Shown here: piece after piece, positions 1-64,000 of the stretch
Layout: each line of letters starts with the position of its first letter
How positions within the stretch are numbered: the first letter of the stretch is position 1
DNA from: Candidatus Marinarcus aquaticus
GTDB lineage: Bacteria > Campylobacterota > Campylobacteria > Campylobacterales > Arcobacteraceae
Reading direction: 5' to 3'
DNA length: 64,000 bases
NCBI RefSeq assembly: GCF_004116335.1
Contig: NZ_PDKN01000003.1
Coordinates: 62,001 to 126,000, forward strand
Translations under genes and position numbers: made by a program
The notes under the pieces: generated by a model
What the model was told of the DNA's origin: nothing
The model's input: only the letters and a program-made list of their open reading frames with translations
Database searches by the model: none

Positions 1-2
1 AT

Positions 3-287
3 GGAATTGCGCCAACTGCTGAAAATATTGCAAACGGGAAATACCCAGTATCAAGAAGTCTGTTTATGTATATGAAAAATGGGCACATTGGAAAAGTTAA
101 AGGTGTTGCTGAGTTCTTAGATCTTTATGCTACAAAAGCAATGATTGGACCAAAAGGTGTTTTAAGAAACATTGGTTTAATCCCTATGCAAGACAAAATG
201 CTTAAAGAGGTTCAAGCTTCTGTAAAAGCAAGAACACTTTTAACTGCTGATATGGTTAAACACAAAACAGTTCTACCAGTAAAATAA
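3..287 (+). CDS. pstS: PstS phosphate-binding protein, C-terminal fragment
   Basis: This is the last 95 codons of a gene that begins before the window; the frame is open from base 3 and stops at TAA 285-287. The stretch GIAPTAENIANGKYPVSRS followed by LFMYMKNGH is typical of the C-terminal lobe of PstS, the periplasmic phosphate receptor of the high-affinity Pst ABC transporter. The permease and ATPase genes follow directly, which supports the call. A strong hairpin with a short U tract lies after the stop, so pstS probably gives a short abundant transcript, with readthrough supplying pstCAB. The ATG at 66 is internal and is not the real start. Confidence 0.88.
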   Translation, partial: GIAPTAENIANGKYPVSRSLFMYMKNGHIGKVKGVAEFLDLYATKAMIGPKGVLRNIGLIPMQDKMLKEVQASVKARTLLTADMVKHKTVLPVK

Positions 288-315
288 ATAGAACATTATT
301 AAAATAAAATCCTAT

Positions 316-348
316 AAAACCTCTGCTTATTTAAGTAGAGGTTTTATT
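316..348 (+). terminator. Intrinsic terminator/attenuator between pstS and pstC
   Basis: AAAACCTCT at 316-324 pairs perfectly with AGAGGTTTT at 337-345, and inner CTT/AAG pairs extend the stem. A short U-rich tail follows. It sits 28 bases after the pstS stop and before pstC, a position where partial termination would make more binding protein than membrane components. Confidence 0.75.
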
Positions 349-371
349 AGTTAGAAAAGAAAGGTTATTCT

Positions 372-1628
372 ATGTCAAATGACTCTTTATATTTGATATT
401 CTTTGGAGGGCTTATTCCACTCATCTTTATTGCCTATATGATTGGAAAAAATAAAGCTCAAGTCATATCAAATAAAGGCATTCATATAAACTCTCAACCT
501 GAGCAATATGGATGGTTTACCGCACTTTATACAGGGCTTCCTGTGATCATGCTTTTAGTGACTGTAATGTTTTTATATCTGTTTGGACTAAAATCTGTTC
601 CACCCATGCTTATTGTTATTTCATCTTTAGCTTTAGGGGCCATTTCACTTATTTTTGTTGTTAAACGTTTAAGCCCAACTACAAAAGCTCGTGACTCTAT
701 TGAGTCTTTTATTCGAATTGTTCTTATCTTCGCTTCACTTATTTCAGTATTGACCACTTTTGGTATTCTTTTTTCAATTATTTTCGAATCAATTCATTTT
801 TTCCAACGTGAAAGCTTTTTTGGATTTATTTTTGGTACCGATTGGAATCCTGATACAGCCTTTTTAGAGGGTGCTGGACGAGCAACTGAAGGTGTTGCCC
901 AAGCACAATTTGGTGCAGTGCCTATTTTTGCTGGTACCTTTTATATTACTCTTATTGCGATGGCTGTAGCAGTACCTATTGGTATTTTAAGTGCGGTGTT
1001 TATGTCAGAGTATGCGAGCAAGAAAGTGCGAAATACGATTAAACCCACTCTTGAGATTTTAGCAGGTATTCCAACCGTTGTGTATGGATTCTTTGCGGCC
1101 ATTACTGTGGCACCTTTTATTGTGAATGTTTTCAGTGCTTTGGGTATTGATGCATCATATCGAAGTGCATTGGGTGCAGGTGTGGTGATGGGGATCATGA
1201 TTATTCCTATTATTTCCAGTTTAAGTGATGACGTTATCAGCTCTGTGCCACAAAACATTCGAAACGGTTCATTAGCCCTTGGAATGAACAAAGCAGAAAC
1301 GATTATGTTTGTTGTTATTCCTTCAGCCATGCCAGGGATTATTGCTGCTGTGTTATTGGGTATTTCAAGAGCATTGGGTGAAACCATGATTGTTGTAATG
1401 GCAGCAAGTTTACGACCAAACTTAACCATGAACCCTTTAGAAGATATGACCACCGTTACAGTTAAAATCGTAGAGTCTCTTGTAGGGGACCAAGAATTTG
1501 ACAGTTCATTAACGCTTTCAGCCTTTGCGCTTGGTTTGGTTCTATTTGTTGTAACTCTTATTATTAATATTATTTCAATTACAACCATTAGAAAATTCCA
1601 CCAAAAATATAAAATTTCGAATCTGTAA
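372..1628 (+). CDS. pstC: Phosphate ABC transporter permease PstC
   Basis: Integral-membrane permease of the PstSCAB phosphate importer, 418 residues, acting in the inner membrane as a heterodimer with PstA. Hydrophobic segments lie near residues 6-24, 48-70, 78-95 and 113-137, with a cluster of further segments from about 185 to the end. The cytoplasmic coupling loop that docks on PstB is visible around residues 306-327 (ALGMNKAETIMFVVIPSAMP), followed by GISRALGETM. The protein is longer than E. coli PstC (about 320) because of about 100 extra N-terminal residues with additional membrane segments, as is common in this phylum. The ATG at 372 follows an AAAGGTT ribosome-binding site. pstA begins seven bases after the stop. 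Confidence 0.93.
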   Translation: MSNDSLYLIFFGGLIPLIFIAYMIGKNKAQVISNKGIHINSQPEQYGWFTALYTGLPVIMLLVTVMFLYLFGLKSVPPMLIVISSLALGAISLIFVVKRLSPTTKARDSIESFIRIVLIFASLISVLTTFGILFSIIFESIHFFQRESFFGFIFGTDWNPDTAFLEGAGRATEGVAQAQFGAVPIFAGTFYITLIAMAVAVPIGILSAVFMSEYASKKVRNTIKPTLEILAGIPTVVYGFFAAITVAPFIVNVFSALGIDASYRSALGAGVVMGIMIIPIISSLSDDVISSVPQNIRNGSLALGMNKAETIMFVVIPSAMPGIIAAVLLGISRALGETMIVVMAASLRPNLTMNPLEDMTTVTVKIVESLVGDQEFDSSLTLSAFALGLVLFVVTLIINIISITTIRKFHQKYKISNL

Positions 1629-1634
1629 GGCAGC

Positions 1635-2804
1635 ATGATGAAAAAAACAAACGACTTTTACATACCACAAATTGCACAACGAAACAGAAAAGCCAAACGC
1701 TTTATGTATATTACAATGGCAGCCGTGATTCTTTCACTCTCTTTTTTAGGTTTTTTCTTGTTTGATATTGTTAAAAATGGTTACCCTGCATTTCAACAAT
1801 CTTATATCAAAGTTGATGTGACCATCGATGAAGAGGCTGCTGAAAACCCTTACGGTATTTTTGATCGTGACATGAGTCAAATCATCAGCCGTGCTTGGTT
1901 ACGAAGCCTTCCTCAAGAAATCAGAGAAAATCCAGAATGGATGGGAACCACTCAAACATTTTGGGCATTAACCAATGCAGAAGCAGACCAACATGTCAAA
2001 GGGAAACATTCACGACTGAAACAACGAACAAAAGATAAAATCGATCAACTCTTAGCGCAAGGTGAGATTGAAAAACGATTTAACGTCATTTTCTTTTTCA
2101 CGGGAGATTCAAAGATTCCTGAAAATGCAGGTTTTTATGCTGCGATGATTGGTTCAGTTTTAACCATGATTGTAACGATGTCATTGGCAGTACCTATTGG
2201 AGTGATGACCGCCATTTATCTTGAAGAGTTTGCTCCCGATAACAAAGTAACACAAATCATTGAAGTGAACATCAATAACCTTGCAGCCATACCTTCAATT
2301 TTGTTTGGTCTATTGGGCTTGGCTATTTTCATTAACTTCTTTGGGGTTCCAAGAAGTTCACCACTGGTTGGGGGTATGACACTGGCATTGATGTCCTTAC
2401 CTATTATCATTGTAAGTTCAAAAGCAGCTCTTAAATCCGTACCAGCAAGTATTCGACAAGCAGGTTATGGATTGGGATTAACAAAATGGCAAGTGACACG
2501 TGACCACGTTTTACCTTTAGCATTCCCTGGTATTTTAACGGGTTCAATCATCGCTTTAGCACAAGCCATGGGGGAAACTGCTCCTTTGATTATTGTAGGG
2601 ATGATTGCTTTTGTTCCTGATGCGGTGACCAATATCACATCAGCTGCAACGGTTATGCCAGCGCAAATTTTCACATGGTCAGGAATGCCAGAGCGCGCCT
2701 ATATTGAAAAAACAGCCGCAGGTATTATTGTACTGTTAACGGTTCTTATTTCTTTAAATACCATTGCTGTGTTGTTAAGAAAGAAATTTGAAGTTAAATG
2801 GTGA
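1635..2804 (+). CDS. pstA: Phosphate ABC transporter permease PstA
   Basis: Second permease subunit of the phosphate importer, 389 residues. One membrane segment lies near residues 24-46, then a hydrophilic, probably periplasmic insertion to about residue 170 (rich in Glu, Lys and Arg), then the permease core. The coupling loop (GLGLTKWQVTRDHVLPLAF) is near residue 280, followed by AMGETAPL. The insertion makes it roughly 100 residues longer than E. coli PstA. Two in-frame ATGs occur at 1635 and 1638; either could be used. It is co-transcribed with pstC, but the gap to pstB is unusually long (177 bases) and holds hairpins and a tandem repeat. Confidence 0.92.
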   Translation: MMKKTNDFYIPQIAQRNRKAKRFMYITMAAVILSLSFLGFFLFDIVKNGYPAFQQSYIKVDVTIDEEAAENPYGIFDRDMSQIISRAWLRSLPQEIRENPEWMGTTQTFWALTNAEADQHVKGKHSRLKQRTKDKIDQLLAQGEIEKRFNVIFFFTGDSKIPENAGFYAAMIGSVLTMIVTMSLAVPIGVMTAIYLEEFAPDNKVTQIIEVNINNLAAIPSILFGLLGLAIFINFFGVPRSSPLVGGMTLALMSLPIIIVSSKAALKSVPASIRQAGYGLGLTKWQVTRDHVLPLAFPGILTGSIIALAQAMGETAPLIIVGMIAFVPDAVTNITSAATVMPAQIFTWSGMPERAYIEKTAAGIIVLLTVLISLNTIAVLLRKKFEVKW

Positions 2805-2816
2805 GAAGCGCTAAGG

Positions 2817-2838
2817 CAAAGCCAACTGCTTGGCTTTG
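2817..2838 (+). other. Perfect 9-bp stem-loop in the pstA-pstB gap
   Basis: CAAAGCCAA at 2817-2825 pairs with TTGGCTTTG at 2830-2838 around a four-base loop. No U tract follows, so it is more likely an mRNA processing or stability element than an intrinsic terminator. It begins 12 bases after the pstA stop. Confidence 0.5.
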
Positions 2839-2852
2839 TTAGCTTCGAAACC

Positions 2853-2940
2853 GAAGTTGTTGTGCGAAAATGTTGAGCACCAACGAAGGGGAAGCGTTCT
2901 TTTGAAGTTGTTGTGCGAAAGTTTTGAGCACCAACAAAGG
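2853..2940 (+). repeat. Two tandem 37-bp hairpin-forming repeats
   Basis: Copies at 2853-2889 and 2904-2940 match at about 34 of 37 positions with a 51-base period. Each can fold as GTTG-tt-GTGC against GCACCAAC. The stem bases are identical in the two copies, while differences fall in the loop and at the right edge, as expected for a selected RNA or palindromic-repeat structure. They lie inside the pst operon, between pstA and pstB. I cannot see further copies in this window. Confidence 0.6.
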
Positions 2941-2981
2941 CTAAAAAGCATAAATAAAATTAGAGATAAAAGAGAAAAATT

Positions 2982-3749
2982 ATGAGTAAACAAAACGTTA
3001 AAGTAGATGTCAAAGATTTAAACTTATGGTACGCAAATAATCATGCTTTACATGATATTAATATTGATTTATATGAAAACAAAATCACTGCACTTATTGG
3101 TGCATCAGGGTGTGGTAAATCGACCTTTTTACGATGCTTGAACCGTATGAACGATTTGGTTGCCAGTGCAAAAATAAAAGGAAACGTTGTCATTGATAAA
3201 AAAAATATTTATGACAAAGATGTGGACGTAGTAAGTGTACGAAAACGAATTGGTATGGTGTTTCAACAACCCAACCCTTTTCCTAAATCAATCTATGAAA
3301 ATGTGGCTTATGCCCCATTGAAACACGGGATTGTTAAAAAAGGGAAAGCGTGTGATGCTTTAGTTGAAGAGTCACTTCATGGAGCAGGTATTTGGGATGA
3401 AGTTAAAGATAAACTCCATGCTCCTGGAACATCACTCTCAGGTGGTCAACAACAACGGTTATGTATTGCACGAACGATTGCTGTGCGACCCGATGTTATT
3501 TTAATGGATGAACCAACCTCAGCTTTAGACCCAATCAGTACAGAAAAAATTGAAGCTTTAATGTTGGAACTAAAGAAAAAATATACCATCATCACAGTGA
3601 CACACAATATGCAACAAGCTGCACGGGTTGCAGACTATACAGCGTTTTTCCATTTAGGTCAACTCATTGAGTATGACGAAACGGAAACGATTTTTGTAAA
3701 CCCAAAAGAGAAAAAAACAGAAGATTATATTACAGGAAGGTTTGGATAA
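2982..3749 (+). CDS. pstB: Phosphate ABC transporter ATP-binding protein PstB
   Basis: ATPase that powers phosphate import through PstC/PstA, 255 residues, the usual family length. Visible motifs in order are Walker [10 protein letters not shown] (about residue 39), the Q-loop region [10 protein letters not shown], the ABC signature LSGGQQQR (about 150), Walker [14 protein letters not shown] (about 171) and the switch histidine in [10 protein letters not shown]. The ATG at 2982 follows AGAGAAAAATT. The stop codon overlaps the start of phoU (TAATG), so the two are translationally coupled. Confidence 0.96.
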
Positions 3750-4417
3750 TGTTACAAGTATTTAAAGAGAAACTTGACACCATTAAAAATGAGATTATTT
3801 TTATTGGTGATAAAGTAGTAAAAGCCAATGAGTTGGCACTAAGTGGTTTGGTTGAAGATAAAGCAGAGCTTTTCAATGATGCAAAATCAGAATTGAATAA
3901 TATTGAGAATCTTTCCAATAAGATTGATAATTTAATTGTAACCACATTGGCACTGCATGCACCAGAAGCAAAAGATTTACGTTCATTGGTTTCATACTTA
4001 AAAATCACCAATGAAGTTGTACGAGCAAGTTCAAATACCAAGAGTTTCATCAAAGCGTTTTCAAAAGCAATGAACCATGATGTGGACGTAGAAAAAGTAA
4101 AAGAGTATGCTATTCCATTACACAAGTCAACAATTCTTTCACTCAAAACAGCTTTGGTGATGATCAATTTAGCCGATGACAACGACACTGAAGATTACTT
4201 TCATAAAGTCATCGTTGAAGAGAGTAAAACTGATGATTTATACTCGATGATTGAAAAAAATTTATTAAAGCTGATTACTAAAAACAGAGATCTTTCAAAA
4301 GACTATTTTGATCTATTGGGTTCATTTCGACGTTTAGAGAAAGTGGCCGACCGAGCAGCGAGTATTGCAAACTTACTTCTGTTTGCTCATATAGGTGGGG
4401 AAATTCTCCAAGCATAA
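3749..4417 (+). CDS. phoU: PhoU-family phosphate transport/signalling regulator
   Basis: Protein of 222 residues made of two PhoU helical repeats (about residues 10-100 and 115-210). PhoU connects the Pst transporter with the sensor kinase that controls phosphate-starvation genes and keeps that kinase off when phosphate is plentiful. The helical composition, the segment DLRSLVSYLKITNEVVRASSN and the second-repeat segment FDLLGSFRRLEKVADRAASI fit the family. It overlaps pstB by one base, and a response regulator and kinase lie just downstream, the classical Pho arrangement. Confidence 0.9.
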   Translation: MLQVFKEKLDTIKNEIIFIGDKVVKANELALSGLVEDKAELFNDAKSELNNIENLSNKIDNLIVTTLALHAPEAKDLRSLVSYLKITNEVVRASSNTKSFIKAFSKAMNHDVDVEKVKEYAIPLHKSTILSLKTALVMINLADDNDTEDYFHKVIVEESKTDDLYSMIEKNLLKLITKNRDLSKDYFDLLGSFRRLEKVADRAASIANLLLFAHIGGEILQA

Positions 4418-4429
4418 TAAGAAATATGG

Positions 4430-4435
4430 TACAAT
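4430..4435 (+). promoter_or_regulatory. -10 box (TACAAT) six bases before the psiE-like ATG
   Basis: TACAAT ends six bases before the ATG at 4442, so transcription would start at about the A of the ATG. No Shine-Dalgarno sequence is present. This points to a leaderless mRNA for the PsiE-like gene and the two-component genes behind it, separate from the pst operon. Confidence 0.5.
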
Positions 4436-4441
4436 ATTGCC

Positions 4442-4912
4442 ATGAAAAGAGCAGTATTAAAAATAAAACGATACTTCAGTTATAACTATGAAGTACTCAT
4501 TGCAGCGTTGCTGTTTGTTACCATTGTATTTGTCGGTTTGGAGTTTTACAAAGCCATTATCTTGATGCTTGAATTCATCGTGATCATGGAAGTTGTAAAG
4601 ATGGTATCTGACTTTATTAAAAAAGAGAAGTTAAGATTACGATTTGTTATTGATATTTTTATCATTTTCTTGATTCGTGATGTTATTATTTTAGCTTCAC
4701 ATAGAACAAAAGACTACTTTGATATTGCCTTTTTATTGGGTGTCATTTTTGTCTTTTTCATCTTTAGAATTTTTGCGATTAAGTTCTCTCCGGGAGTGAT
4801 TAAAATCTCTAAAGACACAGTGATTGAATATGAAGACGATAGAAAGTCAAAAAAAATCTCAAAAAATGACCCTAAGGTGCAACTTGGAAAAGAATACGAT
4901 ACTGATAGTTGA
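4442..4912 (+). CDS. PsiE-family inner-membrane protein
   Basis: Membrane protein of 156 residues with four hydrophobic segments at about 18-36, 38-58, 68-86 and 95-113 and a charged cytoplasmic C-terminal tail. The layout and the sequence around YEVLIAALLFVTIVFVGLEF and IFIIFLIRDVIILASH match the phosphate-starvation-inducible PsiE family, whose molecular function is not established. Its position between phoU and a PhoB/PhoR-like pair supports a phosphate link. The 3' end overlaps the following regulator gene. Confidence 0.7.
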   Translation: MKRAVLKIKRYFSYNYEVLIAALLFVTIVFVGLEFYKAIILMLEFIVIMEVVKMVSDFIKKEKLRLRFVIDIFIIFLIRDVIILASHRTKDYFDIAFLLGVIFVFFIFRIFAIKFSPGVIKISKDTVIEYEDDRKSKKISKNDPKVQLGKEYDTDS

Positions 4913-5558
4913 AGATGAAGAAGATATTTTAGAACTGTTGGAGTATACCCTTCAAAAAGAGGGGTATGACACCATCGGTTTTACAAAAGTCAATCAAGCT
5001 TTGGAAGATATTTTCGAAGAAGAGAGCATCGACTTGGTGCTTATGGACAGAAACCTTCCGGGCATTGATGGTACCTCATTTATAAAAAATATCAAACAAC
5101 AAGGCATCAATGTGCCAGTGATTTACGTCACTGCCAAAGATAAAGAAGAGGACATCTTAAATGGTTTTGATGCTCATGCAGATGACTATATCACAAAACC
5201 TTTTAACTTAAAAGAGTTATGTGCACGCGTTAAAGCGATACTAAAACGTACTAAAAAAAGTGTTGAGATTTTAAAAGTCAAAGACATTGTCTATAAAAAA
5301 TCCAATAAAAAATTTTATATCGATGAAAAAGAGATAGAACTCACGCACTTAGAGCATGATCTGTTCTTAGAGTTCATTAAAAACAAAGACATTCTGCTTT
5401 CAAGAGAACACCTTTTAGAAGCCGTTTGGGAAGACTCATTTGATAAAAAACTCAAAACAGTCAATGTAGCCGTGAAACGTCTTAAAGCTAAAATTGACCC
5501 TAAAGGGAAAAAAGAGTACATCAAATCAATTCGTGGTGAAGGGTACATCTTTTGCTAA
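4884..5558 (+). CDS. OmpR/PhoB-family response regulator
   Basis: Receiver domain (about residues 4-115) plus winged-helix DNA-binding domain (about 130-224). The phosphoacceptor is the Asp in LVLMDRNLPGID, the acidic pair is in ILIVEDEED, and the conserved lysine is in YITKPFN. I chose the TTG at 4884 because AAGG at 4874-4877 lies six bases upstream and the receiver begins at once. Starts at 4824 or 4866 would add a tail read from the psiE-like coding sequence and lack a good ribosome-binding site. It overlaps the psiE-like gene by 29 bases and the kinase gene by 7. By context it is the phosphate-starvation regulator (PhoB/PhosR role). The role is inferred, the family is clear. Confidence 0.88.
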   Translation: MEKNTILIVEDEEDILELLEYTLQKEGYDTIGFTKVNQALEDIFEEESIDLVLMDRNLPGIDGTSFIKNIKQQGINVPVIYVTAKDKEEDILNGFDAHADDYITKPFNLKELCARVKAILKRTKKSVEILKVKDIVYKKSNKKFYIDEKEIELTHLEHDLFLEFIKNKDILLSREHLLEAVWEDSFDKKLKTVNVAVKRLKAKIDPKGKKEYIKSIRGEGYIFC

Positions 5559-6946
5559 AAATTCACCAGCTCTTTTTACGCTCTTTTATTCTTGTGTTTT
5601 TTGCGGTTTTACTCTCGGTGAGTATCACCACCTATTTTTGGATTAAAGCCACCTATCTTGAAGAGATTGAAAAAAACATGTCTCAAAACATCGATGCATT
5701 GATTGTATCTTTAAACTCACTGGATAATTTAGATGCAATGGTACAAGAGTTTAAAGATAAAACCAATCTTCGTCTGACCATTATCAATGCTTCTGGAAAG
5801 GTCATTGCAGAAAGCCATGAAGACAAACACTCAATGGACAATCACCTCAATCGAAAAGAGATTGTGAACCTGCAAGAAGATGGTGTGGGAAAGATTATTC
5901 GCCACTCTAAAACCATTGACAAAGACCTTTTATATATTGCAAAAAAAGTAAAAATCAATGATGAAACCATCTACATACGAATGGCGGATTCCATTGAAAA
6001 GATTCAAAACCAATTCATCGGCTTAACCTTTCAAATCATGGGCATTTTTGCTGTGTTTATTATCTTTGTATTTATTATTACCTATATCATCAGTCATCGT
6101 ATTCGTATTCAAACGGATAAAATCCTGCAGTTTTTAACCAAACTGACCAAAAAAGATGCGATGAGTAAGTCAAACTTACGTGCACTGAACTCTCGATATA
6201 CACAAGAGTTTTTTGAGATTTCAAGGCTTTTACGAAAAGTGGCCGTGAAACTCTCTAAGAAAAATAAACTCAAAGCCAAACACACCGCACGACTAAAACT
6301 GGCCAATCAACAAAAAGATGAGATTATCTCTGCGATTTCACATGAATTTAAAAACCCCATTGCCATTATCTCAGGATATACTGAAACGATTATGCATGAT
6401 AAAACACTGCCTAAAAACATGCAAGAAAACTTTTTAAAAAAAATCCACAGCAATGCCAATAAGATGTCCGCACTCATTGATCGCCTTCGTCTGACACTCA
6501 AACTTGAAGAGGGAAAACAAGACGGTTTTTATAAAGAGTGCTCTTTGAAACTGCTTACCACTGAAATCATCAGTGATCTTAAACAAAAGTATAAAAACCG
6601 AGAGATTGTCTTGGATATAATTGATGATATTAGACTCAATATCGATGAAACGCTCATGACCATTGCCATTTCAAACCTCATAGAGAATGCTTTAAAATAC
6701 TCAGAAGAAAAAGTCACCGTAGAAATCACCAAAGAGGACATCAAGGTGATTGATATGGGGATTGGTATAACTGCAAATGATTTAGAGAAGATTCAAAATA
6801 AGTTCTACCGAGTGTCAAAAAATGACTGGAATAACTCTTTGGGATTAGGATTGTTTATCGTTTCTAAAATCATCAACCTGCATGGTTTTGAGCTGCAAAT
6901 TGAGAGTGAATTCAATTTTGGCTCTAAATTTATCATAAAATTTTAA
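5552..6946 (+). CDS. Membrane sensor histidine kinase, PhoR-like by context
   Basis: Sensor kinase of 464 residues starting at TTG 5552 inside the end of its partner regulator gene. It has a membrane segment at about 8-30, a periplasmic sensor loop of about 120 residues, a second segment at about 155-180, a short linker, the HisKA motif ISHEFKNPIAII with the phosphorylated His, then the ATPase boxes NLIENALKYS (N), IDMGIGI (G1), KFYRV (F) and LGLGLFIV (G2). All catalytic elements are present. Coupling to the PhoB-like regulator and position behind pstCAB-phoU suggest it senses phosphate status through the Pst complex. No terminator is visible before rplM. Confidence 0.88.
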   Translation: MLKIHQLFLRSFILVFFAVLLSVSITTYFWIKATYLEEIEKNMSQNIDALIVSLNSLDNLDAMVQEFKDKTNLRLTIINASGKVIAESHEDKHSMDNHLNRKEIVNLQEDGVGKIIRHSKTIDKDLLYIAKKVKINDETIYIRMADSIEKIQNQFIGLTFQIMGIFAVFIIFVFIITYIISHRIRIQTDKILQFLTKLTKKDAMSKSNLRALNSRYTQEFFEISRLLRKVAVKLSKKNKLKAKHTARLKLANQQKDEIISAISHEFKNPIAIISGYTETIMHDKTLPKNMQENFLKKIHSNANKMSALIDRLRLTLKLEEGKQDGFYKECSLKLLTTEIISDLKQKYKNREIVLDIIDDIRLNIDETLMTIAISNLIENALKYSEEKVTVEITKEDIKVIDMGIGITANDLEKIQNKFYRVSKNDWNNSLGLGLFIVSKIINLHGFELQIESEFNFGSKFIIKF

Positions 6947-7022
6947 ATTTTACTTAAATTAAGTTAATATTAAGTATTACTACACTATTATTCGTGCTCA
7001 TTAATACAAGCGGAGAAAATAA

Positions 7023-7442
7023 ATGAAATTTACTCAAATGGCAAAAGCTAACGAAATCGAGAGAGATTGGGTAGTAGTAGACGCAACTGATAAAGTATTT
7101 GGTAGAATTATTACTGAAGTAGCTACACTTTTAAGAGGGAAACACAAACCTTCTTATACTCCTCACGTTGATTGTGGAGATAACGTAGTTATCATCAATG
7201 CTTCTAAAGCAAAATTTTCTGGTACTAAACTAGAGTCTAAAAACTATTATACACACTCAGGGTACTTTGGTAGTACAAAAACTCACAAAATGTCTGAGAT
7301 GTTAGTTAACAACCCAGAGAAGCTATACAAATTGGCTACTAGAGGTATGTTACCTAAAACTAAACTTGGTAAAACAATGTTAAAAAAATTAAAAGTATAT
7401 GCAGGTGCTGAACACCCTCACACTGCGCAAATTAAAGGATAA
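7023..7442 (+). CDS. rplM: 50S ribosomal protein L13
   Basis: Ribosomal protein of 139 residues, typical of the family. Recognisable stretches are [39 protein letters not shown] and the C-terminal [14 protein letters not shown]13 is one of the early-assembly proteins of the large subunit. GGAG eight bases before the ATG is the ribosome-binding site. rpsI follows after five bases, the near-universal rplM-rpsI operon. The AT-rich stretch 6947-7022 should hold the promoter, but I cannot assign boxes firmly. Confidence 0.97.
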
Positions 7443-7447
7443 GACTC

Positions 7448-7837
7448 ATGGCAAAAGTATACGCAACGGGAAGAAGAAAAACTTCTATCGCTAAAGTATG
7501 GTTAGAAGCTGGTAACGGACAAATTACAATCAACGGTCAAACTTTAGACGCATGGTTAGGTGGACATGAAGCAATTAAAAAAAGAGTAATGCAACCATTA
7601 GAAGTAGCTAAACAAGAGACTTCTGTAAATGTAGTTGTTAAAACACTTGGTGGTGGTTACTCTGCACAAGCTGACGCAGTTAGACACGGTATCTCTAGAG
7701 CTTTAGTTGCTTTTGATGAGCAATTCAGAGCAGTGCTTAAACCACACGGTTTATTAACACGGGATGCAAGAGCAGTTGAAAGAAAAAAATATGGACGAAA
7801 AAAAGCGAGAAAAAGCGGTCAATTCTCAAAAAGATAA
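7448..7837 (+). CDS. rpsI: 30S ribosomal protein S9
   Basis: Ribosomal protein of 129 residues. The N-terminal [12 protein letters not shown], the middle [20 protein letters not shown] and the basic C-terminal tail ending GQFSKR, which reaches the P-site tRNA in the ribosome, are all present. It is the second gene of the rplM-rpsI operon. The 3' flank is unusual: about 170 bases of consecutive hairpins before a strong terminator. Confidence 0.97.
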
Positions 7838-7851
7838 TCTGCGATTTACAG

Positions 7852-7975
7852 AAGAGAATTTCTTCTCTTTTGTCGAAGATTATGGCTTTTCCTTTATGCC
7901 AAAGGCATGGAAAAGACCGATGTCAATTCTATCAACAGGAATTGGTACTTTTTTTCCACAAAGATTTTTCTTTGT
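7852..7975 (+). other. Hairpin-rich 3' region of rplM-rpsI, possible structured RNA
   Basis: Four separate inverted repeats follow one another: 7852-7869 (AAGAGAA/TTCTCTT), 7884-7918 (a long arm built from CTTTTCC/GGAAAAG and ATGCC/GGCAT with a small bulge), 7924-7944 (CAATTC/GAATTG) and 7958-7975 (ACAAAGA/TCTTTGT). A terminator follows at once. No convincing protein is encoded here. It could be a 3'-UTR-derived small RNA or simply a stabilising trailer. Confidence 0.45.
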
Positions 7976-7980
7976 ATTTC

Positions 7981-8012
7981 AAAAGGAGCGACACAAGTTG
8001 CTCCTTTTTTTA
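7981..8012 (+). terminator. Rho-independent terminator of the rplM-rpsI operon
   Basis: AAAAGGAGCGAC pairs with GTTGCTCCTTTT (one G-U pair) around the loop ACAA and runs into seven T residues. This is the best-formed intrinsic terminator in the window. The next gene's -10 box follows within 25 bases. Confidence 0.88.
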
Positions 8013-8035
8013 TGCAGTTTTTTATAAAAAAAGAT

Positions 8036-8041
8036 TACAAT
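8036..8041 (+). promoter_or_regulatory. -10 box (TACAAT) five bases before the peptide-binding-protein ATG
   Basis: TACAAT ends at 8041 and the ATG begins at 8047, so the transcript should begin at or next to the A of the start codon. There is no ribosome-binding site. This is consistent with a leaderless mRNA. Confidence 0.5.
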
Positions 8042-8046
8042 ACCCT

Positions 8047-9552
8047 ATGAAAAAAATCATTGCCCTTTTTATATTCACTTCATTATATACACTTTATGCA
8101 AGTACTTTAAACCTCTCTATGTCTTCAAACCCAAGTCGTATTAATCCTATACTTGCAAATGATTCAGCCAGCAGTGAAATAGCCAACTGGCTTTTTAATG
8201 GCTTGTTTAAATACGACAAAGAGGGGAAAATCATTCCTGATTTGGCCTCATCATATGAGTTTAAAGACAAAACACATCTGATCATCAAACTCAAAAAAAA
8301 TGTGCGATGGCATGATGGTGAACCATTACGTGCACAAGATGTCATTTTTACTTATGAATCCATCATTAATCCAAAAGTCTTCAACTCCATTGTTTCAAAT
8401 TTCCAAAAAGTGCAAAGTGTGAAAGCATTGGATGAGCACACTATTGAAGTCATCTATAAAGAGCCCTATTTTAAAGCATTAGAGATTTGGATGGTGGGAT
8501 TATTGCCTTGGCATATTTTAAAAGATGAAAAAAATTTAATGACGAGCTCTTTTAACAAAAACCCTATTGGTACGGGTTCTTACAAACTTGATACGTATGA
8601 ATCCTCATCTGATGTTATGTTAAAAGCCAATGATGACTCCTTTGAAGGTCGTCCTAAAATTGATACCATACATTACAGCTTTTTACCCGATCCCACAACC
8701 TCATTTTTAATGCTGAAAGAAAATTTATTGGATTTGGATGGTCTGCTACCCTTACAGTATGATCGTCAAATTGATGAACAATTCAAAAAAGATTTTAAAA
8801 TCATTGAACAACCTGCTTTTGCTTATGATTATTTGGGATTTAACCTGCGTAACAAGAAGTTCCAAGACATACGGGTGCGAAAAGCACTCAGTCTGGCGAT
8901 AAATCGACAAGAGTTGGTCGATATCTTATATTTTGGACATGGTCAAGTCTGCACGGGACCTTTTTTACCAGGTACGTTTGCATTTAATGACCAAGTAAAA
9001 ATGCCTACACCCGATTTAAAAAAAGCCAAAGCACTGTTAAAAGAGGCAGGCTACGATGAGACAAATCCATTTGAGTTTGAACTGGTCACCAATACAGGTA
9101 ACGAAATACGCATTGCCGCAGCTGAAATTTTGCAGTATCAACTCGAAAAGATTGGCGTGAAGATGAAAATTCGTGTCATGGAGTGGCAAGCCTTTTTAAA
9201 TACAAAAGTGCATCCACGAAACTTTGAAACGGTTCTTATGGGATGGAGATTAGCATTATTGCCCGATGCCTATCCGCTGTGGCACAGCAACAGTGATAAA
9301 AAGGGTGGGTTTAATTTAGTGGGATACCACAATAGCAAGGTAGATGCACTTATTGAGCAAGGAGCGGTGACCATTGATAGAGAAAAACTCTCTGTGATTT
9401 ATAAAAAGATTTTCAAACACATTGCTGAGGATATTCCGTATTTGTTTTTATATATACCAAACTCCATTACAGTGGTGAACAAGAACATTAAAAACATTGA
9501 GCCTTCCTTTATAGGCATCATGCATAATCAAAAAGATTGGATAAAAGAATGA
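8047..9552 (+). CDS. Peptide ABC transporter substrate-binding protein (family 5)
   Basis: Secreted solute-binding protein of 501 residues. Residues 1-18 (MKKIIALFIFTSLYTLYA) form a signal peptide without a lipobox cysteine. The mature part shows the family-5 (OppA/DppA/NikA) signatures: PDLASSYEFKDKTHLIIKLK, VRWHDGEPLRAQDVIFTYE and RVRKALSLAINRQELVDIL. The likely role is capture of peptides or a similar ligand for an ABC importer, but no permease or ATPase gene is adjacent, so the partner must be elsewhere. I reject the upstream extension to 7870, which would read through the terminator. The stop overlaps the HAD phosphatase start (ATGA). Confidence 0.88.
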   Translation: MKKIIALFIFTSLYTLYASTLNLSMSSNPSRINPILANDSASSEIANWLFNGLFKYDKEGKIIPDLASSYEFKDKTHLIIKLKKNVRWHDGEPLRAQDVIFTYESIINPKVFNSIVSNFQKVQSVKALDEHTIEVIYKEPYFKALEIWMVGLLPWHILKDEKNLMTSSFNKNPIGTGSYKLDTYESSSDVMLKANDDSFEGRPKIDTIHYSFLPDPTTSFLMLKENLLDLDGLLPLQYDRQIDEQFKKDFKIIEQPAFAYDYLGFNLRNKKFQDIRVRKALSLAINRQELVDILYFGHGQVCTGPFLPGTFAFNDQVKMPTPDLKKAKALLKEAGYDETNPFEFELVTNTGNEIRIAAAEILQYQLEKIGVKMKIRVMEWQAFLNTKVHPRNFETVLMGWRLALLPDAYPLWHSNSDKKGGFNLVGYHNSKVDALIEQGAVTIDREKLSVIYKKIFKHIAEDIPYLFLYIPNSITVVNKNIKNIEPSFIGIMHNQKDWIKE

Positions 9553-10202
9553 AAAATATCATACTCTTTGACTTAGATGGAACACTTATTGATTCAACCG
9601 ATGCAATTGTTTCAACCTTTCATCATTCCTTTACAAAAATGAACTTTAATTTTAAAGGCAATGATGAGGACATCAAAGCCCTCATTGGTTACCCACTTGA
9701 TATCATGTATAAAGAGTTGGGTGTAGACGAGAAACTGGCATGGGATTTTGTAGCTGCTTATAAAGAACGGTATCGACTCATATCAAAAGCTCAAACGATT
9801 CTACTTCAAGATGCAATAGCTGCTCTGCAACTTGCAAGTACCTTTGCACGTTTATCCGTAGTAACAACCAAAACCGGAGCCTACACTACTCCATTATTGG
9901 AACACATGAGAATAGATACTTTCTTTGAACATGTTACAGGACGAGAACACGTTGAAAATCCAAAACCACACCCCGAACCCATTTTAAAAACAATGCAGCT
10001 GATGAACGTCACTACCAATGAACACAATATTTGGATGGTAGGAGATACCAAACTGGATCTGCTTGCAGCCAATGAAGCCCAAATAAAAAGCGTGGCAGTG
10101 TTATGCGGCTATGGTAAAAAAGAGGAGTTACAACAATATACACCACATGTTACGAATAACTCTTTTGAAGCTGTTGAGCTTATAAAAAGTCTGACAAAGT
10201 AG
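9549..10202 (+). CDS. HAD-superfamily phosphatase, phosphoglycolate phosphatase-like
   Basis: Soluble hydrolase of 217 residues. Motif I is FDLDGTLIDS (nucleophile Asp and acid/base Asp), motif II is the VVTTKTG region, the conserved Lys-Pro is in ENPKPHPEP and motif IV is WMVGDTKLDLLAANEA. A helical cap lies between motifs I and II, as in Gph-type phosphatases, so a small phosphorylated metabolite such as 2-phosphoglycolate is a likely substrate, though this cannot be fixed from sequence. The ATG at 9549 overlaps the preceding stop. A start at 9537 would add four residues from the other frame and is less likely. Confidence 0.85.
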   Translation: MKNIILFDLDGTLIDSTDAIVSTFHHSFTKMNFNFKGNDEDIKALIGYPLDIMYKELGVDEKLAWDFVAAYKERYRLISKAQTILLQDAIAALQLASTFARLSVVTTKTGAYTTPLLEHMRIDTFFEHVTGREHVENPKPHPEPILKTMQLMNVTTNEHNIWMVGDTKLDLLAANEAQIKSVAVLCGYGKKEELQQYTPHVTNNSFEAVELIKSLTK

Positions 10203-10506
10203 AAAACAGTAAAAAATTTGCAAATTCATTAGCTTTATTAAACCTTAAATATAAAAAACACAACTAACTTAGTAAACTTAGATAAGATTAATATTAAAAG
10301 CTATAAATAACTATAAAAATTATTTAATTAGCTTATTTGGACTAATTTTGTGTTATTTTTTAATTTAAACTTAACTATTCTTGATAATTTCTCTCATTTT
10401 TTGCCAAAAATGTAAAAAAAATGTAGATTTTAGGGTCGAGGATTTTATAATGAATTAAGTTAAGAGTAAGTATGCTATACGTTCATTAAAAAATTAAGGG
10501 AAATTC
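10203..10506 (+). other. 304-base AT-rich intergenic region before the pyruvate oxidoreductase gene
   Basis: No ORF or RNA gene is visible. The left part holds an imperfect direct repeat (ACTTAG-TAA-ACTTAG-ATAAG, about 10268-10290) and AT tracts; the right part holds the promoter. There is no clear terminator for the upstream HAD phosphatase gene. Its length suggests a regulated promoter for a highly expressed central-metabolism gene. Confidence 0.45.
10446..10451 (+). promoter_or_regulatory. Probable -10 box for the pyruvate oxidoreductase gene
   Basis: A TATAAT hexamer lies about 55 bases upstream of the ATG at 10507, after a run of T-rich sequence. Sigma-70 promoters in this phylum rely on the -10 box and periodic AT tracts rather than a -35 box. 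A second candidate (CTATAC near 10475) is weaker. Confidence 0.45.
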
Positions 10507-13500
10507 ATGTCAAAAAAATTTGCTACAATGGATGGTAACGAAGCTGCTGCATACGTGTCATATGCTTTCACAGAAGTAGCTGGGGTTTATCCTATTACTC
10601 CATCTTCACAAATGGGTGATAATACAGAAAAATGGGCAACTCAAGGTAAAAAGAACCTGTTTGGAACAACAGTAAAAGTTATTGAAATGCAATCAGAAGC
10701 GGGTGCTGCTGGTACATTCCATGGTTCACTTCAAGCAGGTGCATTAACAACAACTTATACAGCATCTCAAGGTCTTTTATTAAAAATACCAAATATGTAT
10801 AAAGTTGCAGGTCAACTCTTACCAGGTGTTATTCACGTATCTGCAAGAGCATTGGCGGCACATGCACTCTCTATTTTTGGTGACCACCAAGACGTTATGA
10901 GTGCCAGAGCCACTGGATTTGCAATGTTAGCAACAGGTTCTGTACAAGAAGTGATGGATTTAGGTGGTGTAGCTCACCTTGCTGCTATTAAAGGGAGAGT
11001 ACCATTTTTACACTTCTTCGATGGATTCAGAACTTCACACGAAATCAACAAAGTTGAAGTGATGGATTACGATGTATTTGACAGACTTTTAGATAAAGAA
11101 GCCGTTCAAAAATTCAGAGATACATCACTTAATCCAGAATCTCCAGTTACCAGAGGTACGGCACAAAATGATGACATCTACTTCCAAGGAAGAGAAGCTT
11201 CAAACCAATACTATAATGCCGTTCCTGATATTGTAAACGATTACATGAAAGAGATTTCAAAAGTAACAGGAAGAAACTATGCGCCATTTACATATTATGG
11301 TGATGAGAATGCAACTGATATTATTGTTGCTATGGGTTCTGTTACAGAGACCATTAAAGAGACCATCGATTACTTAACAAAAACAGAAGGACGAAAAGTT
11401 GGTCTGTTAACCGTTCACTTATATCGACCATTCAGTATTAAATACTTTATGGATGCACTTCCAGACTCAGTTGAAAGAATCTGTGTAATTGACAGAACAA
11501 AAGAGCCAGGAAGCTTAGGTGAGCCTCTCTTCTTAGATATTAAATCAGTATTCTACGGTCAAGCAAAACAACCAAAAATCATTGGTGGACGATATGGTCT
11601 ATCTTCTAAGGATGTTCCACCTGCACAAATCATTGCACTGTATAATAACTTAGCCAGTGAAACATCAAAAGACAACTTCACAGTGGGTATCAATGATGAT
11701 GTTACTTTTACTTCAATTGAAGTGGGTGAAAATGTATCGGTTGTTGAAGATGTAAATGAATGCCTTTTCTATGGACTTGGTGCTGATGGTACGGTTGGGG
11801 CAAACAAAAACTCGGTTAAAATTATTGGGGATAAAACAGATTTATATGCACAAGCATATTTTGCATATGACTCAAAGAAATCAGGTGGATATACACGTTC
11901 ACACCTAAGATTCTCAAAAGCACCAATTCGATCAACGTATCTTGTATCAACTCCAGGGTTTGTAGCCTGTTCTAAAGAGGTTTATTTAGAGCAATACGAA
12001 GTAATTGATAAAATCAGAGAAGGTGGTACTTTCCTTTTAAACTCAATTCACTCAGTTGCTGAAGTTCAAGAGAGAATGCCTGCGCGAGTTAAAAAAATCT
12101 TAGCAGATAAAAAAGTTAAATTCTATATCATCAATGCAACGAAACTTGCAAGAGATATCGGTTTGGGTACCAGAACCAATACCATTATGCAAGCTGCATT
12201 CTTTAAACTTGCAGATGTTATTCCTTACGAAGAAGCAAAAACATACATGAAAGAGTATGCAGAAAAAGCGTATGGAAATAAAGGTGAAGAGATTGTTAAA
12301 ATGAACTTTGCTGCAATTGATGTAGGTGCAGAAGGAATTGAAGAAGTGCCTGTTGATCCAGCATGGTCAAACTTAGATGGTGGGGCTTTAGTGGTAAACT
12401 CTACATATAAAGGTTCTGAGTATGTTGAACAATTTGCAAAAGTAGTAAATGCTGCCAAAGGGGATGAAATTCCTGTTTCTTCATTCATTAATCTTGGAAT
12501 GGAGGGTGGAACGTTTGAAAATGGTTCTACAAAATATGAAAAAAGAGCAATTGCAACCATGGTACCGCAATGGAATGCCGATACATGTATTCAATGTAAC
12601 CAATGTGCATTTGAGTGTCCACACGCAGTAATTCGACCATTTTTGATGGACGAAAATGAATTTGCAAAAGCACCTGAAGGGGTAAAAGCAACGTCACTTG
12701 ATGCAAAAGCAAAAGGAACAAAAGATCAAGGATTAAAATACAAAATCCAAGTCTCTATTATGGACTGTACGGGATGTAACGTTTGTGTTGATATTTGTCC
12801 TACAAAAGAGAAATCTCTTAAAATGGTTCCATATGAAGTGGAAGAAAAAAATAATGAGCAAGTTAATGCAGACTACTTATTCAATGATGTAACTTATAAA
12901 GATTATTTAGTGGATAAATCATCGGTTCAAGGTTCACAATTTGCTAAGCCACTGTTTGAGTTCCACTCAGCTTGTCCAGGGTGTGGAGAGACGCCATACA
13001 TCACGTTAGCAACTCAAATGTTTGGTGACAGAATGATGATTGCAAATGCTACTGGATGTACTTCTATTTACTCAGCATCAGCTCCTTCAACACCATATAC
13101 AAAAAATGAAAAAGGTGAAGGTCCTGCATGGGCAAACTCACTGTTTGAAGACACAGCAGAGTTTGGTTATGGTATGCACCATGCAAATGAAACCATTCGA
13201 AACAGAATTCAAACAATCATGAATGACACAATGGAGACTGCAACGAATCCATTAAAAGCATTGTATAAAGAGTGGTTAGAAAACAGAAATGATGGTGTTA
13301 AAACACAAGAAATCAGAGACAAATTGGTACCTCAATTAGAGCAAAACCAAGACTTACCAGGTGTAAAAGACTTATTAAGCCTTAGAAAATACATCGTAAG
13401 AAAATCTCAATGGATCATCGGTGGAGATGGTTGGGCATACGACATCGGTTATGGTGGACTTGACCACGTACTTTCAACTGGTGAAAACGTAAACGTACTT

Positions 13501-14085
13501 GTTGTTGATACAGAAGTTTACTCAAATACAGGTGGACAATCATCTAAAGCAGCAAGAACTGGTTCTATTGCAGACTTTACAAATGATGGTAAACCAAATG
13601 CGAAAAAAGATTTAGGTTACATCTCTATGACTTACGGTAACATCTATGTTGCACAAGTCAATTCAAGAGCAAATCAAAAACAAGTTGCACAAGCAATGAA
13701 AGAGGCTGAAGAGTACAATGGACCTTCACTTGTGATTGCATACTCTCCTTGTATTGCGCACGGTATTAAAGGTGGATTGATGAAATCAGTTGACCAAGGT
13801 GCATTAGCAACAGAATGTGGTTACTGGCCAATTTATACATTTGACCCAAGAAAAATTGAGCAAGGGCAAAACCCAATCAAAATTTCTGGAAAAAAACCAA
13901 AATGGGAAAAATATGAAGATTTCTTAATGCAGGAAAACCGATATATCTCATTGAAAAAACTCAACCCAGAGCATGCAACTGAGTTGTTAGAGCAAAATAA
14001 AAGAGAGGCTCAATACAGATATCGACAGTTAGCGAGAATGGCAGCTGCGGATTACTCAGATGAATTAGAAGGTGAACACGTATAA
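10507..14085 (+). CDS. nifJ: Pyruvate:ferredoxin (flavodoxin) oxidoreductase, single chain
   Basis: Enzyme of 1192 residues that oxidatively decarboxylates pyruvate to acetyl-CoA and reduces ferredoxin or flavodoxin; it can also run in reverse for CO2 fixation. Domains in order: pyrimidine-binding TPP domain (YPITPSSQM near residue 33), domain II, transketolase-C-like domain, EKR domain, two 4Fe-4S clusters (CIQCNQCAFECP near 694 and CTGCNVCVDICP near 754), the CPGCGE cysteines near 823 that help bind the proximal cluster, and the TPP pyrophosphate motif GGDGWAYDIGYGGLDH near 973 with the NTGGQSSKAA loop. Length and all cluster ligands match intact homodimeric enzymes. It is transcribed alone and followed by strong hairpins. 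Confidence 0.96.
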   Translation: MSKKFATMDGNEAAAYVSYAFTEVAGVYPITPSSQMGDNTEKWATQGKKNLFGTTVKVIEMQSEAGAAGTFHGSLQAGALTTTYTASQGLLLKIPNMYKVAGQLLPGVIHVSARALAAHALSIFGDHQDVMSARATGFAMLATGSVQEVMDLGGVAHLAAIKGRVPFLHFFDGFRTSHEINKVEVMDYDVFDRLLDKEAVQKFRDTSLNPESPVTRGTAQNDDIYFQGREASNQYYNAVPDIVNDYMKEISKVTGRNYAPFTYYGDENATDIIVAMGSVTETIKETIDYLTKTEGRKVGLLTVHLYRPFSIKYFMDALPDSVERICVIDRTKEPGSLGEPLFLDIKSVFYGQAKQPKIIGGRYGLSSKDVPPAQIIALYNNLASETSKDNFTVGINDDVTFTSIEVGENVSVVEDVNECLFYGLGADGTVGANKNSVKIIGDKTDLYAQAYFAYDSKKSGGYTRSHLRFSKAPIRSTYLVSTPGFVACSKEVYLEQYEVIDKIREGGTFLLNSIHSVAEVQERMPARVKKILADKKVKFYIINATKLARDIGLGTRTNTIMQAAFFKLADVIPYEEAKTYMKEYAEKAYGNKGEEIVKMNFAAIDVGAEGIEEVPVDPAWSNLDGGALVVNSTYKGSEYVEQFAKVVNAAKGDEIPVSSFINLGMEGGTFENGSTKYEKRAIATMVPQWNADTCIQCNQCAFECPHAVIRPFLMDENEFAKAPEGVKATSLDAKAKGTKDQGLKYKIQVSIMDCTGCNVCVDICPTKEKSLKMVPYEVEEKNNEQVNADYLFNDVTYKDYLVDKSSVQGSQFAKPLFEFHSACPGCGETPYITLATQMFGDRMMIANATGCTSIYSASAPSTPYTKNEKGEGPAWANSLFEDTAEFGYGMHHANETIRNRIQTIMNDTMETATNPLKALYKEWLENRNDGVKTQEIRDKLVPQLEQNQDLPGVKDLLSLRKYIVRKSQWIIGGDGWAYDIGYGGLDHVLSTGENVNVLVVDTEVYSNTGGQSSKAARTGSIADFTNDGKPNAKKDLGYISMTYGNIYVAQVNSRANQKQVAQAMKEAEEYNGPSLVIAYSPCIAHGIKGGLMKSVDQGALATECGYWPIYTFDPRKIEQGQNPIKISGKKPKWEKYEDFLMQENRYISLKKLNPEHATELLEQNKREAQYRYRQLARMAAADYSDELEGEHV

Positions 14086-14111
14086 TATAGAAGCAATCTT
14101 TGCTTCTATAT
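14085..14111 (+). terminator. Perfect 12-bp hairpin after the pyruvate oxidoreductase gene
   Basis: ATATAGAAGCAA (14085-14096) pairs with TTGCTTCTATAT (14100-14111) over a three-base loop, starting at the stop codon. There is no U tract on the plus strand, so it may act as a 3'-end stabiliser or with a downstream hairpin rather than as a classical terminator. Confidence 0.5.
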
Positions 14112-14183
14112 GGCGTTGAAAAGCGAATTTAAACCACTCATTTAGGAACTCTAAACTCCTTGGGTTTAAATTCACTCTTCGCC
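14112..14183 (+). other. Nested long inverted repeat downstream of the oxidoreductase gene
   Basis: Three paired layers can be seen: GGCG 14112-14115 with CGCC 14180-14183, GAATTTAAACC 14125-14135 with GGTTTAAATTC 14163-14173 (perfect 11 bp), and TTTAG 14141-14145 with CTAAA 14151-14155. It lies immediately after the 12-bp hairpin. It may be a transcription-end element or a small palindromic repeat. Confidence 0.45.
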
Positions 14184-14336
14184 TTATCTACAAACAAATC
14201 TTACTTTTCTATATATTTTTAGAATTTTCTTTAGGTATTATCTTTTTGTTAACGATTGATTAGTGATTGATTTATCCATGTAAGTTATAATTTTTTTACA
14301 GACGAATTACGAACGTCTATTTTTCATTTCTCTCCT

Positions 14337-14370
14337 AAAACAAAGAGGCTGCGCGAAGCTTCTTTGTTTT
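14337..14370 (-). terminator. Terminator hairpin at the end of the HD-GYP/Sia operon
   Basis: AAAACAAAGA pairs with TCTTTGTTTT and the stem continues inward to 14 bp with one G-U pair. It overlaps the TAA of the HD-GYP gene. Because the stem is bounded by A and T tracts it could work in both directions between these convergent genes. The 150 bases to its left (14184-14336) are AT-rich, with a TATAAT at 14286 but no gene that I can support. Confidence 0.65.
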
Positions 14371-15169
14371 ATTCAAACACATCTTTCAACTCTTCTCGAA
14401 TCAGCAAGAACTCATCTAAATGTTCAAAGAATATATCCACCAATTGTGGATCAAAGTGTTTACCACGCTCCTCTTTAAAAAAATTAAAGATGCGCTCATC
14501 ATCCCATGCTTTTTTATAACATCGGTCACTGCCTAATGCATCAAAAACATCCGCCATGGCTGTGATTCTTCCATAAACATGTATTTGTTCACCCTTAAGT
14601 CCTCGTGGGTAACCTGTACCATCCCACTTTTCATGATGCTCATACGCAACCGTTGCCGCCATTTTTAAAAGTGGTCGTTGAGAGTGTTGCAACATGTTAT
14701 AGCCTAACTCTGCGTGTGTGTTCATAATCTCTCGCTCCGCTTCATCAAAACGGCCAGGCTTATTTAAAATCGCATCGGGAATAGCGACTTTTCCAATATC
14801 ATGCATGGGACTGGCTTGTTTAAGAAGCTCTGCCTCTTTTTGAGGAAGTCCCAAATACAAAGCAAACACTTTTGAGTATTCTGCCACTCTTTTTACGTGG
14901 TTACCGGTCTCTTTACTTCTGCTTTCACCAATTGCCCCCATGGTAAAGACAACTTCTCTTTGAGTCTCTTCTATCTCTTTACTTAAAGCTTCTACCTCAT
15001 CAAGTCGTATTTGCAATTCATCATACTCTTGTTGTTGTCGTTTATCACTTCGTGCCATGATTTTATCATGTCGTCGAATATCTTTTATAATTTTATCGGT
15101 TGTTTGTGCAAAACTCTTTTTAAGCTCTTCTAATTCACCTATGAGTTTATTCTCTTGGATAGTATCCAT
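14369..15169 (-). CDS. HD-GYP domain c-di-GMP phosphodiesterase with N-terminal coiled coil
   Basis: Cytosolic protein of 266 residues, last gene of the Sia-like operon. Residues 1-75 are highly charged and helical and probably form a coiled coil; residues 85-240 are an HD-GYP domain. Metal and catalytic residues are intact: H91, H123-D124 in HDIGK, H178-H179 in YEHHEKWDGTGYPRGL, the GYP signature at 186-188 and D207 in MADVFDALGSDR. HD-GYP proteins hydrolyse c-di-GMP. ATG 15169 is preferred over GTG 15172 because GGAG lies seven bases before it. There is no receiver or sensor domain, so control probably comes through the coiled coil and a neighbouring protein. In Pseudomonas the SiaC target is a GGDEF cyclase; here an HD-GYP takes that place. 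Confidence 0.88.
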   Translation of the reverse strand: MDTIQENKLIGELEELKKSFAQTTDKIIKDIRRHDKIMARSDKRQQQEYDELQIRLDEVEALSKEIEETQREVVFTMGAIGESRSKETGNHVKRVAEYSKVFALYLGLPQKEAELLKQASPMHDIGKVAIPDAILNKPGRFDEAEREIMNTHAELGYNMLQHSQRPLLKMAATVAYEHHEKWDGTGYPRGLKGEQIHVYGRITAMADVFDALGSDRCYKKAWDDERIFNFFKEERGKHFDPQLVDIFFEHLDEFLLIREELKDVFE

Positions 15170-15260
15170 CACTCGTCTCCTATAGATAATAAGCAGTTCA
15201 TGAACTTAAAAGTAAACACTGCACGGTTCACTTTCTTTAATGAGCTCATCAAGGAATTCA

Positions 15261-15635
15261 TTACTTGCTGAGCAAATTAAAATTTAAGCTTTCAAAATCT
15301 TCTTTAAAATCCTCACCTGCTTCTAACGCACTCTCATTCTCTTTATCATAAATCCATCTGATTTCAATATCGCTTTTATCTCTGTTTTCTTCAATTAAAT
15401 CAAAAAAATCAAAAAAGAGTTTTGAACTGCTTGAATTAAAATAAATAATTTCTAATTCTACTATCGTTTTTATTTGCGGTCTTGAGAAATACTCTTTCAT
15501 CCATGACATGATGGGTTCATAAAACTCAAATGTATTTTCAGGATATGATTTTCCTTCCATTTTGATATGACCTGTTTGTGCATTTAAGTTAATGGCTGGT
15601 GTATATTTAGTCGCTTCTATTATTAAGTTATTCAT
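15261..15635 (-). CDS. SiaC-family regulatory phosphoprotein (DUF1987)
   Basis: Soluble protein of 124 residues covering one DUF1987/SiaC domain. The opening IEATKYTPAINLNAQTGHI and GKSYPENTFEFYEPIMSW are the family hallmarks. The segment YFNSSSSK places S68 where Pseudomonas SiaC has its phosphorylated Thr68, from memory of that work, so the target site is probably conserved as Ser. SiaC switches between phosphorylated (bound to neither) and unphosphorylated (activating its cyclase) states under SiaB kinase and SiaA phosphatase. AAAGGAGA six bases before the ATG is a strong ribosome-binding site. It is followed by the HD-GYP gene after 91 bases and preceded by the SiaB-like gene. Confidence 0.88.
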   Translation of the reverse strand: MNNLIIEATKYTPAINLNAQTGHIKMEGKSYPENTFEFYEPIMSWMKEYFSRPQIKTIVELEIIYFNSSSSKLFFDFFDLIEENRDKSDIEIRWIYDKENESALEAGEDFKEDFESLNFNLLSK

Positions 15636-15646
15636 TGATTTCTCCT

Positions 15647-16195
15647 TTATTGTTTGTTGAGTACTTCTACTTGAAAATGGAAGTAGTATTTTTCATCGTT
15701 GATGGGTTTAAACTCAAAATCGATTGCATCACACCGTTTTGCAATCTCATAAAAGCCAATTCCACCCCCTTTCCCATGAGTGTTTTTACCACTCCGTCTG
15801 AGTTCTCTGTAGGTTTGTTTTAATTCATCTTTATTGAGTTTTTTAATTTTTTGTAACACGGGTTCTATTTTGTCCCTGTCTTGTTTATCAATGATATTTT
15901 GCGAGTGTAAATAATAGCTTCCATTACTGTTTCTTCCAACCACAATCAAACCTTGAGATTTTAAATCAACGCAATCTTGAGATTTTGTTTTAGAATAGTT
16001 CATCATATTTTGCGACAGTTCAATGAAAATAGTAAAGATATTGTTTGCAATGCCTTTATTAAGATCCCCTATCTCTGCTTCATTTTCTAAAGCTTCAGTC
16101 ATTCCTGCAATAAGCGTTTGAGATAAAAACCCTCCATATGTTAAAAACACAATTCCATCTTCTTCTACGATTTCTTGTATGACTTTAATATCCAT
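15647..16195 (-). CDS. SiaB-like GHKL-fold protein kinase
   Basis: Soluble protein of 182 residues. It carries the GHKL ATPase elements seen in SiaB: an N-box-like FIELSQNMMNYSK (about residues 52-64) and a glycine-rich lid NTHGKGGGIGFYEIAKRC (about 140-157). The N-terminal FLTYGGFLSQTLIAGMTEALE is shared with the SiaB family. It would phosphorylate the SiaC-like protein encoded 11 bases downstream. It is not an anti-sigma factor in the strict sense, though the fold is related to SpoIIAB/RsbW. The start ATG at 16195 has AAGGC upstream, a modest site, suggesting coupling to the preceding receiver gene. Confidence 0.85.
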   Translation of the reverse strand: MDIKVIQEIVEEDGIVFLTYGGFLSQTLIAGMTEALENEAEIGDLNKGIANNIFTIFIELSQNMMNYSKTKSQDCVDLKSQGLIVVGRNSNGSYYLHSQNIIDKQDRDKIEPVLQKIKKLNKDELKQTYRELRRSGKNTHGKGGGIGFYEIAKRCDAIDFEFKPINDEKYYFHFQVEVLNKQ

Positions 16196-16204
16196 GGTTT
16201 TGCC

Positions 16205-16558
16205 TTATAATATTTCTTCTATTGTACGATTAAATGTCTCTTGTGTATAGGGTTTTTTAATCACCTTTTTAACACCCAGTTTTATGGCATGTATCAACTC
16301 TTTTTTATCTTCAACAGAGGTGATTAATACAATTTTTAAATTTGCATCCAACGCCAACAATTGTTTAGATGCTTCAACACCATTGAGTACGGGCATCTCA
16401 AAATCCATCATAATATACGACGGTTTATATTCATGATAACACTTGATGGCTTCTTCCCCATTACACGCTTGAGCTATGACTTCATATCCCAATGAAGCCA
16501 AATATTCACAAACACGCTTTCGAGCCAAAGCTGAATCATCAACAACTAAAAATTGCAT
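16205..16558 (-). CDS. Single-domain (CheY-like) response regulator
   Basis: Receiver of 117 residues with no output domain. The acidic pair is in FLVVDDSALARKR, the phosphoacceptor Asp is in YIMMDFEMPVLNG (about residue 53), the switch Thr/Ser is in VLITS and the lysine is in VIKKPY. All needed residues are present, so phosphorylation is expected. It lies between the soluble kinase gene and the SiaB-like gene, so it may pass kinase state to the Sia switch or to motility proteins. The start is three bases after the kinase stop. Confidence 0.9.
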   Translation of the reverse strand: MQFLVVDDSALARKRVCEYLASLGYEVIAQACNGEEAIKCYHEYKPSYIMMDFEMPVLNGVEASKQLLALDANLKIVLITSVEDKKELIHAIKLGVKKVIKKPYTQETFNRTIEEIL

Positions 16559-16561
16559 CTT

Positions 16562-17509
16562 TCACCCTTTTCTCATTTTTTTAAGTGTAAACATGGCACC
16601 ATTTTCAATATTCTTTGCTTCAAGTTGAAGGCTGTTTTTTTCAGCTATGAGTGCACTCAGATATAGACCTATGCCGGTTCCTTTACCATCTTTAGATGTG
16701 GTGACATTGGCTTTAAAAATATCATTAATAATCTCTTTATTAATACCTCCTGCATTATCAGAAATTTCAATAACTTGATGCGTTGGTGTGGTATAGGTTT
16801 TAATATGAATGACTCTAGAAGAGATACTGTTTCGAATAAATGCATCTTTGGCATTATTGACAATATTTAAAAGGATATGTTTGAGTTCATTTTCAATGCC
16901 TATCATCTCAAAATTCTCTTCAATCTGCGTTGAAAAGCTTATGCGATTTTTTACAAACTCATCATTGACAAACAATAACACTTTGGCGATCATCTCTTTG
17001 ACATAAAAGCTTTGCTTCTCTTTATCTTCTCTGAAAAAGTTTCTGAACTCTTTGAGCGTTGTATTCATGTGTTCAATCACATGAGATATTTTTTCTTGAT
17101 GCTGTTGAATATACTCGGCGTTGACTTTACCTGCTTGGAAATCAAACTCTAAAGAAGAGGTATGCAGCTTGATGATACTCAAGGGTTGTGCCCATTGGTG
17201 TGCAATGGCATCGATCATCTCCCCCATGGCGGCAAACTTTGATTGGTCTAATAACATCTGCTCTTTTTGCTTACGTTTAACAATCTCCTCTTCCACTTTT
17301 TTTTCAAGATTGTTTTTATACTCATCAAGCTCTTCATTGGCTTTAAGCAGTTGCATCTGCATTTTATCACTTTGTTTGATGATTTTATCAAGCCGTTGAC
17401 TCTTTCGTTTATAATCATCCAATAAATCCATCATATCATCACGAAATTGATGATACTCTTTTTCTAAGAATTTACCAATATACATCGAACTGTTCTTTTT
17501 TTCACTCAT
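16562..17509 (-). CDS. Cytosolic histidine kinase with N-terminal coiled coil
   Basis: Kinase of 315 residues with no membrane segment. Residues 1-95 are charged and helical (coiled coil). The dimerisation/phosphoacceptor motif is AIAHQWAQPLSIIKLH (His about 108), the HQWxQPL type. ATPase boxes are ILLNIVNNAKDAF (N), EISDNAGGI (G1) and DGKGTGIGLYLS (G2). The start overlaps the receptor-phosphatase stop (ATGA), so the two are translated together. It presumably phosphorylates the receiver encoded downstream. The input signal is unknown, but the coupling suggests physical contact with the membrane receptor. Confidence 0.88.
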   Translation of the reverse strand: MSEKKNSSMYIGKFLEKEYHQFRDDMMDLLDDYKRKSQRLDKIIKQSDKMQMQLLKANEELDEYKNNLEKKVEEEIVKRKQKEQMLLDQSKFAAMGEMIDAIAHQWAQPLSIIKLHTSSLEFDFQAGKVNAEYIQQHQEKISHVIEHMNTTLKEFRNFFREDKEKQSFYVKEMIAKVLLFVNDEFVKNRISFSTQIEENFEMIGIENELKHILLNIVNNAKDAFIRNSISSRVIHIKTYTTPTHQVIEISDNAGGINKEIINDIFKANVTTSKDGKGTGIGLYLSALIAEKNSLQLEAKNIENGAMFTLKKMRKG

Positions 17510-20500
17510 ATTTTAACTCCTACAACTGCTATATCATCATTTCTCTCTTCGTCACCTTGATACTCCATCAGTGTATACAAAAACTGCTCTTGCTGATCAG
17601 CGCATGAGTAGCTATGAAATTCTTCAATAAGTTGTGCAAATCTTCGTTTACCAAAAGGAAATCCTTTTGCTCCACCGTTTTGATCCAAATACCCATCAGT
17701 ACTTAAATAAAAACTCATCCCTTTTTGTGTTTCAATCACATGTTCTTTAAACTCAAAATTTCGATCACTCTTTTTATAACCAATCGAGTGACGATCGGCT
17801 TTAATGATATTAAGTTTGCCCTCTTTTACATAAAAAAGTGGAATATTTGCACCTGCATATTTAATCATAGCCTTCTTTTTATTGTAGCATAACACACCCC
17901 CATCAAATCCTGCATTGGAAATCGAATTTTCATCCTCTTGTTTTAACAGATGTTTCATGCTTCTGTTAAAAATTTTTAGAATTTTAGCAGGGCTTAGCTC
18001 TTCTTTTTTATTGATAATGGTGGATATAATTTGTCGTTCTATGGCTTTAACCAACATGGTTACAAATGCGCCAGGGACTCCGTGTCCTGTACAATCAATG
18101 ACCATAAGCAAAGAAGTATCTTCATCCAACTCTTCAAACAAATAGACATCACCACCTACAATATCTTTGGGTTGCCAAATCGCAAAATAATCACTGAAGA
18201 AACCTCTAAAGATCTCACTTGAAGGGATAAGGGTATGTTGAATCAAGGAGGCATACTCAATGGAATCTTGTGTATTTTGATGCAATGCTTCAATCTTCTT
18301 TTTTGCATTTTCTAAATCCAAAGTTCTCTCTTCAACTTTTTTTTCAAGATTGATACTTAAATCCTCAACAATCTTTTTATTGGTAATATCTTGACTGATT
18401 GACTTATAACCAATGTGTTCTCCATCATTATTGTACTCTGGTTCAATTCTTGAATAGACCCAATAATCACTGCCATCTTTGGCCTTGTTTTTTATCTCTC
18501 CTCGCCATTGCATTTTTGATTTGATGGTATTCCAAAGTTTTTCAAACACCTCTTTAGGCATTTCAGGATGCCTTAAAATATTTGTTGATTTGCCTATCAA
18601 CTCTTTTTCTTGGTAACCACACACCTCACAAAATGCTCTACTTGGATGGGTAATCACACCTTGCAAATCCGTTTGTACAAAAATTACATTTCTATCAAAA
18701 GAGTCTAAAAGTGTCTGCAACTCCTCTTTTTGTTCTTGAATATTTTGTGTCTTTTTATCCACCAAAGATTTAAGTTTTCTGTTCCAATATACAATCAATG
18801 CCAAAATAATGGCAATAACCAAAACTACCGGAATGATATAGGTAATAATGCGTTGAAGAGAGAAACCCGTATTTTGTTCAACTTTAATATCCAACCATCC
18901 ATTATAGATGCGTTCTCTCTCTTTTTCTGTGATGGATTCAAAAATCTTATTCACAATAGAGTGCAACTGTGGGAGTGAAGGTTGAATCAAAAAGTGATGT
19001 GAAAAATCCTGCCCGGCATCACCTGAAATTTTCAGATTATCTTTTCCTATTTTCGCAATATTATACACTGCTGGTGCAATATGCCCCACAAAGACATCTG
19101 CTTTTTCATTCGAGACATTAAAAAGAGCTTCAGGAACATTTTTGGCCTCTAAAATCTTCGCTTTGGGATAAAGCGATTTAACATAATTATAACTGCTGTA
19201 ATGTTTGGGTAAAGCAAATATATTATTTTTAATCGAATCCATTGAATTGACATATTCAATGTTTTCATTGGTCACAACCACCATGGGATATTGGGCAAAG
19301 GAACGAGTGATCAATCCTAATTGCATCTCTTCTTTAGTGTTACTCACTCCAGGAACCAAATCAATTTCACCCTTTTTAAACTTATCCAGTACATCTGGCC
19401 AAGATTTTGAAGGCACAAACTCAAACTCTATACCTGTAAGATCTGCAACCATATTGAGATAATCTCCCATAATACCAGACATAGCATTGTTCTCTATGAT
19501 TGAAAGTGGTTTCCAATTTACTTCACTGTAACGCACAATAGGACGACGATCCAACCACGCATACTCTGTATTGGTAAATTGTACTCGTTTTCTTTGTTTA
19601 AACCATTTCAGACGAAGTTCATCAACCTCTTTTATAGAGACATGGTTCATTGTTTTTTTCAAAATTGATTGTAAAAGTGGTGCCCCTTTACGAACTGCTA
19701 TATAGAGGTTCTCCATCTCTGGATCATCTGCTTTTACATCCGCTGTATATTTTAAACCTTTGATAAGATTTTCAGAAATCAAATAATTAAACACGGCTGT
19801 TTTTCCAAGGGTTGCATCCACATCACCAAAAACAACTGCCTTTAATGCACTCATTGCATCGTTATATTTCACCACTTCAATTTTTGGATATCGTTTTTCT
19901 AAAAACTCCTCATAGATAAAGCCCTTCACTACTGAAACTTTTTTTCCAAACAAAGATTCGAGGTTTGAAATATCTGTGCGATTTTCTTGCGTTAAAACAC
20001 CGGCCACATTTCGTGCATAAACGCCCACGTAAAGCAGCTTTTTTTCTCTTTCTGATGTACGAGCAATATTCATCATCACATCAAGTTCATTGGTATATGT
20101 TTTGTTAAGCAATGTATCCCAATTGGCCGTTTGAAACTGTACTTTTAAACCACTTTTTTCTGCTAACAGTCGTATATAATCTATGGAGAAGCCCATTGGC
20201 TCACCATTTTTATTAAAATTAAAAGGAGCCCAATCTCTTTCATTGTGTACGGTTATGATCGGATGACTCTTTATCCAAGCTTCTTCTTCTTTCGTAAATT
20301 GAAGTTCTGGGATAACCTCTTTTAAACACAGATAAATATCCCCAATATCTTCCCCTTTGAGTTCAATATTAGACACTTTTTTTCTTTGACAATCATTGGA
20401 CAATGTTTCATCAGTACTTTGACGAAGTCGAATGGTGCTGTATTGGTCTCGATAATATACAGCGAACTCTTCATTCACAATGGTATCTTTAACAATGATA

Positions 20501-20673
20501 TATTGCACATCGATGTTATCATTCATAAAGGCTTCAAGAATTGTATTGGCTTCATTATTACTCAACTCAAACAAAGGATGAGCAAGTGCAGCAGAGAGTT
20601 CTCGAATTTCTCTTTTCTCAACACCCAACAAAAATTGAAACAGGACAATACAGATAAAAAAAAGTCGTATCAT
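17506..20673 (-). CDS. SiaA-like membrane receptor: two binding-protein domains, PAS and PP2C/SpoIIE phosphatase
   Basis: Large receptor of 1055 residues. In order: a signal/membrane segment (1-17), a short periplasmic region, a first SBP_bac_3 domain (about 130-370, WAPFNFNKNGEPMGFSIDY), a second one (about 380-605, WKPLSIIENNAMSGIMGDY), a membrane segment (about 613-635), a coiled-coil linker, a PAS domain (about 660-775), a second coiled coil, and a SpoIIE-type PP2C phosphatase (about 830-1055). Phosphatase motifs are DIVGGDVY, DCTGHGVPGAF, STDGYLDQNGG and NDDIAVVGV, with the metal-binding Asp residues present. Known SiaA is a membrane PP2C phosphatase that dephosphorylates SiaC; here BvgS-like tandem Venus-flytrap domains replace its usual sensor. 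The gene begins three bases after the stand-alone binding protein gene. Confidence 0.88.
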   Translation of the reverse strand: MIRLFFICIVLFQFLLGVEKREIRELSAALAHPLFELSNNEANTILEAFMNDNIDVQYIIVKDTIVNEEFAVYYRDQYSTIRLRQSTDETLSNDCQRKKVSNIELKGEDIGDIYLCLKEVIPELQFTKEEEAWIKSHPIITVHNERDWAPFNFNKNGEPMGFSIDYIRLLAEKSGLKVQFQTANWDTLLNKTYTNELDVMMNIARTSEREKKLLYVGVYARNVAGVLTQENRTDISNLESLFGKKVSVVKGFIYEEFLEKRYPKIEVVKYNDAMSALKAVVFGDVDATLGKTAVFNYLISENLIKGLKYTADVKADDPEMENLYIAVRKGAPLLQSILKKTMNHVSIKEVDELRLKWFKQRKRVQFTNTEYAWLDRRPIVRYSEVNWKPLSIIENNAMSGIMGDYLNMVADLTGIEFEFVPSKSWPDVLDKFKKGEIDLVPGVSNTKEEMQLGLITRSFAQYPMVVVTNENIEYVNSMDSIKNNIFALPKHYSSYNYVKSLYPKAKILEAKNVPEALFNVSNEKADVFVGHIAPAVYNIAKIGKDNLKISGDAGQDFSHHFLIQPSLPQLHSIVNKIFESITEKERERIYNGWLDIKVEQNTGFSLQRIITYIIPVVLVIAIILALIVYWNRKLKSLVDKKTQNIQEQKEELQTLLDSFDRNVIFVQTDLQGVITHPSRAFCEVCGYQEKELIGKSTNILRHPEMPKEVFEKLWNTIKSKMQWRGEIKNKAKDGSDYWVYSRIEPEYNNDGEHIGYKSISQDITNKKIVEDLSINLEKKVEERTLDLENAKKKIEALHQNTQDSIEYASLIQHTLIPSSEIFRGFFSDYFAIWQPKDIVGGDVYLFEELDEDTSLLMVIDCTGHGVPGAFVTMLVKAIERQIISTIINKKEELSPAKILKIFNRSMKHLLKQEDENSISNAGFDGGVLCYNKKKAMIKYAGANIPLFYVKEGKLNIIKADRHSIGYKKSDRNFEFKEHVIETQKGMSFYLSTDGYLDQNGGAKGFPFGKRRFAQLIEEFHSYSCADQQEQFLYTLMEYQGDEERNDDIAVVGVKI

Positions 20674-20676
20674 GGT

Positions 20677-21366
20677 CTACTCGATATACTGATTTATGAT
20701 TTTTAGTATTTCATCATCTACTTTTTGAGAGCACATCATATAACGTTTATTACCTTGGGGCATATCATGCACAGGGATAAACTCTAAACTTTCATATTTT
20801 GATTGTTCTAATAAAACAGATGCCTCTTCATACGCCATGAACATAAAATCTGCTCTTTTTTTCATAATCAATTCAAGCATTTTCTGATTATCTGTATACA
20901 CTTCCGTAGTACGTGTTTTATACTCTTTGATTTTATTGTCTACCAAATTCCCATAAGAGTAAGAAGCTTTGGTTAAAAGTCGTTTGGGTATTTTTAAAAT
21001 ATATTCGAGCTTTTTATTTTCAAAAATAGGTTTCTCTTGTTGCCGTATGACAATGCCCATGGGTTGATCTTGATACAACACTTTTGAAAATTTTGCAAAA
21101 GTTTCTCTTTGAGAAGTTTTAAACCAACCCAAAGCACATATGAGTTTTTGATTGCTTTTTATTTCATGTAGGTGTCGTTTTGAAGGTTTCTCTTTTAATT
21201 CATACTCAATACCAGAGCGTGTTAAAGCATTGAGTGCAGGTGTGGCAACCAATCCTTTTATTGAGCCATTATTTTTTTGGATATAAGGAATTCGTTCTTC
21301 ATAATCAATCTCTAAAGAGCCTAACGTTGTAACAAGTAAAGGTATCATTAATAATATGATTTTCAT
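20677..21366 (-). CDS. Periplasmic solute-binding protein (SBP_bac_3-like), first gene of the Sia operon
   Basis: Secreted protein of 229 residues with signal peptide MKIILLMIPLLVTTLGS. The body resembles family-3 binding proteins: IPYIQKNNGSIKGLVATPAL near the N-terminus and LELIMKKRADFMFMAYEEASVLL in the second lobe. No transporter genes are nearby, so it probably serves signalling by offering ligand to, or competing with, the adjacent receptor phosphatase. The ATG at 21366 is chosen because the signal peptide begins there and AAAGG lies upstream; a start at 21417 would put 17 polar residues ahead of it. Sequence divergence from well-known binding proteins is large, so the ligand is unknown. 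Confidence 0.78.
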   Translation of the reverse strand: MKIILLMIPLLVTTLGSLEIDYEERIPYIQKNNGSIKGLVATPALNALTRSGIEYELKEKPSKRHLHEIKSNQKLICALGWFKTSQRETFAKFSKVLYQDQPMGIVIRQQEKPIFENKKLEYILKIPKRLLTKASYSYGNLVDNKIKEYKTRTTEVYTDNQKMLELIMKKRADFMFMAYEEASVLLEQSKYESLEFIPVHDMPQGNKRYMMCSQKVDDEILKIINQYIE

Positions 21367-21394
21367 CACGAAGCCTTTTAGGTTTAACTGTACT

Positions 21395-21400
21395 ATAATA
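21395..21400 (-). promoter_or_regulatory. Candidate -10 box for the Sia-like operon
   Basis: On the minus strand TATTAT lies about 30 bases before the ATG at 21366 in an AT-rich stretch. It is the only plausible -10 box in the divergent 166-base region shared with the 21533 gene. Confidence 0.35.
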
Positions 21401-21532
21401 TCATATTTCAATAGCAATTGTCATCTTTTCTTTACTATTGATAACTGTTATCACTCAATTGGTTACTCAATAATCTAAAAAGAGTCCTCTTATGCGGTAT
21501 GTTTTTTGCATACAGAGTACAAAGGAGAAGAT

Positions 21533-21916
21533 ATGTCTGATTTTTTTAAAAAAGCTTACGATTGGGCACTAACCCATGAGTTTGAACCCATAGAGATAGA
21601 GTATGCTTCCAAACTCGCTTTAAAGATGCTTGATGACAGCTGTCGTATGAATGAGCATGACCGTGAAGTTTTTTTTAATGTATATGATGCTTTGTGTGAC
21701 CGAAGTGATCTTGTTTTAGACGATGACGTCAATCAACTTATTCAAAAAGCACGTGACAGAAATACTATTTTTTCAAAACCCGAGTTCGCACAAGAGATTC
21801 ACCATTGTCGTATTCGAGTCATTGAAAAGATGTTAAAAGTACATATGAAAGCGTATAAAAAAATGGTTCGAAAAAATATTGGTCTGACCTTACAAAACAT
21901 ATCAAGTACACTTTAA
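21533..21916 (+). CDS. Hypothetical acidic helical protein
   Basis: I do not recognise this 127-residue protein. It starts MSDFFKKAYDWALTHEFEPI at the ATG 21533, which follows the strong ribosome-binding site AAAGGAGAAG; an earlier in-frame start at 21506 lacks one. It is predicted helical and soluble, without signal peptide or membrane segments. The C-terminal third (MLKVHMKAYKKMVRKN) is basic, while the first two thirds are acidic. It is divergent from the Sia-like operon and precedes luxS by 43 bases. Confidence 0.65.
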   Translation: MSDFFKKAYDWALTHEFEPIEIEYASKLALKMLDDSCRMNEHDREVFFNVYDALCDRSDLVLDDDVNQLIQKARDRNTIFSKPEFAQEIHHCRIRVIEKMLKVHMKAYKKMVRKNIGLTLQNISSTL

Positions 21917-21927
21917 CATCATTGTGC

Positions 21928-21933
21928 TACAAT
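21928..21933 (+). promoter_or_regulatory. Extended -10 promoter of luxS
   Basis: TACAAT preceded by TGTGC gives an extended -10 box. Transcription would start near 21940, leaving a leader of about 20 bases that contains the AAAGGA site before the luxS ATG. Confidence 0.55.
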
Positions 21934-21959
21934 CCATTAAATGAATTAAAGGATTTTAT

Positions 21960-22475
21960 ATGCCACTATTAGACAGTTTTAGAGTAGACCATACCATTAT
22001 GCCTGCCCCTGCAGTTCGAGTTGCAAAAACAATGAAATCACCATCTGGTGATGTAATTACTGTATACGATTTACGATTTTATGTACCCAATAAAGAGAAA
22101 ATGAGTGCCAAAGGAATTCACACGTTAGAGCATCTTTTTGCTGGATTCATCCGAGAACACTTAAACTCAAAAAACGTAGAAATCATCGACGTATCTCCAA
22201 TGGGATGCCGAACTGGTTTTTACATGAGCCTTTTGGGAAATCCAAGTGAGAAAAAAGTAGCAAAAGCATGGAAAGATGCTATGAAAGACGTACTTGCCGT
22301 TAAATCACAAAACGATATTCCCGAACTTAATGAGTACCAATGTGGTACCTATAAAATGCACTCTTTAAAATCTGCGCAAAGCATTGCCAAAGATATTTTA
22401 AGACGAGGTATTGATGTTATGAATAACAAAAAACTCTTCTTGAGTGAAAAGAAGATGAAAAAACTGGGTCTGTAA
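21960..22475 (+). CDS. luxS: S-ribosylhomocysteine lyase LuxS
   Basis: Enzyme of 171 residues that cleaves S-ribosylhomocysteine to homocysteine and DPD, the autoinducer-2 precursor. Metal ligands are visible in HTLEHLF (His-x-x-x-His) and in the C-terminal [10 protein letters not shown] cysteine. The catalytic Cys is in GCRTGFYM and the catalytic Glu in HTLEH. AAAGGA before the ATG is the ribosome-binding site. It supplies homocysteine to the MetH encoded in the same window. It overlaps the next gene by one base (TAATG), so the following methyltransferase-like gene is co-translated. Confidence 0.95.
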
Positions 22476-22921
22476 TGCACAAAGCGCTTGAGCTCTTTAA
22501 AGACCTCTTTCAACCTTTTGAAAATATCGCTATTTTACATATCAACAATGACATGGATTTTCTCAATCCCGTCATTGAAAAAGTGGCCAAGAACTTAAAT
22601 GGCCAAGTCAAACAACTCCCTTTTAAACAGGAAAAAGATGCTCGTTTAAAAGGTTCTGCCAGAGAGTATGAGTATATTATTTTAAGTGATATTCTCACCC
22701 ATTGCCCTCATAAAGAAAAAATCCTCGGTTTAATGTACAAAGCGTTGGAGAACTCTGCCAATATCATCATCTTAGAGAAAAAATCACATAACAATGAAGA
22801 TGAAATACGTACACTTTTAGACAACGCCTCCTTTGTTGCCATTAACAACATTGATGATCTGTTTGATGAGTATCACTGCTTTACAGCCAAAAAACTTCAT
22901 ATGTGGGGAAGTGGGCTTTAA
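22475..22921 (+). CDS. Hypothetical protein, reduced methyltransferase-like fold
   Basis: Protein of 148 residues between luxS and the MnmD-like gene, overlapping both at their start/stop codons. The pattern IAILHINNDMDFLNPVIEK, then YEYIILSDILTHCPHKEKILGLMYKALENSANIIILE, resembles the second half of a Rossmann methyltransferase (acidic strand end, ILTHC helix, IIILEK strand). However, the glycine-rich SAM loop is not visible. It may be a partner or a pseudo-enzyme; the exact family is unknown. Coupling to luxS and a tRNA methyltransferase gene suggests a place in methyl-cycle metabolism or tRNA modification, which is inference only. Confidence 0.55.
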   Translation: MHKALELFKDLFQPFENIAILHINNDMDFLNPVIEKVAKNLNGQVKQLPFKQEKDARLKGSAREYEYIILSDILTHCPHKEKILGLMYKALENSANIIILEKKSHNNEDEIRTLLDNASFVAINNIDDLFDEYHCFTAKKLHMWGSGL

Positions 22922-23643
22922 TGGTCACCACTATAGATGGTTCGAATACTCTTTTTTCTAAAGAGTATAATCAACACTACCATAATGTCAATGATGGAGC
23001 AATCAATGAAGCTCTGAGTAAACATGTCATACCTGCTTTAAAGTTTCACAAAGGGAAGTCACATCTTCGTATTTTGGATATCTGTTTTGGGTTAGGCTAC
23101 AACACCTTCTCAACGCTCTACTACATCTTAGAACACAATCTTTCACACAGCGTTGAAATTTTTACCCCCGAACTGGACCCCAATTTAATTGAATCTTTAA
23201 AGAAGTTCACTTATCCAAAAGAGTTTGTAATTTTACAACCCATTATCAAAGAACTGCTTACAAACAAAACATACAAAAGTGACCGTTTTTGTATCCATTT
23301 GTACATTGGAAATGCACGAGATTACGTGAAAACACTGAAAAACATTGACATTGTATATCAAGATGCCTTCAGTTCAGAGGTCAATCAAGAGCTTTGGACT
23401 GTGCAATACTTTACCGATATTTTCAATGCGTGCAGTCAAAATTGCATCCTAACAACCTACTCGGTTGCGACACCTGTGCGTCTTTCGCTCTATAAAGCAG
23501 GTTTTTTCATCTATGAATATATCCCAACAAAACGAAAAATTACACTGGCATTTAAAGCCTCTTCATCTTCTATGGGGGAATACATTGACATGGAACTCAA
23601 ACAACAACGTAACAAAAAGGCCAAAGCTTTACTGGACGAATGA
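22921..23643 (+). CDS. MnmD-like tRNA 5-aminomethyl-2-thiouridine methyltransferase
   Basis: Soluble methyltransferase of 240 residues. The N-terminal TIDGSNTLFSKEYNQHYHNVNDGA, shown here in the split form TIDGSNTLFS and EYNQHYHN, is characteristic of the MnmC methyltransferase domain (MnmD when alone). The SAM loop is LDICFGLGYNT, and the active-site region is VYQDAFSSEVNQELW with the C-terminal TYSVATPVRLSLYKAGF. It would make 5-methylaminomethyl at U34 of several tRNAs. The oxidoreductase half of bifunctional MnmC is absent. The ATG at 22921 overlaps the previous stop. Confidence 0.8.
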   Translation: MVTTIDGSNTLFSKEYNQHYHNVNDGAINEALSKHVIPALKFHKGKSHLRILDICFGLGYNTFSTLYYILEHNLSHSVEIFTPELDPNLIESLKKFTYPKEFVILQPIIKELLTNKTYKSDRFCIHLYIGNARDYVKTLKNIDIVYQDAFSSEVNQELWTVQYFTDIFNACSQNCILTTYSVATPVRLSLYKAGFFIYEYIPTKRKITLAFKASSSSMGEYIDMELKQQRNKKAKALLDE

Positions 23644-23655
23644 TGCAATTTGTGC

Positions 23656-23661
23656 TATGAT
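23656..23661 (+). promoter_or_regulatory. -10 box (TATGAT) six bases before the membrane methyltransferase ATG
   Basis: TATGAT preceded by TGTGC, an extended -10 box, ends six bases before the ATG at 23668. No ribosome-binding site is seen. The transcript probably begins at the start codon. Confidence 0.5.
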
Positions 23662-23667
23662 TAAAGT

Positions 23668-24108
23668 ATGAAAATAGCTCTAAATTCAAAACTCATTTTA
23701 GTCATACAGTTTTGCTGTATCCTCATACTTTTGTTCAATGATGCAACGATATTTGATAATGCATTAGCTCTATTTTTCTCTGTTTTAGGAGCTGCAGTTG
23801 GTCTTTGGGCACTCATTCATAACGACTTTTATAACTTCAATATCACTCGTAATCAAAAAGAGCATGGTCAACTCATAAAAGATGGTCCGTATAAATACTC
23901 TCGCCACCCAATGCACTTAGCATTGTTGCTGATTATGTTAGGGGTTACTATTTCTGTTCATGAAATGTTTGATTACTTTATTTATATATTACTCTTTGTT
24001 GTGCTTTACTATAAAGCCTTAAAAGAGGAACATCAATGGAATTTAAGAAGCAGTGAGTATAAAGAGTATCAGGAAAAAACGAAGATGTTTGTTCCTTTTG
24101 TGTTTTAA
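23668..24108 (+). CDS. Isoprenylcysteine/phospholipid methyltransferase-family membrane protein
   Basis: Integral-membrane protein of 146 residues with about four hydrophobic segments (8-25, 30-48, 86-102, 106-124). The signature GPYKYSRHPMHLALLLIMLG, followed by EEHQWNLRSSEYKEYQEK, is typical of the ICMT/PEMT-like methyltransferase superfamily, where RHP and the later E-E pair line the SAM site. The substrate cannot be predicted; many bacterial members are uncharacterised. Its stop codon abuts directly the stop of the convergent gene at 24109, leaving no room for a terminator. Confidence 0.75.
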   Translation: MKIALNSKLILVIQFCCILILLFNDATIFDNALALFFSVLGAAVGLWALIHNDFYNFNITRNQKEHGQLIKDGPYKYSRHPMHLALLLIMLGVTISVHEMFDYFIYILLFVVLYYKALKEEHQWNLRSSEYKEYQEKTKMFVPFVF

Positions 24109-24588
24109 TTACTCTTTAATCAGATTGTCTAAAATATATTTCTCTAAATCTTTTTTTGTAATTTCAGCCTTCATCGCTTTATGAAAAATCTCTTCAATTT
24201 TATATCGATACTCTTCATATGAAAAATAAGGAAAGTGTACTTTCCATGCTGCTTCTATCACTTTACTGGCCATTTTATCTTTTATCCAAATTCTAAAGAA
24301 ATTAAAACAGATAAAAATAACTGCTGTAAAAATAATAGCTGCAACGATTGAAGCATGTGAATCAATATTGGCAAAAATATTATGTGAGAAACCTGCCAAT
24401 GGAATTGCGATGATGGATACAATAAGAATATAAACAAAATAGGCACGTCCAATTTTTAAACGAAATCCCAATTTTGCTGCATCCACATGCATCTTCTCAT
24501 TATGCTGTACGTTGGCCACCAATAAATCTTTTAAAAGTACTGGTTGTTTTGATGTAACAAAACAAAAATCAAGTATTTTATTCAGCAA
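24109..24588 (-). CDS. Hypothetical two-segment membrane protein
   Basis: I do not recognise this 159-residue protein. It has two hydrophobic segments (about 52-70 and 82-101) flanked by a soluble N-terminal part with a Lys-rich stretch and a charged C-terminal part. The start is TTG 24588, supported by AAGGA seven bases upstream. It appears to be a single-gene unit between the flavoprotein gene and the convergent methyltransferase gene. Confidence 0.6.
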   Translation of the reverse strand: MLNKILDFCFVTSKQPVLLKDLLVANVQHNEKMHVDAAKLGFRLKIGRAYFVYILIVSIIAIPLAGFSHNIFANIDSHASIVAAIIFTAVIFICFNFFRIWIKDKMASKVIEAAWKVHFPYFSYEEYRYKIEEIFHKAMKAEITKKDLEKYILDNLIKE

Positions 24589-24669
24589 AATAAGTCCTTA
24601 CTATAATTGTTATAAAGAATGATACCCTATTTTTATTAATTATCAGTTAATAGCGGGCGTAAAGCCCTA

Positions 24670-25629
24670 CTATACCGCGAGTTTTTCCTTTAAATCTGTC
24701 ACAATATTATAACCATGATTCAGTGCCAATGCAATTGAACCACCAATGCTACCTGCAATATCGCCTGCAACATACAAACCTTTGTCATTTTTATTTTTTT
24801 CATCTAAAATAATATTATCTTCACCATCAAGTTGTACCGAACAATTCAGTAGAAACTCTTTAGGAGTCACGCCACCCAAAGCATAAATAGCTCGGTCAAA
24901 AAGTTTAATCTTCCCATCAGTAAAATAGGCTTTAATTTTCCCATTTTCATCTTCTATTTTTTCAATATCCACACCCATTCTAAGCTCAATTTTTCCTTCT
25001 TCAGCACTTTTCATAAGATTATCCACATTATTGGGATGCGCTCTTGTTATGACCTCTTTACGATAATTAAACGTCACGTTGTTATCTTTACAGATAAAAT
25101 ATGCATATTCACAGGCACTGTCACCTCCACCTACAACCAAGACATCTTCATTGCCTTTGCACTCTATAATGGTATGATTGATTTGCTTTTTAAGTGTTAG
25201 AGGGATTTTATATGAAGGCATATTGGGCTTTCCCATTTTACCAATGGCAATGACCACATTCTTACTTAAATAACTCTCACCTGAAGTGACAACAACTTCA
25301 AAATGGTCATCGACGCGTTTAACGTGTGATACTTCTGTGTTAAATTTTGCTTCAATAAGATGTTTTTCCAAAGAGTCATCAAACAGATCCAAGGTGCTCT
25401 CTTTGGTGCCACCTTCAAAATTGATGTTCCCAATTAAATCCACATGAATCCCTTTCCAATCTTTATCCACAGGCTTGTTATCTTTAAAATATTTACGAAT
25501 GGTATTGGAGTGATTGTTCCCTTTTTCAAAAACAATAATTTTTTTAATACCAAAAAGTACCGCTTCACAAGATGTAGCAATACCACCTGGTCCAGCTCCT
25601 ACTATTGCGACGTCATATATATTTTTCAT
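24670..25629 (-). CDS. Flavin- and NAD(P)-binding reductase, thioredoxin-reductase-like without redox cysteines
   Basis: Protein of 319 residues. The FAD motif is IVGAGPGGIATSCEA at the N-terminus, the NAD(P) motif is VVGGGDSACEYAYFI (about residues 160-175), and the C-terminal FAD segment is GLYVAGDIAGSIGGSIALAL. The CxxC pair of thioredoxin reductase is absent, placing it with the YpdA-like or ferredoxin/flavodoxin-NADP reductase-like flavoproteins. Three possible starts lie close together; I chose ATG 25629 because AAGGA is six bases ahead of it and the FAD fold begins at once. A small GGGC/GCCC hairpin at 24655-24667 follows the stop. Confidence 0.78.
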   Translation of the reverse strand: MKNIYDVAIVGAGPGGIATSCEAVLFGIKKIIVFEKGNNHSNTIRKYFKDNKPVDKDWKGIHVDLIGNINFEGGTKESTLDLFDDSLEKHLIEAKFNTEVSHVKRVDDHFEVVVTSGESYLSKNVVIAIGKMGKPNMPSYKIPLTLKKQINHTIIECKGNEDVLVVGGGDSACEYAYFICKDNNVTFNYRKEVITRAHPNNVDNLMKSAEEGKIELRMGVDIEKIEDENGKIKAYFTDGKIKLFDRAIYALGGVTPKEFLLNCSVQLDGEDNIILDEKNKNDKGLYVAGDIAGSIGGSIALALNHGYNIVTDLKEKLAV

Positions 25630-25727
25630 CATCAATCCTTACAGCTAATATCTTCAATTATAACATAAACTATACAATTGAGTGTATGAAAATGGTTAAA
25701 AAATAATCAAGTAAAAGGAGTTGTTTC

Positions 25728-25751
25728 AAAACAGACCGTTTGGTCTGTTTT
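25728..25751 (-). terminator. Terminator after metH
   Basis: AAAACAGACC pairs perfectly with GGTCTGTTTT around a four-base loop and reaches into the TAA of metH. On the minus strand it ends in TTTT. Confidence 0.7.
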
Positions 25752-28700
25752 AAATATTGTAGTAGTTGGCCTCTTTATGAGGTACAATAATCGCACATGT
25801 ACTTTGTTCGGGATGAATCTGAAAAGTCTCAGAGAGCTCTATACCAAACTCCTCAGGTCGTAAAAGGTCAAAAATTTGTCGACTCATCTCTAAATCTGGG
25901 CACGCAGCATACCCTGGAGAGTATCGACATCCTGTGTACTGTTTCATCTGTACATCTTTAAGCGTATGCCCCTCTTTTTGTACAATATCCAAATCCAATC
26001 GTACTTGCTTGTGCACAATTTCAGCTAAGGCTTCAGCAAGTTCGACTCCTAGTCCATGTACATGGTAGTACTCTTGGAATTTTCCTGCATCATACAAGGT
26101 TCGTTCATATTCACTGATTTCAAGCCCTGCACTCACACACGAAAACGCAATCACATCCAGTTTGTCTGCAGTAAAAAAGTCCGCAATACATCGATGTGGT
26201 GAACGTTTTTGCCGAGGGAATTCAAAGACTTGTACCGCTTCATCTAAGCTTGGCAAGTTGTTTGTCTCATCTTGATTGTTATACAGATGTTTTTCATCAA
26301 AAATATAGAGTTTGTTATCCAAAGCCAAACACGCATAGTAACCATACAGTACCACAGGATTGAGCAAGTTTTTATCTAAAAACTCCCCTTTGAGTTTTTC
26401 ATAGAGTGGTCGTACCACATTCTCTTCTTGCTCTAAGAATTTCTCTGTACTCATATCAGCACGCTTATATCCCCAACGCTGTCTAAAAAGCACTCGATGG
26501 TTAATCCACTCAAATGCCAACTCTTTATTGAAGTTCTTTGCATGCATCACTTGACGTCCCCAAAATGGGGGTACCAATTGTGTAAGACTTCTTGATGGCA
26601 TCGCAATTTGCTCTAATGGAGGAATTTCTACTTCCACTTTTTTCTTCTGTTTGCTTTCATCAATGACAATCTCATCAGCTGGCAAAGAAGTATTCATCTC
26701 CCCCTTTTCAATTCTCTGCATTGAAAGCACCCCATCAAAAGCATCTCGACAATAAAAAATCGGTCCATCGTAAATGGGTCGACAATAATCATTGATAAAT
26801 GATTTCGTTAACGCAGCACCCCCTAAAAGAACAGGGATATCAATACCTTGACTTCTCAACTCTTCCAGATTGTCTTTCATCACTGCCGTACTTTTAACCA
26901 ATAATCCACTCATACCAATTGCTTGTGCCTTGTGCTCTTTAACGGCCACAATGAACTCATTGATATCGGCTTTGATCCCAATATTAATCACTTTAAATCC
27001 ATTGTTTGAAAGGATGATATCCACCAAGTTTTTACCCACATCGTGAACATCCCCTTTTACCGTACCTAAAACCAACACCGTATCACTGGCTTTCTCTTTT
27101 TTAGGCAAGTATGGATTTAAGTAATCCACTGTGGCTTTCATCGTTTCTGCACTTTGAAGTACAAATGGTAATTGCATCTGCCCTGAACCAAACAACTCCC
27201 CGATGACTTTCATGCCATCAATCAACCACTCATTTACAATGAGTTCCGGTGCTACTTGGGTTCTTATGTCTTCAACTAAAGGAATGAGTCGCTCTTTATC
27301 TCCATCTAAAAGTAGTTTTTTGACTTTCTCTTCACTGCTTAACGCATTGTACTCTTCATCACTTTGCTCTTCTACGGCCTCTTTTGAAGAGAAGTGTTCG
27401 ATGAACTTAAAAAGTGGATCCCCTGCTTTTTGATTGTTAAACAACAAGTCATCACAACACTTTTTGTCCTCTTCACTGATTTTATTCATAGGCAAGATGT
27501 GTTTTACATTGACAATTGCACTGGTTAATCCAGCTTCCACACAATGATGTAAGAACATAGAGTTTAAGTAAATACGTGCATTGATGTCCAAACCAAATGA
27601 GATGTTTGAAAGTCCTAAAGTGGTACCCACATCTGGGTGTCGCTTTTGGAACTCTCGAATAGCTTCAATGGTTTCAATAGCAGCCGTTCGGTACTCATCA
27701 TCTCCACTTCCCACAGTAAAAACAAGCATATCAAAGACCAAATCTGTGGCTCTGAAACCATGCAGGTTTACTGCTCGGTCATAAATTCGTTCAGCGATTT
27801 CAAGTTTTCGCTCCGTGGTTTTTGCCATTCCTATTTCATCAATCACCAAACAAACAAGGCTGGCACCAAATTTTTTTGCTAAGGCACACACCTCATCAAA
27901 CTTCTCTTCCCCATCTTCTAAGTTCACAGAATTGATTATCGGTCGTCCACCAATCTTTTTAAGTGCGGTTTCTAACGCTTTGATTTGGGTTGAGTCAGGC
28001 ATCAATGGCAGTTGAATTTTTTGAGAATAGAGTGAGACTACTTCATTCATATCATGGGTTTCATCTCGTCCTGCAAATCCTACACTCACATCAATCACAT
28101 GAGCCCCAGCTCGTACTTGTTGTTGAGCAACAGAAAGTGTTCCCTCATAATCATTCTCTTTTAAGAGTTCTCTGAATGCCTTACTTCCTGTGGCATTACT
28201 TCGTTCACCAATTAAAAGAGGTGCGGGTTCTTGTTTTAAAGGTACCGTTACAAACAGTGAAGCCAATGAGGGTTCCATCACCCCTTTTGGAGGTTTAGGA
28301 ATAATGCCTGCAATTCCATCGGCTAAGGCTTTGATGTGTTGAGGCGTTGTACCACAACATCCACCTAAGAAACTCACTCCATTAATCTCTAAAAACTCTT
28401 TTTGTAAAGCAGTAAACTCTTCAGGCCCCATTGGATAATAGGTATATCCACCTCTGTTTTGTGGTAACCCTGCATTGGCATGCACTGAAATTGGAAATTT
28501 ACACACTTCACTGAGTGTTTTTACATGTTTAGCGACTTGTTGTGGTCCCGTACCACAGTTAAACCCAAGTGAGAGAATGTTAAATGGCTCTAAAATGGTT
28601 GCAATGGTTAATGCATCTGTTCCTATAAGCATCGTACCACTTAACTCAATGGTCACAGATACCATGATGGGAATCTCAGTGGTTAAATCACTGATGGCAT

Positions 28701-29226
28701 GCAGTGCAGCTTTGATTTGAAGTGGATCTTGGCATGTTTCAAGTAAAAATACATCCACACCACCATCAATCATCCCTTGCGCCATGATTTTATACCCTTC
28801 GTACATTTCATCATAATCAATGTGTCCTAAGCTGGGCAGTTTTGTTCCAGGGCCTACGGATCCTAAAACAAATCGAGGTTTAGCAGGTGTGCTGTAAACA
28901 TTACATACCTCTTTTGCAATTTCAACCCCTTTTTTTGATAACTCATATGAACGCTCACCAATTCCATACTCATCCAATACCCACGGCATTGAACCAAAGG
29001 TATTCGTCGTAATAAAATCTGCATCGGCTTTGGCATAGGCCCCATAAATTTTTTCTAACACATGAGGCGCTGTTGCATTCAGCAATTCATTACACCCTTC
29101 TAAATCTTCACCATTTTCACCCAACCACTCTTCAGGCTTTATTTCAGCCAGTTGCAGTTGTGTTCCCATGGCACCATCTATGACAAGTGCTCGTTTTTTA
29201 ATAATCTCTGATAGTCTGTTTCTCAT
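25750..29226 (-). CDS. metH: Cobalamin-dependent methionine synthase MetH
   Basis: Enzyme of 1158 residues that transfers a methyl group from methyltetrahydrofolate through cobalamin to homocysteine. Modules in order: homocysteine domain (1-320, zinc ligands in LGFNCGTGP and FLGGCCGTTP), pterin domain (330-610, IGERSNATGSKAF), cobalamin cap and binding domain (640-870, with the axial His in GDVHDVGKN near 727 and GGAALTKSF), and the SAM-dependent reactivation domain (900-1158, YTGCRYSPGYAACPDLE). All modules are intact and the length is normal. It closes the activated-methyl cycle with LuxS. I see no cobalamin riboswitch in the 120 bases upstream. Confidence 0.97.
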   Translation of the reverse strand: MRNRLSEIIKKRALVIDGAMGTQLQLAEIKPEEWLGENGEDLEGCNELLNATAPHVLEKIYGAYAKADADFITTNTFGSMPWVLDEYGIGERSYELSKKGVEIAKEVCNVYSTPAKPRFVLGSVGPGTKLPSLGHIDYDEMYEGYKIMAQGMIDGGVDVFLLETCQDPLQIKAALHAISDLTTEIPIMVSVTIELSGTMLIGTDALTIATILEPFNILSLGFNCGTGPQQVAKHVKTLSEVCKFPISVHANAGLPQNRGGYTYYPMGPEEFTALQKEFLEINGVSFLGGCCGTTPQHIKALADGIAGIIPKPPKGVMEPSLASLFVTVPLKQEPAPLLIGERSNATGSKAFRELLKENDYEGTLSVAQQQVRAGAHVIDVSVGFAGRDETHDMNEVVSLYSQKIQLPLMPDSTQIKALETALKKIGGRPIINSVNLEDGEEKFDEVCALAKKFGASLVCLVIDEIGMAKTTERKLEIAERIYDRAVNLHGFRATDLVFDMLVFTVGSGDDEYRTAAIETIEAIREFQKRHPDVGTTLGLSNISFGLDINARIYLNSMFLHHCVEAGLTSAIVNVKHILPMNKISEEDKKCCDDLLFNNQKAGDPLFKFIEHFSSKEAVEEQSDEEYNALSSEEKVKKLLLDGDKERLIPLVEDIRTQVAPELIVNEWLIDGMKVIGELFGSGQMQLPFVLQSAETMKATVDYLNPYLPKKEKASDTVLVLGTVKGDVHDVGKNLVDIILSNNGFKVINIGIKADINEFIVAVKEHKAQAIGMSGLLVKSTAVMKDNLEELRSQGIDIPVLLGGAALTKSFINDYCRPIYDGPIFYCRDAFDGVLSMQRIEKGEMNTSLPADEIVIDESKQKKKVEVEIPPLEQIAMPSRSLTQLVPPFWGRQVMHAKNFNKELAFEWINHRVLFRQRWGYKRADMSTEKFLEQEENVVRPLYEKLKGEFLDKNLLNPVVLYGYYACLALDNKLYIFDEKHLYNNQDETNNLPSLDEAVQVFEFPRQKRSPHRCIADFFTADKLDVIAFSCVSAGLEISEYERTLYDAGKFQEYYHVHGLGVELAEALAEIVHKQVRLDLDIVQKEGHTLKDVQMKQYTGCRYSPGYAACPDLEMSRQIFDLLRPEEFGIELSETFQIHPEQSTCAIIVPHKEANYYNI

Positions 29227-29321
29227 CTAATTTAATCAACTTTTCTTCATTTTATTTATCTTTAAAGTATTGATTATACCTTTTTTTGGGTCAAAAAAAG
29301 TTTTAATAACATCAACTACGC

Positions 29322-29327
29322 TATAAT
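29322..29327 (+). promoter_or_regulatory. -10 box of the alpha/beta hydrolase gene
   Basis: TATAAT lies 22 bases before the ATG at 29350, with AAGGA between them as the ribosome-binding site. It faces away from metH in the shared 123-base divergent region. Confidence 0.55.
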
Positions 29328-29349
29328 CAGTGTTTATAAGGATTTTGAC

Positions 29350-30306
29350 ATGAAAGACATACTCTTTTTTTTACTTTTTACAAGCACTCTACTCTTTTCA
29401 AATGCACAATTTCAAGAGCATAAAATTGATGTTTCCAATTACGAAGCAACTCTGACATATCAAACAGTAAAGAGTTCAAAAAAAGCGATTTTATACATTC
29501 ATGGATTTAATGACTACTTTTTTAATACTCAGTTTGCGCAAAAATTTCTTGACCAAGGTTACGCTTTTTATGCCTTAGACTTACATGGATATGGACGCAA
29601 TTTGAAATCCAAAGAGCGCGTCTTCTCGTTTAAAGATATTCAAGAGTTCGATGATGAAATAACTCAAGCCATCACATTTATAAAAAACCAAGGACACACA
29701 AACATCACCTTGTATGGTTACTCTCAAGGTGGCTTGATAGCAACTTTGTATGCCAATAAGTATCGCAATATAGACCAACTCATACTTGACAGTGCTTTTT
29801 TTGATTTTGCTTTTTCTCCTTTTTTAGAGTCCTATGTTTTGCCTTTAGTTGCAAAAGTGGGTAAATATTTTCCTAATCTTTTCTTGCCTTCAAGTGCTCC
29901 CAATGTATTTGGGCAAACCTTGCATAAAGACTTTAATGGGGAGTGGGATTTTGATATGAACTTAAAATATACGACAACCAATGCACCCATTTATTTTGAG
30001 TGGATTCATGCCATTTATTCTGCACAACAACAACTGCATGCAGGTTTGGATTTACAAATCCCTGTATTAAGTCTCTATTCTGATAAATCCTATAACGAAC
30101 AGTCTGATGTAAAATATCATCACATCAGTGATTTGGTGCTGGATGTAAACGACATAGAGACCTACTCCAAAAAACTCAATCAAGATGCTTCACTGACCAC
30201 ACTTACACCCATAAAAGATGGTATGCATGGTGTTACTTTTTCCAAACCAAAGGTAAGACAAGAGGCTTATAGAGTTATTTTCAACTGGCTTCAAACACAA
30301 AACTAA
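29350..30306 (+). CDS. Secreted alpha/beta hydrolase (lysophospholipase/S33-like)
   Basis: Protein of 318 residues with signal peptide MKDILFFLLFTSTLLFSNA, so it acts in the periplasm or outside. The fold elements are AILYIHGFNDYFF (oxyanion strand), ALDLHGYGRN, the nucleophile elbow LYGYSQGGLIATLY (Ser), and probably the late His in KDGMHGVTFSKP. It belongs with monoacylglycerol lipase/lysophospholipase-type serine hydrolases. The substrate cannot be set from the sequence. A CsgG-like lipoprotein gene follows after 43 bases and may share its transcript. Confidence 0.82.
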   Translation: MKDILFFLLFTSTLLFSNAQFQEHKIDVSNYEATLTYQTVKSSKKAILYIHGFNDYFFNTQFAQKFLDQGYAFYALDLHGYGRNLKSKERVFSFKDIQEFDDEITQAITFIKNQGHTNITLYGYSQGGLIATLYANKYRNIDQLILDSAFFDFAFSPFLESYVLPLVAKVGKYFPNLFLPSSAPNVFGQTLHKDFNGEWDFDMNLKYTTTNAPIYFEWIHAIYSAQQQLHAGLDLQIPVLSLYSDKSYNEQSDVKYHHISDLVLDVNDIETYSKKLNQDASLTTLTPIKDGMHGVTFSKPKVRQEAYRVIFNWLQTQN

Positions 30307-30349
30307 TGATTTTTTTGTTACCATTATTCACTATTTTTCAAGGGTTTCA

Positions 30350-31537
30350 ATGAACACACGCGTGCTATTAACTCCAACTCTGTTTTTTGTACTATTACTT
30401 CTTTTTGCAGGTTGTTCACAAAACCAGTTAAATATGACTCAATACCCTCTTTCTGTCAATGAGAAACAAGCCATTCCAGAAATCTGTCAACCTTTTTATA
30501 AAAACCAACTTCCTACCATTGCGGTTATGGATTTTACCAATAACTCTACGTTTGGAAAAGCCAAAGTTGAGCACACGAGCACAAGTAAACGAGTAGGGGT
30601 TTTAGGAGGCATTATTATCAACTCTGATGGCATTGGATTAGGCGGCACAGCCAAAGCTGAACAAAGCAGTGTCAATGTAAAACGAGAAGTGGATGCCAAA
30701 CTCTCAGAAACATTGACCCCTTTATTGGAAACAAAAATATCTCGCTTAAGTGGTATTACCTTAGTTGCTCGAAATGACATCGAAAAAATCAATAAAGAGT
30801 TGCAACTACAAGACAGTGGACTTTTAGATGAATCCACCACCGTTCAAGCAGGAAAACTTTTGGGTGCTAAATATATCGTTACAGGTTCCATAGACAACGT
30901 GGAAATCAATCAACGAAATCATGAAAGTGTAGCCATTGCTGTGAATAGTGTCACTTCACGCACCGAGCATGTGGGTGCGCAAGTTGCAGGACTTTTGGGA
31001 CGTGTTTTAACCTCTTTTACGGATGGTATTTTGCTGAAAACCACGGTGAGCATAAAAATATTAGATGTTCAAACAGGAGAAATACTTCATGCTCAAACCA
31101 TACAAAAAGATATTAATATCGGAAAGTTTTCAAACCCAACGTATGATGTCTATATTGGTGGAATCAAAGCAGCCATCATCAACTCGTTAGAGAGTTTCAA
31201 CTATGAATTTTCAAACAATTTCAGTGTCACGGGATACATTACAAAAATCAAAACCAATGGTAATGATGCCATTGTGCAAGTCAATTTAGGAAGCAAACAC
31301 AAAATCAAACCGCAAGACAGATTCAATGTCTATATGTTTGAAGAGAGCATTGACCCCTTGACCAACCAAAAAACATGCGATAATATTTTATTACCCATCA
31401 AACTTGAAGCAAGTTCAATGGTGAATTCATTTACAAGTTGGTTGCATGCAACACAACAAAAAGCGCCTTTGAAACTCTTATACTATGTAGAAAAAGATAT
31501 CAGCAAGGAGAGTCTCTTTGATTTACCACTATTCTAA
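30350..31537 (+). CDS. CsgG/FlgT-like outer-membrane lipoprotein
   Basis: Protein of 395 residues with a lipoprotein signal peptide ending LLFAGC (lipidated Cys about residue 22). Residues about 55-290 look like a CsgG/HfaB domain (IAVMDFTNNSTFGKAKVE, then LLGAKYIVTGSIDNVEI and VSIKILDVQTGEILHAQT). Residues about 300-360 (VQVNLGSKHKIKPQDRFNVY) resemble the C-terminal domain of FlgT-type flagellar proteins. Such proteins form outer-membrane pores or bind around the flagellar motor. No curli subunit genes are nearby. The next lipoprotein gene overlaps its end by 20 bases with a TTG start, so the two are probably partners. Confidence 0.72.
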   Translation: MNTRVLLTPTLFFVLLLLFAGCSQNQLNMTQYPLSVNEKQAIPEICQPFYKNQLPTIAVMDFTNNSTFGKAKVEHTSTSKRVGVLGGIIINSDGIGLGGTAKAEQSSVNVKREVDAKLSETLTPLLETKISRLSGITLVARNDIEKINKELQLQDSGLLDESTTVQAGKLLGAKYIVTGSIDNVEINQRNHESVAIAVNSVTSRTEHVGAQVAGLLGRVLTSFTDGILLKTTVSIKILDVQTGEILHAQTIQKDINIGKFSNPTYDVYIGGIKAAIINSLESFNYEFSNNFSVTGYITKIKTNGNDAIVQVNLGSKHKIKPQDRFNVYMFEESIDPLTNQKTCDNILLPIKLEASSMVNSFTSWLHATQQKAPLKLLYYVEKDISKESLFDLPLF

Positions 31538-32510
31538 ACATCTGTTACTTACTTTTGTAGTACTTTTTTTTACAGCGTGTTCCTTTTCTTCCACACAAAG
31601 TGCTCAAACGCTTCCACAGTGGTTTTTAAATACCCCTCAAAACAGCAATACAACACTCTATGGAAGTGGTCAAGCAACAACCTTGCAAGAGGCTAAAAAC
31701 AGAGCCTTAAATGATTTGGCTTCACGATTGAGTGTGCAAGTCAATTCAAAAATTGAACAAAGCACATATCGATACAGCAATCAAGATGGAGCTTCAACAT
31801 ACAACAACTCCACACAACAAAACATTGAAGTGTTGGTTAAAAACATTGAGTTTCAAAATCCTAAAGTCATTCAAAATGCTTTTATCGCTCAACAATTTTT
31901 TGTCTTAGTCGAAGTAAATCGTGAAGAGCTCTATCGACAACAACACAGTGCTTTTTTACGTCTGTATAAGCACATTGATACCCAATACAAAAAAAGTCAA
32001 ACACAATCAAAGCTTGAACAGATACATCTGCTTCAAAATTTGTCAGATGATATACAAAAAGCCTCCGCTCAAGCCCAACTTCTAAATGCAATAAATGGCA
32101 CCTTTGATGATAACCACTACTTAAACTATTTTAGTTCCATAAAAAATCAAGCCTCAACACTGAAAAGTAGCCTAAAGATAACTGTTTCTGACAATTTAGA
32201 TGAGCCCTATTTTAATTCAAAAGTAATAGAATCTCTTAACCACTCTTCATATAAAGTGGTCTCCAAAAATGAGGATGTAAAAATTGCTTTAAACTCCAGT
32301 GTGAATTACTCCGTTGCTATGGGCTGGCAGATTGCTAAAGTGACAACATCGCTTCATGTAATAGCACAAGGAAAAGTGCTTTCAAGTCACACCATTCACA
32401 GTGTGGGACGTTCCACTTCAAGCCAAAACAATGCACTTATTTCTGCTTCACGTGAATTTGCTCAAAAGCTTCAGGACAGAACAATAGAGGCGATTTTACT
32501 CAACCAATAA
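31518..32510 (+). CDS. LPP20-family lipoprotein, partner of the CsgG-like protein
   Basis: Protein of 330 residues. The TTG at 31518 is the start: AAGGAG at 31505-31510 lies seven bases upstream and the lipoprotein signal (LLTFVVLFFTAC) follows at once. After the lipidated Cys come PQWFLNTP and LYGSGQATTLQEAKNRALNDLASRL, the LPP20/FlgP-type domain also seen in the lipoprotein at 60241. The C-terminal half (about 215-325) is a second domain related in pattern to lipoprotein LpoB/FlgT-like folds, which I cannot name with certainty. The 20-base overlap with the CsgG-like gene indicates translational coupling and a shared outer-membrane role. Confidence 0.72.
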   Translation: MIYHYSKHLLLTFVVLFFTACSFSSTQSAQTLPQWFLNTPQNSNTTLYGSGQATTLQEAKNRALNDLASRLSVQVNSKIEQSTYRYSNQDGASTYNNSTQQNIEVLVKNIEFQNPKVIQNAFIAQQFFVLVEVNREELYRQQHSAFLRLYKHIDTQYKKSQTQSKLEQIHLLQNLSDDIQKASAQAQLLNAINGTFDDNHYLNYFSSIKNQASTLKSSLKITVSDNLDEPYFNSKVIESLNHSSYKVVSKNEDVKIALNSSVNYSVAMGWQIAKVTTSLHVIAQGKVLSSHTIHSVGRSTSSQNNALISASREFAQKLQDRTIEAILLNQ

Positions 32511-32572
32511 CGTTTCTTTAATAAAAACTTAGCTAGACTATTAGTTAAAAAATTAACTATGTAGGAAAAACA

Positions 32573-33493
32573 ATGACCGAAGCAAAATACATCTGGATGG
32601 ATGGTGAATTTAAAAATTGGCATGATGCTACAACACACGTGTTAAGCCATACGCTTCATTACGGTAATGGTGCTATTGAAGGTACAAAAGCATATAAAAC
32701 TGTGGATGGTAGATGTGCAATATTTAAACTCAATGAACATACAAAACGATTAATAAACTCAGCAAAAATGACTCTTATAGAGGTGCCTTATTCATTGGAA
32801 GAGCTTAACAAAGTTCAAGTAGAACTTTTACAAAAAAATGAGCTTTTTGAAGGTGCTTATATCCGACCATTGGTATACTTAGGTTACGGTGTTATGGGAT
32901 TGTATCACAAAGATGCACCTGTAAACGTATCGGTTGCTGCTTGGGAGTGGGGAGCATACTTAGGTGAAGAGGGAATGAAAAAAGGAGTACGTGTTAAGAT
33001 TGCTTCTATGACACGAACGCCTAACACTTCAGGTATGGGTAAAGCAAAAGCGGTTGCGAACTACCTAAACTCTCAAATGGCAAAATTTGAAGCAGTAGAA
33101 GCTGGTTATGATGAAGCTTTACTCAGAGATGACCAAGGGTACATCGCTGAAGCATCTGGTGCGTGTTTCTTTATCGTACGAGACGGTGTAGTAATCACAC
33201 CACCAAACGATAACTCTTTAGAGTCAATCACTCAAGCAACCGTGATTGATTTAGCAAAAGATTTAGGGTACGAAGTTGTACGACGACGAATTACTCGAGA
33301 AGAGATCTATATTGCGGATGAAGCATTTTTTACTGGAACTGCCGTGGAAGTAACACCTATTCGAGAAGTTGATTGTCGAATCATAGGTGCAGGGGAAAGA
33401 GGTCCTGTGACTGAAAAACTGCAAACAGCTTACTTCGACGCCGTAGCTGGTAAAAATGAAAAGTATTTGAAATATTTAACTTATATAAACTAA
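32573..33493 (+). CDS. ilvE: Branched-chain amino acid aminotransferase IlvE
   Basis: PLP enzyme (fold type IV) of 306 residues that makes Leu, Ile and Val from their 2-oxo acids and glutamate. The N-terminal WMDGEFKNWHDATTHVLSH, the LHYGNGAIEGTKAYK motif, the PLP-lysine region GKAKAVANYLNSQ, EASGACFFIV and the late FFTGTAVEVTPI all fit. AGGAAAAACA precedes the ATG. A prohibitin-like gene follows after nine bases. Confidence 0.95.
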   Translation: MTEAKYIWMDGEFKNWHDATTHVLSHTLHYGNGAIEGTKAYKTVDGRCAIFKLNEHTKRLINSAKMTLIEVPYSLEELNKVQVELLQKNELFEGAYIRPLVYLGYGVMGLYHKDAPVNVSVAAWEWGAYLGEEGMKKGVRVKIASMTRTPNTSGMGKAKAVANYLNSQMAKFEAVEAGYDEALLRDDQGYIAEASGACFFIVRDGVVITPPNDNSLESITQATVIDLAKDLGYEVVRRRITREEIYIADEAFFTGTAVEVTPIREVDCRIIGAGERGPVTEKLQTAYFDAVAGKNEKYLKYLTYIN

Positions 33494-33502
33494 GGAAGTG
33501 TA

Positions 33503-34585
33503 ATGCCTATAGATAATGACTATTTTAAAAATAGACAACAAAATAGTAACAACAATCAAAACAGTGGAAATGGTGGCGGTGGCTATCAACCTCCATTTGA
33601 ACCGCCTGAATTTTTTAAAAATTTAGGGAAAAAAGCAGGTTTTATTTATGCCATTGTAATTGTTGTGGCTGTTTTAGTACTTGCCAAACCATTTGTGATC
33701 ATTGAATCAGGACAAGTGGGGATTCAAGTCACCGCAGGTAAATATGATGAAAAACCATTAAACCCAGGTTTTCACCTCTATATTCCTATCATTCAAAAAG
33801 TAATTGTAGTGGATACAAAAGTTCGATTGATGAACTATGCTTCTGTTGAAACGTCAACAGGGTTTGATCAAAGTATAAGAAGCAATCCAGCCATTAACAT
33901 TCTTGATGCAAGAGGTCTTCCTGTTTCAATTGAATTAACCGTTCAATACAGACTAACTGCTGTGGGTGCTCCTGCAACTATTGCAACATGGGGACCAGCA
34001 TGGGAAGACAAAATTGTTAACCCTGTTGTAAGAAACATTGTAAGAAACGTGGTGGGTGGATTTAACGCTGAAGAGTTGCCTACACGACGAAATGAGATTG
34101 CAACCATGATTGAAAATGGTATTCGAACGCAAATAGAGTCTTTAGAAGGTCGACCTGTTTCTGTTGAATCCGTTCAACTAAGAGAGATCGTACTTCCTCC
34201 AAAAATCAAAGAGCAAATTGAACGAGTTCAAATTGCAAATCAAGAAGCAGAACGAGTTCGATATGAAGTTCAAAGAGCACGTCAAGAGGCTGAGAAAAAA
34301 GCTGCTTTAGCCAAAGGTGAGGCAGACAAAAACAGAATTGAAGCACAAGGTCGAGCAGATGCAGTGACCATTGAAGCAAAAGCGCAAGCAGCTGCGAATA
34401 AAGAGATTGCTCAATCGTTAACCAGAAACCTACTTGAAATGCAACAGATTCAAGTTCAAGGAAAATTCAACGACGCACTTAGAGAAAACAAAGATGCAAA
34501 GATTTTCCTCACACCAGGTGGTTCAACTCCAAACATTTGGGTTGATACAAAAGATAAAACACGAGACTCTTCAATCAACAAATAA
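33503..34585 (+). CDS. Prohibitin/stomatin-family membrane protein
   Basis: Protein of 360 residues: a Gln/Asn/Gly-rich cytoplasmic N-terminus, one membrane segment (about 50-72), an SPFH/prohibitin domain (about 73-245; ESGQVGIQVTAGKYD and LNPGFHLYIPIIQKV), and a long Ala/Glu/Lys coiled coil (about 235-320) that drives ring assembly. Such proteins form membrane microdomain scaffolds, often regulating the FtsH protease as HflKC do. It is co-transcribed with ilvE; the metabolic link is not evident. A GAAA-tetraloop hairpin follows. Confidence 0.87.
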   Translation: MPIDNDYFKNRQQNSNNNQNSGNGGGGYQPPFEPPEFFKNLGKKAGFIYAIVIVVAVLVLAKPFVIIESGQVGIQVTAGKYDEKPLNPGFHLYIPIIQKVIVVDTKVRLMNYASVETSTGFDQSIRSNPAINILDARGLPVSIELTVQYRLTAVGAPATIATWGPAWEDKIVNPVVRNIVRNVVGGFNAEELPTRRNEIATMIENGIRTQIESLEGRPVSVESVQLREIVLPPKIKEQIERVQIANQEAERVRYEVQRARQEAEKKAALAKGEADKNRIEAQGRADAVTIEAKAQAAANKEIAQSLTRNLLEMQQIQVQGKFNDALRENKDAKIFLTPGGSTPNIWVDTKDKTRDSSINK

Positions 34586-34589
34586 ACTC

Positions 34590-34611
34590 AAGAGTAGGGA
34601 AACCTACTCTT
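34590..34611 (+). other. Hairpin with GAAA tetraloop between two genes
   Basis: AAGAGTAGG (34590-34598) pairs with CCTACTCTT (34603-34611) over a GAAA loop, an especially stable RNA fold. The next gene's ribosome-binding site (TAGGA, 34612-34616) starts just at its 3' edge. It may be an mRNA stability element or tune translation of the small downstream gene. Confidence 0.5.
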
Positions 34612-34624
34612 TAGGATATATGCC

Positions 34625-35014
34625 ATGGTCAGAAATATTTTAATCGCCATTCTTGCTATTGTCACCGTAATTTTGTACGACCAAAACAGCGAACTCTCCT
34701 CGTATTCAAAAAACATTGAAAAAGAGAATCAACAACTGCGAGTACAACTTCGTCATTTGACATTAGAGACTAAAGAACAAGCGGAGCTTAAATATTTCTC
34801 ACCATTGTATATGCAAACACAGTTTTACAGTGCTTTGCCCTATAAATATCAATGGTATCTTCAAAATGAGTATCAACACATTGAGAATTATAAAGAACCC
34901 GATATGAACAGTTGGATTGATTTTTACAATGAGCTGAATATCTTACCTGAAGTAACCTACGATAAACAAAACGATGACTTATCCATCAGATTACAGATGA
35001 AAACAGTCTTTTAA
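34625..35014 (+). CDS. Hypothetical single-segment membrane protein with coiled coil
   Basis: I do not recognise this 129-residue protein. A membrane anchor lies at residues 4-19 ([16 protein letters not shown]), followed by a charged coiled coil ([20 protein letters not shown]) reminiscent of FtsL/FtsB-type divisome proteins in layout, and then a Tyr- and Trp-rich C-terminal part. The layout alone does not identify it. hisIE begins nine bases after the stop. Confidence 0.6.
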
Positions 35015-35022
35015 GGAAAAAA

Positions 35023-35706
35023 ATGAATAATGTCAATAAGATTGATTGGAAAAAAATAGAAGGTTTGCTTCCTGTGATTACGCAAGATGCAACTACAAAT
35101 GAAGTACTCATGTTGGCTTATATGAATAAAGAGGCTCTGGAGTTGACACTTTCAAGTAAACAAGCACACTATTTTAGCCGTAGTAAACAACGACTTTGGA
35201 AAAAAGGTGAAAGTTCAGGTCATATTCAAACAGTAAAAGACATTCTCATAGATTGCGATAATGATACCTTACTTTTAAAAGTAGAGCAAACGGGTGTAGC
35301 ATGTCATACGGGAAGAAAAAGCTGTTTTTTCACTGACTTAGAAAATAATCAAGAGGTACACAAAGTTGAAGTGGATACGACTTTGGCATACGGAGTCATT
35401 GATACGTTGTATCACACCATTTGTGAAAGAAAACATGATGACCCTCAAAAATCATACACCGCCAAACTGCTTACAGGGAAACAAAACTCCATGCTTAAAA
35501 AGATTGTTGAAGAGGCAGGTGAGTTCACGTTTGCAGTCAAAGACGATGATAAAGAAGAGATGATTTATGAAGGGGCAGACTTGGTTTATCACTGTTTGGT
35601 TGCACTTGCAAGCAAAAATATCTCACCCGATCAAATCAAACAAGAGTTGGCTCGTCGATTTGGACTTTCAGGAATCGAAGAGAAAAATTCAAGACCTCAA
35701 GAGTAG
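35023..35706 (+). CDS. hisI: Bifunctional phosphoribosyl-AMP cyclohydrolase / phosphoribosyl-ATP pyrophosphatase
   Basis: Enzyme of 227 residues catalysing steps 2 and 3 of histidine synthesis. Residues 1-115 are the HisI domain ([35 protein letters not shown] with the zinc ligands, then GRKSCFF). Residues 125-225 are HisE, a MazG-like fold ([10 protein letters not shown] and [14 protein letters not shown]). This HisIE fusion is standard in the group. AAGGA is eight bases before the ATG. A strong hairpin follows the stop. HisZ is encoded elsewhere in this window. Confidence 0.94.
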
Positions 35707-35714
35707 CCATCAGA

Positions 35715-35756
35715 ACGTAAGTTTAGCTGCGACTAAGTTGCATTTAAACTTAACGT
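35715..35756 (+). terminator. Long hairpin after hisIE
   Basis: Outer ACGT/ACGT, AAGTTTA/TAAACTT and inner TGCGAC/GTTGCA (one G-U pair) stems fold the region into a single arm. There is no U tract, so efficient intrinsic termination is uncertain. Confidence 0.5.
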
Positions 35757-35799
35757 GATATACTTGGAAAAAAATCGAATATAACCAAGGAAATTATCT

Positions 35800-36051
35800 A
35801 TGGCGAATGTTTGTCAATATTGCTCTAAAAAAATACCAATAAATAAAGTTTTCTGCTCAAAAGAGTGTAAAGAGAGCTTTTTTCAAATGATAGCAATCAA
35901 TCTGCCTAAACCATTTTTAAAACGACTCTATTTCTTTTGCAATGATCAAGAGAGAGAAGAAGAGATTAAACAATTTGCGGAGCGTCATCAATGGAGTGAA
36001 CCACTCGTGCGCGAAAAAATACAGCAACTCAACAGTGAGTACTTTCGATAA
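35800..36051 (+). CDS. Small zinc-ribbon-like hypothetical protein
   Basis: Protein of 83 residues. The N-terminus CQYCSKKIPINKVFCSKEC (two CxxC-type pairs, residues 5-23) is a small zinc ribbon of the kind seen in short DUF2116-like proteins. The remainder is helical and charged. AAGGAAATT precedes the ATG. Function is unknown; a nucleic-acid- or protein-binding adaptor is possible. Confidence 0.65.
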   Translation: MANVCQYCSKKIPINKVFCSKECKESFFQMIAINLPKPFLKRLYFFCNDQEREEEIKQFAERHQWSEPLVREKIQQLNSEYFR

Positions 36052-36054
36052 TGA

Positions 36055-36153
36055 CTACTCTTTATTTCTTCTAAAATATTTCACAATATAACTTAAGCCC
36101 ATAAATATGAGCAATCCAACAAATACAAAGAGGGCGATTTTTTCTAAGTACAT
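36055..36153 (-). CDS. Small single-pass membrane protein, 32 residues
   Basis: This minus-strand ORF runs from ATG 36153 to TAG 36055 and encodes MYLEKIALFVFVGLLIFMGL followed by SYIVKYFRRNKE. It has one hydrophobic helix (about residues 6-24) and a basic C-terminal end. AAGGA lies six bases before the ATG, an excellent site for the size. It is convergent with the zinc-ribbon gene, with only three bases between the two stops. It may be a small regulator or a subunit of a membrane complex; I cannot name the family. Confidence 0.6.
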   Translation of the reverse strand: MYLEKIALFVFVGLLIFMGLSYIVKYFRRNKE

Positions 36154-36441
36154 AATAAATCCTTATAGTTGAATCTTTAATTATAAATATTATAACACAG
36201 AATTTAGAAACTCGTTGTATTATTTTTTATTATACATACTTTTTTATTCTTATAGTAATAATGTGAGTATTTTTGTTTCTAATTCTTTATTATCTTCATT
36301 ATAAATGCTTTTAAATATACCCATCAAATCTCATATAAAACCATATAATGATTAAAATATTAAATAAGCAATTTCCAGATTGCAACTGATTTTATATTAT
36401 TCTATACTTTCTGTGAATTTCATTTCATAAAGGAGAAAAAG
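36154..36441 (+). other. AT-rich intergenic region between the small membrane ORF and the MOSC gene
   Basis: This stretch of 288 bases holds promoters for the two divergent flanking genes and nothing else I can support. A TATACT hexamer at 36403-36408 is the likely -10 box for the MOSC gene, and AAAGGAG is its ribosome-binding site. Very T-rich runs around 36220-36260 lack strong hairpins. Confidence 0.4.
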
Positions 36442-37140
36442 ATGCCAACAATATCAAAAGTTTTATACATCAAAGTTGGTGGTGTAACGGTGACAAAACT
36501 CGAAAACCAAAAGAGAGAACAACTGGTTTCTGGTATTAAAAAATATCCTGTTACACAAGCATATTTATCTAAAACGGGGTTTGTAAATGATGCTCAAGCA
36601 GATTTACTTCACCACGGAGGCGAGAATAAAGCACTCTTTTTATTCTCAAAATTGACATATGAAAAAATCAATGCACACTATAATGACAGCTTTGATATGA
36701 CGGATGTGTCTTATTTTGGAGAAAATATCATACTTGACAATGTGTGTGAAAAAGATATTTGCGTTGGTGATGTTTTAAAAATAGGTGAAACCACTGTGCA
36801 AATAACACAACCTCGACAACCTTGTTGGAAATTAAGTGCAAATACGCATCAAAAAGATATGACCAAGTTTATTTTTGAAAGTGGTTTGACGGGCTTTTAT
36901 GCCAAGGTATTAAAAGAGGGACAAATTTTTCAAAACGATTCGGTTATTTTAGAACATCGTATACATCCCAATTTAACCATCGAAAAACTCAATGAGCTTA
37001 TACTCAATCCCTTAAAGGATCAAAAGGTTATGCAAGAGGCATTACATTGTGAAGAGTTAGGTTATCAATTTAAAAACTCTTTACAAAAAAGAGACCAATT
37101 TAAAAATGACGATACGCAATTTTTAACTTATCACACATAA
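36442..37140 (+). CDS. MOSC domain protein (YiiM-like)
   Basis: Soluble protein of 232 residues. The MOSC core is visible as GFVNDAQADLLHHGGENKAL near residue 50, YFGENIILDNV near 90 and VQITQPRQPCWKL near 122, with the conserved Cys of the cofactor site. The C-terminal helical part (about 170-232) is as in E. coli YiiM, which reduces N-hydroxylated bases with molybdenum cofactor. It precedes a flavin-type oxidoreductase gene, so the pair may act together on oxidised or toxic small molecules. Confidence 0.85.
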   Translation: MPTISKVLYIKVGGVTVTKLENQKREQLVSGIKKYPVTQAYLSKTGFVNDAQADLLHHGGENKALFLFSKLTYEKINAHYNDSFDMTDVSYFGENIILDNVCEKDICVGDVLKIGETTVQITQPRQPCWKLSANTHQKDMTKFIFESGLTGFYAKVLKEGQIFQNDSVILEHRIHPNLTIEKLNELILNPLKDQKVMQEALHCEELGYQFKNSLQKRDQFKNDDTQFLTYHT

Positions 37141-37172
37141 AAATAACTCATATCATTTAAAATGGAGAAACA

Positions 37173-37646
37173 ATGAGACATCGAACAAAAACACATTTAT
37201 TGACAAATGCACAAATTGAACAACTGCTTTTAAAAGCACAAGTGGGAAGATTAGGGACAATCAGCCAAGATGGATTTCCTTATATTTTACCCATGCATTT
37301 TGTATATTATAATCAAACAATTTATATGCATGGTCTGCCAAAAGGTAAAAAAATTGACAACATAAAACGGCAAACACAAGTCTGTTTTGAAGTGGATGAA
37401 ATGTTGGGTTTATTGTATGAAAATATTGAAGACCCTTGTGATGTCAATACAGAGTTTAACAGTGTTATTATAGAAGGAATGGCTTCATTGGTAGATGATA
37501 TCAGTGAAAAAAATCTTGCCTTAAGACAAATTGTTAATAAATTCACACCGCATTTACTGCATAAAGAGATGCCTGAAAAGATGATAAAAGGAACGGCCGT
37601 AATCAAAATTGATATTATTAAGTGTGTTGGACGTTATTATAAATAA
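37173..37646 (+). CDS. Pyridoxamine 5'-phosphate oxidase-family flavin-binding protein
   Basis: Protein of 157 residues of the split-barrel flavin-binding type, similar to NimA/HugZ-like proteins. The N-terminal LLLKAQVGRLGTISQDGFPY and YILPMHFVYYNQTIYMHGL, then GKKIDNIKRQTQVCFEVDE, are family features. FMN or heme binding is expected, but the substrate is unknown. GGAGAAACA precedes the ATG. It is likely co-transcribed with the MOSC gene, 32 bases upstream. Confidence 0.8.
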   Translation: MRHRTKTHLLTNAQIEQLLLKAQVGRLGTISQDGFPYILPMHFVYYNQTIYMHGLPKGKKIDNIKRQTQVCFEVDEMLGLLYENIEDPCDVNTEFNSVIIEGMASLVDDISEKNLALRQIVNKFTPHLLHKEMPEKMIKGTAVIKIDIIKCVGRYYK

Positions 37647-37659
37647 ACAACATATAAAT

Positions 37660-37686
37660 GACAACAACTTTTAAAAAGTTGTTGTC
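37660..37686. terminator. Bidirectional terminator between convergent genes
   Basis: GACAACAACTT pairs perfectly with AAGTTGTTGTC over a five-base AT loop, lying between the PNPOx-like gene and the Ada-like gene whose stops face each other. Confidence 0.65.
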
Positions 37687-37691
37687 CATGT

Positions 37692-38525
37692 TTACTCTTT
37701 TCTATTTTTTTCATATTCGATTAAAAGTTTTTTTCTTTCAATGCCCCATCTATAACCACTCATAGCACCGCTTTTTGCAATGACTCTGTGGCAAGGAATA
37801 AGATAACCTATATGATTTTTCCCAATGGCATTGGCAACGGCACGAACAGATTTGGGTTTATTTAAACGATTGGCCACATCACTGTAAGTAATAATCTGAC
37901 CATCGGGAATATTAATCAACGCTTTCCAAACATTGATTTGTAAGTTTGTACCTTTTACTAACAGAGGATACTTTTTATTTTTTATAAAAATATTTTCCAA
38001 ATATTCATTGGCCAATTTCTCATCAAAGATCAAATTTGCATTTTCCCAAAGCTCATTAAACCGCTGAAACACCTCCTCTTTATTATGATCATAAAACCCT
38101 AAATAACAAATCCCTTTAAGAGTAAATCCAATCAAAGCTTTTCCAAAAGGTGTCTGACCAAATCCATACGTAATTTGAACATCTTTCCCTTTTTCTTTCC
38201 ACTCTTTGGGTGTCACACCGATTAAATTGACAAAGAGTTCATGAAGACGGCTTGAACTGGAAAGTCCGATATCCAAACTGCTGTCAAGTATTGATTTGGA
38301 CTCTTTGATATGCTCTTTCGCATAATTAAGTGTTACACTGTGCAGAAACTGCATGGGTGTGACTCCCACATACTCTTTAAAAACCCTTATAAAATGGTAT
38401 TTACTCATACCCACATTATGTGCAACTTCTTCAATACTGGGATGCTCTTTAAAATTGGTATCAATATATTGAATCGCTTTTTCTATTTGTTTATAATGAT
38501 TATTTAAAGGGATATTATCATTCAT
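37692..38525 (-). CDS. AraC-type regulator fused to O6-methylguanine-DNA methyltransferase (Ada-like)
   Basis: Protein of 277 residues. Residues about 8-105 are an AraC-type helix-turn-helix pair (YIDTNFKEHPSIEEVAHNVG, FKEYVGVTPMQFLHSVTL). Residues about 115-275 are the alkyltransferase domain with DNA-binding RAVANAIGKNH and the active-site IPCHRVI cysteine. The N-terminal zinc/phosphotriester domain of E. coli Ada is missing, so this is an AdaA-less form like Ada-B with HTH. It removes alkyl groups from guanine O6 and probably regulates its own gene or a few others. Confidence 0.87.
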   Translation of the reverse strand: MNDNIPLNNHYKQIEKAIQYIDTNFKEHPSIEEVAHNVGMSKYHFIRVFKEYVGVTPMQFLHSVTLNYAKEHIKESKSILDSSLDIGLSSSSRLHELFVNLIGVTPKEWKEKGKDVQITYGFGQTPFGKALIGFTLKGICYLGFYDHNKEEVFQRFNELWENANLIFDEKLANEYLENIFIKNKKYPLLVKGTNLQINVWKALINIPDGQIITYSDVANRLNKPKSVRAVANAIGKNHIGYLIPCHRVIAKSGAMSGYRWGIERKKLLIEYEKNRKE

Positions 38526-38542
38526 GGTAACTCTTTACATAT

Positions 38543-39805
38543 TTAGTACGTGGATTTTGTATACACCACAAATTCAGAAGCCAACTCTTCTAACTCTTTA
38601 TTGATCTTCTCTTGAAGCTTGATGTTATGTATATCATCCAAAATATCACATATTTTATGAGCAATAAATTCAAACTCTTTCTCTTTCATTCCTCGTGAAG
38701 TTAAAGCAGCCGAACCAATTCGTACCCCTGAAGTTATAAAAGGACTTCTTCTCTCACCAGGTACTGTGTTTTTATTCACCGTAATCCCTGCATTACCTAA
38801 AGCAAGATCGGCATCTTTCCCCGAAAAAGGTTGTTTCAAAAATGACACCAAAACCAAATGATTGTCTGTTCCACCTGATACCAAATCATATCCTCTTTTC
38901 AGTAAAACTTCTGCAATGACTTTGGCATTGCTCTTTACTTGTTTTGCATACTCTTTCCATGATGGATTCAATACCTCTTTAAAGGCAACTGCCTTTGCAG
39001 CAATCACATGCATAAGTGGTCCCCCTTGTGTTCCTGGGAAAATGGCTGAATTAATTTTTTTACTGATCTGTTCATCATTGGTCAAAATGATACCACCTCT
39101 TGGTCCTCTTAATGTTTTGTGTGTTGTAGTGGTGACCACATCTGCATAAGGGAAAGGCGAAGAATGCTCTCCTGCTGCGACAAGACCTGCAATATGAGCA
39201 ATATCTGCAAACAAAATAGCTCCAACACACTGTGCAATCTCTTTAAACTTTTTAAAGTCAATCTCTCGAGCATATGCACTTGCACCACACACAATAATTT
39301 TAGGTTGTGTTATTTTAGCAATATCTAAAACCTTATCATAGTCAATTCGTCCATCCAATTCAACTCCATAATAAAACGATTGATAGTTTTGACCTGAAAA
39401 AGAGGGCTTAGAACCATGAGTTAAATGTCCTCCATGAGATAAATCCATACCTAAAATTTTATCACCTGCATTTAAAAGTGCTGCATAAACTGCTGCATTG
39501 GCTTGACTCCCCGAATGAGGCTGAACATTAGCATATGTACATCCAAAGATTTCACACGCCCTATTAATAGCAAGTTGTTCAACTGCATCGGCTTGTTCAC
39601 ACCCTCCGTAATATCTTTTATACGGATACCCTTCTGCATATTTATTGGTAAAAACCGAACCCATTGCTTGCATCACTGCTGGGCTTGTGAAATTTTCACT
39701 GGCAATCATCTCCAGATGATATGTTTGTCGTTTTAACTCATTCTCGATGGTTTGAAACACTTCGTTGTCGGCTTCTTGCAAGTTTGCTTGAGATATAAAA
39801 TGCAT
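38543..39805 (-). CDS. glyA: Serine hydroxymethyltransferase
   Basis: PLP enzyme of 420 residues that converts serine and tetrahydrofolate to glycine and methylene-THF. Visible are [53 protein letters not shown] and the PLP lysine motif [14 protein letters not shown] (Lys about residue 230). GGAGA lies seven bases before the ATG. It stands alone on the minus strand, and the 150 bases upstream (39806-39955) hold its promoter in AT-rich DNA. It feeds one-carbon units to MetH and to purine synthesis. Confidence 0.95.
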
Positions 39806-39955
39806 TGTTTTGTCTCCATTTTTTTATAACTATAACCGTTTTAAAAAAATTAAACAATCTGAAAATTGCTCTTTTTAAAGATTTAAATCTGTTTTTATTT
39901 TGTATAAAATGAGCCTAAAAAGAACGACTATAAAACTGACCATTTGCCTCTTAGG

Positions 39956-40300
39956 TTACTTTTTTTGATAGATTATTTTTTCGCCATTTGTATCATACAG
40001 TGGATATTTTTTTTCATTCTTTTTCATCTTTTCAATGATCGCTTCTTCTAAATCAATATCATATGCCATACAAATACGAAGCAAATAAACGGCCACATCG
40101 GCTACTTCTTCTTTGAGATGTTCATGTTTTTCAGACGTTAAATTGTCGCACTGTTCAGGAGTGAGCCATTGAAAAATCTCTACAAGCTCAGCCGTTTCAA
40201 CGCTGAGTGCCATAGCAAGATTTTTAGGATTGTGATGTCTGTCCCAATCACGTTCACGAGAGAATGTTTTGATGATGTTTTGAATTTTTTGCATGTCCAT
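39956..40300 (-). CDS. MazG-like nucleotide pyrophosphohydrolase
   Basis: Helical protein of 114 residues. The metal-binding motifs are SVETAELVEIFQW (E-x-x-E type, about residue 33) and HLKEEVADVAVYLLRICMAY (E-E-x-x-D, about 62-81). This matches short MazG-like NTP pyrophosphatases that clean damaged or non-canonical nucleotides. The ATG at 40300 is chosen over an upstream start at 40336, because AAAGG lies seven bases before it. The gene begins 19 bases after the stop of the PLP enzyme gene at 40320. Confidence 0.82.
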   Translation of the reverse strand: MDMQKIQNIIKTFSRERDWDRHHNPKNLAMALSVETAELVEIFQWLTPEQCDNLTSEKHEHLKEEVADVAVYLLRICMAYDIDLEEAIIEKMKKNEKKYPLYDTNGEKIIYQKK

Positions 40301-40319
40301 TGTACAACCTTTTGTAACG

Positions 40320-41813
40320 TTACAACAGTTTATCAAACTCTTTTTTAATCTCTTCTATATCTTCACACCCCACAGAGATACGAAGCAAATTGATGTCCAT
40401 ATCAAATGCTTTAAGTACAGCTTGCCCCTCTTTGCTTTGAATCATATCATAATGTGCCAAGTAAACATAGGGCATCAAAAGTGTAAATTCTGTTCCCAAG
40501 CTTGGGCCTTTAGCAAAATTAAGTTGGTCATAGACTTCATCAAATGGTTTATGAAACACCACTGAAATCAGACCACCAAAGGCAGAATCATCTCGTTGTA
40601 TGGCTTGATAATTGGCTTTACACTTCTCTTGATGAGTATGATAGATGGTTTTAACATAAGGCTGTTTTTCTAAATACTCAACTAACAGTTTGGTGTTATG
40701 GTTGATTTTTTTCATACGTGCTTCATAACCACGAATTTCATATGAAATACGTTGTATATCTTGAATATAGGGTTCATCACAATGTTTAAAAAACTCACTT
40801 TGCATACAGGAAAAACGCGAGTTTTCATTAAGAATAATGGCTCCCATAAGTACATCAGCATTGCCACATGCAAACTTTGTCAGAGATTCTATAAAGATAT
40901 CGGCATACGGTTTTAAATCCACATTATAAGGCGTGGCCAACGTAGAGTCAATCACCAAAGGAATATTATACGCATCGCACAGGTTTTTGAGCCATTTAAT
41001 ATCCACTGTTTGAACCAAAGGATTGGTAGGAACTTCCGTAACAATAGCGGAGACCTGTTTCCCATATGACTTGAGATACTTTTCAAGTGCTTTTTTATTG
41101 TGAATATCATAAAAGACACGATTGCGTTTAAAGTAGTGTTTCACCACATTCATGGTATCCAAATAGAGCCATCCAAACTGTACAAGAATATTTCTGCTGT
41201 TGGCATTTTGAATCGATTTAAGCCCTTTTAATACGCCATAGACTGCATTCATACCCGAAGGTGCCAATGCAATATTTTCTACTGGTTGTTTGTACGCTTT
41301 ACCCAATATATTAAGAAGCGTGGTTTTAGCAATGTTTGTATCCAGCAACTCTTCTTGATGCAATCTATCAATAACCCCATGCTCATACAAATACTTTTGT
41401 GCAAAACGAGAAGAAAGGTTACAGCCCACGTGTTGAATAAAACTGAGCACTTTTTGAAGCTGAGAAGTCTCATTTAAAACCAAAATAACCCCAAAAGGTT
41501 CATCAATTTTAAAAGGATTGTGTATAAAATAGGTATCACTTACAAGTTTAACCGCTTTCTTAGAAGAAAGCAACACCACCTCATAACAAGAAGGAACATT
41601 GTACTTTGTTTTAAGGTATTGTGCCATGAGTTTTAAATAGGGATGAAGCATAAATCTTGGGTATCCACTTTTAATCTTATCATGGATACCATTTAAACCC
41701 TCTTCATAATCTATAACTTCCCTTAATGTAGGGATACTTACAGATACTGCATGTATATTATTTACAGGTAAAGTGGCACCACATGCAATGGGTTTAAAAG
41801 TGGTCTTACTCAT
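40320..41813 (-). CDS. Cys/Met-metabolism PLP enzyme with long N-terminal extension
   Basis: Protein of 497 residues. Residues about 175-497 are a cystathionine gamma-synthase/lyase-type fold (IALAPSGMNAVYGVLKGL, VIDSTLATPYNVDLKPYADI and the probable PLP lysine in ESLTKFACGNADVLMG). The first about 170 residues are an extra domain not found in ordinary MetB or MetC, with a layout like the long fungal-type cystathionine gamma-synthases. It is directly followed in transcription by the MazG-like gene and preceded by a second PLP enzyme of the same superfamily. Both may act in transsulfuration; exact reactions cannot be assigned from sequence. Confidence 0.75.
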   Translation of the reverse strand: MSKTTFKPIACGATLPVNNIHAVSVSIPTLREVIDYEEGLNGIHDKIKSGYPRFMLHPYLKLMAQYLKTKYNVPSCYEVVLLSSKKAVKLVSDTYFIHNPFKIDEPFGVILVLNETSQLQKVLSFIQHVGCNLSSRFAQKYLYEHGVIDRLHQEELLDTNIAKTTLLNILGKAYKQPVENIALAPSGMNAVYGVLKGLKSIQNANSRNILVQFGWLYLDTMNVVKHYFKRNRVFYDIHNKKALEKYLKSYGKQVSAIVTEVPTNPLVQTVDIKWLKNLCDAYNIPLVIDSTLATPYNVDLKPYADIFIESLTKFACGNADVLMGAIILNENSRFSCMQSEFFKHCDEPYIQDIQRISYEIRGYEARMKKINHNTKLLVEYLEKQPYVKTIYHTHQEKCKANYQAIQRDDSAFGGLISVVFHKPFDEVYDQLNFAKGPSLGTEFTLLMPYVYLAHYDMIQSKEGQAVLKAFDMDINLLRISVGCEDIEEIKKEFDKLL

Positions 41814-42965
41814 CTATTTTACTGCTTGTATGATATCATCAATGAGATCTTCAATGTTTTCTAAACCTATAGAGAAGCGCACCGTACTGCCTGTAATACC
41901 AATGGCAGCAAGTTCCTCTTTAGAAAATGAAGCATGAGATATTTTAGCAGGGATTTCCACTCTTGAATCAGGGCTTCCAAATGAGCACTTCTCACCAAAT
42001 ATTTTAGTCTTTTCAATGAACTGCTCTGCTAATTCTACGCTTACGAAATCAACGGTGAATACACCTGGGATATACTCCATTTGTTCTTTTGCCAATGCAT
42101 GCTGTGCATGCGATTCAAGTGCGGGAAAATTCACTGATTTAATGTACGGTTGCTCTTGTAAAAACTTCACAATCTCTAAAGCCGCTTCTTGGTGCGCTTT
42201 CATTCTGATTTTTAATGTTGGAATTCCCAATGAAATCAAAAAAACATCCATTGGATTTTGGCTTCGACCATGTGCATTGGCATAGTAATGTATTTGCTCT
42301 GCTAACTCTTGCGTTTTTGCTACAATCGCCCCTGCAACTACACTTCCATGACCACTGACATATTTTGTGGTTGAAAATAAAGAGAAGTCGGCACCCAATT
42401 CAAGTGGACGTTGAGACATAAACGTTGCCAATGAATTATCCACTGCAAATAAAGCACTGTTTGCTTTACACACTTTTGCAACGGCTTTTAAATCAATGAT
42501 TTTAAGCCCTGGGTTGGTTGGAGATTCACACAATACCAACTCGATTGGATTGTTTTTCAAAATACTCTCTAAGGTATCTAATTCTAAAAAATCAGCAAAG
42601 TGTACGGTAATATTGTATTTTTCTTTAAATACTTTAAGCAGTCTAAAGGTTCCACCATAACAATCGGCTTCCACTAAGATATGAGAGTTGGCTTTTAACA
42701 CCGTTTCAAACAGCAGTGCCACAGAGGCAATACCTGTATGCGTACAAACGCATCCTGCTCCACCTTCAACTTCAGTAAAGAGGTTCTCTAAGACTTCTCT
42801 GGTTGGGTTATCACTTCGAGTGTAGTCATAAATTTTATCACCCTTTTGTTTCTTTAAATCAAATGTACCTGTGTTATAAATAGGAAAGTGGGAAGCACCA
42901 AAAGGGTCCTTAATCTTTGAAAATTCTTGTAAGTGTGCAAGCTGTGTCTCTATCTTTTTTTGCAT
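41814..42965 (-). CDS. Cystathionine gamma-synthase/beta-lyase-family PLP enzyme
   Basis: Protein of 383 residues, normal length for the family. The active-site features are YDYTRSDNPTREVLENLF, TGIASVALLFE, VDNSLATFMSQRPLELGADF and the PLP lysine in SLFSTTKYVSGHGSVVAGA. I chose ATG 42965 because AGGAC lies five bases ahead; 42998 would add 11 residues. The stop abuts the ATG of the 497-residue enzyme, so the two are co-translated. Likely roles are formation or cleavage of cystathionine on the way to homocysteine. Confidence 0.85.
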   Translation of the reverse strand: MQKKIETQLAHLQEFSKIKDPFGASHFPIYNTGTFDLKKQKGDKIYDYTRSDNPTREVLENLFTEVEGGAGCVCTHTGIASVALLFETVLKANSHILVEADCYGGTFRLLKVFKEKYNITVHFADFLELDTLESILKNNPIELVLCESPTNPGLKIIDLKAVAKVCKANSALFAVDNSLATFMSQRPLELGADFSLFSTTKYVSGHGSVVAGAIVAKTQELAEQIHYYANAHGRSQNPMDVFLISLGIPTLKIRMKAHQEAALEIVKFLQEQPYIKSVNFPALESHAQHALAKEQMEYIPGVFTVDFVSVELAEQFIEKTKIFGEKCSFGSPDSRVEIPAKISHASFSKEELAAIGITGSTVRFSIGLENIEDLIDDIIQAVK

Positions 42966-43054
42966 GGTTGTCCTAACATTTTTTGGCATTATAGCCAATG
43001 ATTTATAATGTTTAGATATAAGAAAGATTAGAGGTGCTTATAATAATGCAACCG

Positions 43055-43075
43055 TACAGAGGAGATTCCTCTGTA
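43055..43075 (-). terminator. Hairpin after mrp
   Basis: TACAGAGGA pairs with TCCTCTGTA over three bases, 14 bases beyond the mrp stop. There is no clear U tract on the minus strand, so termination efficiency is uncertain. Confidence 0.45.
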
Positions 43076-43088
43076 AAATGGCTATAGA

Positions 43089-44255
43089 TTAGTGGCTACA
43101 ACCACATCCTCCATCGTTTTTCTGAGCTTGTGTAGCACCTGCTGTTGAGCATGCACTTACCCCTGGAGGTGTGTTTGGTTGAATGGCTGCATTGTCTGCC
43201 CCACCACCTGCATTCACAGCATCAATTTGTGCAATCAATGTTTCTGCTGCTTTCATATATCGTTTTCCTGAAAGGCTCTCTGGATAGTGATAAACAATTG
43301 GTTTACCCTCATCCCCGCCTACTCTGATGGATGGTTCAATAGGAATGTTTCCAAGAACTTGTGTATCATACTGTTTTGCTAACTCTTCACATGTTCCTTG
43401 TCCAAAAATGTCTGATTCTGTTTCACAGCTTGGACATACAAAGCCGCTCATATTTTCAACAATACCGGCAATAGGAATATGCAGTTTTTTAAACATGTCT
43501 AAACTTCTTCGTGAGTCATCCAGTGCAACGTGTTGTGGTGTGGTTACATTGACTCCTGCTGTTACAGGAACACTTTGAGCCAACGTTAATTGAGCATCCC
43601 CTGTACCTGGAGGCATATCAATAAACAGAATATCCAACTCTTCCCATAAAATATCTCTTAAGAGTTGTTCGATGGCTTTCATGATCATCGCACCTCTCCA
43701 AATAAGGGCTTGTCCCTCTTCCATAAGTGAACCCATAGACATCACATCAACACCATACGCTTTAAATGGTTTCGCTTTATTTCCAACGACTTCTACATCT
43801 TGACCTTGAAGTCCCATCATACGAGGAATATTTGGTCCATAAATATCGGCATCTAAAATTCCTACTCGTTTTCCTTGCATGGCTGCAGCTACAGCTAAGT
43901 TTACAGTGGTGGTTGATTTACCCACTCCACCTTTTCCTGAACTGACCATTACAAAATTTTTAATTTGAGGTGCTACGTTTTTGCCACTCATTGAGTTGCT
44001 TTGTTGTTTAGGTGCTTCGGGTTTTTTAATCTCTAATTTGAGATCATCAACACCCACTTTTTGCATACATGCTGTGATGTCTGCACGAAGTTGTTGCTCA
44101 ACATCTTGCGCACTTGAAGTGATTTCTATACTTATGTCCACACCACTTCCATTGACTTGTACATCTTTTACAAAGCCAAAGTCCATGATTGATTTGTTGA
44201 ATCCCGGATATAAAACAGATTGTAATTCATTTTTAATATCAGCTACTGTTGCCAT
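43089..44255 (-). CDS. mrp: Mrp/NBP35-type iron-sulfur cluster carrier ATPase
   Basis: Protein of 388 residues. Residues 1-85 are a MIP18/DUF59-like domain (LQSVLYPGFNKSIMDFGFV), and residues about 95-340 are the P-loop ATPase with deviant Walker A SSGKGGVGKSTTTVNLA and the cluster-binding CPSC in GFVCPSCETESDIFG. It stores and delivers 4Fe-4S clusters to apo-enzymes. The C-terminal tail is unusual, with extra cysteines ending GGCGCSH after a low-complexity Asn/Ala/Gly stretch. AAAGGAAC precedes the ATG. It lies near ispDF, as in Campylobacter. Confidence 0.93.
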   Translation of the reverse strand: MATVADIKNELQSVLYPGFNKSIMDFGFVKDVQVNGSGVDISIEITSSAQDVEQQLRADITACMQKVGVDDLKLEIKKPEAPKQQSNSMSGKNVAPQIKNFVMVSSGKGGVGKSTTTVNLAVAAAMQGKRVGILDADIYGPNIPRMMGLQGQDVEVVGNKAKPFKAYGVDVMSMGSLMEEGQALIWRGAMIMKAIEQLLRDILWEELDILFIDMPPGTGDAQLTLAQSVPVTAGVNVTTPQHVALDDSRRSLDMFKKLHIPIAGIVENMSGFVCPSCETESDIFGQGTCEELAKQYDTQVLGNIPIEPSIRVGGDEGKPIVYHYPESLSGKRYMKAAETLIAQIDAVNAGGGADNAAIQPNTPPGVSACSTAGATQAQKNDGGCGCSH

Positions 44256-44383
44256 ATTTGTTCCTTTATATCGTTAGTTTTTCGTATTGTATGTTAAATA
44301 GGATAATTTTTATCTTAATTAGACGGTTTAATTCCAAAATTTTCTATTAAAAAGGTATTATAGTCAAATTTTGCTTTAGTTCA

Positions 44384-44418
44384 AAAATAAAAAAGGCTTG
44401 GATTTTAGCCCAAGCCTT
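44384..44418 (-). terminator. Rho-independent terminator of thiC
   Basis: AAGGCTTGG (44393-44401) pairs with CCAAGCCTT (44410-44418). On the minus strand the stem runs into a T-rich tract of about 12 bases (44383-44394). Confidence 0.8.
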
Positions 44419-44445
44419 CGTTATTTTTACTCTTTTAAAAAGTGT

Positions 44446-45792
44446 TTATTTGCTTCCCATTGTTGCTGGATGCTTCTCCACAATTTGTTGTGTGATTTTA
44501 TACGAACAAAATTTTGGTCCACACATAGAACAAAACTCTGCTTCTTTAAATACATCTTGAGGCAATGTTTCATCGTGGTACTCTTTTGCTCTCTCAGGGT
44601 CTAAGCACAACTCAAATTGTCTGTTCCAGTCAAAAGAGTATCGAGCATCTGACATCTCATCATCAATGTCTCGTGCCCCTTTTCTTCCTCGTGCAATGTC
44701 TGCTGAGTGTGCCGCAATTTTATACGCAATAATCCCTTCACGTACGTCATTTGCATTGGGTAATCCTAAGTGCTCTTTTGGTGTTACGTAACATAACATA
44801 GAAGCCCCATGCCATCCACCAACGGCAGCACCAATAGCAGAAGAGATGTGATCGTAACCTGCTGCGATGTCTGTTGTAAGTGGTCCTAGAATATAAAACG
44901 GTGCTTCATGGCAATACTCTCGCTCTAATTTCATGTTTCGCTCAATTTGATTTAATGGCACGTGTCCTGGTCCTTCAATCATTACTTGAACATCTTTTTC
45001 CCATGCTCGCAGTGTCAATTCACCTAGGACTTTAAGCTCACCTAGTTGTGCTTCATCACTTGCATCTGCTAAACATCCTGGTCGTAAGGAGTCTCCTAAA
45101 GAGAGTGATACATCATATTTTTTACAAATATCTAAAATATCGTCATACGCTTCATAAAATGGATTCTCTTTATGATAGTGCATCATCCAAGAAGCCATGA
45201 GTGAACCACCTCGCGAAACGATACCCATTTTACGTTTTGCAACGTGTGGCATCATTGACAGAAGAAAACCTGCATGAATGGTGAAATAACTCACCCCTTG
45301 CTGTGCTTGTTTTTCAAGTGTTTTAAGCATCGCTTCAATTGTTAAATTGTTGATGTCATTCCCACAATCATGAATAATTTGATAAATAGGTACCGTACCT
45401 ACAGGCACAGTTGAGTGGGCAATAACTGCTTCACGAATGGCATCCAAATCGCCACCCGTACTTAAATCCATAATGGTATCTGCACCATATTTAAGTGATA
45501 CATCTACTTTTTCAATCTCTCCGTCAATATCCGAAGCCAGTGCAGAAGAACCAATGTTTGCATTGATTTTACACGTAGAGGCCATACCAATTGCCATAGG
45601 GTTAAGGTTTCTGTGATTTACATTGGCTGGTATAATTAAACGACCTCGGGCAACTTCACTTCGTACAAGTTCGACGTCTAGATTTTCTACTTTTGCTACA
45701 TACTCCATGTCTGGCGTAATAATGCCTTGTTTGGCATAATACATTTGCGTTCTTACTTCATCATTTTTATGATTGTCTAGCCAATCTCTCAT
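44446..45792 (-). CDS. thiC: Phosphomethylpyrimidine synthase ThiC
   Basis: Radical-SAM enzyme of 448 residues that rearranges aminoimidazole ribotide into the thiamin pyrimidine. The short bacterial form is shown by [35 protein letters not shown] and the C-terminal cluster motif [13 protein letters not shown] (CxxCxxxxC). AGGATT is eight to nine bases before the ATG. I looked for a TPP riboswitch upstream (45793-46008) and found neither the CTGAGA nor the other conserved sections, so regulation seems different here. It has its own terminator. Confidence 0.95.
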
Positions 45793-46008
45793 AATATAAA
45801 TCCTAATCTAAATTTTCAAAAATTATAGCAGATTAAGATTAGAAAACCTTAATTTACAAAACTAAATTAAAGATATTATCTGCGACGTTTCATTTTGTAT
45901 TATGTCTACTTTATGTAAAGATTAAGTGAGATAATTAATTTTTTTATCGATGAGGGCTTAAGTTTTGTTTCAATATACTATGTAACTTTTTTACACAAAG
46001 GAGTAGAG

Positions 46009-47133
46009 TTGGGTAACATTACACTTGTAATGCTGTGTGCTGGGTCTTCTAGTAGATTTGGTCTGTCTGCCAAGAAGCAATGGTTAAGGACTGAACACAA
46101 TCCTTTGTGGTTATTTGTTACAAACAAATTATCTTCTTATTATGATTTTGACAAAATTATTGTCGTATCTTCCCACCATGAACTGAACTATATGCAAAAC
46201 TTTGATGACCAATTTCATTATGTAGCAGGTGGTCAAACACGTCAAGAGTCGATGAAAAATGCGCTTCAAAAGGTTACGAGCGAATACGTGATGATTTCAG
46301 ATGTTGCACGAAGCTGTGTGCCATCGCATGTGATTGATGCGTTGGTTTCAAACAAAGGGAATGCTGATTGCATTGTTCCATATTTAAATGTCAGTGATAC
46401 AGTGGTGTATGAGGATGAGACGATTCATCGTGAAAATGTTAAACTCATACAGACACCTCAACTGTCCAAAACAGCCAAACTCAAAGAGGCACTGAACTCT
46501 TCAAAAGAGTTTACAGACGACAGTTCAGCGATTAAAGATGCTGGTGGTACCGTTAAGTATATTCTGGGAGATAAAGCTTCAATGAAGTTGACCTTTGATG
46601 AAGATTTAAAACACCTAAGCTGTGTAAAAGCGCCATCAAATGCAACCTTTGTGGGCACTGGTTTTGATATCCATCCTTTTGAAGAGGGCAAAAAGATGGT
46701 TTTAGGGGGCGTTGAAATCGACGTACCGTATGGATTTAAAGCGCACAGTGACGGTGATGTTTTAATTCATTCATTGATTGATGCCCTTTTAGGAGCAGCA
46801 GGTGCAGGAGATATTGGAGAGTTTTTCCCCGATACGGATGCTCAATATAAAAATATTGATTCAAAAAAATTATTAACAGAGATTGTGGCGTTTATTTATA
46901 GCGTGGGTTATGAGATTGTCAATGTGGATCTGACCATCGTTGCACAACAACCTAAAATAAACCCTTATAAACACAACATAAAAACGACCATCTCAGAACT
47001 GTTAAACATACCAAAACAATGTGTGAATATCAAAGCGACCACAGCAGAAAAGCTTGGTTTTGTAGGGAGAAAAGAGGGAGTTGCTGTACAAAGCAGTGCA
47101 GCGTTGAAATATTATGATTGGAAGTGTTTATGA
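46009..47133 (+). CDS. ispDF: Bifunctional IspDF (MEP isoprenoid pathway)
   Basis: Fusion of 374 residues. Residues 1-215 are IspD, CDP-ME synthesis (MLCAGSSSRFGLSAKKQWL and GGQTRQESMKNAL); residues 218-374 are IspF, ME-cPP synthesis (GTGFDIHPFEEGK and HSDGDVLIHSLIDALLGAAG). The fusion is typical of Campylobacterota. The start is TTG 46009, with AAGGAG five bases upstream. The stop overlaps the start of the HP1021-like regulator (ATGA), a conserved gene pair. Confidence 0.95.
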   Translation: MGNITLVMLCAGSSSRFGLSAKKQWLRTEHNPLWLFVTNKLSSYYDFDKIIVVSSHHELNYMQNFDDQFHYVAGGQTRQESMKNALQKVTSEYVMISDVARSCVPSHVIDALVSNKGNADCIVPYLNVSDTVVYEDETIHRENVKLIQTPQLSKTAKLKEALNSSKEFTDDSSAIKDAGGTVKYILGDKASMKLTFDEDLKHLSCVKAPSNATFVGTGFDIHPFEEGKKMVLGGVEIDVPYGFKAHSDGDVLIHSLIDALLGAAGAGDIGEFFPDTDAQYKNIDSKKLLTEIVAFIYSVGYEIVNVDLTIVAQQPKINPYKHNIKTTISELLNIPKQCVNIKATTAEKLGFVGRKEGVAVQSSAALKYYDWKCL

Positions 47134-48017
47134 ATATATTAATCATTGAAAATGAGGTCTACTTAGCCCAAAAAGTTGTCTCAAGGTTACTTGATGACGG
47201 TCACCAGTGTGTCTATGCTGAAACAGCAAATGCCATTCCGGATGAAACAGATTTTGATATTGTTCTTTTATCCACATCCATGCCCAACATCAACTGCAGT
47301 GAAATCATCAAAAAATTTGAAGACTCTATTGTGATTTTATTGGTTTCTTACATCAGTGATGAAACGGTAACAGACCCAATTAAATCTGGAGCCAAAGATT
47401 ATATCATGAAGCCATTCATCATGGATGAATTGCTTCGAAAAATCTACCACTTTAAAGACTGTAGACAGCTCAAACAAGAGCTCAACAATATGCGTCAATA
47501 CCTAGAGTTTATTTTCCGAGATATTGATTTAGAAGATACGCCACTGCACTCACACTTCCCACTGCTGATTGAAACCAACTCACAAAAGTGTGTGGACAAA
47601 ATTGCTTTTGAATTCTCTTATAAACTCAATACGCCTATCAGCTTTATCTCTTTATCTAAAGATAACTGGCAACGTGATATTCAAAACTCTAAGCCTAAAG
47701 AACTTCTTTATTTAACCGATTATCATACGCTTAAAAAATCAGCCAAAGATAACTTAAATGCCATCATTGAAGACAAACAGTGTATTTTATGTTCACTGGA
47801 ATCTGAAGATGACTTTCCGTATGAAAAAACGAAATTGAAAAGACCTGACATGGTAGTGATTAATGATAATATCATGACCATTAACGATTATGTGAAACTC
47901 ATGGTTGTATCGTTTCAAAGCAAATACCCTGATACGGAACTCTCTAAAAAACTGGGGATTTCACGAAAATCTCTTTGGGAAAAGAGAAAAAAACTGGGTA
48001 TTGAGAAGAAAAAGTAA
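47130..48017 (+). CDS. HP1021-type atypical response regulator
   Basis: Protein of 295 residues. A receiver-like domain (1-120) is followed by a middle domain and a C-terminal Fis-like helix-turn-helix (TELSKKLGISRKSLWEKRKK). The phosphoacceptor Asp is replaced by Ser48 in DIVLLSTSMPN, and the acidic pair is Glu-Asn (IIENEV), so control by phosphorylation is unlikely. Position between ispDF and pgpA and length near 298 match HP1021/Cj1608, an orphan regulator that represses origin unwinding and senses redox state through cysteines. Cysteines at 27 and 56 and several later ones are present here. AATATATT with ATGA coupling sets the start. Confidence 0.82.
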   Translation: MNILIIENEVYLAQKVVSRLLDDGHQCVYAETANAIPDETDFDIVLLSTSMPNINCSEIIKKFEDSIVILLVSYISDETVTDPIKSGAKDYIMKPFIMDELLRKIYHFKDCRQLKQELNNMRQYLEFIFRDIDLEDTPLHSHFPLLIETNSQKCVDKIAFEFSYKLNTPISFISLSKDNWQRDIQNSKPKELLYLTDYHTLKKSAKDNLNAIIEDKQCILCSLESEDDFPYEKTKLKRPDMVVINDNIMTINDYVKLMVVSFQSKYPDTELSKKLGISRKSLWEKRKKLGIEKKK

Positions 48018-48026
48018 GGACACCTT

Positions 48027-48497
48027 TTGCGAAAACTATTTTTAACTGTTTTTTACACTGGGCTTAGCCCAAAAGCACCCGGAACCGTTGGAAGCCTTTT
48101 GGCTTTAATCTTGGGACTGGCACTGCTTACATTTATGTCTGTATCCAACCTTTTTATGCTCTCTGTGTTAATTACTGTTATTGCAGTTAAACAGATTGAT
48201 GCGTATGAAAAAGAGGTCGGAGAGCACGACAGTAAAGAGATCGTCATTGATGAACTTGTAGGAATGTGGATTGCCCTTTCTGTATGTAATATCACCATGG
48301 ATAATATGCTTTATATGGCGCCGTTGGCATTTATTTACTTCCGACTCTTTGATATTTGGAAACCATCTATTATTGGTAAGATTGATGAGAAGATTGAAGG
48401 TGGTTGGGGTGTCATGGGTGATGATATTATTGCAGGGATTGCGGCAGGTGTTGCCACTGCAGGTACCTACCAACTCTTGGTAAAATTCATCTTATAA
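48027..48497 (+). CDS. pgpA: Phosphatidylglycerophosphatase A
   Basis: Membrane enzyme of 156 residues that removes the 3-phosphate from phosphatidylglycerophosphate to make phosphatidylglycerol. The N-terminal YTGLSPKAPGTVGSLLALIL, the KEIVIDELVGMWIAL motif (with D-E) and the WGVMGDDIIAGIAAGV motif are family signatures. The start is TTG 48027, backed by AAGGA six bases upstream. A 20-base GAGCGAA/TTCGCTC palindrome follows the stop. Confidence 0.92.
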   Translation: MRKLFLTVFYTGLSPKAPGTVGSLLALILGLALLTFMSVSNLFMLSVLITVIAVKQIDAYEKEVGEHDSKEIVIDELVGMWIALSVCNITMDNMLYMAPLAFIYFRLFDIWKPSIIGKIDEKIEGGWGVMGDDIIAGIAAGVATAGTYQLLVKFIL

Positions 48498-48514
48498 CGA
48501 ATTTCAGCGTCAAA

Positions 48515-48534
48515 TGAGCGAATTTATTCGCTCA
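48515..48534 (+). terminator. Palindromic hairpin after pgpA
   Basis: TGAGCGAA pairs with TTCGCTCA over TTTA, 18 bases past the pgpA stop and 79 bases before the convergent DUF262 gene ends. There is no U tract. Confidence 0.45.
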
Positions 48535-48612
48535 CTTAGACAACTAAGCTCACTCACAAATTAACTCCTCTTCCTTGAACTTCATTACAATATGAATTTT
48601 ATATTTATCTTC

Positions 48613-50676
48613 CTACTTTATTGTAAAACTTATATCATCCAAATCGAACCCTATCTTGTCAACTAATATTCTTAGTCTAGTAAGTATTGAGTCTGCACTT
48701 AGATTTGTATACATATGAAATCCATCAATAGCAAAACTATCTTTATCTTTCGATACACCATCATAATCATAATGATGTTCAAATACTATTTGTTTAAACT
48801 TTACTTGATCTAATTCTGATAATTCAAGATTAACATCAATAAAAAACTCTTTCCAACTTTTTACACTTTTTTCTTTTTCATCCATAAATCTATATGTAAT
48901 TATTTTTTCTCCAGCAAAACTTACATCTTCATCACTTAAAGTGTAAAGTTTAAATTTTTCATTATCTTCTTCTGGTATAAAGTTTGTACTTGGATACTCC
49001 CAGATTTTAAGAGCTCTGTCTTTTAATATATTTGCTCGCTGAATAATTGTATTCTCATTCCATATTTCACATTCTTTTATATATTCATTTAAATATAGTC
49101 TACTATGTTTAAAGCCTTTCTCCATATCCCTTTTCTCTTGAAATGGTCTATTGCTCATTTCTGAGTTATATCCTGTTAACGTAATATTCCCTATCGTATG
49201 TAGATATTTATGATAAATTTCATCATGCTTTTCACCTAGCATATTCCTCCACTTATTATTTAGCTTTCTAGGCATAATATGCTCTATTGTTAACTCATTA
49301 TTATTAATAAGATGTTCAAGTTCAACTCTTTCTTTGTTATTATAGTTTTCTAATTGTTCTAATAAAAATAATTTGTTCTTATTCTTAAAATTATAAATAT
49401 CTTTTAACATAATTTTTTCACTAAATTCATCATTTTCTGGGAATCTTTGAGAGAGTCTTTTTTTAACCAATACATATTTGAATATATCAACATAGTTATT
49501 CTCATAATTATTATATCTTTTGATTTCTCTTCCCAATACCATAAATATTTTATTTAAAGCATTAGTAGGTACTTCACAAATTAGCCTTCTAAAAACATAA
49601 TTTACTATTATATTTAATATTGACTCCACATCTTGTTCATTAATGATTTTTTCTTCTTTATCATGCATTACTTCCATTATAAATGGATATGTTACTATAC
49701 TTTCTAATTTATTGATTTTATATATAATTTTGCTTATAGTATTTGAATTACTACTACTATTGATTATTGCTTTATAATATTTTGAAAATTGTAATAAGTC
49801 TTTCAGTAATGGTTCAACATTATCTATATCTTCTATTGTAAAAAAATTCTCATTTACATATTTTTTAAAATGAAAATATACTTTATTCTTATTAGGGATT
49901 GCTCGTTCTTTTATTGTTAAATAGTCTCTTATGAAATCACTAACATTATAGTTAGTATTTTTTTCTATTCTATTCCAATAGTCATTGTAAAATTCCTCTT
50001 GTTTACTTGGTGTTTCTTTCATTAAAATAAAATTTCTTACTTTGTCTGCTTCTGTTAAATCTAAACCTGTTGAATTAAGACTTTCAAATATTAATTGGGG
50101 GTCGTCTTCACCATTTTTTAATTCTATTTCTACAATTACTAATTGTCTTATAGCTGCAAATAGTTGCTCTAATGATATTTCTTCCTCTAAAATTCTATTA
50201 TAAAAATATTTATAATTAATTGTAATATTTGAATTTTCAATAAAGTCTTCTTCATCTTTAAAAAGTGCAGAAAAGGCTTCTTTGTCATTTTTAACTGGTT
50301 TTAAACGTATTTTTTTTTCATCATTTGAATATTTATTTATTAAATACTCATCTTTTATTTGTTCTTTTTTAATTGTAGTATCCAATAATTCTTTTTCAAT
50401 TATTTTATACATTGCTAATAAACATAGTGATAAAGTTGTTACTCTTTGTTGTCCATCAATAATTAAATATTCTCTATCTTCTCCATTATCATTATATATT
50501 GATACTAGTGAGCCTAAAAAGTGTGTACGGCTATTTTCAGACACATCAATTAAATCATTAAACAATTGCTTACAGTGTTCTTGTTTCCAATCATAATTAC
50601 GTTGATAAACAGGTATAACAAAATGTTTATCAGAACCTTCTAAAAAGTGTAAAAATCTTCTTTCTTTTGCTTTCAT
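48613..50676 (-). CDS. DUF262/DUF1524 protein, GmrSD-like restriction/defence candidate
   Basis: Protein of 687 residues. The N-terminal DUF262 domain (ParB/Srx-like NTPase fold) carries VIPVYQRNYDW and the motif IDGQQRVTT at residues 73-81. The middle is helical. The DUF1524 HNH-type nuclease domain (about 440-560) shows IEHIMPRKLNNKW, HTIGNITLTGYN and NRPFQEKRDM. A C-terminal segment of about 110 residues follows and looks like an extra DUF5655-type domain. This arrangement is that of GmrSD-type modification-dependent restriction enzymes and related anti-phage proteins. Its unusually AT-rich, Asn/Ile/Tyr-rich coding sequence and its lone position between pgpA and carA suggest horizontal gain. 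No methyltransferase gene is adjacent. Confidence 0.83.
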   Translation of the reverse strand: MKAKERRFLHFLEGSDKHFVIPVYQRNYDWKQEHCKQLFNDLIDVSENSRTHFLGSLVSIYNDNGEDREYLIIDGQQRVTTLSLCLLAMYKIIEKELLDTTIKKEQIKDEYLINKYSNDEKKIRLKPVKNDKEAFSALFKDEEDFIENSNITINYKYFYNRILEEEISLEQLFAAIRQLVIVEIELKNGEDDPQLIFESLNSTGLDLTEADKVRNFILMKETPSKQEEFYNDYWNRIEKNTNYNVSDFIRDYLTIKERAIPNKNKVYFHFKKYVNENFFTIEDIDNVEPLLKDLLQFSKYYKAIINSSSNSNTISKIIYKINKLESIVTYPFIMEVMHDKEEKIINEQDVESILNIIVNYVFRRLICEVPTNALNKIFMVLGREIKRYNNYENNYVDIFKYVLVKKRLSQRFPENDEFSEKIMLKDIYNFKNKNKLFLLEQLENYNNKERVELEHLINNNELTIEHIMPRKLNNKWRNMLGEKHDEIYHKYLHTIGNITLTGYNSEMSNRPFQEKRDMEKGFKHSRLYLNEYIKECEIWNENTIIQRANILKDRALKIWEYPSTNFIPEEDNEKFKLYTLSDEDVSFAGEKIITYRFMDEKEKSVKSWKEFFIDVNLELSELDQVKFKQIVFEHHYDYDGVSKDKDSFAIDGFHMYTNLSADSILTRLRILVDKIGFDLDDISFTIK

Positions 50677-50820
50677 AATATACCACCATATTGTTTTATA
50701 AAATAAGTATATTATTTAAATAACTTAATAGTCATAAATTTGCGTCATTTTAGTTTTTAATTTTATAACTGTAACTTAACTACATAAATAGCTAGTTATG
50801 TTTAGATTCAAGGCAGAAGG
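50677..50820 (-). other. AT-rich region upstream of the DUF262 gene
   Basis: This 144-base stretch should carry the promoter of the DUF262 gene on the minus strand (several TATACT/TATAAA-like hexamers). The ribosome-binding site is weak (GGTGG nine bases before ATG). I see no ORF or inverted repeat of mobile-element type here. Confidence 0.3.
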
Positions 50821-50869
50821 GAATTTTAGTGAAGGAGCTTACTGAAGTAAGTGACTGAGCTACAATTCA
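50821..50869. repeat. 49-base imperfect palindrome next to the DUF262 gene
   Basis: Outer arms GAATTTTAG (50821-50829) and CTACAATTC (50860-50868) are complementary at 8 of 9 positions, with an inner perfect CTTACT/AGTAAG stem (50838-50851). It overlaps the next hairpin at its right edge. It resembles a small intergenic palindromic repeat. Confidence 0.5.
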
Positions 50870-50891
50870 TCTTCGAACGCCGAAGATGAAT
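50865..50891 (-). terminator. Perfect 11-bp hairpin after carA
   Basis: ATTCATCTTCG (50865-50875) pairs with CGAAGATGAAT (50881-50891). It lies 21 bases past the carA stop. Its left arm shares ATTC with the adjacent palindrome, so the two cannot form fully at the same time. Confidence 0.6.
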
Positions 50892-50912
50892 ATAAATAGC
50901 TGTTTTAGTGAA

Positions 50913-52037
50913 TTATTTTACTATTTTTGCAAACTCAGCGAAGATATACTTCGACTCATGAGGTCCTGGTGAAGCCTCCGGGTGATGCTGTACTGAGAAA
51001 ATCGGTTTCCCTTTATATCTCACACCCTCAATCGTATTATCAAATAAGTTTTGATGCGTAACTTCGGCAATCTCAGTGATGTTATCAGGCACATTATAGT
51101 TGTGGTTTTGAGCCGTAATCTCAACCACCATTGTCTCAGGATTTGCCACGGGGTGGTTACCACCGTGTTGACCAAATTTCAACTTATATGTGTCATATCC
51201 ATGTGCAATCGATAACATTTGGTGTCCCAAGCAAATAGCAAAGATTGGGATATTTTTATCAAGAAGTTTTTGAACTTCTTTTTTCTCTTCAACCAATGTC
51301 AATGGATCTCCAGGACCATTTGACAAGAAGATTCCGCCAATTTCACCTGCGTTAAATCGTTCAATTAACTCTTCAGCTTTGAATGTTGAAGGTACCACTT
51401 CTACTTCAAGTCCTGATTCAACAAGCTCATTTAAAATGTTTCTTTTCACACCAAAGTCAAGTACCACAACTTTTTTATCACTCATCACCGCTTTATTATA
51501 CGCCATTTTTTCATGGTTCCAAGCACCATATTTATGAATGTAAGACTCTTTTGTAGAGACTTGTTTGATGTAGTTAATCTCTTCAATTCTAGGGCTGTTC
51601 GCAAGCTCTTTTGCCAACTCCTCTTTTGAAAAGATTTCAGTTGAAGCAATCATCATCATTGCCCCTTCATCTCTTAACATTTTTGTCAAAAAACGTGTAT
51701 CAATGTTGCAAATACCCACCACATTGTATTTTTTCAGTAGTGTATCCAAATCCCCTTGTGAACGGAAATTTGAGTGTTCATGATGATAGTTTCGTACCAA
51801 TACACCTTTACAGTGTGCTTGAGCACTCTCCATATCATCTTCATTGACCCCAACGTTACCAATTTCAGGCATTGTAAACGTTACAAACTGTCCTGCATAA
51901 CTTGGGTCAGTGATAATCTCTTGGTATCCTGTCAGTGAAGTATTAAATACAATTTCACCCACTGTTGTACCAGTAGCACCAAATGAATCTGCTTCTAAAA
52001 ACGTTCCATTTTCTAAATATATCCACACTTTTTGCAT
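50913..52037 (-). CDS. carA: Carbamoyl-phosphate synthase small subunit
   Basis: Glutaminase subunit of 374 residues that supplies ammonia for carbamoyl phosphate (pyrimidines and arginine). The N-terminal domain shows TLVGEIVFNTSLTGYQEIIT in the form TTVGEIVFNTSLTGYQ, and the class-I glutaminase domain has IGGIFLSNGPGDP, the nucleophile elbow FAICLGHQML (Cys) and VQHHPEASPGPHES with the His-Glu pair. It is the last gene of the aminotransferase-hisZ-purA-DUF507-carA operon, one base after the DUF507 stop. carB is not in the window. Confidence 0.96.
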   Translation of the reverse strand: MQKVWIYLENGTFLEADSFGATGTTVGEIVFNTSLTGYQEIITDPSYAGQFVTFTMPEIGNVGVNEDDMESAQAHCKGVLVRNYHHEHSNFRSQGDLDTLLKKYNVVGICNIDTRFLTKMLRDEGAMMMIASTEIFSKEELAKELANSPRIEEINYIKQVSTKESYIHKYGAWNHEKMAYNKAVMSDKKVVVLDFGVKRNILNELVESGLEVEVVPSTFKAEELIERFNAGEIGGIFLSNGPGDPLTLVEEKKEVQKLLDKNIPIFAICLGHQMLSIAHGYDTYKLKFGQHGGNHPVANPETMVVEITAQNHNYNVPDNITEIAEVTHQNLFDNTIEGVRYKGKPIFSVQHHPEASPGPHESKYIFAEFAKIVK

Positions 52038-52038
52038 G

Positions 52039-52590
52039 TTACATCAATCCTCTTTTAATCAATTCTTCTTCGTATAATCTTTGATAGATTAAGTCGTACT
52101 CTTCTGTTCCTGGTATCAATTTTCGTTTATAGTTTTTAATCTTTTTAAACACGGCATCATCTGCTAATTCAAACCCTTTGATAAACTCATCAATTGAAGC
52201 GAAAATCACATTTTTAACTTGGTTATCTGAAACCGTATAGTGAATAAAGTCCTCTTCCCATAAATAGTCTAAAATTTGGTGTGCAATATCAGAAAATCGA
52301 TCTTCACTGTTTAAAATAACACCGGCTTCATTGGCCATTCTTTTTTTAGCCATCCAAAAAAGTTGTCGGTAATCTGCGTTATAAAACTCTATATTATCCT
52401 CTTGTTGTTGCAGTACTTCATCTACTTTTTCGTCTAGATCCAACTCTCTTTCAATATCGGTATCCAGAATTCTTTCCACTTCTCGTGCAATGCTGTCTTT
52501 CTCTTTTCTGATTTCAACAAAAGGACAGTTCACTAAGTCTTTAGCAATTCTTCTTGATATATAAGGCGTGTGATGTAACTTCATTTTCAT
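52039..52590 (-). CDS. DUF507 family protein
   Basis: Soluble, strongly charged protein of 183 residues with the DUF507 pattern (YISRRIAKDLVNCPFVEI, then VKNVIFASIDEFIKGFE). The function is unknown. It is conserved beside purA and carA in this phylum. A second start at ATG 52584 would remove two residues. It is predicted helical throughout, with Glu/Asp-rich repeats in the first third. Confidence 0.82.
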   Translation of the reverse strand: MKMKLHHTPYISRRIAKDLVNCPFVEIRKEKDSIAREVERILDTDIERELDLDEKVDEVLQQQEDNIEFYNADYRQLFWMAKKRMANEAGVILNSEDRFSDIAHQILDYLWEEDFIHYTVSDNQVKNVIFASIDEFIKGFELADDAVFKKIKNYKRKLIPGTEEYDLIYQRLYEEELIKRGLM

Positions 52591-52594
52591 AGGC

Positions 52595-54692
<2,098 letters not shown>

Positions 54693-54694
54693 TC

Positions 54695-55801
54695 TTATCC
54701 TTTGAACATTGTTTGTGCAAATACTTTGTTTGCTGTACCATCAAATGGTCGAATGTTCAATTCATCAAGTACAAGTTCCACGGCATTCACTGCCCATGAA
54801 GCCTCATAATCTTCCACCAATCCCATGTGGTTGATTCTAAAAATCTTCCCTTTTAAGTGGTCTTGACCACCCGCGATGTTCACGTTGTACTTTGTTTTTA
54901 AAAGCTTTCGAATGTCGTTTGACGCTTCTGTGTACACAGTGGTCATTGCATCTGCTGGTACTGTTGGATAGATATCCATACCAATTGCTTTTAAAGCCTC
55001 TCTGGTTGCTTGCGCTCTTTGTGCTGTTTTTGCATAAAGGGCATCAAACCCACCATTCTCTTTGATGTGTTTTAAAATTGCTTTAAGACCAATAATCAAC
55101 GTTGTTGTTGCTGTATAGGCCGTAGTATTTTCTCGTTGTTTTTTAATCTCACTTGCAAGGTTCAAGTAATACCCTGCAGGTTTTTTATTGATCTTTTCAA
55201 CCGCAGCGTTGCTTAAACCAATCATTGCTAAACCGGGAGGAAGCATCAATGCTTTTTGACTTCCAGTAATGACTGCATCTAAGTTTGTGGTGTCAATTTT
55301 CTCAACCCCAATAGCAGTAATCCCATCTGCAATGATTGAGATGCTTGGGTTGATTTTCTTAACCTCAGCTGCAATTTGCTCAACTGGGTGTCGTAATCCT
55401 CCAGCACTTTCGCAAAGCTGAATAAAAATCGCATCAATATCACTGTCATTTTTAACGGCTTCAACAACAGCTTCAACACTCACTGGTGTATTCCACTCGT
55501 TTTTAATTTCCGTAAAATCAATGTTAAATGCTTGGGCAATTTTTCCAAATCGCTCACCAAATTTTCCAGAGTTTATCGTCAGTGCTTTTTTATGACAAAG
55601 GTTCGTAACACATGCTTCCATTGCCCCTGTTCCACTTGAAGCCAACATGACTGCTTCTGGCATATCAAAAATCTCTAAAAGTAACTCTCTAGTTTGTGCA
55701 AAAATATCTTCAAATTCAGGAGTTCTGTGGTGTATAGTTATATCCGCCATAGCTGTTCGTACAAATTCTGGTACAGGCGTTGGTCCTGGAGTTAATAACA
55801 T
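54695..55801 (-). CDS. Class-V PLP aminotransferase (serine/alanine-glyoxylate type)
   Basis: Protein of 368 residues. MLLTPGPTPVPEFVRTAMA and ASSGTGAMEACVTNL open the fold, and the PLP lysine is in VITGSQKALMLPPGLAMI. This subgroup includes serine-glyoxylate, alanine-glyoxylate and some phosphoserine-type aminotransferases. In this phylum it is commonly encoded by the purA-hisZ operon, where a role in serine or aspartate metabolism is likely. The amino donor cannot be told from sequence. TAAGGAAAAAAT precedes the ATG; the promoter must lie in 55802-55910. Confidence 0.8.
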   Translation of the reverse strand: MLLTPGPTPVPEFVRTAMADITIHHRTPEFEDIFAQTRELLLEIFDMPEAVMLASSGTGAMEACVTNLCHKKALTINSGKFGERFGKIAQAFNIDFTEIKNEWNTPVSVEAVVEAVKNDSDIDAIFIQLCESAGGLRHPVEQIAAEVKKINPSISIIADGITAIGVEKIDTTNLDAVITGSQKALMLPPGLAMIGLSNAAVEKINKKPAGYYLNLASEIKKQRENTTAYTATTTLIIGLKAILKHIKENGGFDALYAKTAQRAQATREALKAIGMDIYPTVPADAMTTVYTEASNDIRKLLKTKYNVNIAGGQDHLKGKIFRINHMGLVEDYEASWAVNAVELVLDELNIRPFDGTANKVFAQTMFKG

Positions 55802-55910
55802 ATATTTTTTCCTTATTCTATTTTAGTAAAACGGGATATTTTATCTAAATGTAGATTATGAAAAGGTTAAGTAAAAATTGAAAAGAAAATTTAGAAAAAA
55901 GAAGAAAGAG

Positions 55911-55934
55911 AACAGAGGCCAAGACGCCTCTGTT
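55911..55934 (-). terminator. Terminator of purM
   Basis: AACAGAGGC pairs with GCCTCTGTT over six bases, one base beyond the purM stop. On the minus strand the sequence after the stem is a pyrimidine-rich run (TCTCTTTCTTCTTTTTTC). Confidence 0.65.
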
Positions 55935-55935
55935 T

Positions 55936-56931
55936 TTAGATGTATTCTACACCTTTTGTACCTGTTGCAATTTCACCAATCACATACCCATCTGTGTTGG
56001 CTAAAACTGCATCTACATTTGAAGGATTGACGACTAAAATCATCCCTACTCCCATGTTAAATGTTCGATACATCTCTTCAAGTTCAACGTGTTGTCCCAT
56101 GAACTCAAAAATTGGTAATACTCGGATGGCATCTCGCTTAATCACTGCTTTTAAATCATCCGGTAAAACTCGTGGTAAATTCTCAGTAATACCTCCACCA
56201 GTGATGTGTGCTAAAGCGTTGATGTTCTCTTTGTTGGCTTTGAACTCTTTTACATAGATTCGTGTTGGTTCCAGTAACACATCTTTTAAAGGTTTACCTT
56301 GGAAATCATCTTCTAAAGACATTCCCAATTTCTCTAAAAGAAGTTTTCGTACCAAACTGAATCCATTTGAGTGAATTCCTGAACTTGGTAAGGCAATGAG
56401 TTGATCACCAGCAGCAATTCTTTCAATTCTGTTCAGCTCTGATTTTTCTGCAATTCCTACACAAAAACCTGCTAAGTCAAAATCACCCTCTTTGTACATT
56501 CCTGGCATCTCTGCAGTTTCTCCCCCAACAAGTGCGCACTCACTTTGAATACAACCTTGGGCAATTCCTTTTACCACATCGGTTGCTTCATCCACTTCCA
56601 ATTTCGCTGTTGCATAGTAGTCTAAGAAGAACAGTGGCTCTCCAAAGTTACATAACAAGTCGTTGGTACACATTGCCACTAAGTCAATCCCAACGGTGTC
56701 ATATTTTTTTGAATCAATGGCCAATTTAAGCTTTGTTCCTACTCCGTCTGTTCCTGATAAAATAACAGGTTCTTTGTACCCTTTTGGCAGTTCAAATGCA
56801 CCTGCAAATGAACCAATTCCACCAAGTACGCCTGGTATCATCGTTGATTTTACGTGAGGTTTAATGTTCTCTACAAACTGATTTCCTGCATCAATATCTA
56901 CGCCCGCGTCTTTATAGCTTACTGTTGCCAT
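55936..56931 (-). CDS. purM: Phosphoribosylformylglycinamidine cyclo-ligase
   Basis: AIR synthetase of 331 residues, step 5 of purine synthesis. Recognisable are [41 protein letters not shown] and [22 protein letters not shown] nine bases before the ATG is its ribosome-binding site. It is a single-gene unit. In Campylobacter, purM is beside coaE and dapF, as it is here in divergent orientation. Confidence 0.96.
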
Positions 56932-57073
56932 CTCTTACCTTTTATTGTGTTGCAAATATTCATACGCAGATTAAATTTACTTATAAATTTTTATCCTACT
57001 TGAATATTTTTATCTACTTTAAAATTTTTTCGGTATTATAACGAAAAATTTATAAAATATAAGGACGCTTAAG

Positions 57074-57628
57074 ATGTCAAGCATTGAAAATAAAAATTTC
57101 GATTTTAATGAAATGATGGTACATGTTCCACTGTGTACGCATGCTGACCCACAAAACGTGTTGATTGTAGGGAACGTAGATGAAGAGTTCAAAAAAGAGA
57201 TTTCAAAACACACCGTTCAACCAGAGTTTGGGGATGCGTCAATCATTACTTCAAAAGATGAAAAAAATATTGATGTCATTATCATCGCTTCAGATGAAAT
57301 GGATGCCACACTATTAGCAAATATTCAAAGAATTTTAAAAGACGATGGTCTGATTGCATTTAAAACAACCAGTTTTCACAAAGACGAAGCAAAATTAAAA
57401 GCAGACATTCAACTTGTAGCTGAGCACTTCTGGATTGCAATGCCATACAGATTTGGTCACGATACAGCGGTACTTGCTTCAAAAAAATATCACCCAACAG
57501 CAGATATTATTTTACAAAAATCTGATTTGTTAACAGACGTGAACTACTACTCAACTGAAGTACACCACGCTTCATTTGTCTTCCCTGCATTTATCCACAG
57601 AAAACTTACGGGAATTGCAAAAAGATAA
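57074..57628 (+). CDS. Spermidine-synthase-like protein lacking the glycine-rich cofactor loop
   Basis: Protein of 184 residues. The opening FNEMMVHVPLCTHADPQNVLIVG and the C-terminal FVFPAFIHRKL match spermidine synthases, but it lacks the usual N-terminal beta-barrel domain. The GGGDG-type SAM loop is replaced by VGNVDEEFKKE; the following DVIIIASDEMD only partly resembles the acidic catalytic loop. Family enzymes have about 260-290 residues. It probably binds something else or acts without aminopropyl transfer. It leads the coaE-dapF-purT cluster. Confidence 0.65.
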   Translation: MSSIENKNFDFNEMMVHVPLCTHADPQNVLIVGNVDEEFKKEISKHTVQPEFGDASIITSKDEKNIDVIIIASDEMDATLLANIQRILKDDGLIAFKTTSFHKDEAKLKADIQLVAEHFWIAMPYRFGHDTAVLASKKYHPTADIILQKSDLLTDVNYYSTEVHHASFVFPAFIHRKLTGIAKR

Positions 57629-57646
57629 TTTATATCTTAACTGTAG

Positions 57647-57652
57647 TATAAT
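57647..57652 (+). promoter_or_regulatory. -10 box (TATAAT) five bases before the coaE ATG
   Basis: The perfect TATAAT hexamer ends at 57652 and the ATG begins at 57658. No ribosome-binding site is present. The coaE transcript should be leaderless. Confidence 0.55.
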
Positions 57653-57657
57653 TGCGT

Positions 57658-58248
57658 ATGAATAACGAAACATTTAAACACGCAATTGCACTCACAGGAG
57701 GAATTGCTACGGGAAAAAGCACCGTATGCAGCCTCCTGAAACTGCACGGTTTTTTAACCATCGATGCCGATAAAATTGCCCATAAATTGCTGGATCAACA
57801 CAGTTCTACCATTGCTTCAATGTTTGGAGAGCAGTATGTTGAAAATGGAAAAGTATTACGAAAAGAGTTAGGAAAAATCATCTTCTCCAATGAAGAAGAG
57901 AAACTCAAGCTGGAAGCCTTTATTCACCCTTTGATTAAAGAAGAGATTGAAAAAGAGGCGGTTGTTTTTGAAAAAGCGGGGAAACCTTACTTTGTAGATA
58001 TTCCTCTGTTTTTTGAAAAGATGCATTACCCTATTCCTAAAAGTGTGGTGGTTTATACCCCTAAAGATTTACAAGTAAAGCGACTGATGAAACGAGATAA
58101 CATCTCACAAGAGGAAGCTTTACTTAAAATCAGTAACCAAATGGACATCGAAAAGAAAAAAGAGTTGGCCGATTTGGTCATTGACAATTCAAGCTCATTG
58201 GTGCATCTGCAAGATGAAGTTGAACGAATAAAAGGAGAGTTGGTATGA
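57658..58248 (+). CDS. coaE: Dephospho-CoA kinase
   Basis: Enzyme of 196 residues for the last step of coenzyme A synthesis. The P-loop is ALTGGIATGKSTVCSLL, and other features are IDADKIAHKLL (Asp of the active site), FIHPLIKEEIE and VVVYTPKDLQVKRLMKRD (the lid/Arg region). I chose ATG 57658; the TTG at 57652 would lie inside the -10 box. The stop overlaps the start of dapF (ATGA). Confidence 0.92.
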   Translation: MNNETFKHAIALTGGIATGKSTVCSLLKLHGFLTIDADKIAHKLLDQHSSTIASMFGEQYVENGKVLRKELGKIIFSNEEEKLKLEAFIHPLIKEEIEKEAVVFEKAGKPYFVDIPLFFEKMHYPIPKSVVVYTPKDLQVKRLMKRDNISQEEALLKISNQMDIEKKKELADLVIDNSSSLVHLQDEVERIKGELV

Positions 58249-58982
58249 CCTATACCAAATACAGTGCCAGTGGAAATGACTTTGTGATTTTCCATACATT
58301 TAAAAACCAAGATTATTCACAAGAGGCTATCCGTCTTTGTAACCGTACTGAAGGTATTGGAGCAGATGGATTGATTGTACTTGTTCCCAATACAACATAT
58401 GATTTTGAATGGCTCTTTTACAACAGCGATGGAAGCACCGCTTCAATGTGTGGAAATGGTACACGAGCGTGTGCGCACTATGCAGTTACGAATGGATTGG
58501 CCAGTGAAAACCTGACTTTTTTAACAGGGGCTGGAGCCATCTCATGCCAAATCAATGGAAATATTGTTGAGACACAAATGACAAAACCAAAAGTGATTAA
58601 AGAGCCTTTTGAAGAAGAAGGCTTAACGTGGTATCTTATTGATACGGGCGTTCCACACTTGGTCACCCTCGTAGAAGATTTAAATGTATACGACAAAATG
58701 CTTTCACGAAGAATGAGAGAGAAACACAATGCCAACGTGAACTACGCCAAAGTAGAAAACGGAAAAGTCTATGTACGAACCTATGAGCGTGGCGTAGAAG
58801 ACGAGACGCTGGCATGCGGTACAGGAATGGTGGCATGCTTTTTAAGAGCTTTACAATTAAACTTGGTTGAATCTGTCGCCAAAGTCTATCCAAAAAGCCA
58901 AGAAGAGTTGACACTCACAAAAGATGGAGAGACCCTTTTATTTAAAGGGGCGGTTAAGAATCTGTTCACAACAACACTATAA
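58245..58982 (+). CDS. dapF: Diaminopimelate epimerase
   Basis: Enzyme of 245 residues that interconverts L,L- and meso-diaminopimelate for peptidoglycan and lysine. The two catalytic cysteines are in [15 protein letters not shown] and [15 protein letters not shown]. Also seen are [14 protein letters not shown] and [12 protein letters not shown]. It is translationally coupled to coaE, and purT follows after 20 bases, so the three are probably one operon. Confidence 0.95.
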
Positions 58983-59002
58983 AATTACAACAAAGGGAAA
59001 CA

Positions 59003-60172
59003 ATGGAATTTAGCGCACCGTTAAAATCTGATTCAATTAAAATCATGCTTCTAGGAAGCGGAGAGTTAGGAAAAGAAGTGATCATCGAAGCTCAACGTTT
59101 GGGTATAGAAACCATCGCCGTAGACAGCTACAACAATGCACCAGCTCAATTGGTTGCCAACAGAGCCTACACAATTAATATGAAAAACAAAAATGAGATT
59201 TTAGATGTGATTCGAAGAGAGAAACCAGATTACATCCTGCCTGAAGTAGAAGCGATTAATATTGAAGCACTTTTTGAAGCTGAAAACGAAGGCTTTCATG
59301 TCATTCCAAATGCGGATGCCGTGAACAAAACAATGAACCGAAAAAACATTCGACAGTTTGCAGCTGAAGAGTTAAAGGTAAAAACGGGACGATATGAGTT
59401 TGTTTCTACGTTTGAAGGCTTAGAAAAAGCAGCAGCAAACATGGGATTCCCTTGTGTGATTAAACCTGTGATGAGCTCTTCTGGTCATGGTCAAAGTGTG
59501 GCTAAAAAAGCGGAAGATTTACCTTTTTCTTGGGAGATGGCAAAAGAGGCACGTGGCGATGCAAGCGAGTTAATCGTTGAAGAGTTCATCAAGTTTGATT
59601 ATGAAATCACGATGTTAACTGTAAGAAACGAAAAACAAACCGTATTTTGTGAACCCATTGGTCACATCCAACAAGATGGTGACTATATCTTCTCATGGCA
59701 ACCAATGAATATGAGTGAAAGTGCAAAGAAAAAAGCACAAGATATTGCAAAGACTGTTACTGATGGTTTAGGTGGTCGAGGTATTTTTGGTGTTGAAATG
59801 TTTGTTCAAGGGGATGAAGTATTCTTCAGTGAAGTAAGTCCACGACCACACGACACTGGAATGGTTACCATGATGACACAATCTCAAAGTGAGTTTGCAC
59901 TGCATGTTCGAGCCGTACTTGGATTGCCTTTAGACTTCTTTGATTATGGTGCGGGAGCAAGTGCTGCATATAAAGCAAAAGAGGACACCTTTAATCCAGT
60001 GGTATGTGTAGAAGATGCTGCTTTTACAAAAGAGTCGTATGTGCGAGTATTTGGAAAACCACAAAGTCATGTGGGACGAAGAATGGCTGTGGCTTTAACG
60101 TTTGATAAACAAAGCAGTGAGGCTGCTTTAGAGAAAGCAAAAGCCATTATTAAAAATATCAGTGATAAATAA
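59003..60172 (+). CDS. purT: Formate-dependent GAR transformylase PurT
   Basis: ATP-grasp enzyme of 389 residues that formylates glycinamide ribotide using formate and ATP, an alternative to PurN. Visible are [50 protein letters not shown] (ATP-grasp lysine) and [27 protein letters not shown] precedes the ATG. It links the cluster with purM and purA. Confidence 0.95.
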
Positions 60173-60202
60173 ATACTAAAGATAGATTAACTTTATTTGT
60201 CA

Positions 60203-60208
60203 TATAAT
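60203..60208 (+). promoter_or_regulatory. -10 box of the LPP20-like lipoprotein gene
   Basis: TATAAT lies 32 bases before the ATG at 60241, and a GAGGAG ribosome-binding site sits between them. Confidence 0.5.
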
Positions 60209-60240
60209 GTGTGACATTTAATGAATACGAGGAGTTTTTG

Positions 60241-60828
60241 ATGAAAAAAGTTTTACTGACTGCATCTGCAGCAATGGTAGCAGCTTCGATTTTATTTACA
60301 GGTTGTTCTTCTAAAACAGAAACCATCCAAGAAGATATGACCTATGTTGACCCAGAATTTCAAGGTGCACCCAAATGGGTGATGGTACCTCAAGTCAGTG
60401 GGTTCATTGCAGAAGTAGGAAGTGCACCAAATAATGCTGCTAATGATAAAAGCTTCCAAAGAGCAGAAGCGATGGCAGATGCACGAGATAACTTGGCTCG
60501 TCAAATCTCTACAAAAGTAGGAAACATGTTCAAATCGTTTAAGGCATCAACGGGTTCAGGTGCAGATGCTACTTTTGATAAAGCAACTGAGAGTGTCTCT
60601 AAACAAGTAGCCTCTGAGACACTTAAAGGTACGGTTGTAAAAGATACATGGATCAGCAGAACAGGAAACTTATATGTTCTAATGGCGATTGATACAACTG
60701 CTGTGATTGATTCAGCTGAGAATAAAATCAAAACCTCGTTTAAAAACGACAATGCTTTATATCAAAAATTTCTTGCCGAAAAAGCGCAAGGTGAACTTGC
60801 AACTGAGTTAGAAAAACTCAATCAATAA
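60241..60828 (+). CDS. LPP20-family lipoprotein
   Basis: Protein of 195 residues. It begins MKKVLLTASAAMVAASILF with the lipobox FTGC (lipidated Cys about residue 22). The mature LPP20/FlgP-like domain starts at APKWVMVPQVSGFIAEVGSA and includes FQRAEAMADARDNLARQIS. Members lie in the outer membrane and several help build the flagellar basal disk. ATG 60241 is chosen over 60211, which would add ten polar residues ahead of the signal peptide. It is followed by a clear terminator. Confidence 0.8.
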   Translation: MKKVLLTASAAMVAASILFTGCSSKTETIQEDMTYVDPEFQGAPKWVMVPQVSGFIAEVGSAPNNAANDKSFQRAEAMADARDNLARQISTKVGNMFKSFKASTGSGADATFDKATESVSKQVASETLKGTVVKDTWISRTGNLYVLMAIDTTAVIDSAENKIKTSFKNDNALYQKFLAEKAQGELATELEKLNQ

Positions 60829-60831
60829 ATT

Positions 60832-60857
60832 AAAGCAGTCTTTGGACTGCTTTTCTC
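60832..60857 (+). terminator. Rho-independent terminator after the LPP20-like gene
   Basis: AAAGCAGTC (60832-60840) pairs with GACTGCTTT (60845-60853) over TTTG and is followed by T-rich sequence. It lies before the transglycosylase gene. Confidence 0.75.
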
Positions 60858-60870
60858 ATAGGTGTCCACT

Positions 60871-62019
60871 ATGAAAAAATCGTACTTCCTTTTACTTCTG
60901 CCTCTGATATTTTTACAATCCAATGATTTTCAACAATTTATACAACAACAAAAAAGCTCGTTTGAACGTTATAAACAGACGCAAACAACTGATTTTGAAA
61001 CTTATAAAAAAGCCTATGAAGAGGGTTTAAAAGAGTATAAAAACGATATCTTACAACAATGGCCCCAAGCAGAGCTCTCCACCGCACACAAATGGGTACA
61101 GTATGATAAAAATTATGCAACTAAAAAGAGCGTTGATTTTCAAAATAAGACCATCAAACTTGAAGTCATTGCCAACAATGAACAAGAGGCTCGTGAAAAA
61201 CTTGTTGAGAGTTTCAATGATTTATTAAAAGATGATGTACAACGTGCTTATAGCAATGACCAATTGGAACAAAAAGTTCAAGCAAAACTGCCAAAAACTG
61301 TTTTGACTCCTACAATAAAAACCAAACAAAAAATCGTGGCAGATGTCATTGAGAAAAAAGAGCAAGAAGCGTATGTGGAAGTAATCAAAAAAGAGCCTTT
61401 AGTTAAAAAAATCTATAAAGAGAACACCATCTATACTGCTAATTTAAAACTTCCAAGTACCGCTTTACTTAAAAAAGCACGCCTTTATACCCATGATGTA
61501 AAAGAGTATGCACAAAAAAACAGCGTCAACGAAGAGCTGATTTTTGCGGTTATTCACTCTGAGAGCTCCTTTAATCCCATGGCGCGTTCTCATATACCTG
61601 CGTATGGTTTAATGCAAATTGTGCCTAAAAGTGCAGGTCTGGATGTCTATAACTTTTTATATAAAGAGAAAAAGATACTCAGCTCTACGTATTTATATGA
61701 TCCCAGCAATAACATTAAAATAGGTTCCACCTATTTGCACATGCTCTATTTTAACTATCTTCGACACATCAAAGATGAGACCAGCAGGCTTTACTGCTCT
61801 ATTGCAGCATATAACACGGGTGCAGGAAATGTGGCACGCAGTTTTATTGGTACGATCAATATCAAAGAAGCAAGTAAGAAAATCAATCAAATGAGTGCTC
61901 AAGAGGTGTATAAACACCTTATGAGAAACCTGCCTTATAATGAGACACGTAAATATCTGCAAAGAGTCAATGAGCGACGATATGTCTACTTAAAACTGCT
62001 CAATGAAGAGCAACTGTAA
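60871..62019 (+). CDS. MltC-like membrane-bound lytic transglycosylase
   Basis: Protein of 382 residues. It has a hydrophobic start (MKKSYFLLLLPLIFLQSNDF, no clear lipobox Cys), an N-terminal Lys/Gln-rich domain (about 15-150) like that of E. coli MltC, and a C-terminal SLT goose-lysozyme-type domain (about 215-380) with catalytic Glu in VIHSESSFNPMAR, the GLMQIVP motif and CSIAAYNTGAGNVARSF. It cuts peptidoglycan glycan strands. ATG 60871 is chosen because AGGTG lies seven bases upstream; GTG 60862 is possible. It shares a reading frame with the following Aat-like gene, which opens just after its stop. Confidence 0.83.
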   Translation: MKKSYFLLLLPLIFLQSNDFQQFIQQQKSSFERYKQTQTTDFETYKKAYEEGLKEYKNDILQQWPQAELSTAHKWVQYDKNYATKKSVDFQNKTIKLEVIANNEQEAREKLVESFNDLLKDDVQRAYSNDQLEQKVQAKLPKTVLTPTIKTKQKIVADVIEKKEQEAYVEVIKKEPLVKKIYKENTIYTANLKLPSTALLKKARLYTHDVKEYAQKNSVNEELIFAVIHSESSFNPMARSHIPAYGLMQIVPKSAGLDVYNFLYKEKKILSSTYLYDPSNNIKIGSTYLHMLYFNYLRHIKDETSRLYCSIAAYNTGAGNVARSFIGTINIKEASKKINQMSAQEVYKHLMRNLPYNETRKYLQRVNERRYVYLKLLNEEQL

Positions 62020-62028
62020 GGAGTTGAC

Positions 62029-62721
62029 ATCTATTTAATTGATGAAAAAGCACTGCACGATAAAGCCATACTTCATGAGTTTATCTACCCAAATAAGTAT
62101 GAGAATTACTACGTTGCTTATGACTGTTCTGCTTCTTTTTATGTAGAATTGGCACGTGCAGGTTTTGTTTGTACGGCTGCAGTTGACTCACAGAACAAAG
62201 AGGTGCTGCTCCCTGAAATGCAGTTTGAGTATGCTTTGCTTGATTTTAAGGAGTTACACGTCTCAAAAAAGGTGCAAAGTTTACTTGATAAACACACCTT
62301 TACTCTTGTCAAAAATGAGCGTTTTGAAGAGGTCATACAGCAAATAAATGGTTACCACAAAGACTCATGGCTTCTGCCTCAATACACACAAATATTAAAA
62401 ACCCTTTTTAAAACACCTTCACGCGACTTTGAACTGTGTTCTTTTGAACTGATTGAGAAAAAAAGCAATCAACTCATTGCCGGGGAGTTGGGCTATTGTA
62501 TCGGAAAAACGTATACCAGTTTGACCGGTTTTTTTAAAAAAGAAGCCCAATACAACAACTGTGGGAAATTGCAATTGGTGATGCTTGCACACTATTTAGA
62601 ACAACACGATTTTGATTTATGGAATTTAGGACATGCCTGTATGTCATATAAGATCGATTTAGGGGCAAAAGTGTATCAAAGAGAGGCTTTTTTAAAACGT
62701 TGGTTTAAGGCAATTATTTAA
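62029..62721 (+). CDS. Diverged leucyl/phenylalanyl-tRNA-protein transferase-like protein (Aat fold), apparent AUC start
   Basis: Protein of about 231 residues. The frame is open from the mltC-like stop and is coding-like from IYLIDEKALHDKAILHEFI onward, but no ATG, GTG or TTG occurs in frame before TTG 62149. The only site with good spacing from the strong AAGGAG (62018-62023) is ATC 62029, which would yield YLIDEKAL after the first residue. The C-terminal part is Aat-like: GELGYCIGKTYTSLTGFF, then LQLVMLAHYLEQHDFDLWNL, then MSYKIDLGAKVYQREAFLKR. It may transfer amino acids to N-termini of target proteins, or another GNAT-type reaction. The start needs checking. Confidence 0.6.
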   Translation: MYLIDEKALHDKAILHEFIYPNKYENYYVAYDCSASFYVELARAGFVCTAAVDSQNKEVLLPEMQFEYALLDFKELHVSKKVQSLLDKHTFTLVKNERFEEVIQQINGYHKDSWLLPQYTQILKTLFKTPSRDFELCSFELIEKKSNQLIAGELGYCIGKTYTSLTGFFKKEAQYNNCGKLQLVMLAHYLEQHDFDLWNLGHACMSYKIDLGAKVYQREAFLKRWFKAII

Positions 62722-62757
62722 ACATAAAGGCACAATAAAAGAGTTATTGGAAATGAA

Positions 62758-62783
62758 ACAAATAGGAGTGGTTACTCCCATTT
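62758..62783 (-). terminator. Hairpin overlapping the end of the LOG-family gene
   Basis: CAAAT-AGGAGT pairs with ACTCC-CATTTG over a four-base loop; the stem includes the TAA of the gene. It lies between two convergent genes. Confidence 0.5.
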
Positions 62784-63332
62784 GCTTTTTATAGGTTGAA
62801 ATGCTTGAAGACCATCAATTAATATTTTGGGATTCTCACTGACAATAATCATATCCACAAAACGTTTTTTCATAAAACCGTTATCCACGCATGCATATAA
62901 AAACTCCATGAGTTTATCGTAATAGCCATTGATATTATAAAAAGCACACGGTTTGTTGTGTTTTCCCAGTTGTAGTTCACTTAACACTTCAAAAATCTCA
63001 TCAAAAGTACCGTATCCTCCTGGCAAAGCGATAAAAGCATCTGCAAGTTCTTCCATCTTATTTTTTCGTTCACTCATGCTTTGTACACGATGGGTATGTG
63101 TGATGGCTCTGTTTTCAATCTCTTTTTCAATCAAACTGTAAGGTATCACCCCAGTTACACTCACACCTAAACGTAGGGCTTCATTTGAAATAATGCCCAT
63201 AAGACCTTGTGATGAACCGCCATAAACGATGCTCATTGAACGTTGAGCAATCTCGTTGGCCAGTTGTTTTGTGGCATTTGAAAAATTTTCATGATCTCCT
63301 AAAGATGAACCACAATAAATAGCAATATTCAT
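62772..63332 (-). CDS. LOG-family protein (TIGR00730 Rossmann fold)
   Basis: Protein of 186 residues. The nucleotide-binding motifs are IAIYCGSSLGDH, VYGGSSQGLMGIISN and the family signature ALPGGYGTFDEIFEVLS. LOG proteins hydrolyse nucleotide 5'-monophosphates (in plants cytokinin ribotides) and the bacterial members are likely AMP/nucleotide phosphoribohydrolases, with uncertain physiological substrates. AGGAGG lies before the ATG at 63332. Confidence 0.88.
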   Translation of the reverse strand: MNIAIYCGSSLGDHENFSNATKQLANEIAQRSMSIVYGGSSQGLMGIISNEALRLGVSVTGVIPYSLIEKEIENRAITHTHRVQSMSERKNKMEELADAFIALPGGYGTFDEIFEVLSELQLGKHNKPCAFYNINGYYDKLMEFLYACVDNGFMKKRFVDMIIVSENPKILIDGLQAFQPIKSKWE

Positions 63333-63427
63333 TTAAACCTCCTGTAGTGATGTGAGCAATATAGCATATTTCAACTTGTTTTGAGATGTATTAAATCAAG
63401 AGTTTTATCATCTGTATTGAAACATGC

Positions 63428-63433
63428 TATAAT
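63428..63433 (+). promoter_or_regulatory. Extended -10 promoter of the PAS protein gene
   Basis: TATAAT preceded by TGC, an extended -10 box, lies about 30 bases before the ATG at 63464. AAAAGAGG serves as ribosome-binding site in the leader. Confidence 0.55.
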
Positions 63434-63463
63434 AAAATAAGATATTTAAAAAGAGGCTTTATA

Positions 63464-63964
63464 ATGGATTGCGCAAATGAAAAAGAAGAGATAGAACAGC
63501 TTAAAAAAGCGTTAGAAGAGCAGAAACGAAAAAATGAAAAACTGCTTCAAGAGTGTACGAAAGTAGATGCGATGAATGAACTCTTTAATAAATACACCAT
63601 CACTTCAGAAACCAACCTTGATGGTATCATTACTTATGCCAGTGAACCATTTATTGAGATTTCTGGTTACACAAGAGAAGAACTCATAGGACAACCTCAT
63701 AATATTGTTCGTCATGAAGACATGCCCAAAGAGACCTTTAAAGAGCTTTGGGAAACCATCAAAAACAAACAAATTTGGCGGGGAGAAGTAAAAAACCGCA
63801 AAAAAAATGGCGGACACTATTGGGTGGACAGTATTGTTTTTCCACTTTTGGATGCAAATGGTAATATTGAAGGATATAAATCCATTCGTATTGACATCAC
63901 CCATAAAAAAGAGTTACATGATATTTTAGGTGGTTTAATGAGTGTAGAAGGAAATCTTTTTTAA
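63464..63964 (+). CDS. Single PAS domain protein (Aer-type)
   Basis: Protein of 166 residues: an N-terminal coiled coil (about 4-30), then one PAS domain (about 40-155) with a C-terminal PAC segment (HYWVDSIVFPLLDANGNIEG, YKSIRIDIT). GYTREELIGQPHNIVRHEDM is shared, position by position, with the PAS domain of the receptor phosphatase at 17.5-20.7 kb and with aerotaxis receptors. It has no output domain, so it may be a stand-alone redox or ligand-sensing adaptor for chemotaxis-type signalling. A run of A residues follows the stop. Confidence 0.8.
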   Translation: MDCANEKEEIEQLKKALEEQKRKNEKLLQECTKVDAMNELFNKYTITSETNLDGIITYASEPFIEISGYTREELIGQPHNIVRHEDMPKETFKELWETIKNKQIWRGEVKNRKKNGGHYWVDSIVFPLLDANGNIEGYKSIRIDITHKKELHDILGGLMSVEGNLF

Positions 63965-64000
63965 ATAAAAAAAGCTCGACATAAAAGCTATAAACTAACC

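Follow-up and report, generated by a model that had tools for sequence, protein, structure and literature searches.

The minus-strand operon at 21417–14369 of the window (the whole 64,000-nucleotide stretch analysed here) probably encodes a Sia-type partner switch with an HD-GYP protein as its output, in which SiaC would activate c-di-GMP hydrolysis. A bacterial phospho-switch known for turning on a c-di-GMP-making enzyme seems, both here and in numerous relatives, to be connected through the same short docking helix to an enzyme predicted to destroy c-di-GMP; a histidine kinase is probably a second target in this operon. SiaC–SiaD, the single structurally known interaction, can thereby be turned into a readable code, in which a short stalk motif predicts the clients of a Ser/Thr partner switch. 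The commonest reading of this code in the sampled Campylobacterota is HD-GYP, the opposite enzyme to that of the known case, and the same kind of input could therefore lower c-di-GMP rather than raise it.

The seven genes of the operon, mostly overlapping or abutting, encode from 5′ to 3′ a solo SBP protein, a receptor phosphatase, a histidine kinase, a receiver, a SiaB-like kinase, SiaC, and the HD-GYP protein. The first, a periplasmic SBP_bac_3-like protein (20677–21417, minus strand, as for all operon features below), scored 26.0 bits, just below the cut-off of 26.4; its likely ATG at 21366 is the upper bound that a previous sequence-only reading had given to the system, and the protein lies outside every defining feature of the Sia switch. 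The SiaA-like receptor (17506–20673) consists of two SBP_bac_3 domains, a membrane helix, a PAS domain, and a C-terminal PP2C/SpoIIE phosphatase domain (SpoIIE, 71 bits) with the PP2C motifs present. The SiaA equivalog NF038263 matches it only over residues 769–1054 (267 bits, below the cut-off of 700), and the membrane PP2C receptor of a SiaABC system is recognised here through the SpoIIE domain in combination with the sensor domains. Between the phosphatase and SiaB are located the genes of a histidine kinase (16562–17509), identified by domain and motif matches as having an N-terminal dock, an H-box (HQWAQPL), and an HATPase_c domain, and of a single-domain receiver protein (16205–16558; Response_reg, 81.7 bits). 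The SiaB-like kinase (15647–16195; NF038262, 129 bits; cut-off, 85) contains the N box (ELSQN) and the G box (GKGGGIG), and is thus of the SiaB-type HATPase Ser/Thr kinases. It is followed by SiaC (DUF1987; 15261–15635; PF09345, 139 bits; cut-off, 24.5) and, after a gap of 88 nt that folds no better than its shuffles (z –0.74), by the last gene (14369–15172, with the ATG at 15169 as the likelier start), which encodes an HD-GYP protein of the E-T-G (PmGH-like) subfamily (HD_5, 121 bits) with an N-terminal coiled coil. Promoter and terminator scans of the operon region yielded matches at chance level. On the opposite strand, luxS (21960–22475; PF02664, 194 bits) is found just upstream. Domain matches thus confirmed every component that the sequence-only reading had placed in one minus-strand operon (PP2C receptor phosphatase, SiaB-like kinase, SiaC/DUF1987, and HD-GYP as the last gene), but that reading had passed over the histidine kinase and the receiver.

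The SiaABCD system of Pseudomonas aeruginosa (PDB 7e6g; PMC8457831) shares with this operon the SiaC fold, the position of the phosphosite (Thr68/Ser68), the SiaB-like kinase, the PP2C receptor phosphatase, a SiaC-binding stalk motif in which S, D, and Q occupy corresponding positions, and an effector gene directly after siaC. In contrast, the effector is HD-GYP here and GGDEF there, i.e., siaC is followed by an HD-GYP gene and not by the SiaD diguanylate cyclase by which a strict SiaABCD system is defined; moreover, the effector has one dock instead of two, SBP and PAS are the sensory domains of the receptor, and the operon includes a receiver as well as a histidine kinase with a dock. SiaC, present in one copy in its own genome, gives a full-length alignment of 114 residues to its P. 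aeruginosa counterpart (PDB 6kko/7e6g); it scored 115 against the NCBIfam SiaC equivalog, below the cut-off of 150, the assignment as SiaC (DUF1987) coming from PF09345. Ser68 (codon 15434–15432, minus strand) aligns with the Pseudomonas Thr68 and is the predicted phosphosite. Position 68 is Ser in 21/21 aligned Campylobacterota SiaCs, so that the phosphorylatable residue characteristic of SiaABC is provided by Ser instead of Thr.

In the SiaC–SiaD crystal structure, SiaC grips the stalk motif around R74, K77, V78, R80, I81, S82, D83, R84, Y85, and Q86, of which S82 and Q86 contact Thr68 of SiaC, and activates SiaD by stabilising the stalk dimer; the motif for SiaC binding reads K-V-x-x-x-S82-D-x-x-Q86 (PMC8457831). 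A predicted SiaC dock with the corresponding client pattern, K-[hydrophobic]-x-x-x-S-D-x-x-Q, is present in the HD-GYP coil (KIMARSDKRQ; 15035–15064, minus strand), and another in the operon's histidine kinase (KIIKQSDKMQ; 17357–17386, minus strand), both matching the SiaD residues that contact SiaC in the structure. A SiaD-like GGDEF protein from the gammaproteobacterial sample (L227) has two docks 32 residues apart (RIARVSDGYQ and KVARISDRYQ). When the own genome was searched with a DNA pattern requiring a basic-type residue after SD, those of the HD-GYP protein and the histidine kinase were the only real docks. The remaining matches, in ClpB-like and glycosyltransferase-like proteins (named from sequence) and in other unrelated or non-coding regions, were rejected. 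Among the 30 GGDEF loci of the genome, for the longest proteins of which the fetched locus may stop short of the N-terminus, none had a dock; a SiaD-like GGDEF protein as the real partner of SiaC, which the sequence-only reading had named as evidence that would speak against it, was therefore not encountered.

The catalytic domain of the HD-GYP protein matches PmGH of Persephonella marina (PDB 4mcw; E 3.7e-65), to which it is identical at all eight metal ligands, the GYP residues, K225, I294, D308, and the substrate ligands R314 and K317 (residues per PMC4159591); the eight ligands together with the GYP motif mark it as a predicted HD-GYP phosphodiesterase, the substrate of which would be c-di-GMP. 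The two proteins differ in that PmGH has a GAF domain where the HD-GYP protein has its dock coil, and in that D183, required for the activity of PmGH (PMC4159591), is Ser here. The "intact" catalytic site noted previously accordingly holds with this one exception. SiaC and HD-GYP of a close homologue (L111), joined by natural stop read-through, were modelled as one chain with AlphaFold (pLDDT 88, pTM 0.59). The two folded parts of the model match the PmGH and SiaC structures, and the N-terminal coil of HD-GYP forms one long helix (residues 136–211), in agreement with the coiled coil read earlier from the sequence.

The distribution of the dock was surveyed with the strict expression [KR][IVLM]...SD..Q in 101 loci in which a SiaC was recognised; 22 came from the 397 sampled Campylobacterota genomes and 79 from named genomes, a few loci of the two sets being from the identical genome. 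The dock occurred in 54 of the 204 genes adjacent to SiaC, 11 of 191 at distance 2, 9 of 489 at distances 3–5, and 0 of 439 at distances of 6 or more; shuffled proteins gave 1 match in 1455. With a slightly relaxed expression, 55/60 SiaC-linked HD-GYPs had a dock versus 0/21 unlinked ones, and inspection of those HD-GYPs from other genomes whose alignment covers the dock columns showed that they lack it. A DNA pattern for the HD-type dock matched in 12/397 Campylobacterota genomes. In one match, a Thr codon replaces that of the dock Ser, and this match was discarded as not being the motif; the other 11 are all in SiaC-adjacent HD-GYPs, corresponding to 11/20 SiaC-containing genomes versus 0/377 others (Fisher p 2e-16; such p-values overstate independence, because genomes and loci share descent). 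In 45 of 49 adjacent pairs, HD-GYP is directly downstream of SiaC on the same strand. According to the record titles, such pairs occur in Arcobacter, Sulfurimonas, Sulfurospirillum, Vibrio, Marinobacterium, Pseudoalteromonas, Thiomicrospira, Mariprofundaceae, and Rhodoferax, several records being metagenome bins with possibly wrong taxon labels. The conservation of SiaC–HD-GYP adjacency proposed earlier as a check is thus seen across phyla, together with the dock motif. The two genome samples suggest HD-GYP as the commonest neighbour of SiaC in Campylobacterota and GGDEF in Gammaproteobacteria, the frequencies of the locus classes being biased because the named loci were chosen by similarity to Campylobacterota SiaCs. 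Two SiaC-adjacent HD-GYPs of Sulfurospirillum (L047:8453–9259 and L148) have Ala for the dock Ser (KIMTKADKRQ).

The same dock is shared by two HD-GYP subfamilies, one compact with E-T-G and the other long with Y-T-G at the position equivalent to PmGH E185, whose dock regions are 62–75% identical while their catalytic parts are 35–42% identical. The coil is thus more conserved than the enzyme though non-catalytic, which argues for a selected interaction. A search of the PDB with a profile of 22 HD-GYP coils failed to retrieve SiaD, and the case for homology of the dock is therefore built on the motif, on its context, and on co-occurrence rather than on a profile score. Over 80 pairs, the mutual information of the dock columns with those of SiaC showed no interface signal, the top pairs being mostly outside the interface.

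From these observations, the following mechanism may be proposed. The receptor phosphatase would sense a ligand through its periplasmic SBP domains, and these would control the PP2C domain; SiaB would phosphorylate SiaC, probably at Ser68, and the receptor phosphatase would strip off the phosphate. Unphosphorylated SiaC would then bind the HD-GYP stalk dock, stabilise the dimer, and switch on c-di-GMP hydrolysis, whereas phospho-SiaC would be unable to bind the dock; SiaC would probably also bind the dock of the histidine kinase and thereby tune the receiver protein. Of these steps, the predicted binding of SiaC to the HD-GYP dock is well supported by the sequence comparisons. Phosphorylation at position 68 and binding only in the unphosphorylated state would follow from the analogy with Pseudomonas, and activation is the more likely effect, as SiaD goes from an inactive oligomer to an active stalk dimer; the sign of the output would then be reversed relative to Pseudomonas. 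Points against this mechanism are that HD-GYP has one dock and SiaD two, that the dock is a short motif from which a profile search does not reach SiaD, that covariation was uninformative, that Ser stands at the position of PmGH D183, and that the two Sulfurospirillum relatives have Ala for the dock Ser. It is unlikely, but worth weighing, that SiaC binds the HD-GYP dock and instead inhibits or sequesters the phosphodiesterase, so that dephosphorylation would raise c-di-GMP with the same sign as in Pseudomonas: the dock evidence is equal for either sign and HD-GYP could be active by itself, but the sole known case is activation by stalk-dimer stabilisation, with no pointer to inhibition in this operon.

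The histidine kinase bears on the output in another way. Because it has the same dock, HD-GYP is probably not the sole client of SiaC, and the earlier claim that SiaC acts on HD-GYP, which the dock in the coil and the adjacency across phyla make most likely, should be broadened to that extent. In five loci (L038, L115, L128, L133, and L135), a kinase is the sole dock-bearing neighbour of SiaC, and in three (L029, L031, and L152), a dock-bearing HD-GYP and a dock-bearing kinase are both present; the motifs suggest that SiaC output may likewise be branched to HD-GYP and kinase in this operon. These five loci, and the dock of the operon's own kinase, could also be taken to mean that the kinase is the real client, with the kinase–receiver pair as the output and HD-GYP as a co-regulated neighbour or, as a title on DvhD, an HD-GYP protein in the PDB, might suggest by its mention of c-di-GMP receptor regulation, a c-di-GMP receptor. 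We regard this as quite improbable, since most related loci have a docked HD-GYP beside SiaC without a dock-bearing kinase, and the HD-GYP dock itself is highly conserved. That the motif is a mere coiled-coil feature in a chance or historical gene order, SiaC acting on something else, would agree with its shortness, the lack of a profile-level match to SiaD, and the negative covariation, but is very improbable in view of an enrichment and phyletic co-occurrence far from chance, a coil more conserved than the catalytic domain between subfamilies, and a genome in which the pattern used found no further dock.

A system of this kind has in part been foreseen. DUF1987 proteins have been proposed to modulate adjacent proteins (PMC8457831), and a 2022 survey predicted, in several Campylobacterota, a PP2C / stas_STYK / STAS switch acting on "a c-di-GMP turnover enzyme" (PMC9239204). 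In the part of that survey available, the gene logic, the phylum, and the neighbourhood-based prediction are common to the present case, whereas the text names no HD-GYP, SiaC-type DUF1987, docking motif, or kinase branch; nevertheless, the description of the system as undescribed in the sequence-only reading was too strong. HsbA–HsbD of Pseudomonas and BgrV–BgrR of Sinorhizobium likewise have a small phosphorylatable partner controlling a c-di-GMP enzyme, but the partner is STAS instead of DUF1987 and the outputs are diguanylate cyclases (PMC8457831). A literature search, with subscription papers largely outside its reach, found no description of SiaC with HD-GYP, nor one that treats the dock as a motif of general use.

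A dock is likewise seen ahead of GGDEF, class III adenylate cyclase, HisKA kinase, hybrid kinase, HATPase–CheX, and SpoIIE domains. On a SiaC tree, which is indicative only, being poorly resolved and built from few columns, the output would have changed at least 6 times between HD-GYP and another type, and at least 7 times between compact and long HD-GYPs. Evenly balanced, in our judgement, is a wider reading, in which SiaC would be a general phospho-switch for coiled-coil dimers, acting through a portable ten-residue dock fused to two HD-GYP subfamilies, diguanylate and adenylate cyclases, histidine kinases, HATPase–CheX proteins, and PP2C phosphatases; in this operon, a single SiaC would control both the predicted phosphodiesterase and the histidine kinase, and would so link Ser phosphorylation with c-di-GMP and two-component signalling.

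Several individual dock-bearing proteins were found in the surveyed loci. Two class III adenylate/guanylate cyclases with the dock KIVKISDRQQ (L035:682–1683 and L037:1926–2927) are encoded three genes away from SiaC and hint that cAMP, too, may be under its control. HATPase proteins with an N-terminal dock adjoin or lie near SiaC in L170–L172 and L176 (about 717 aa) and in L032:5066–7027, with a weak to clear CheX match at their C-termini. A 291-aa SpoIIE/PP2C protein (L139:5054–5929) carries the dock on a phosphatase, suggesting a possible feedback of SiaC. A 77-aa ORF comprising approximately the dock helix alone (L028:9401–9634), located between a PAS–GGDEF gene and a dock-bearing kinase, could act as a SiaC titrator. 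Between SiaC and HD-GYP of another locus lies a 300-aa protein with no Pfam match and a partial dock (KMIKLSDNMGGE; L033:7058–7960). Finally, in one SiaC locus (L132:2326–5719), an HD-GYP with a dock is accompanied, three genes further along, by a GGDEF protein that also has a dock and whose active-site motif looks degenerate (SGDSF).
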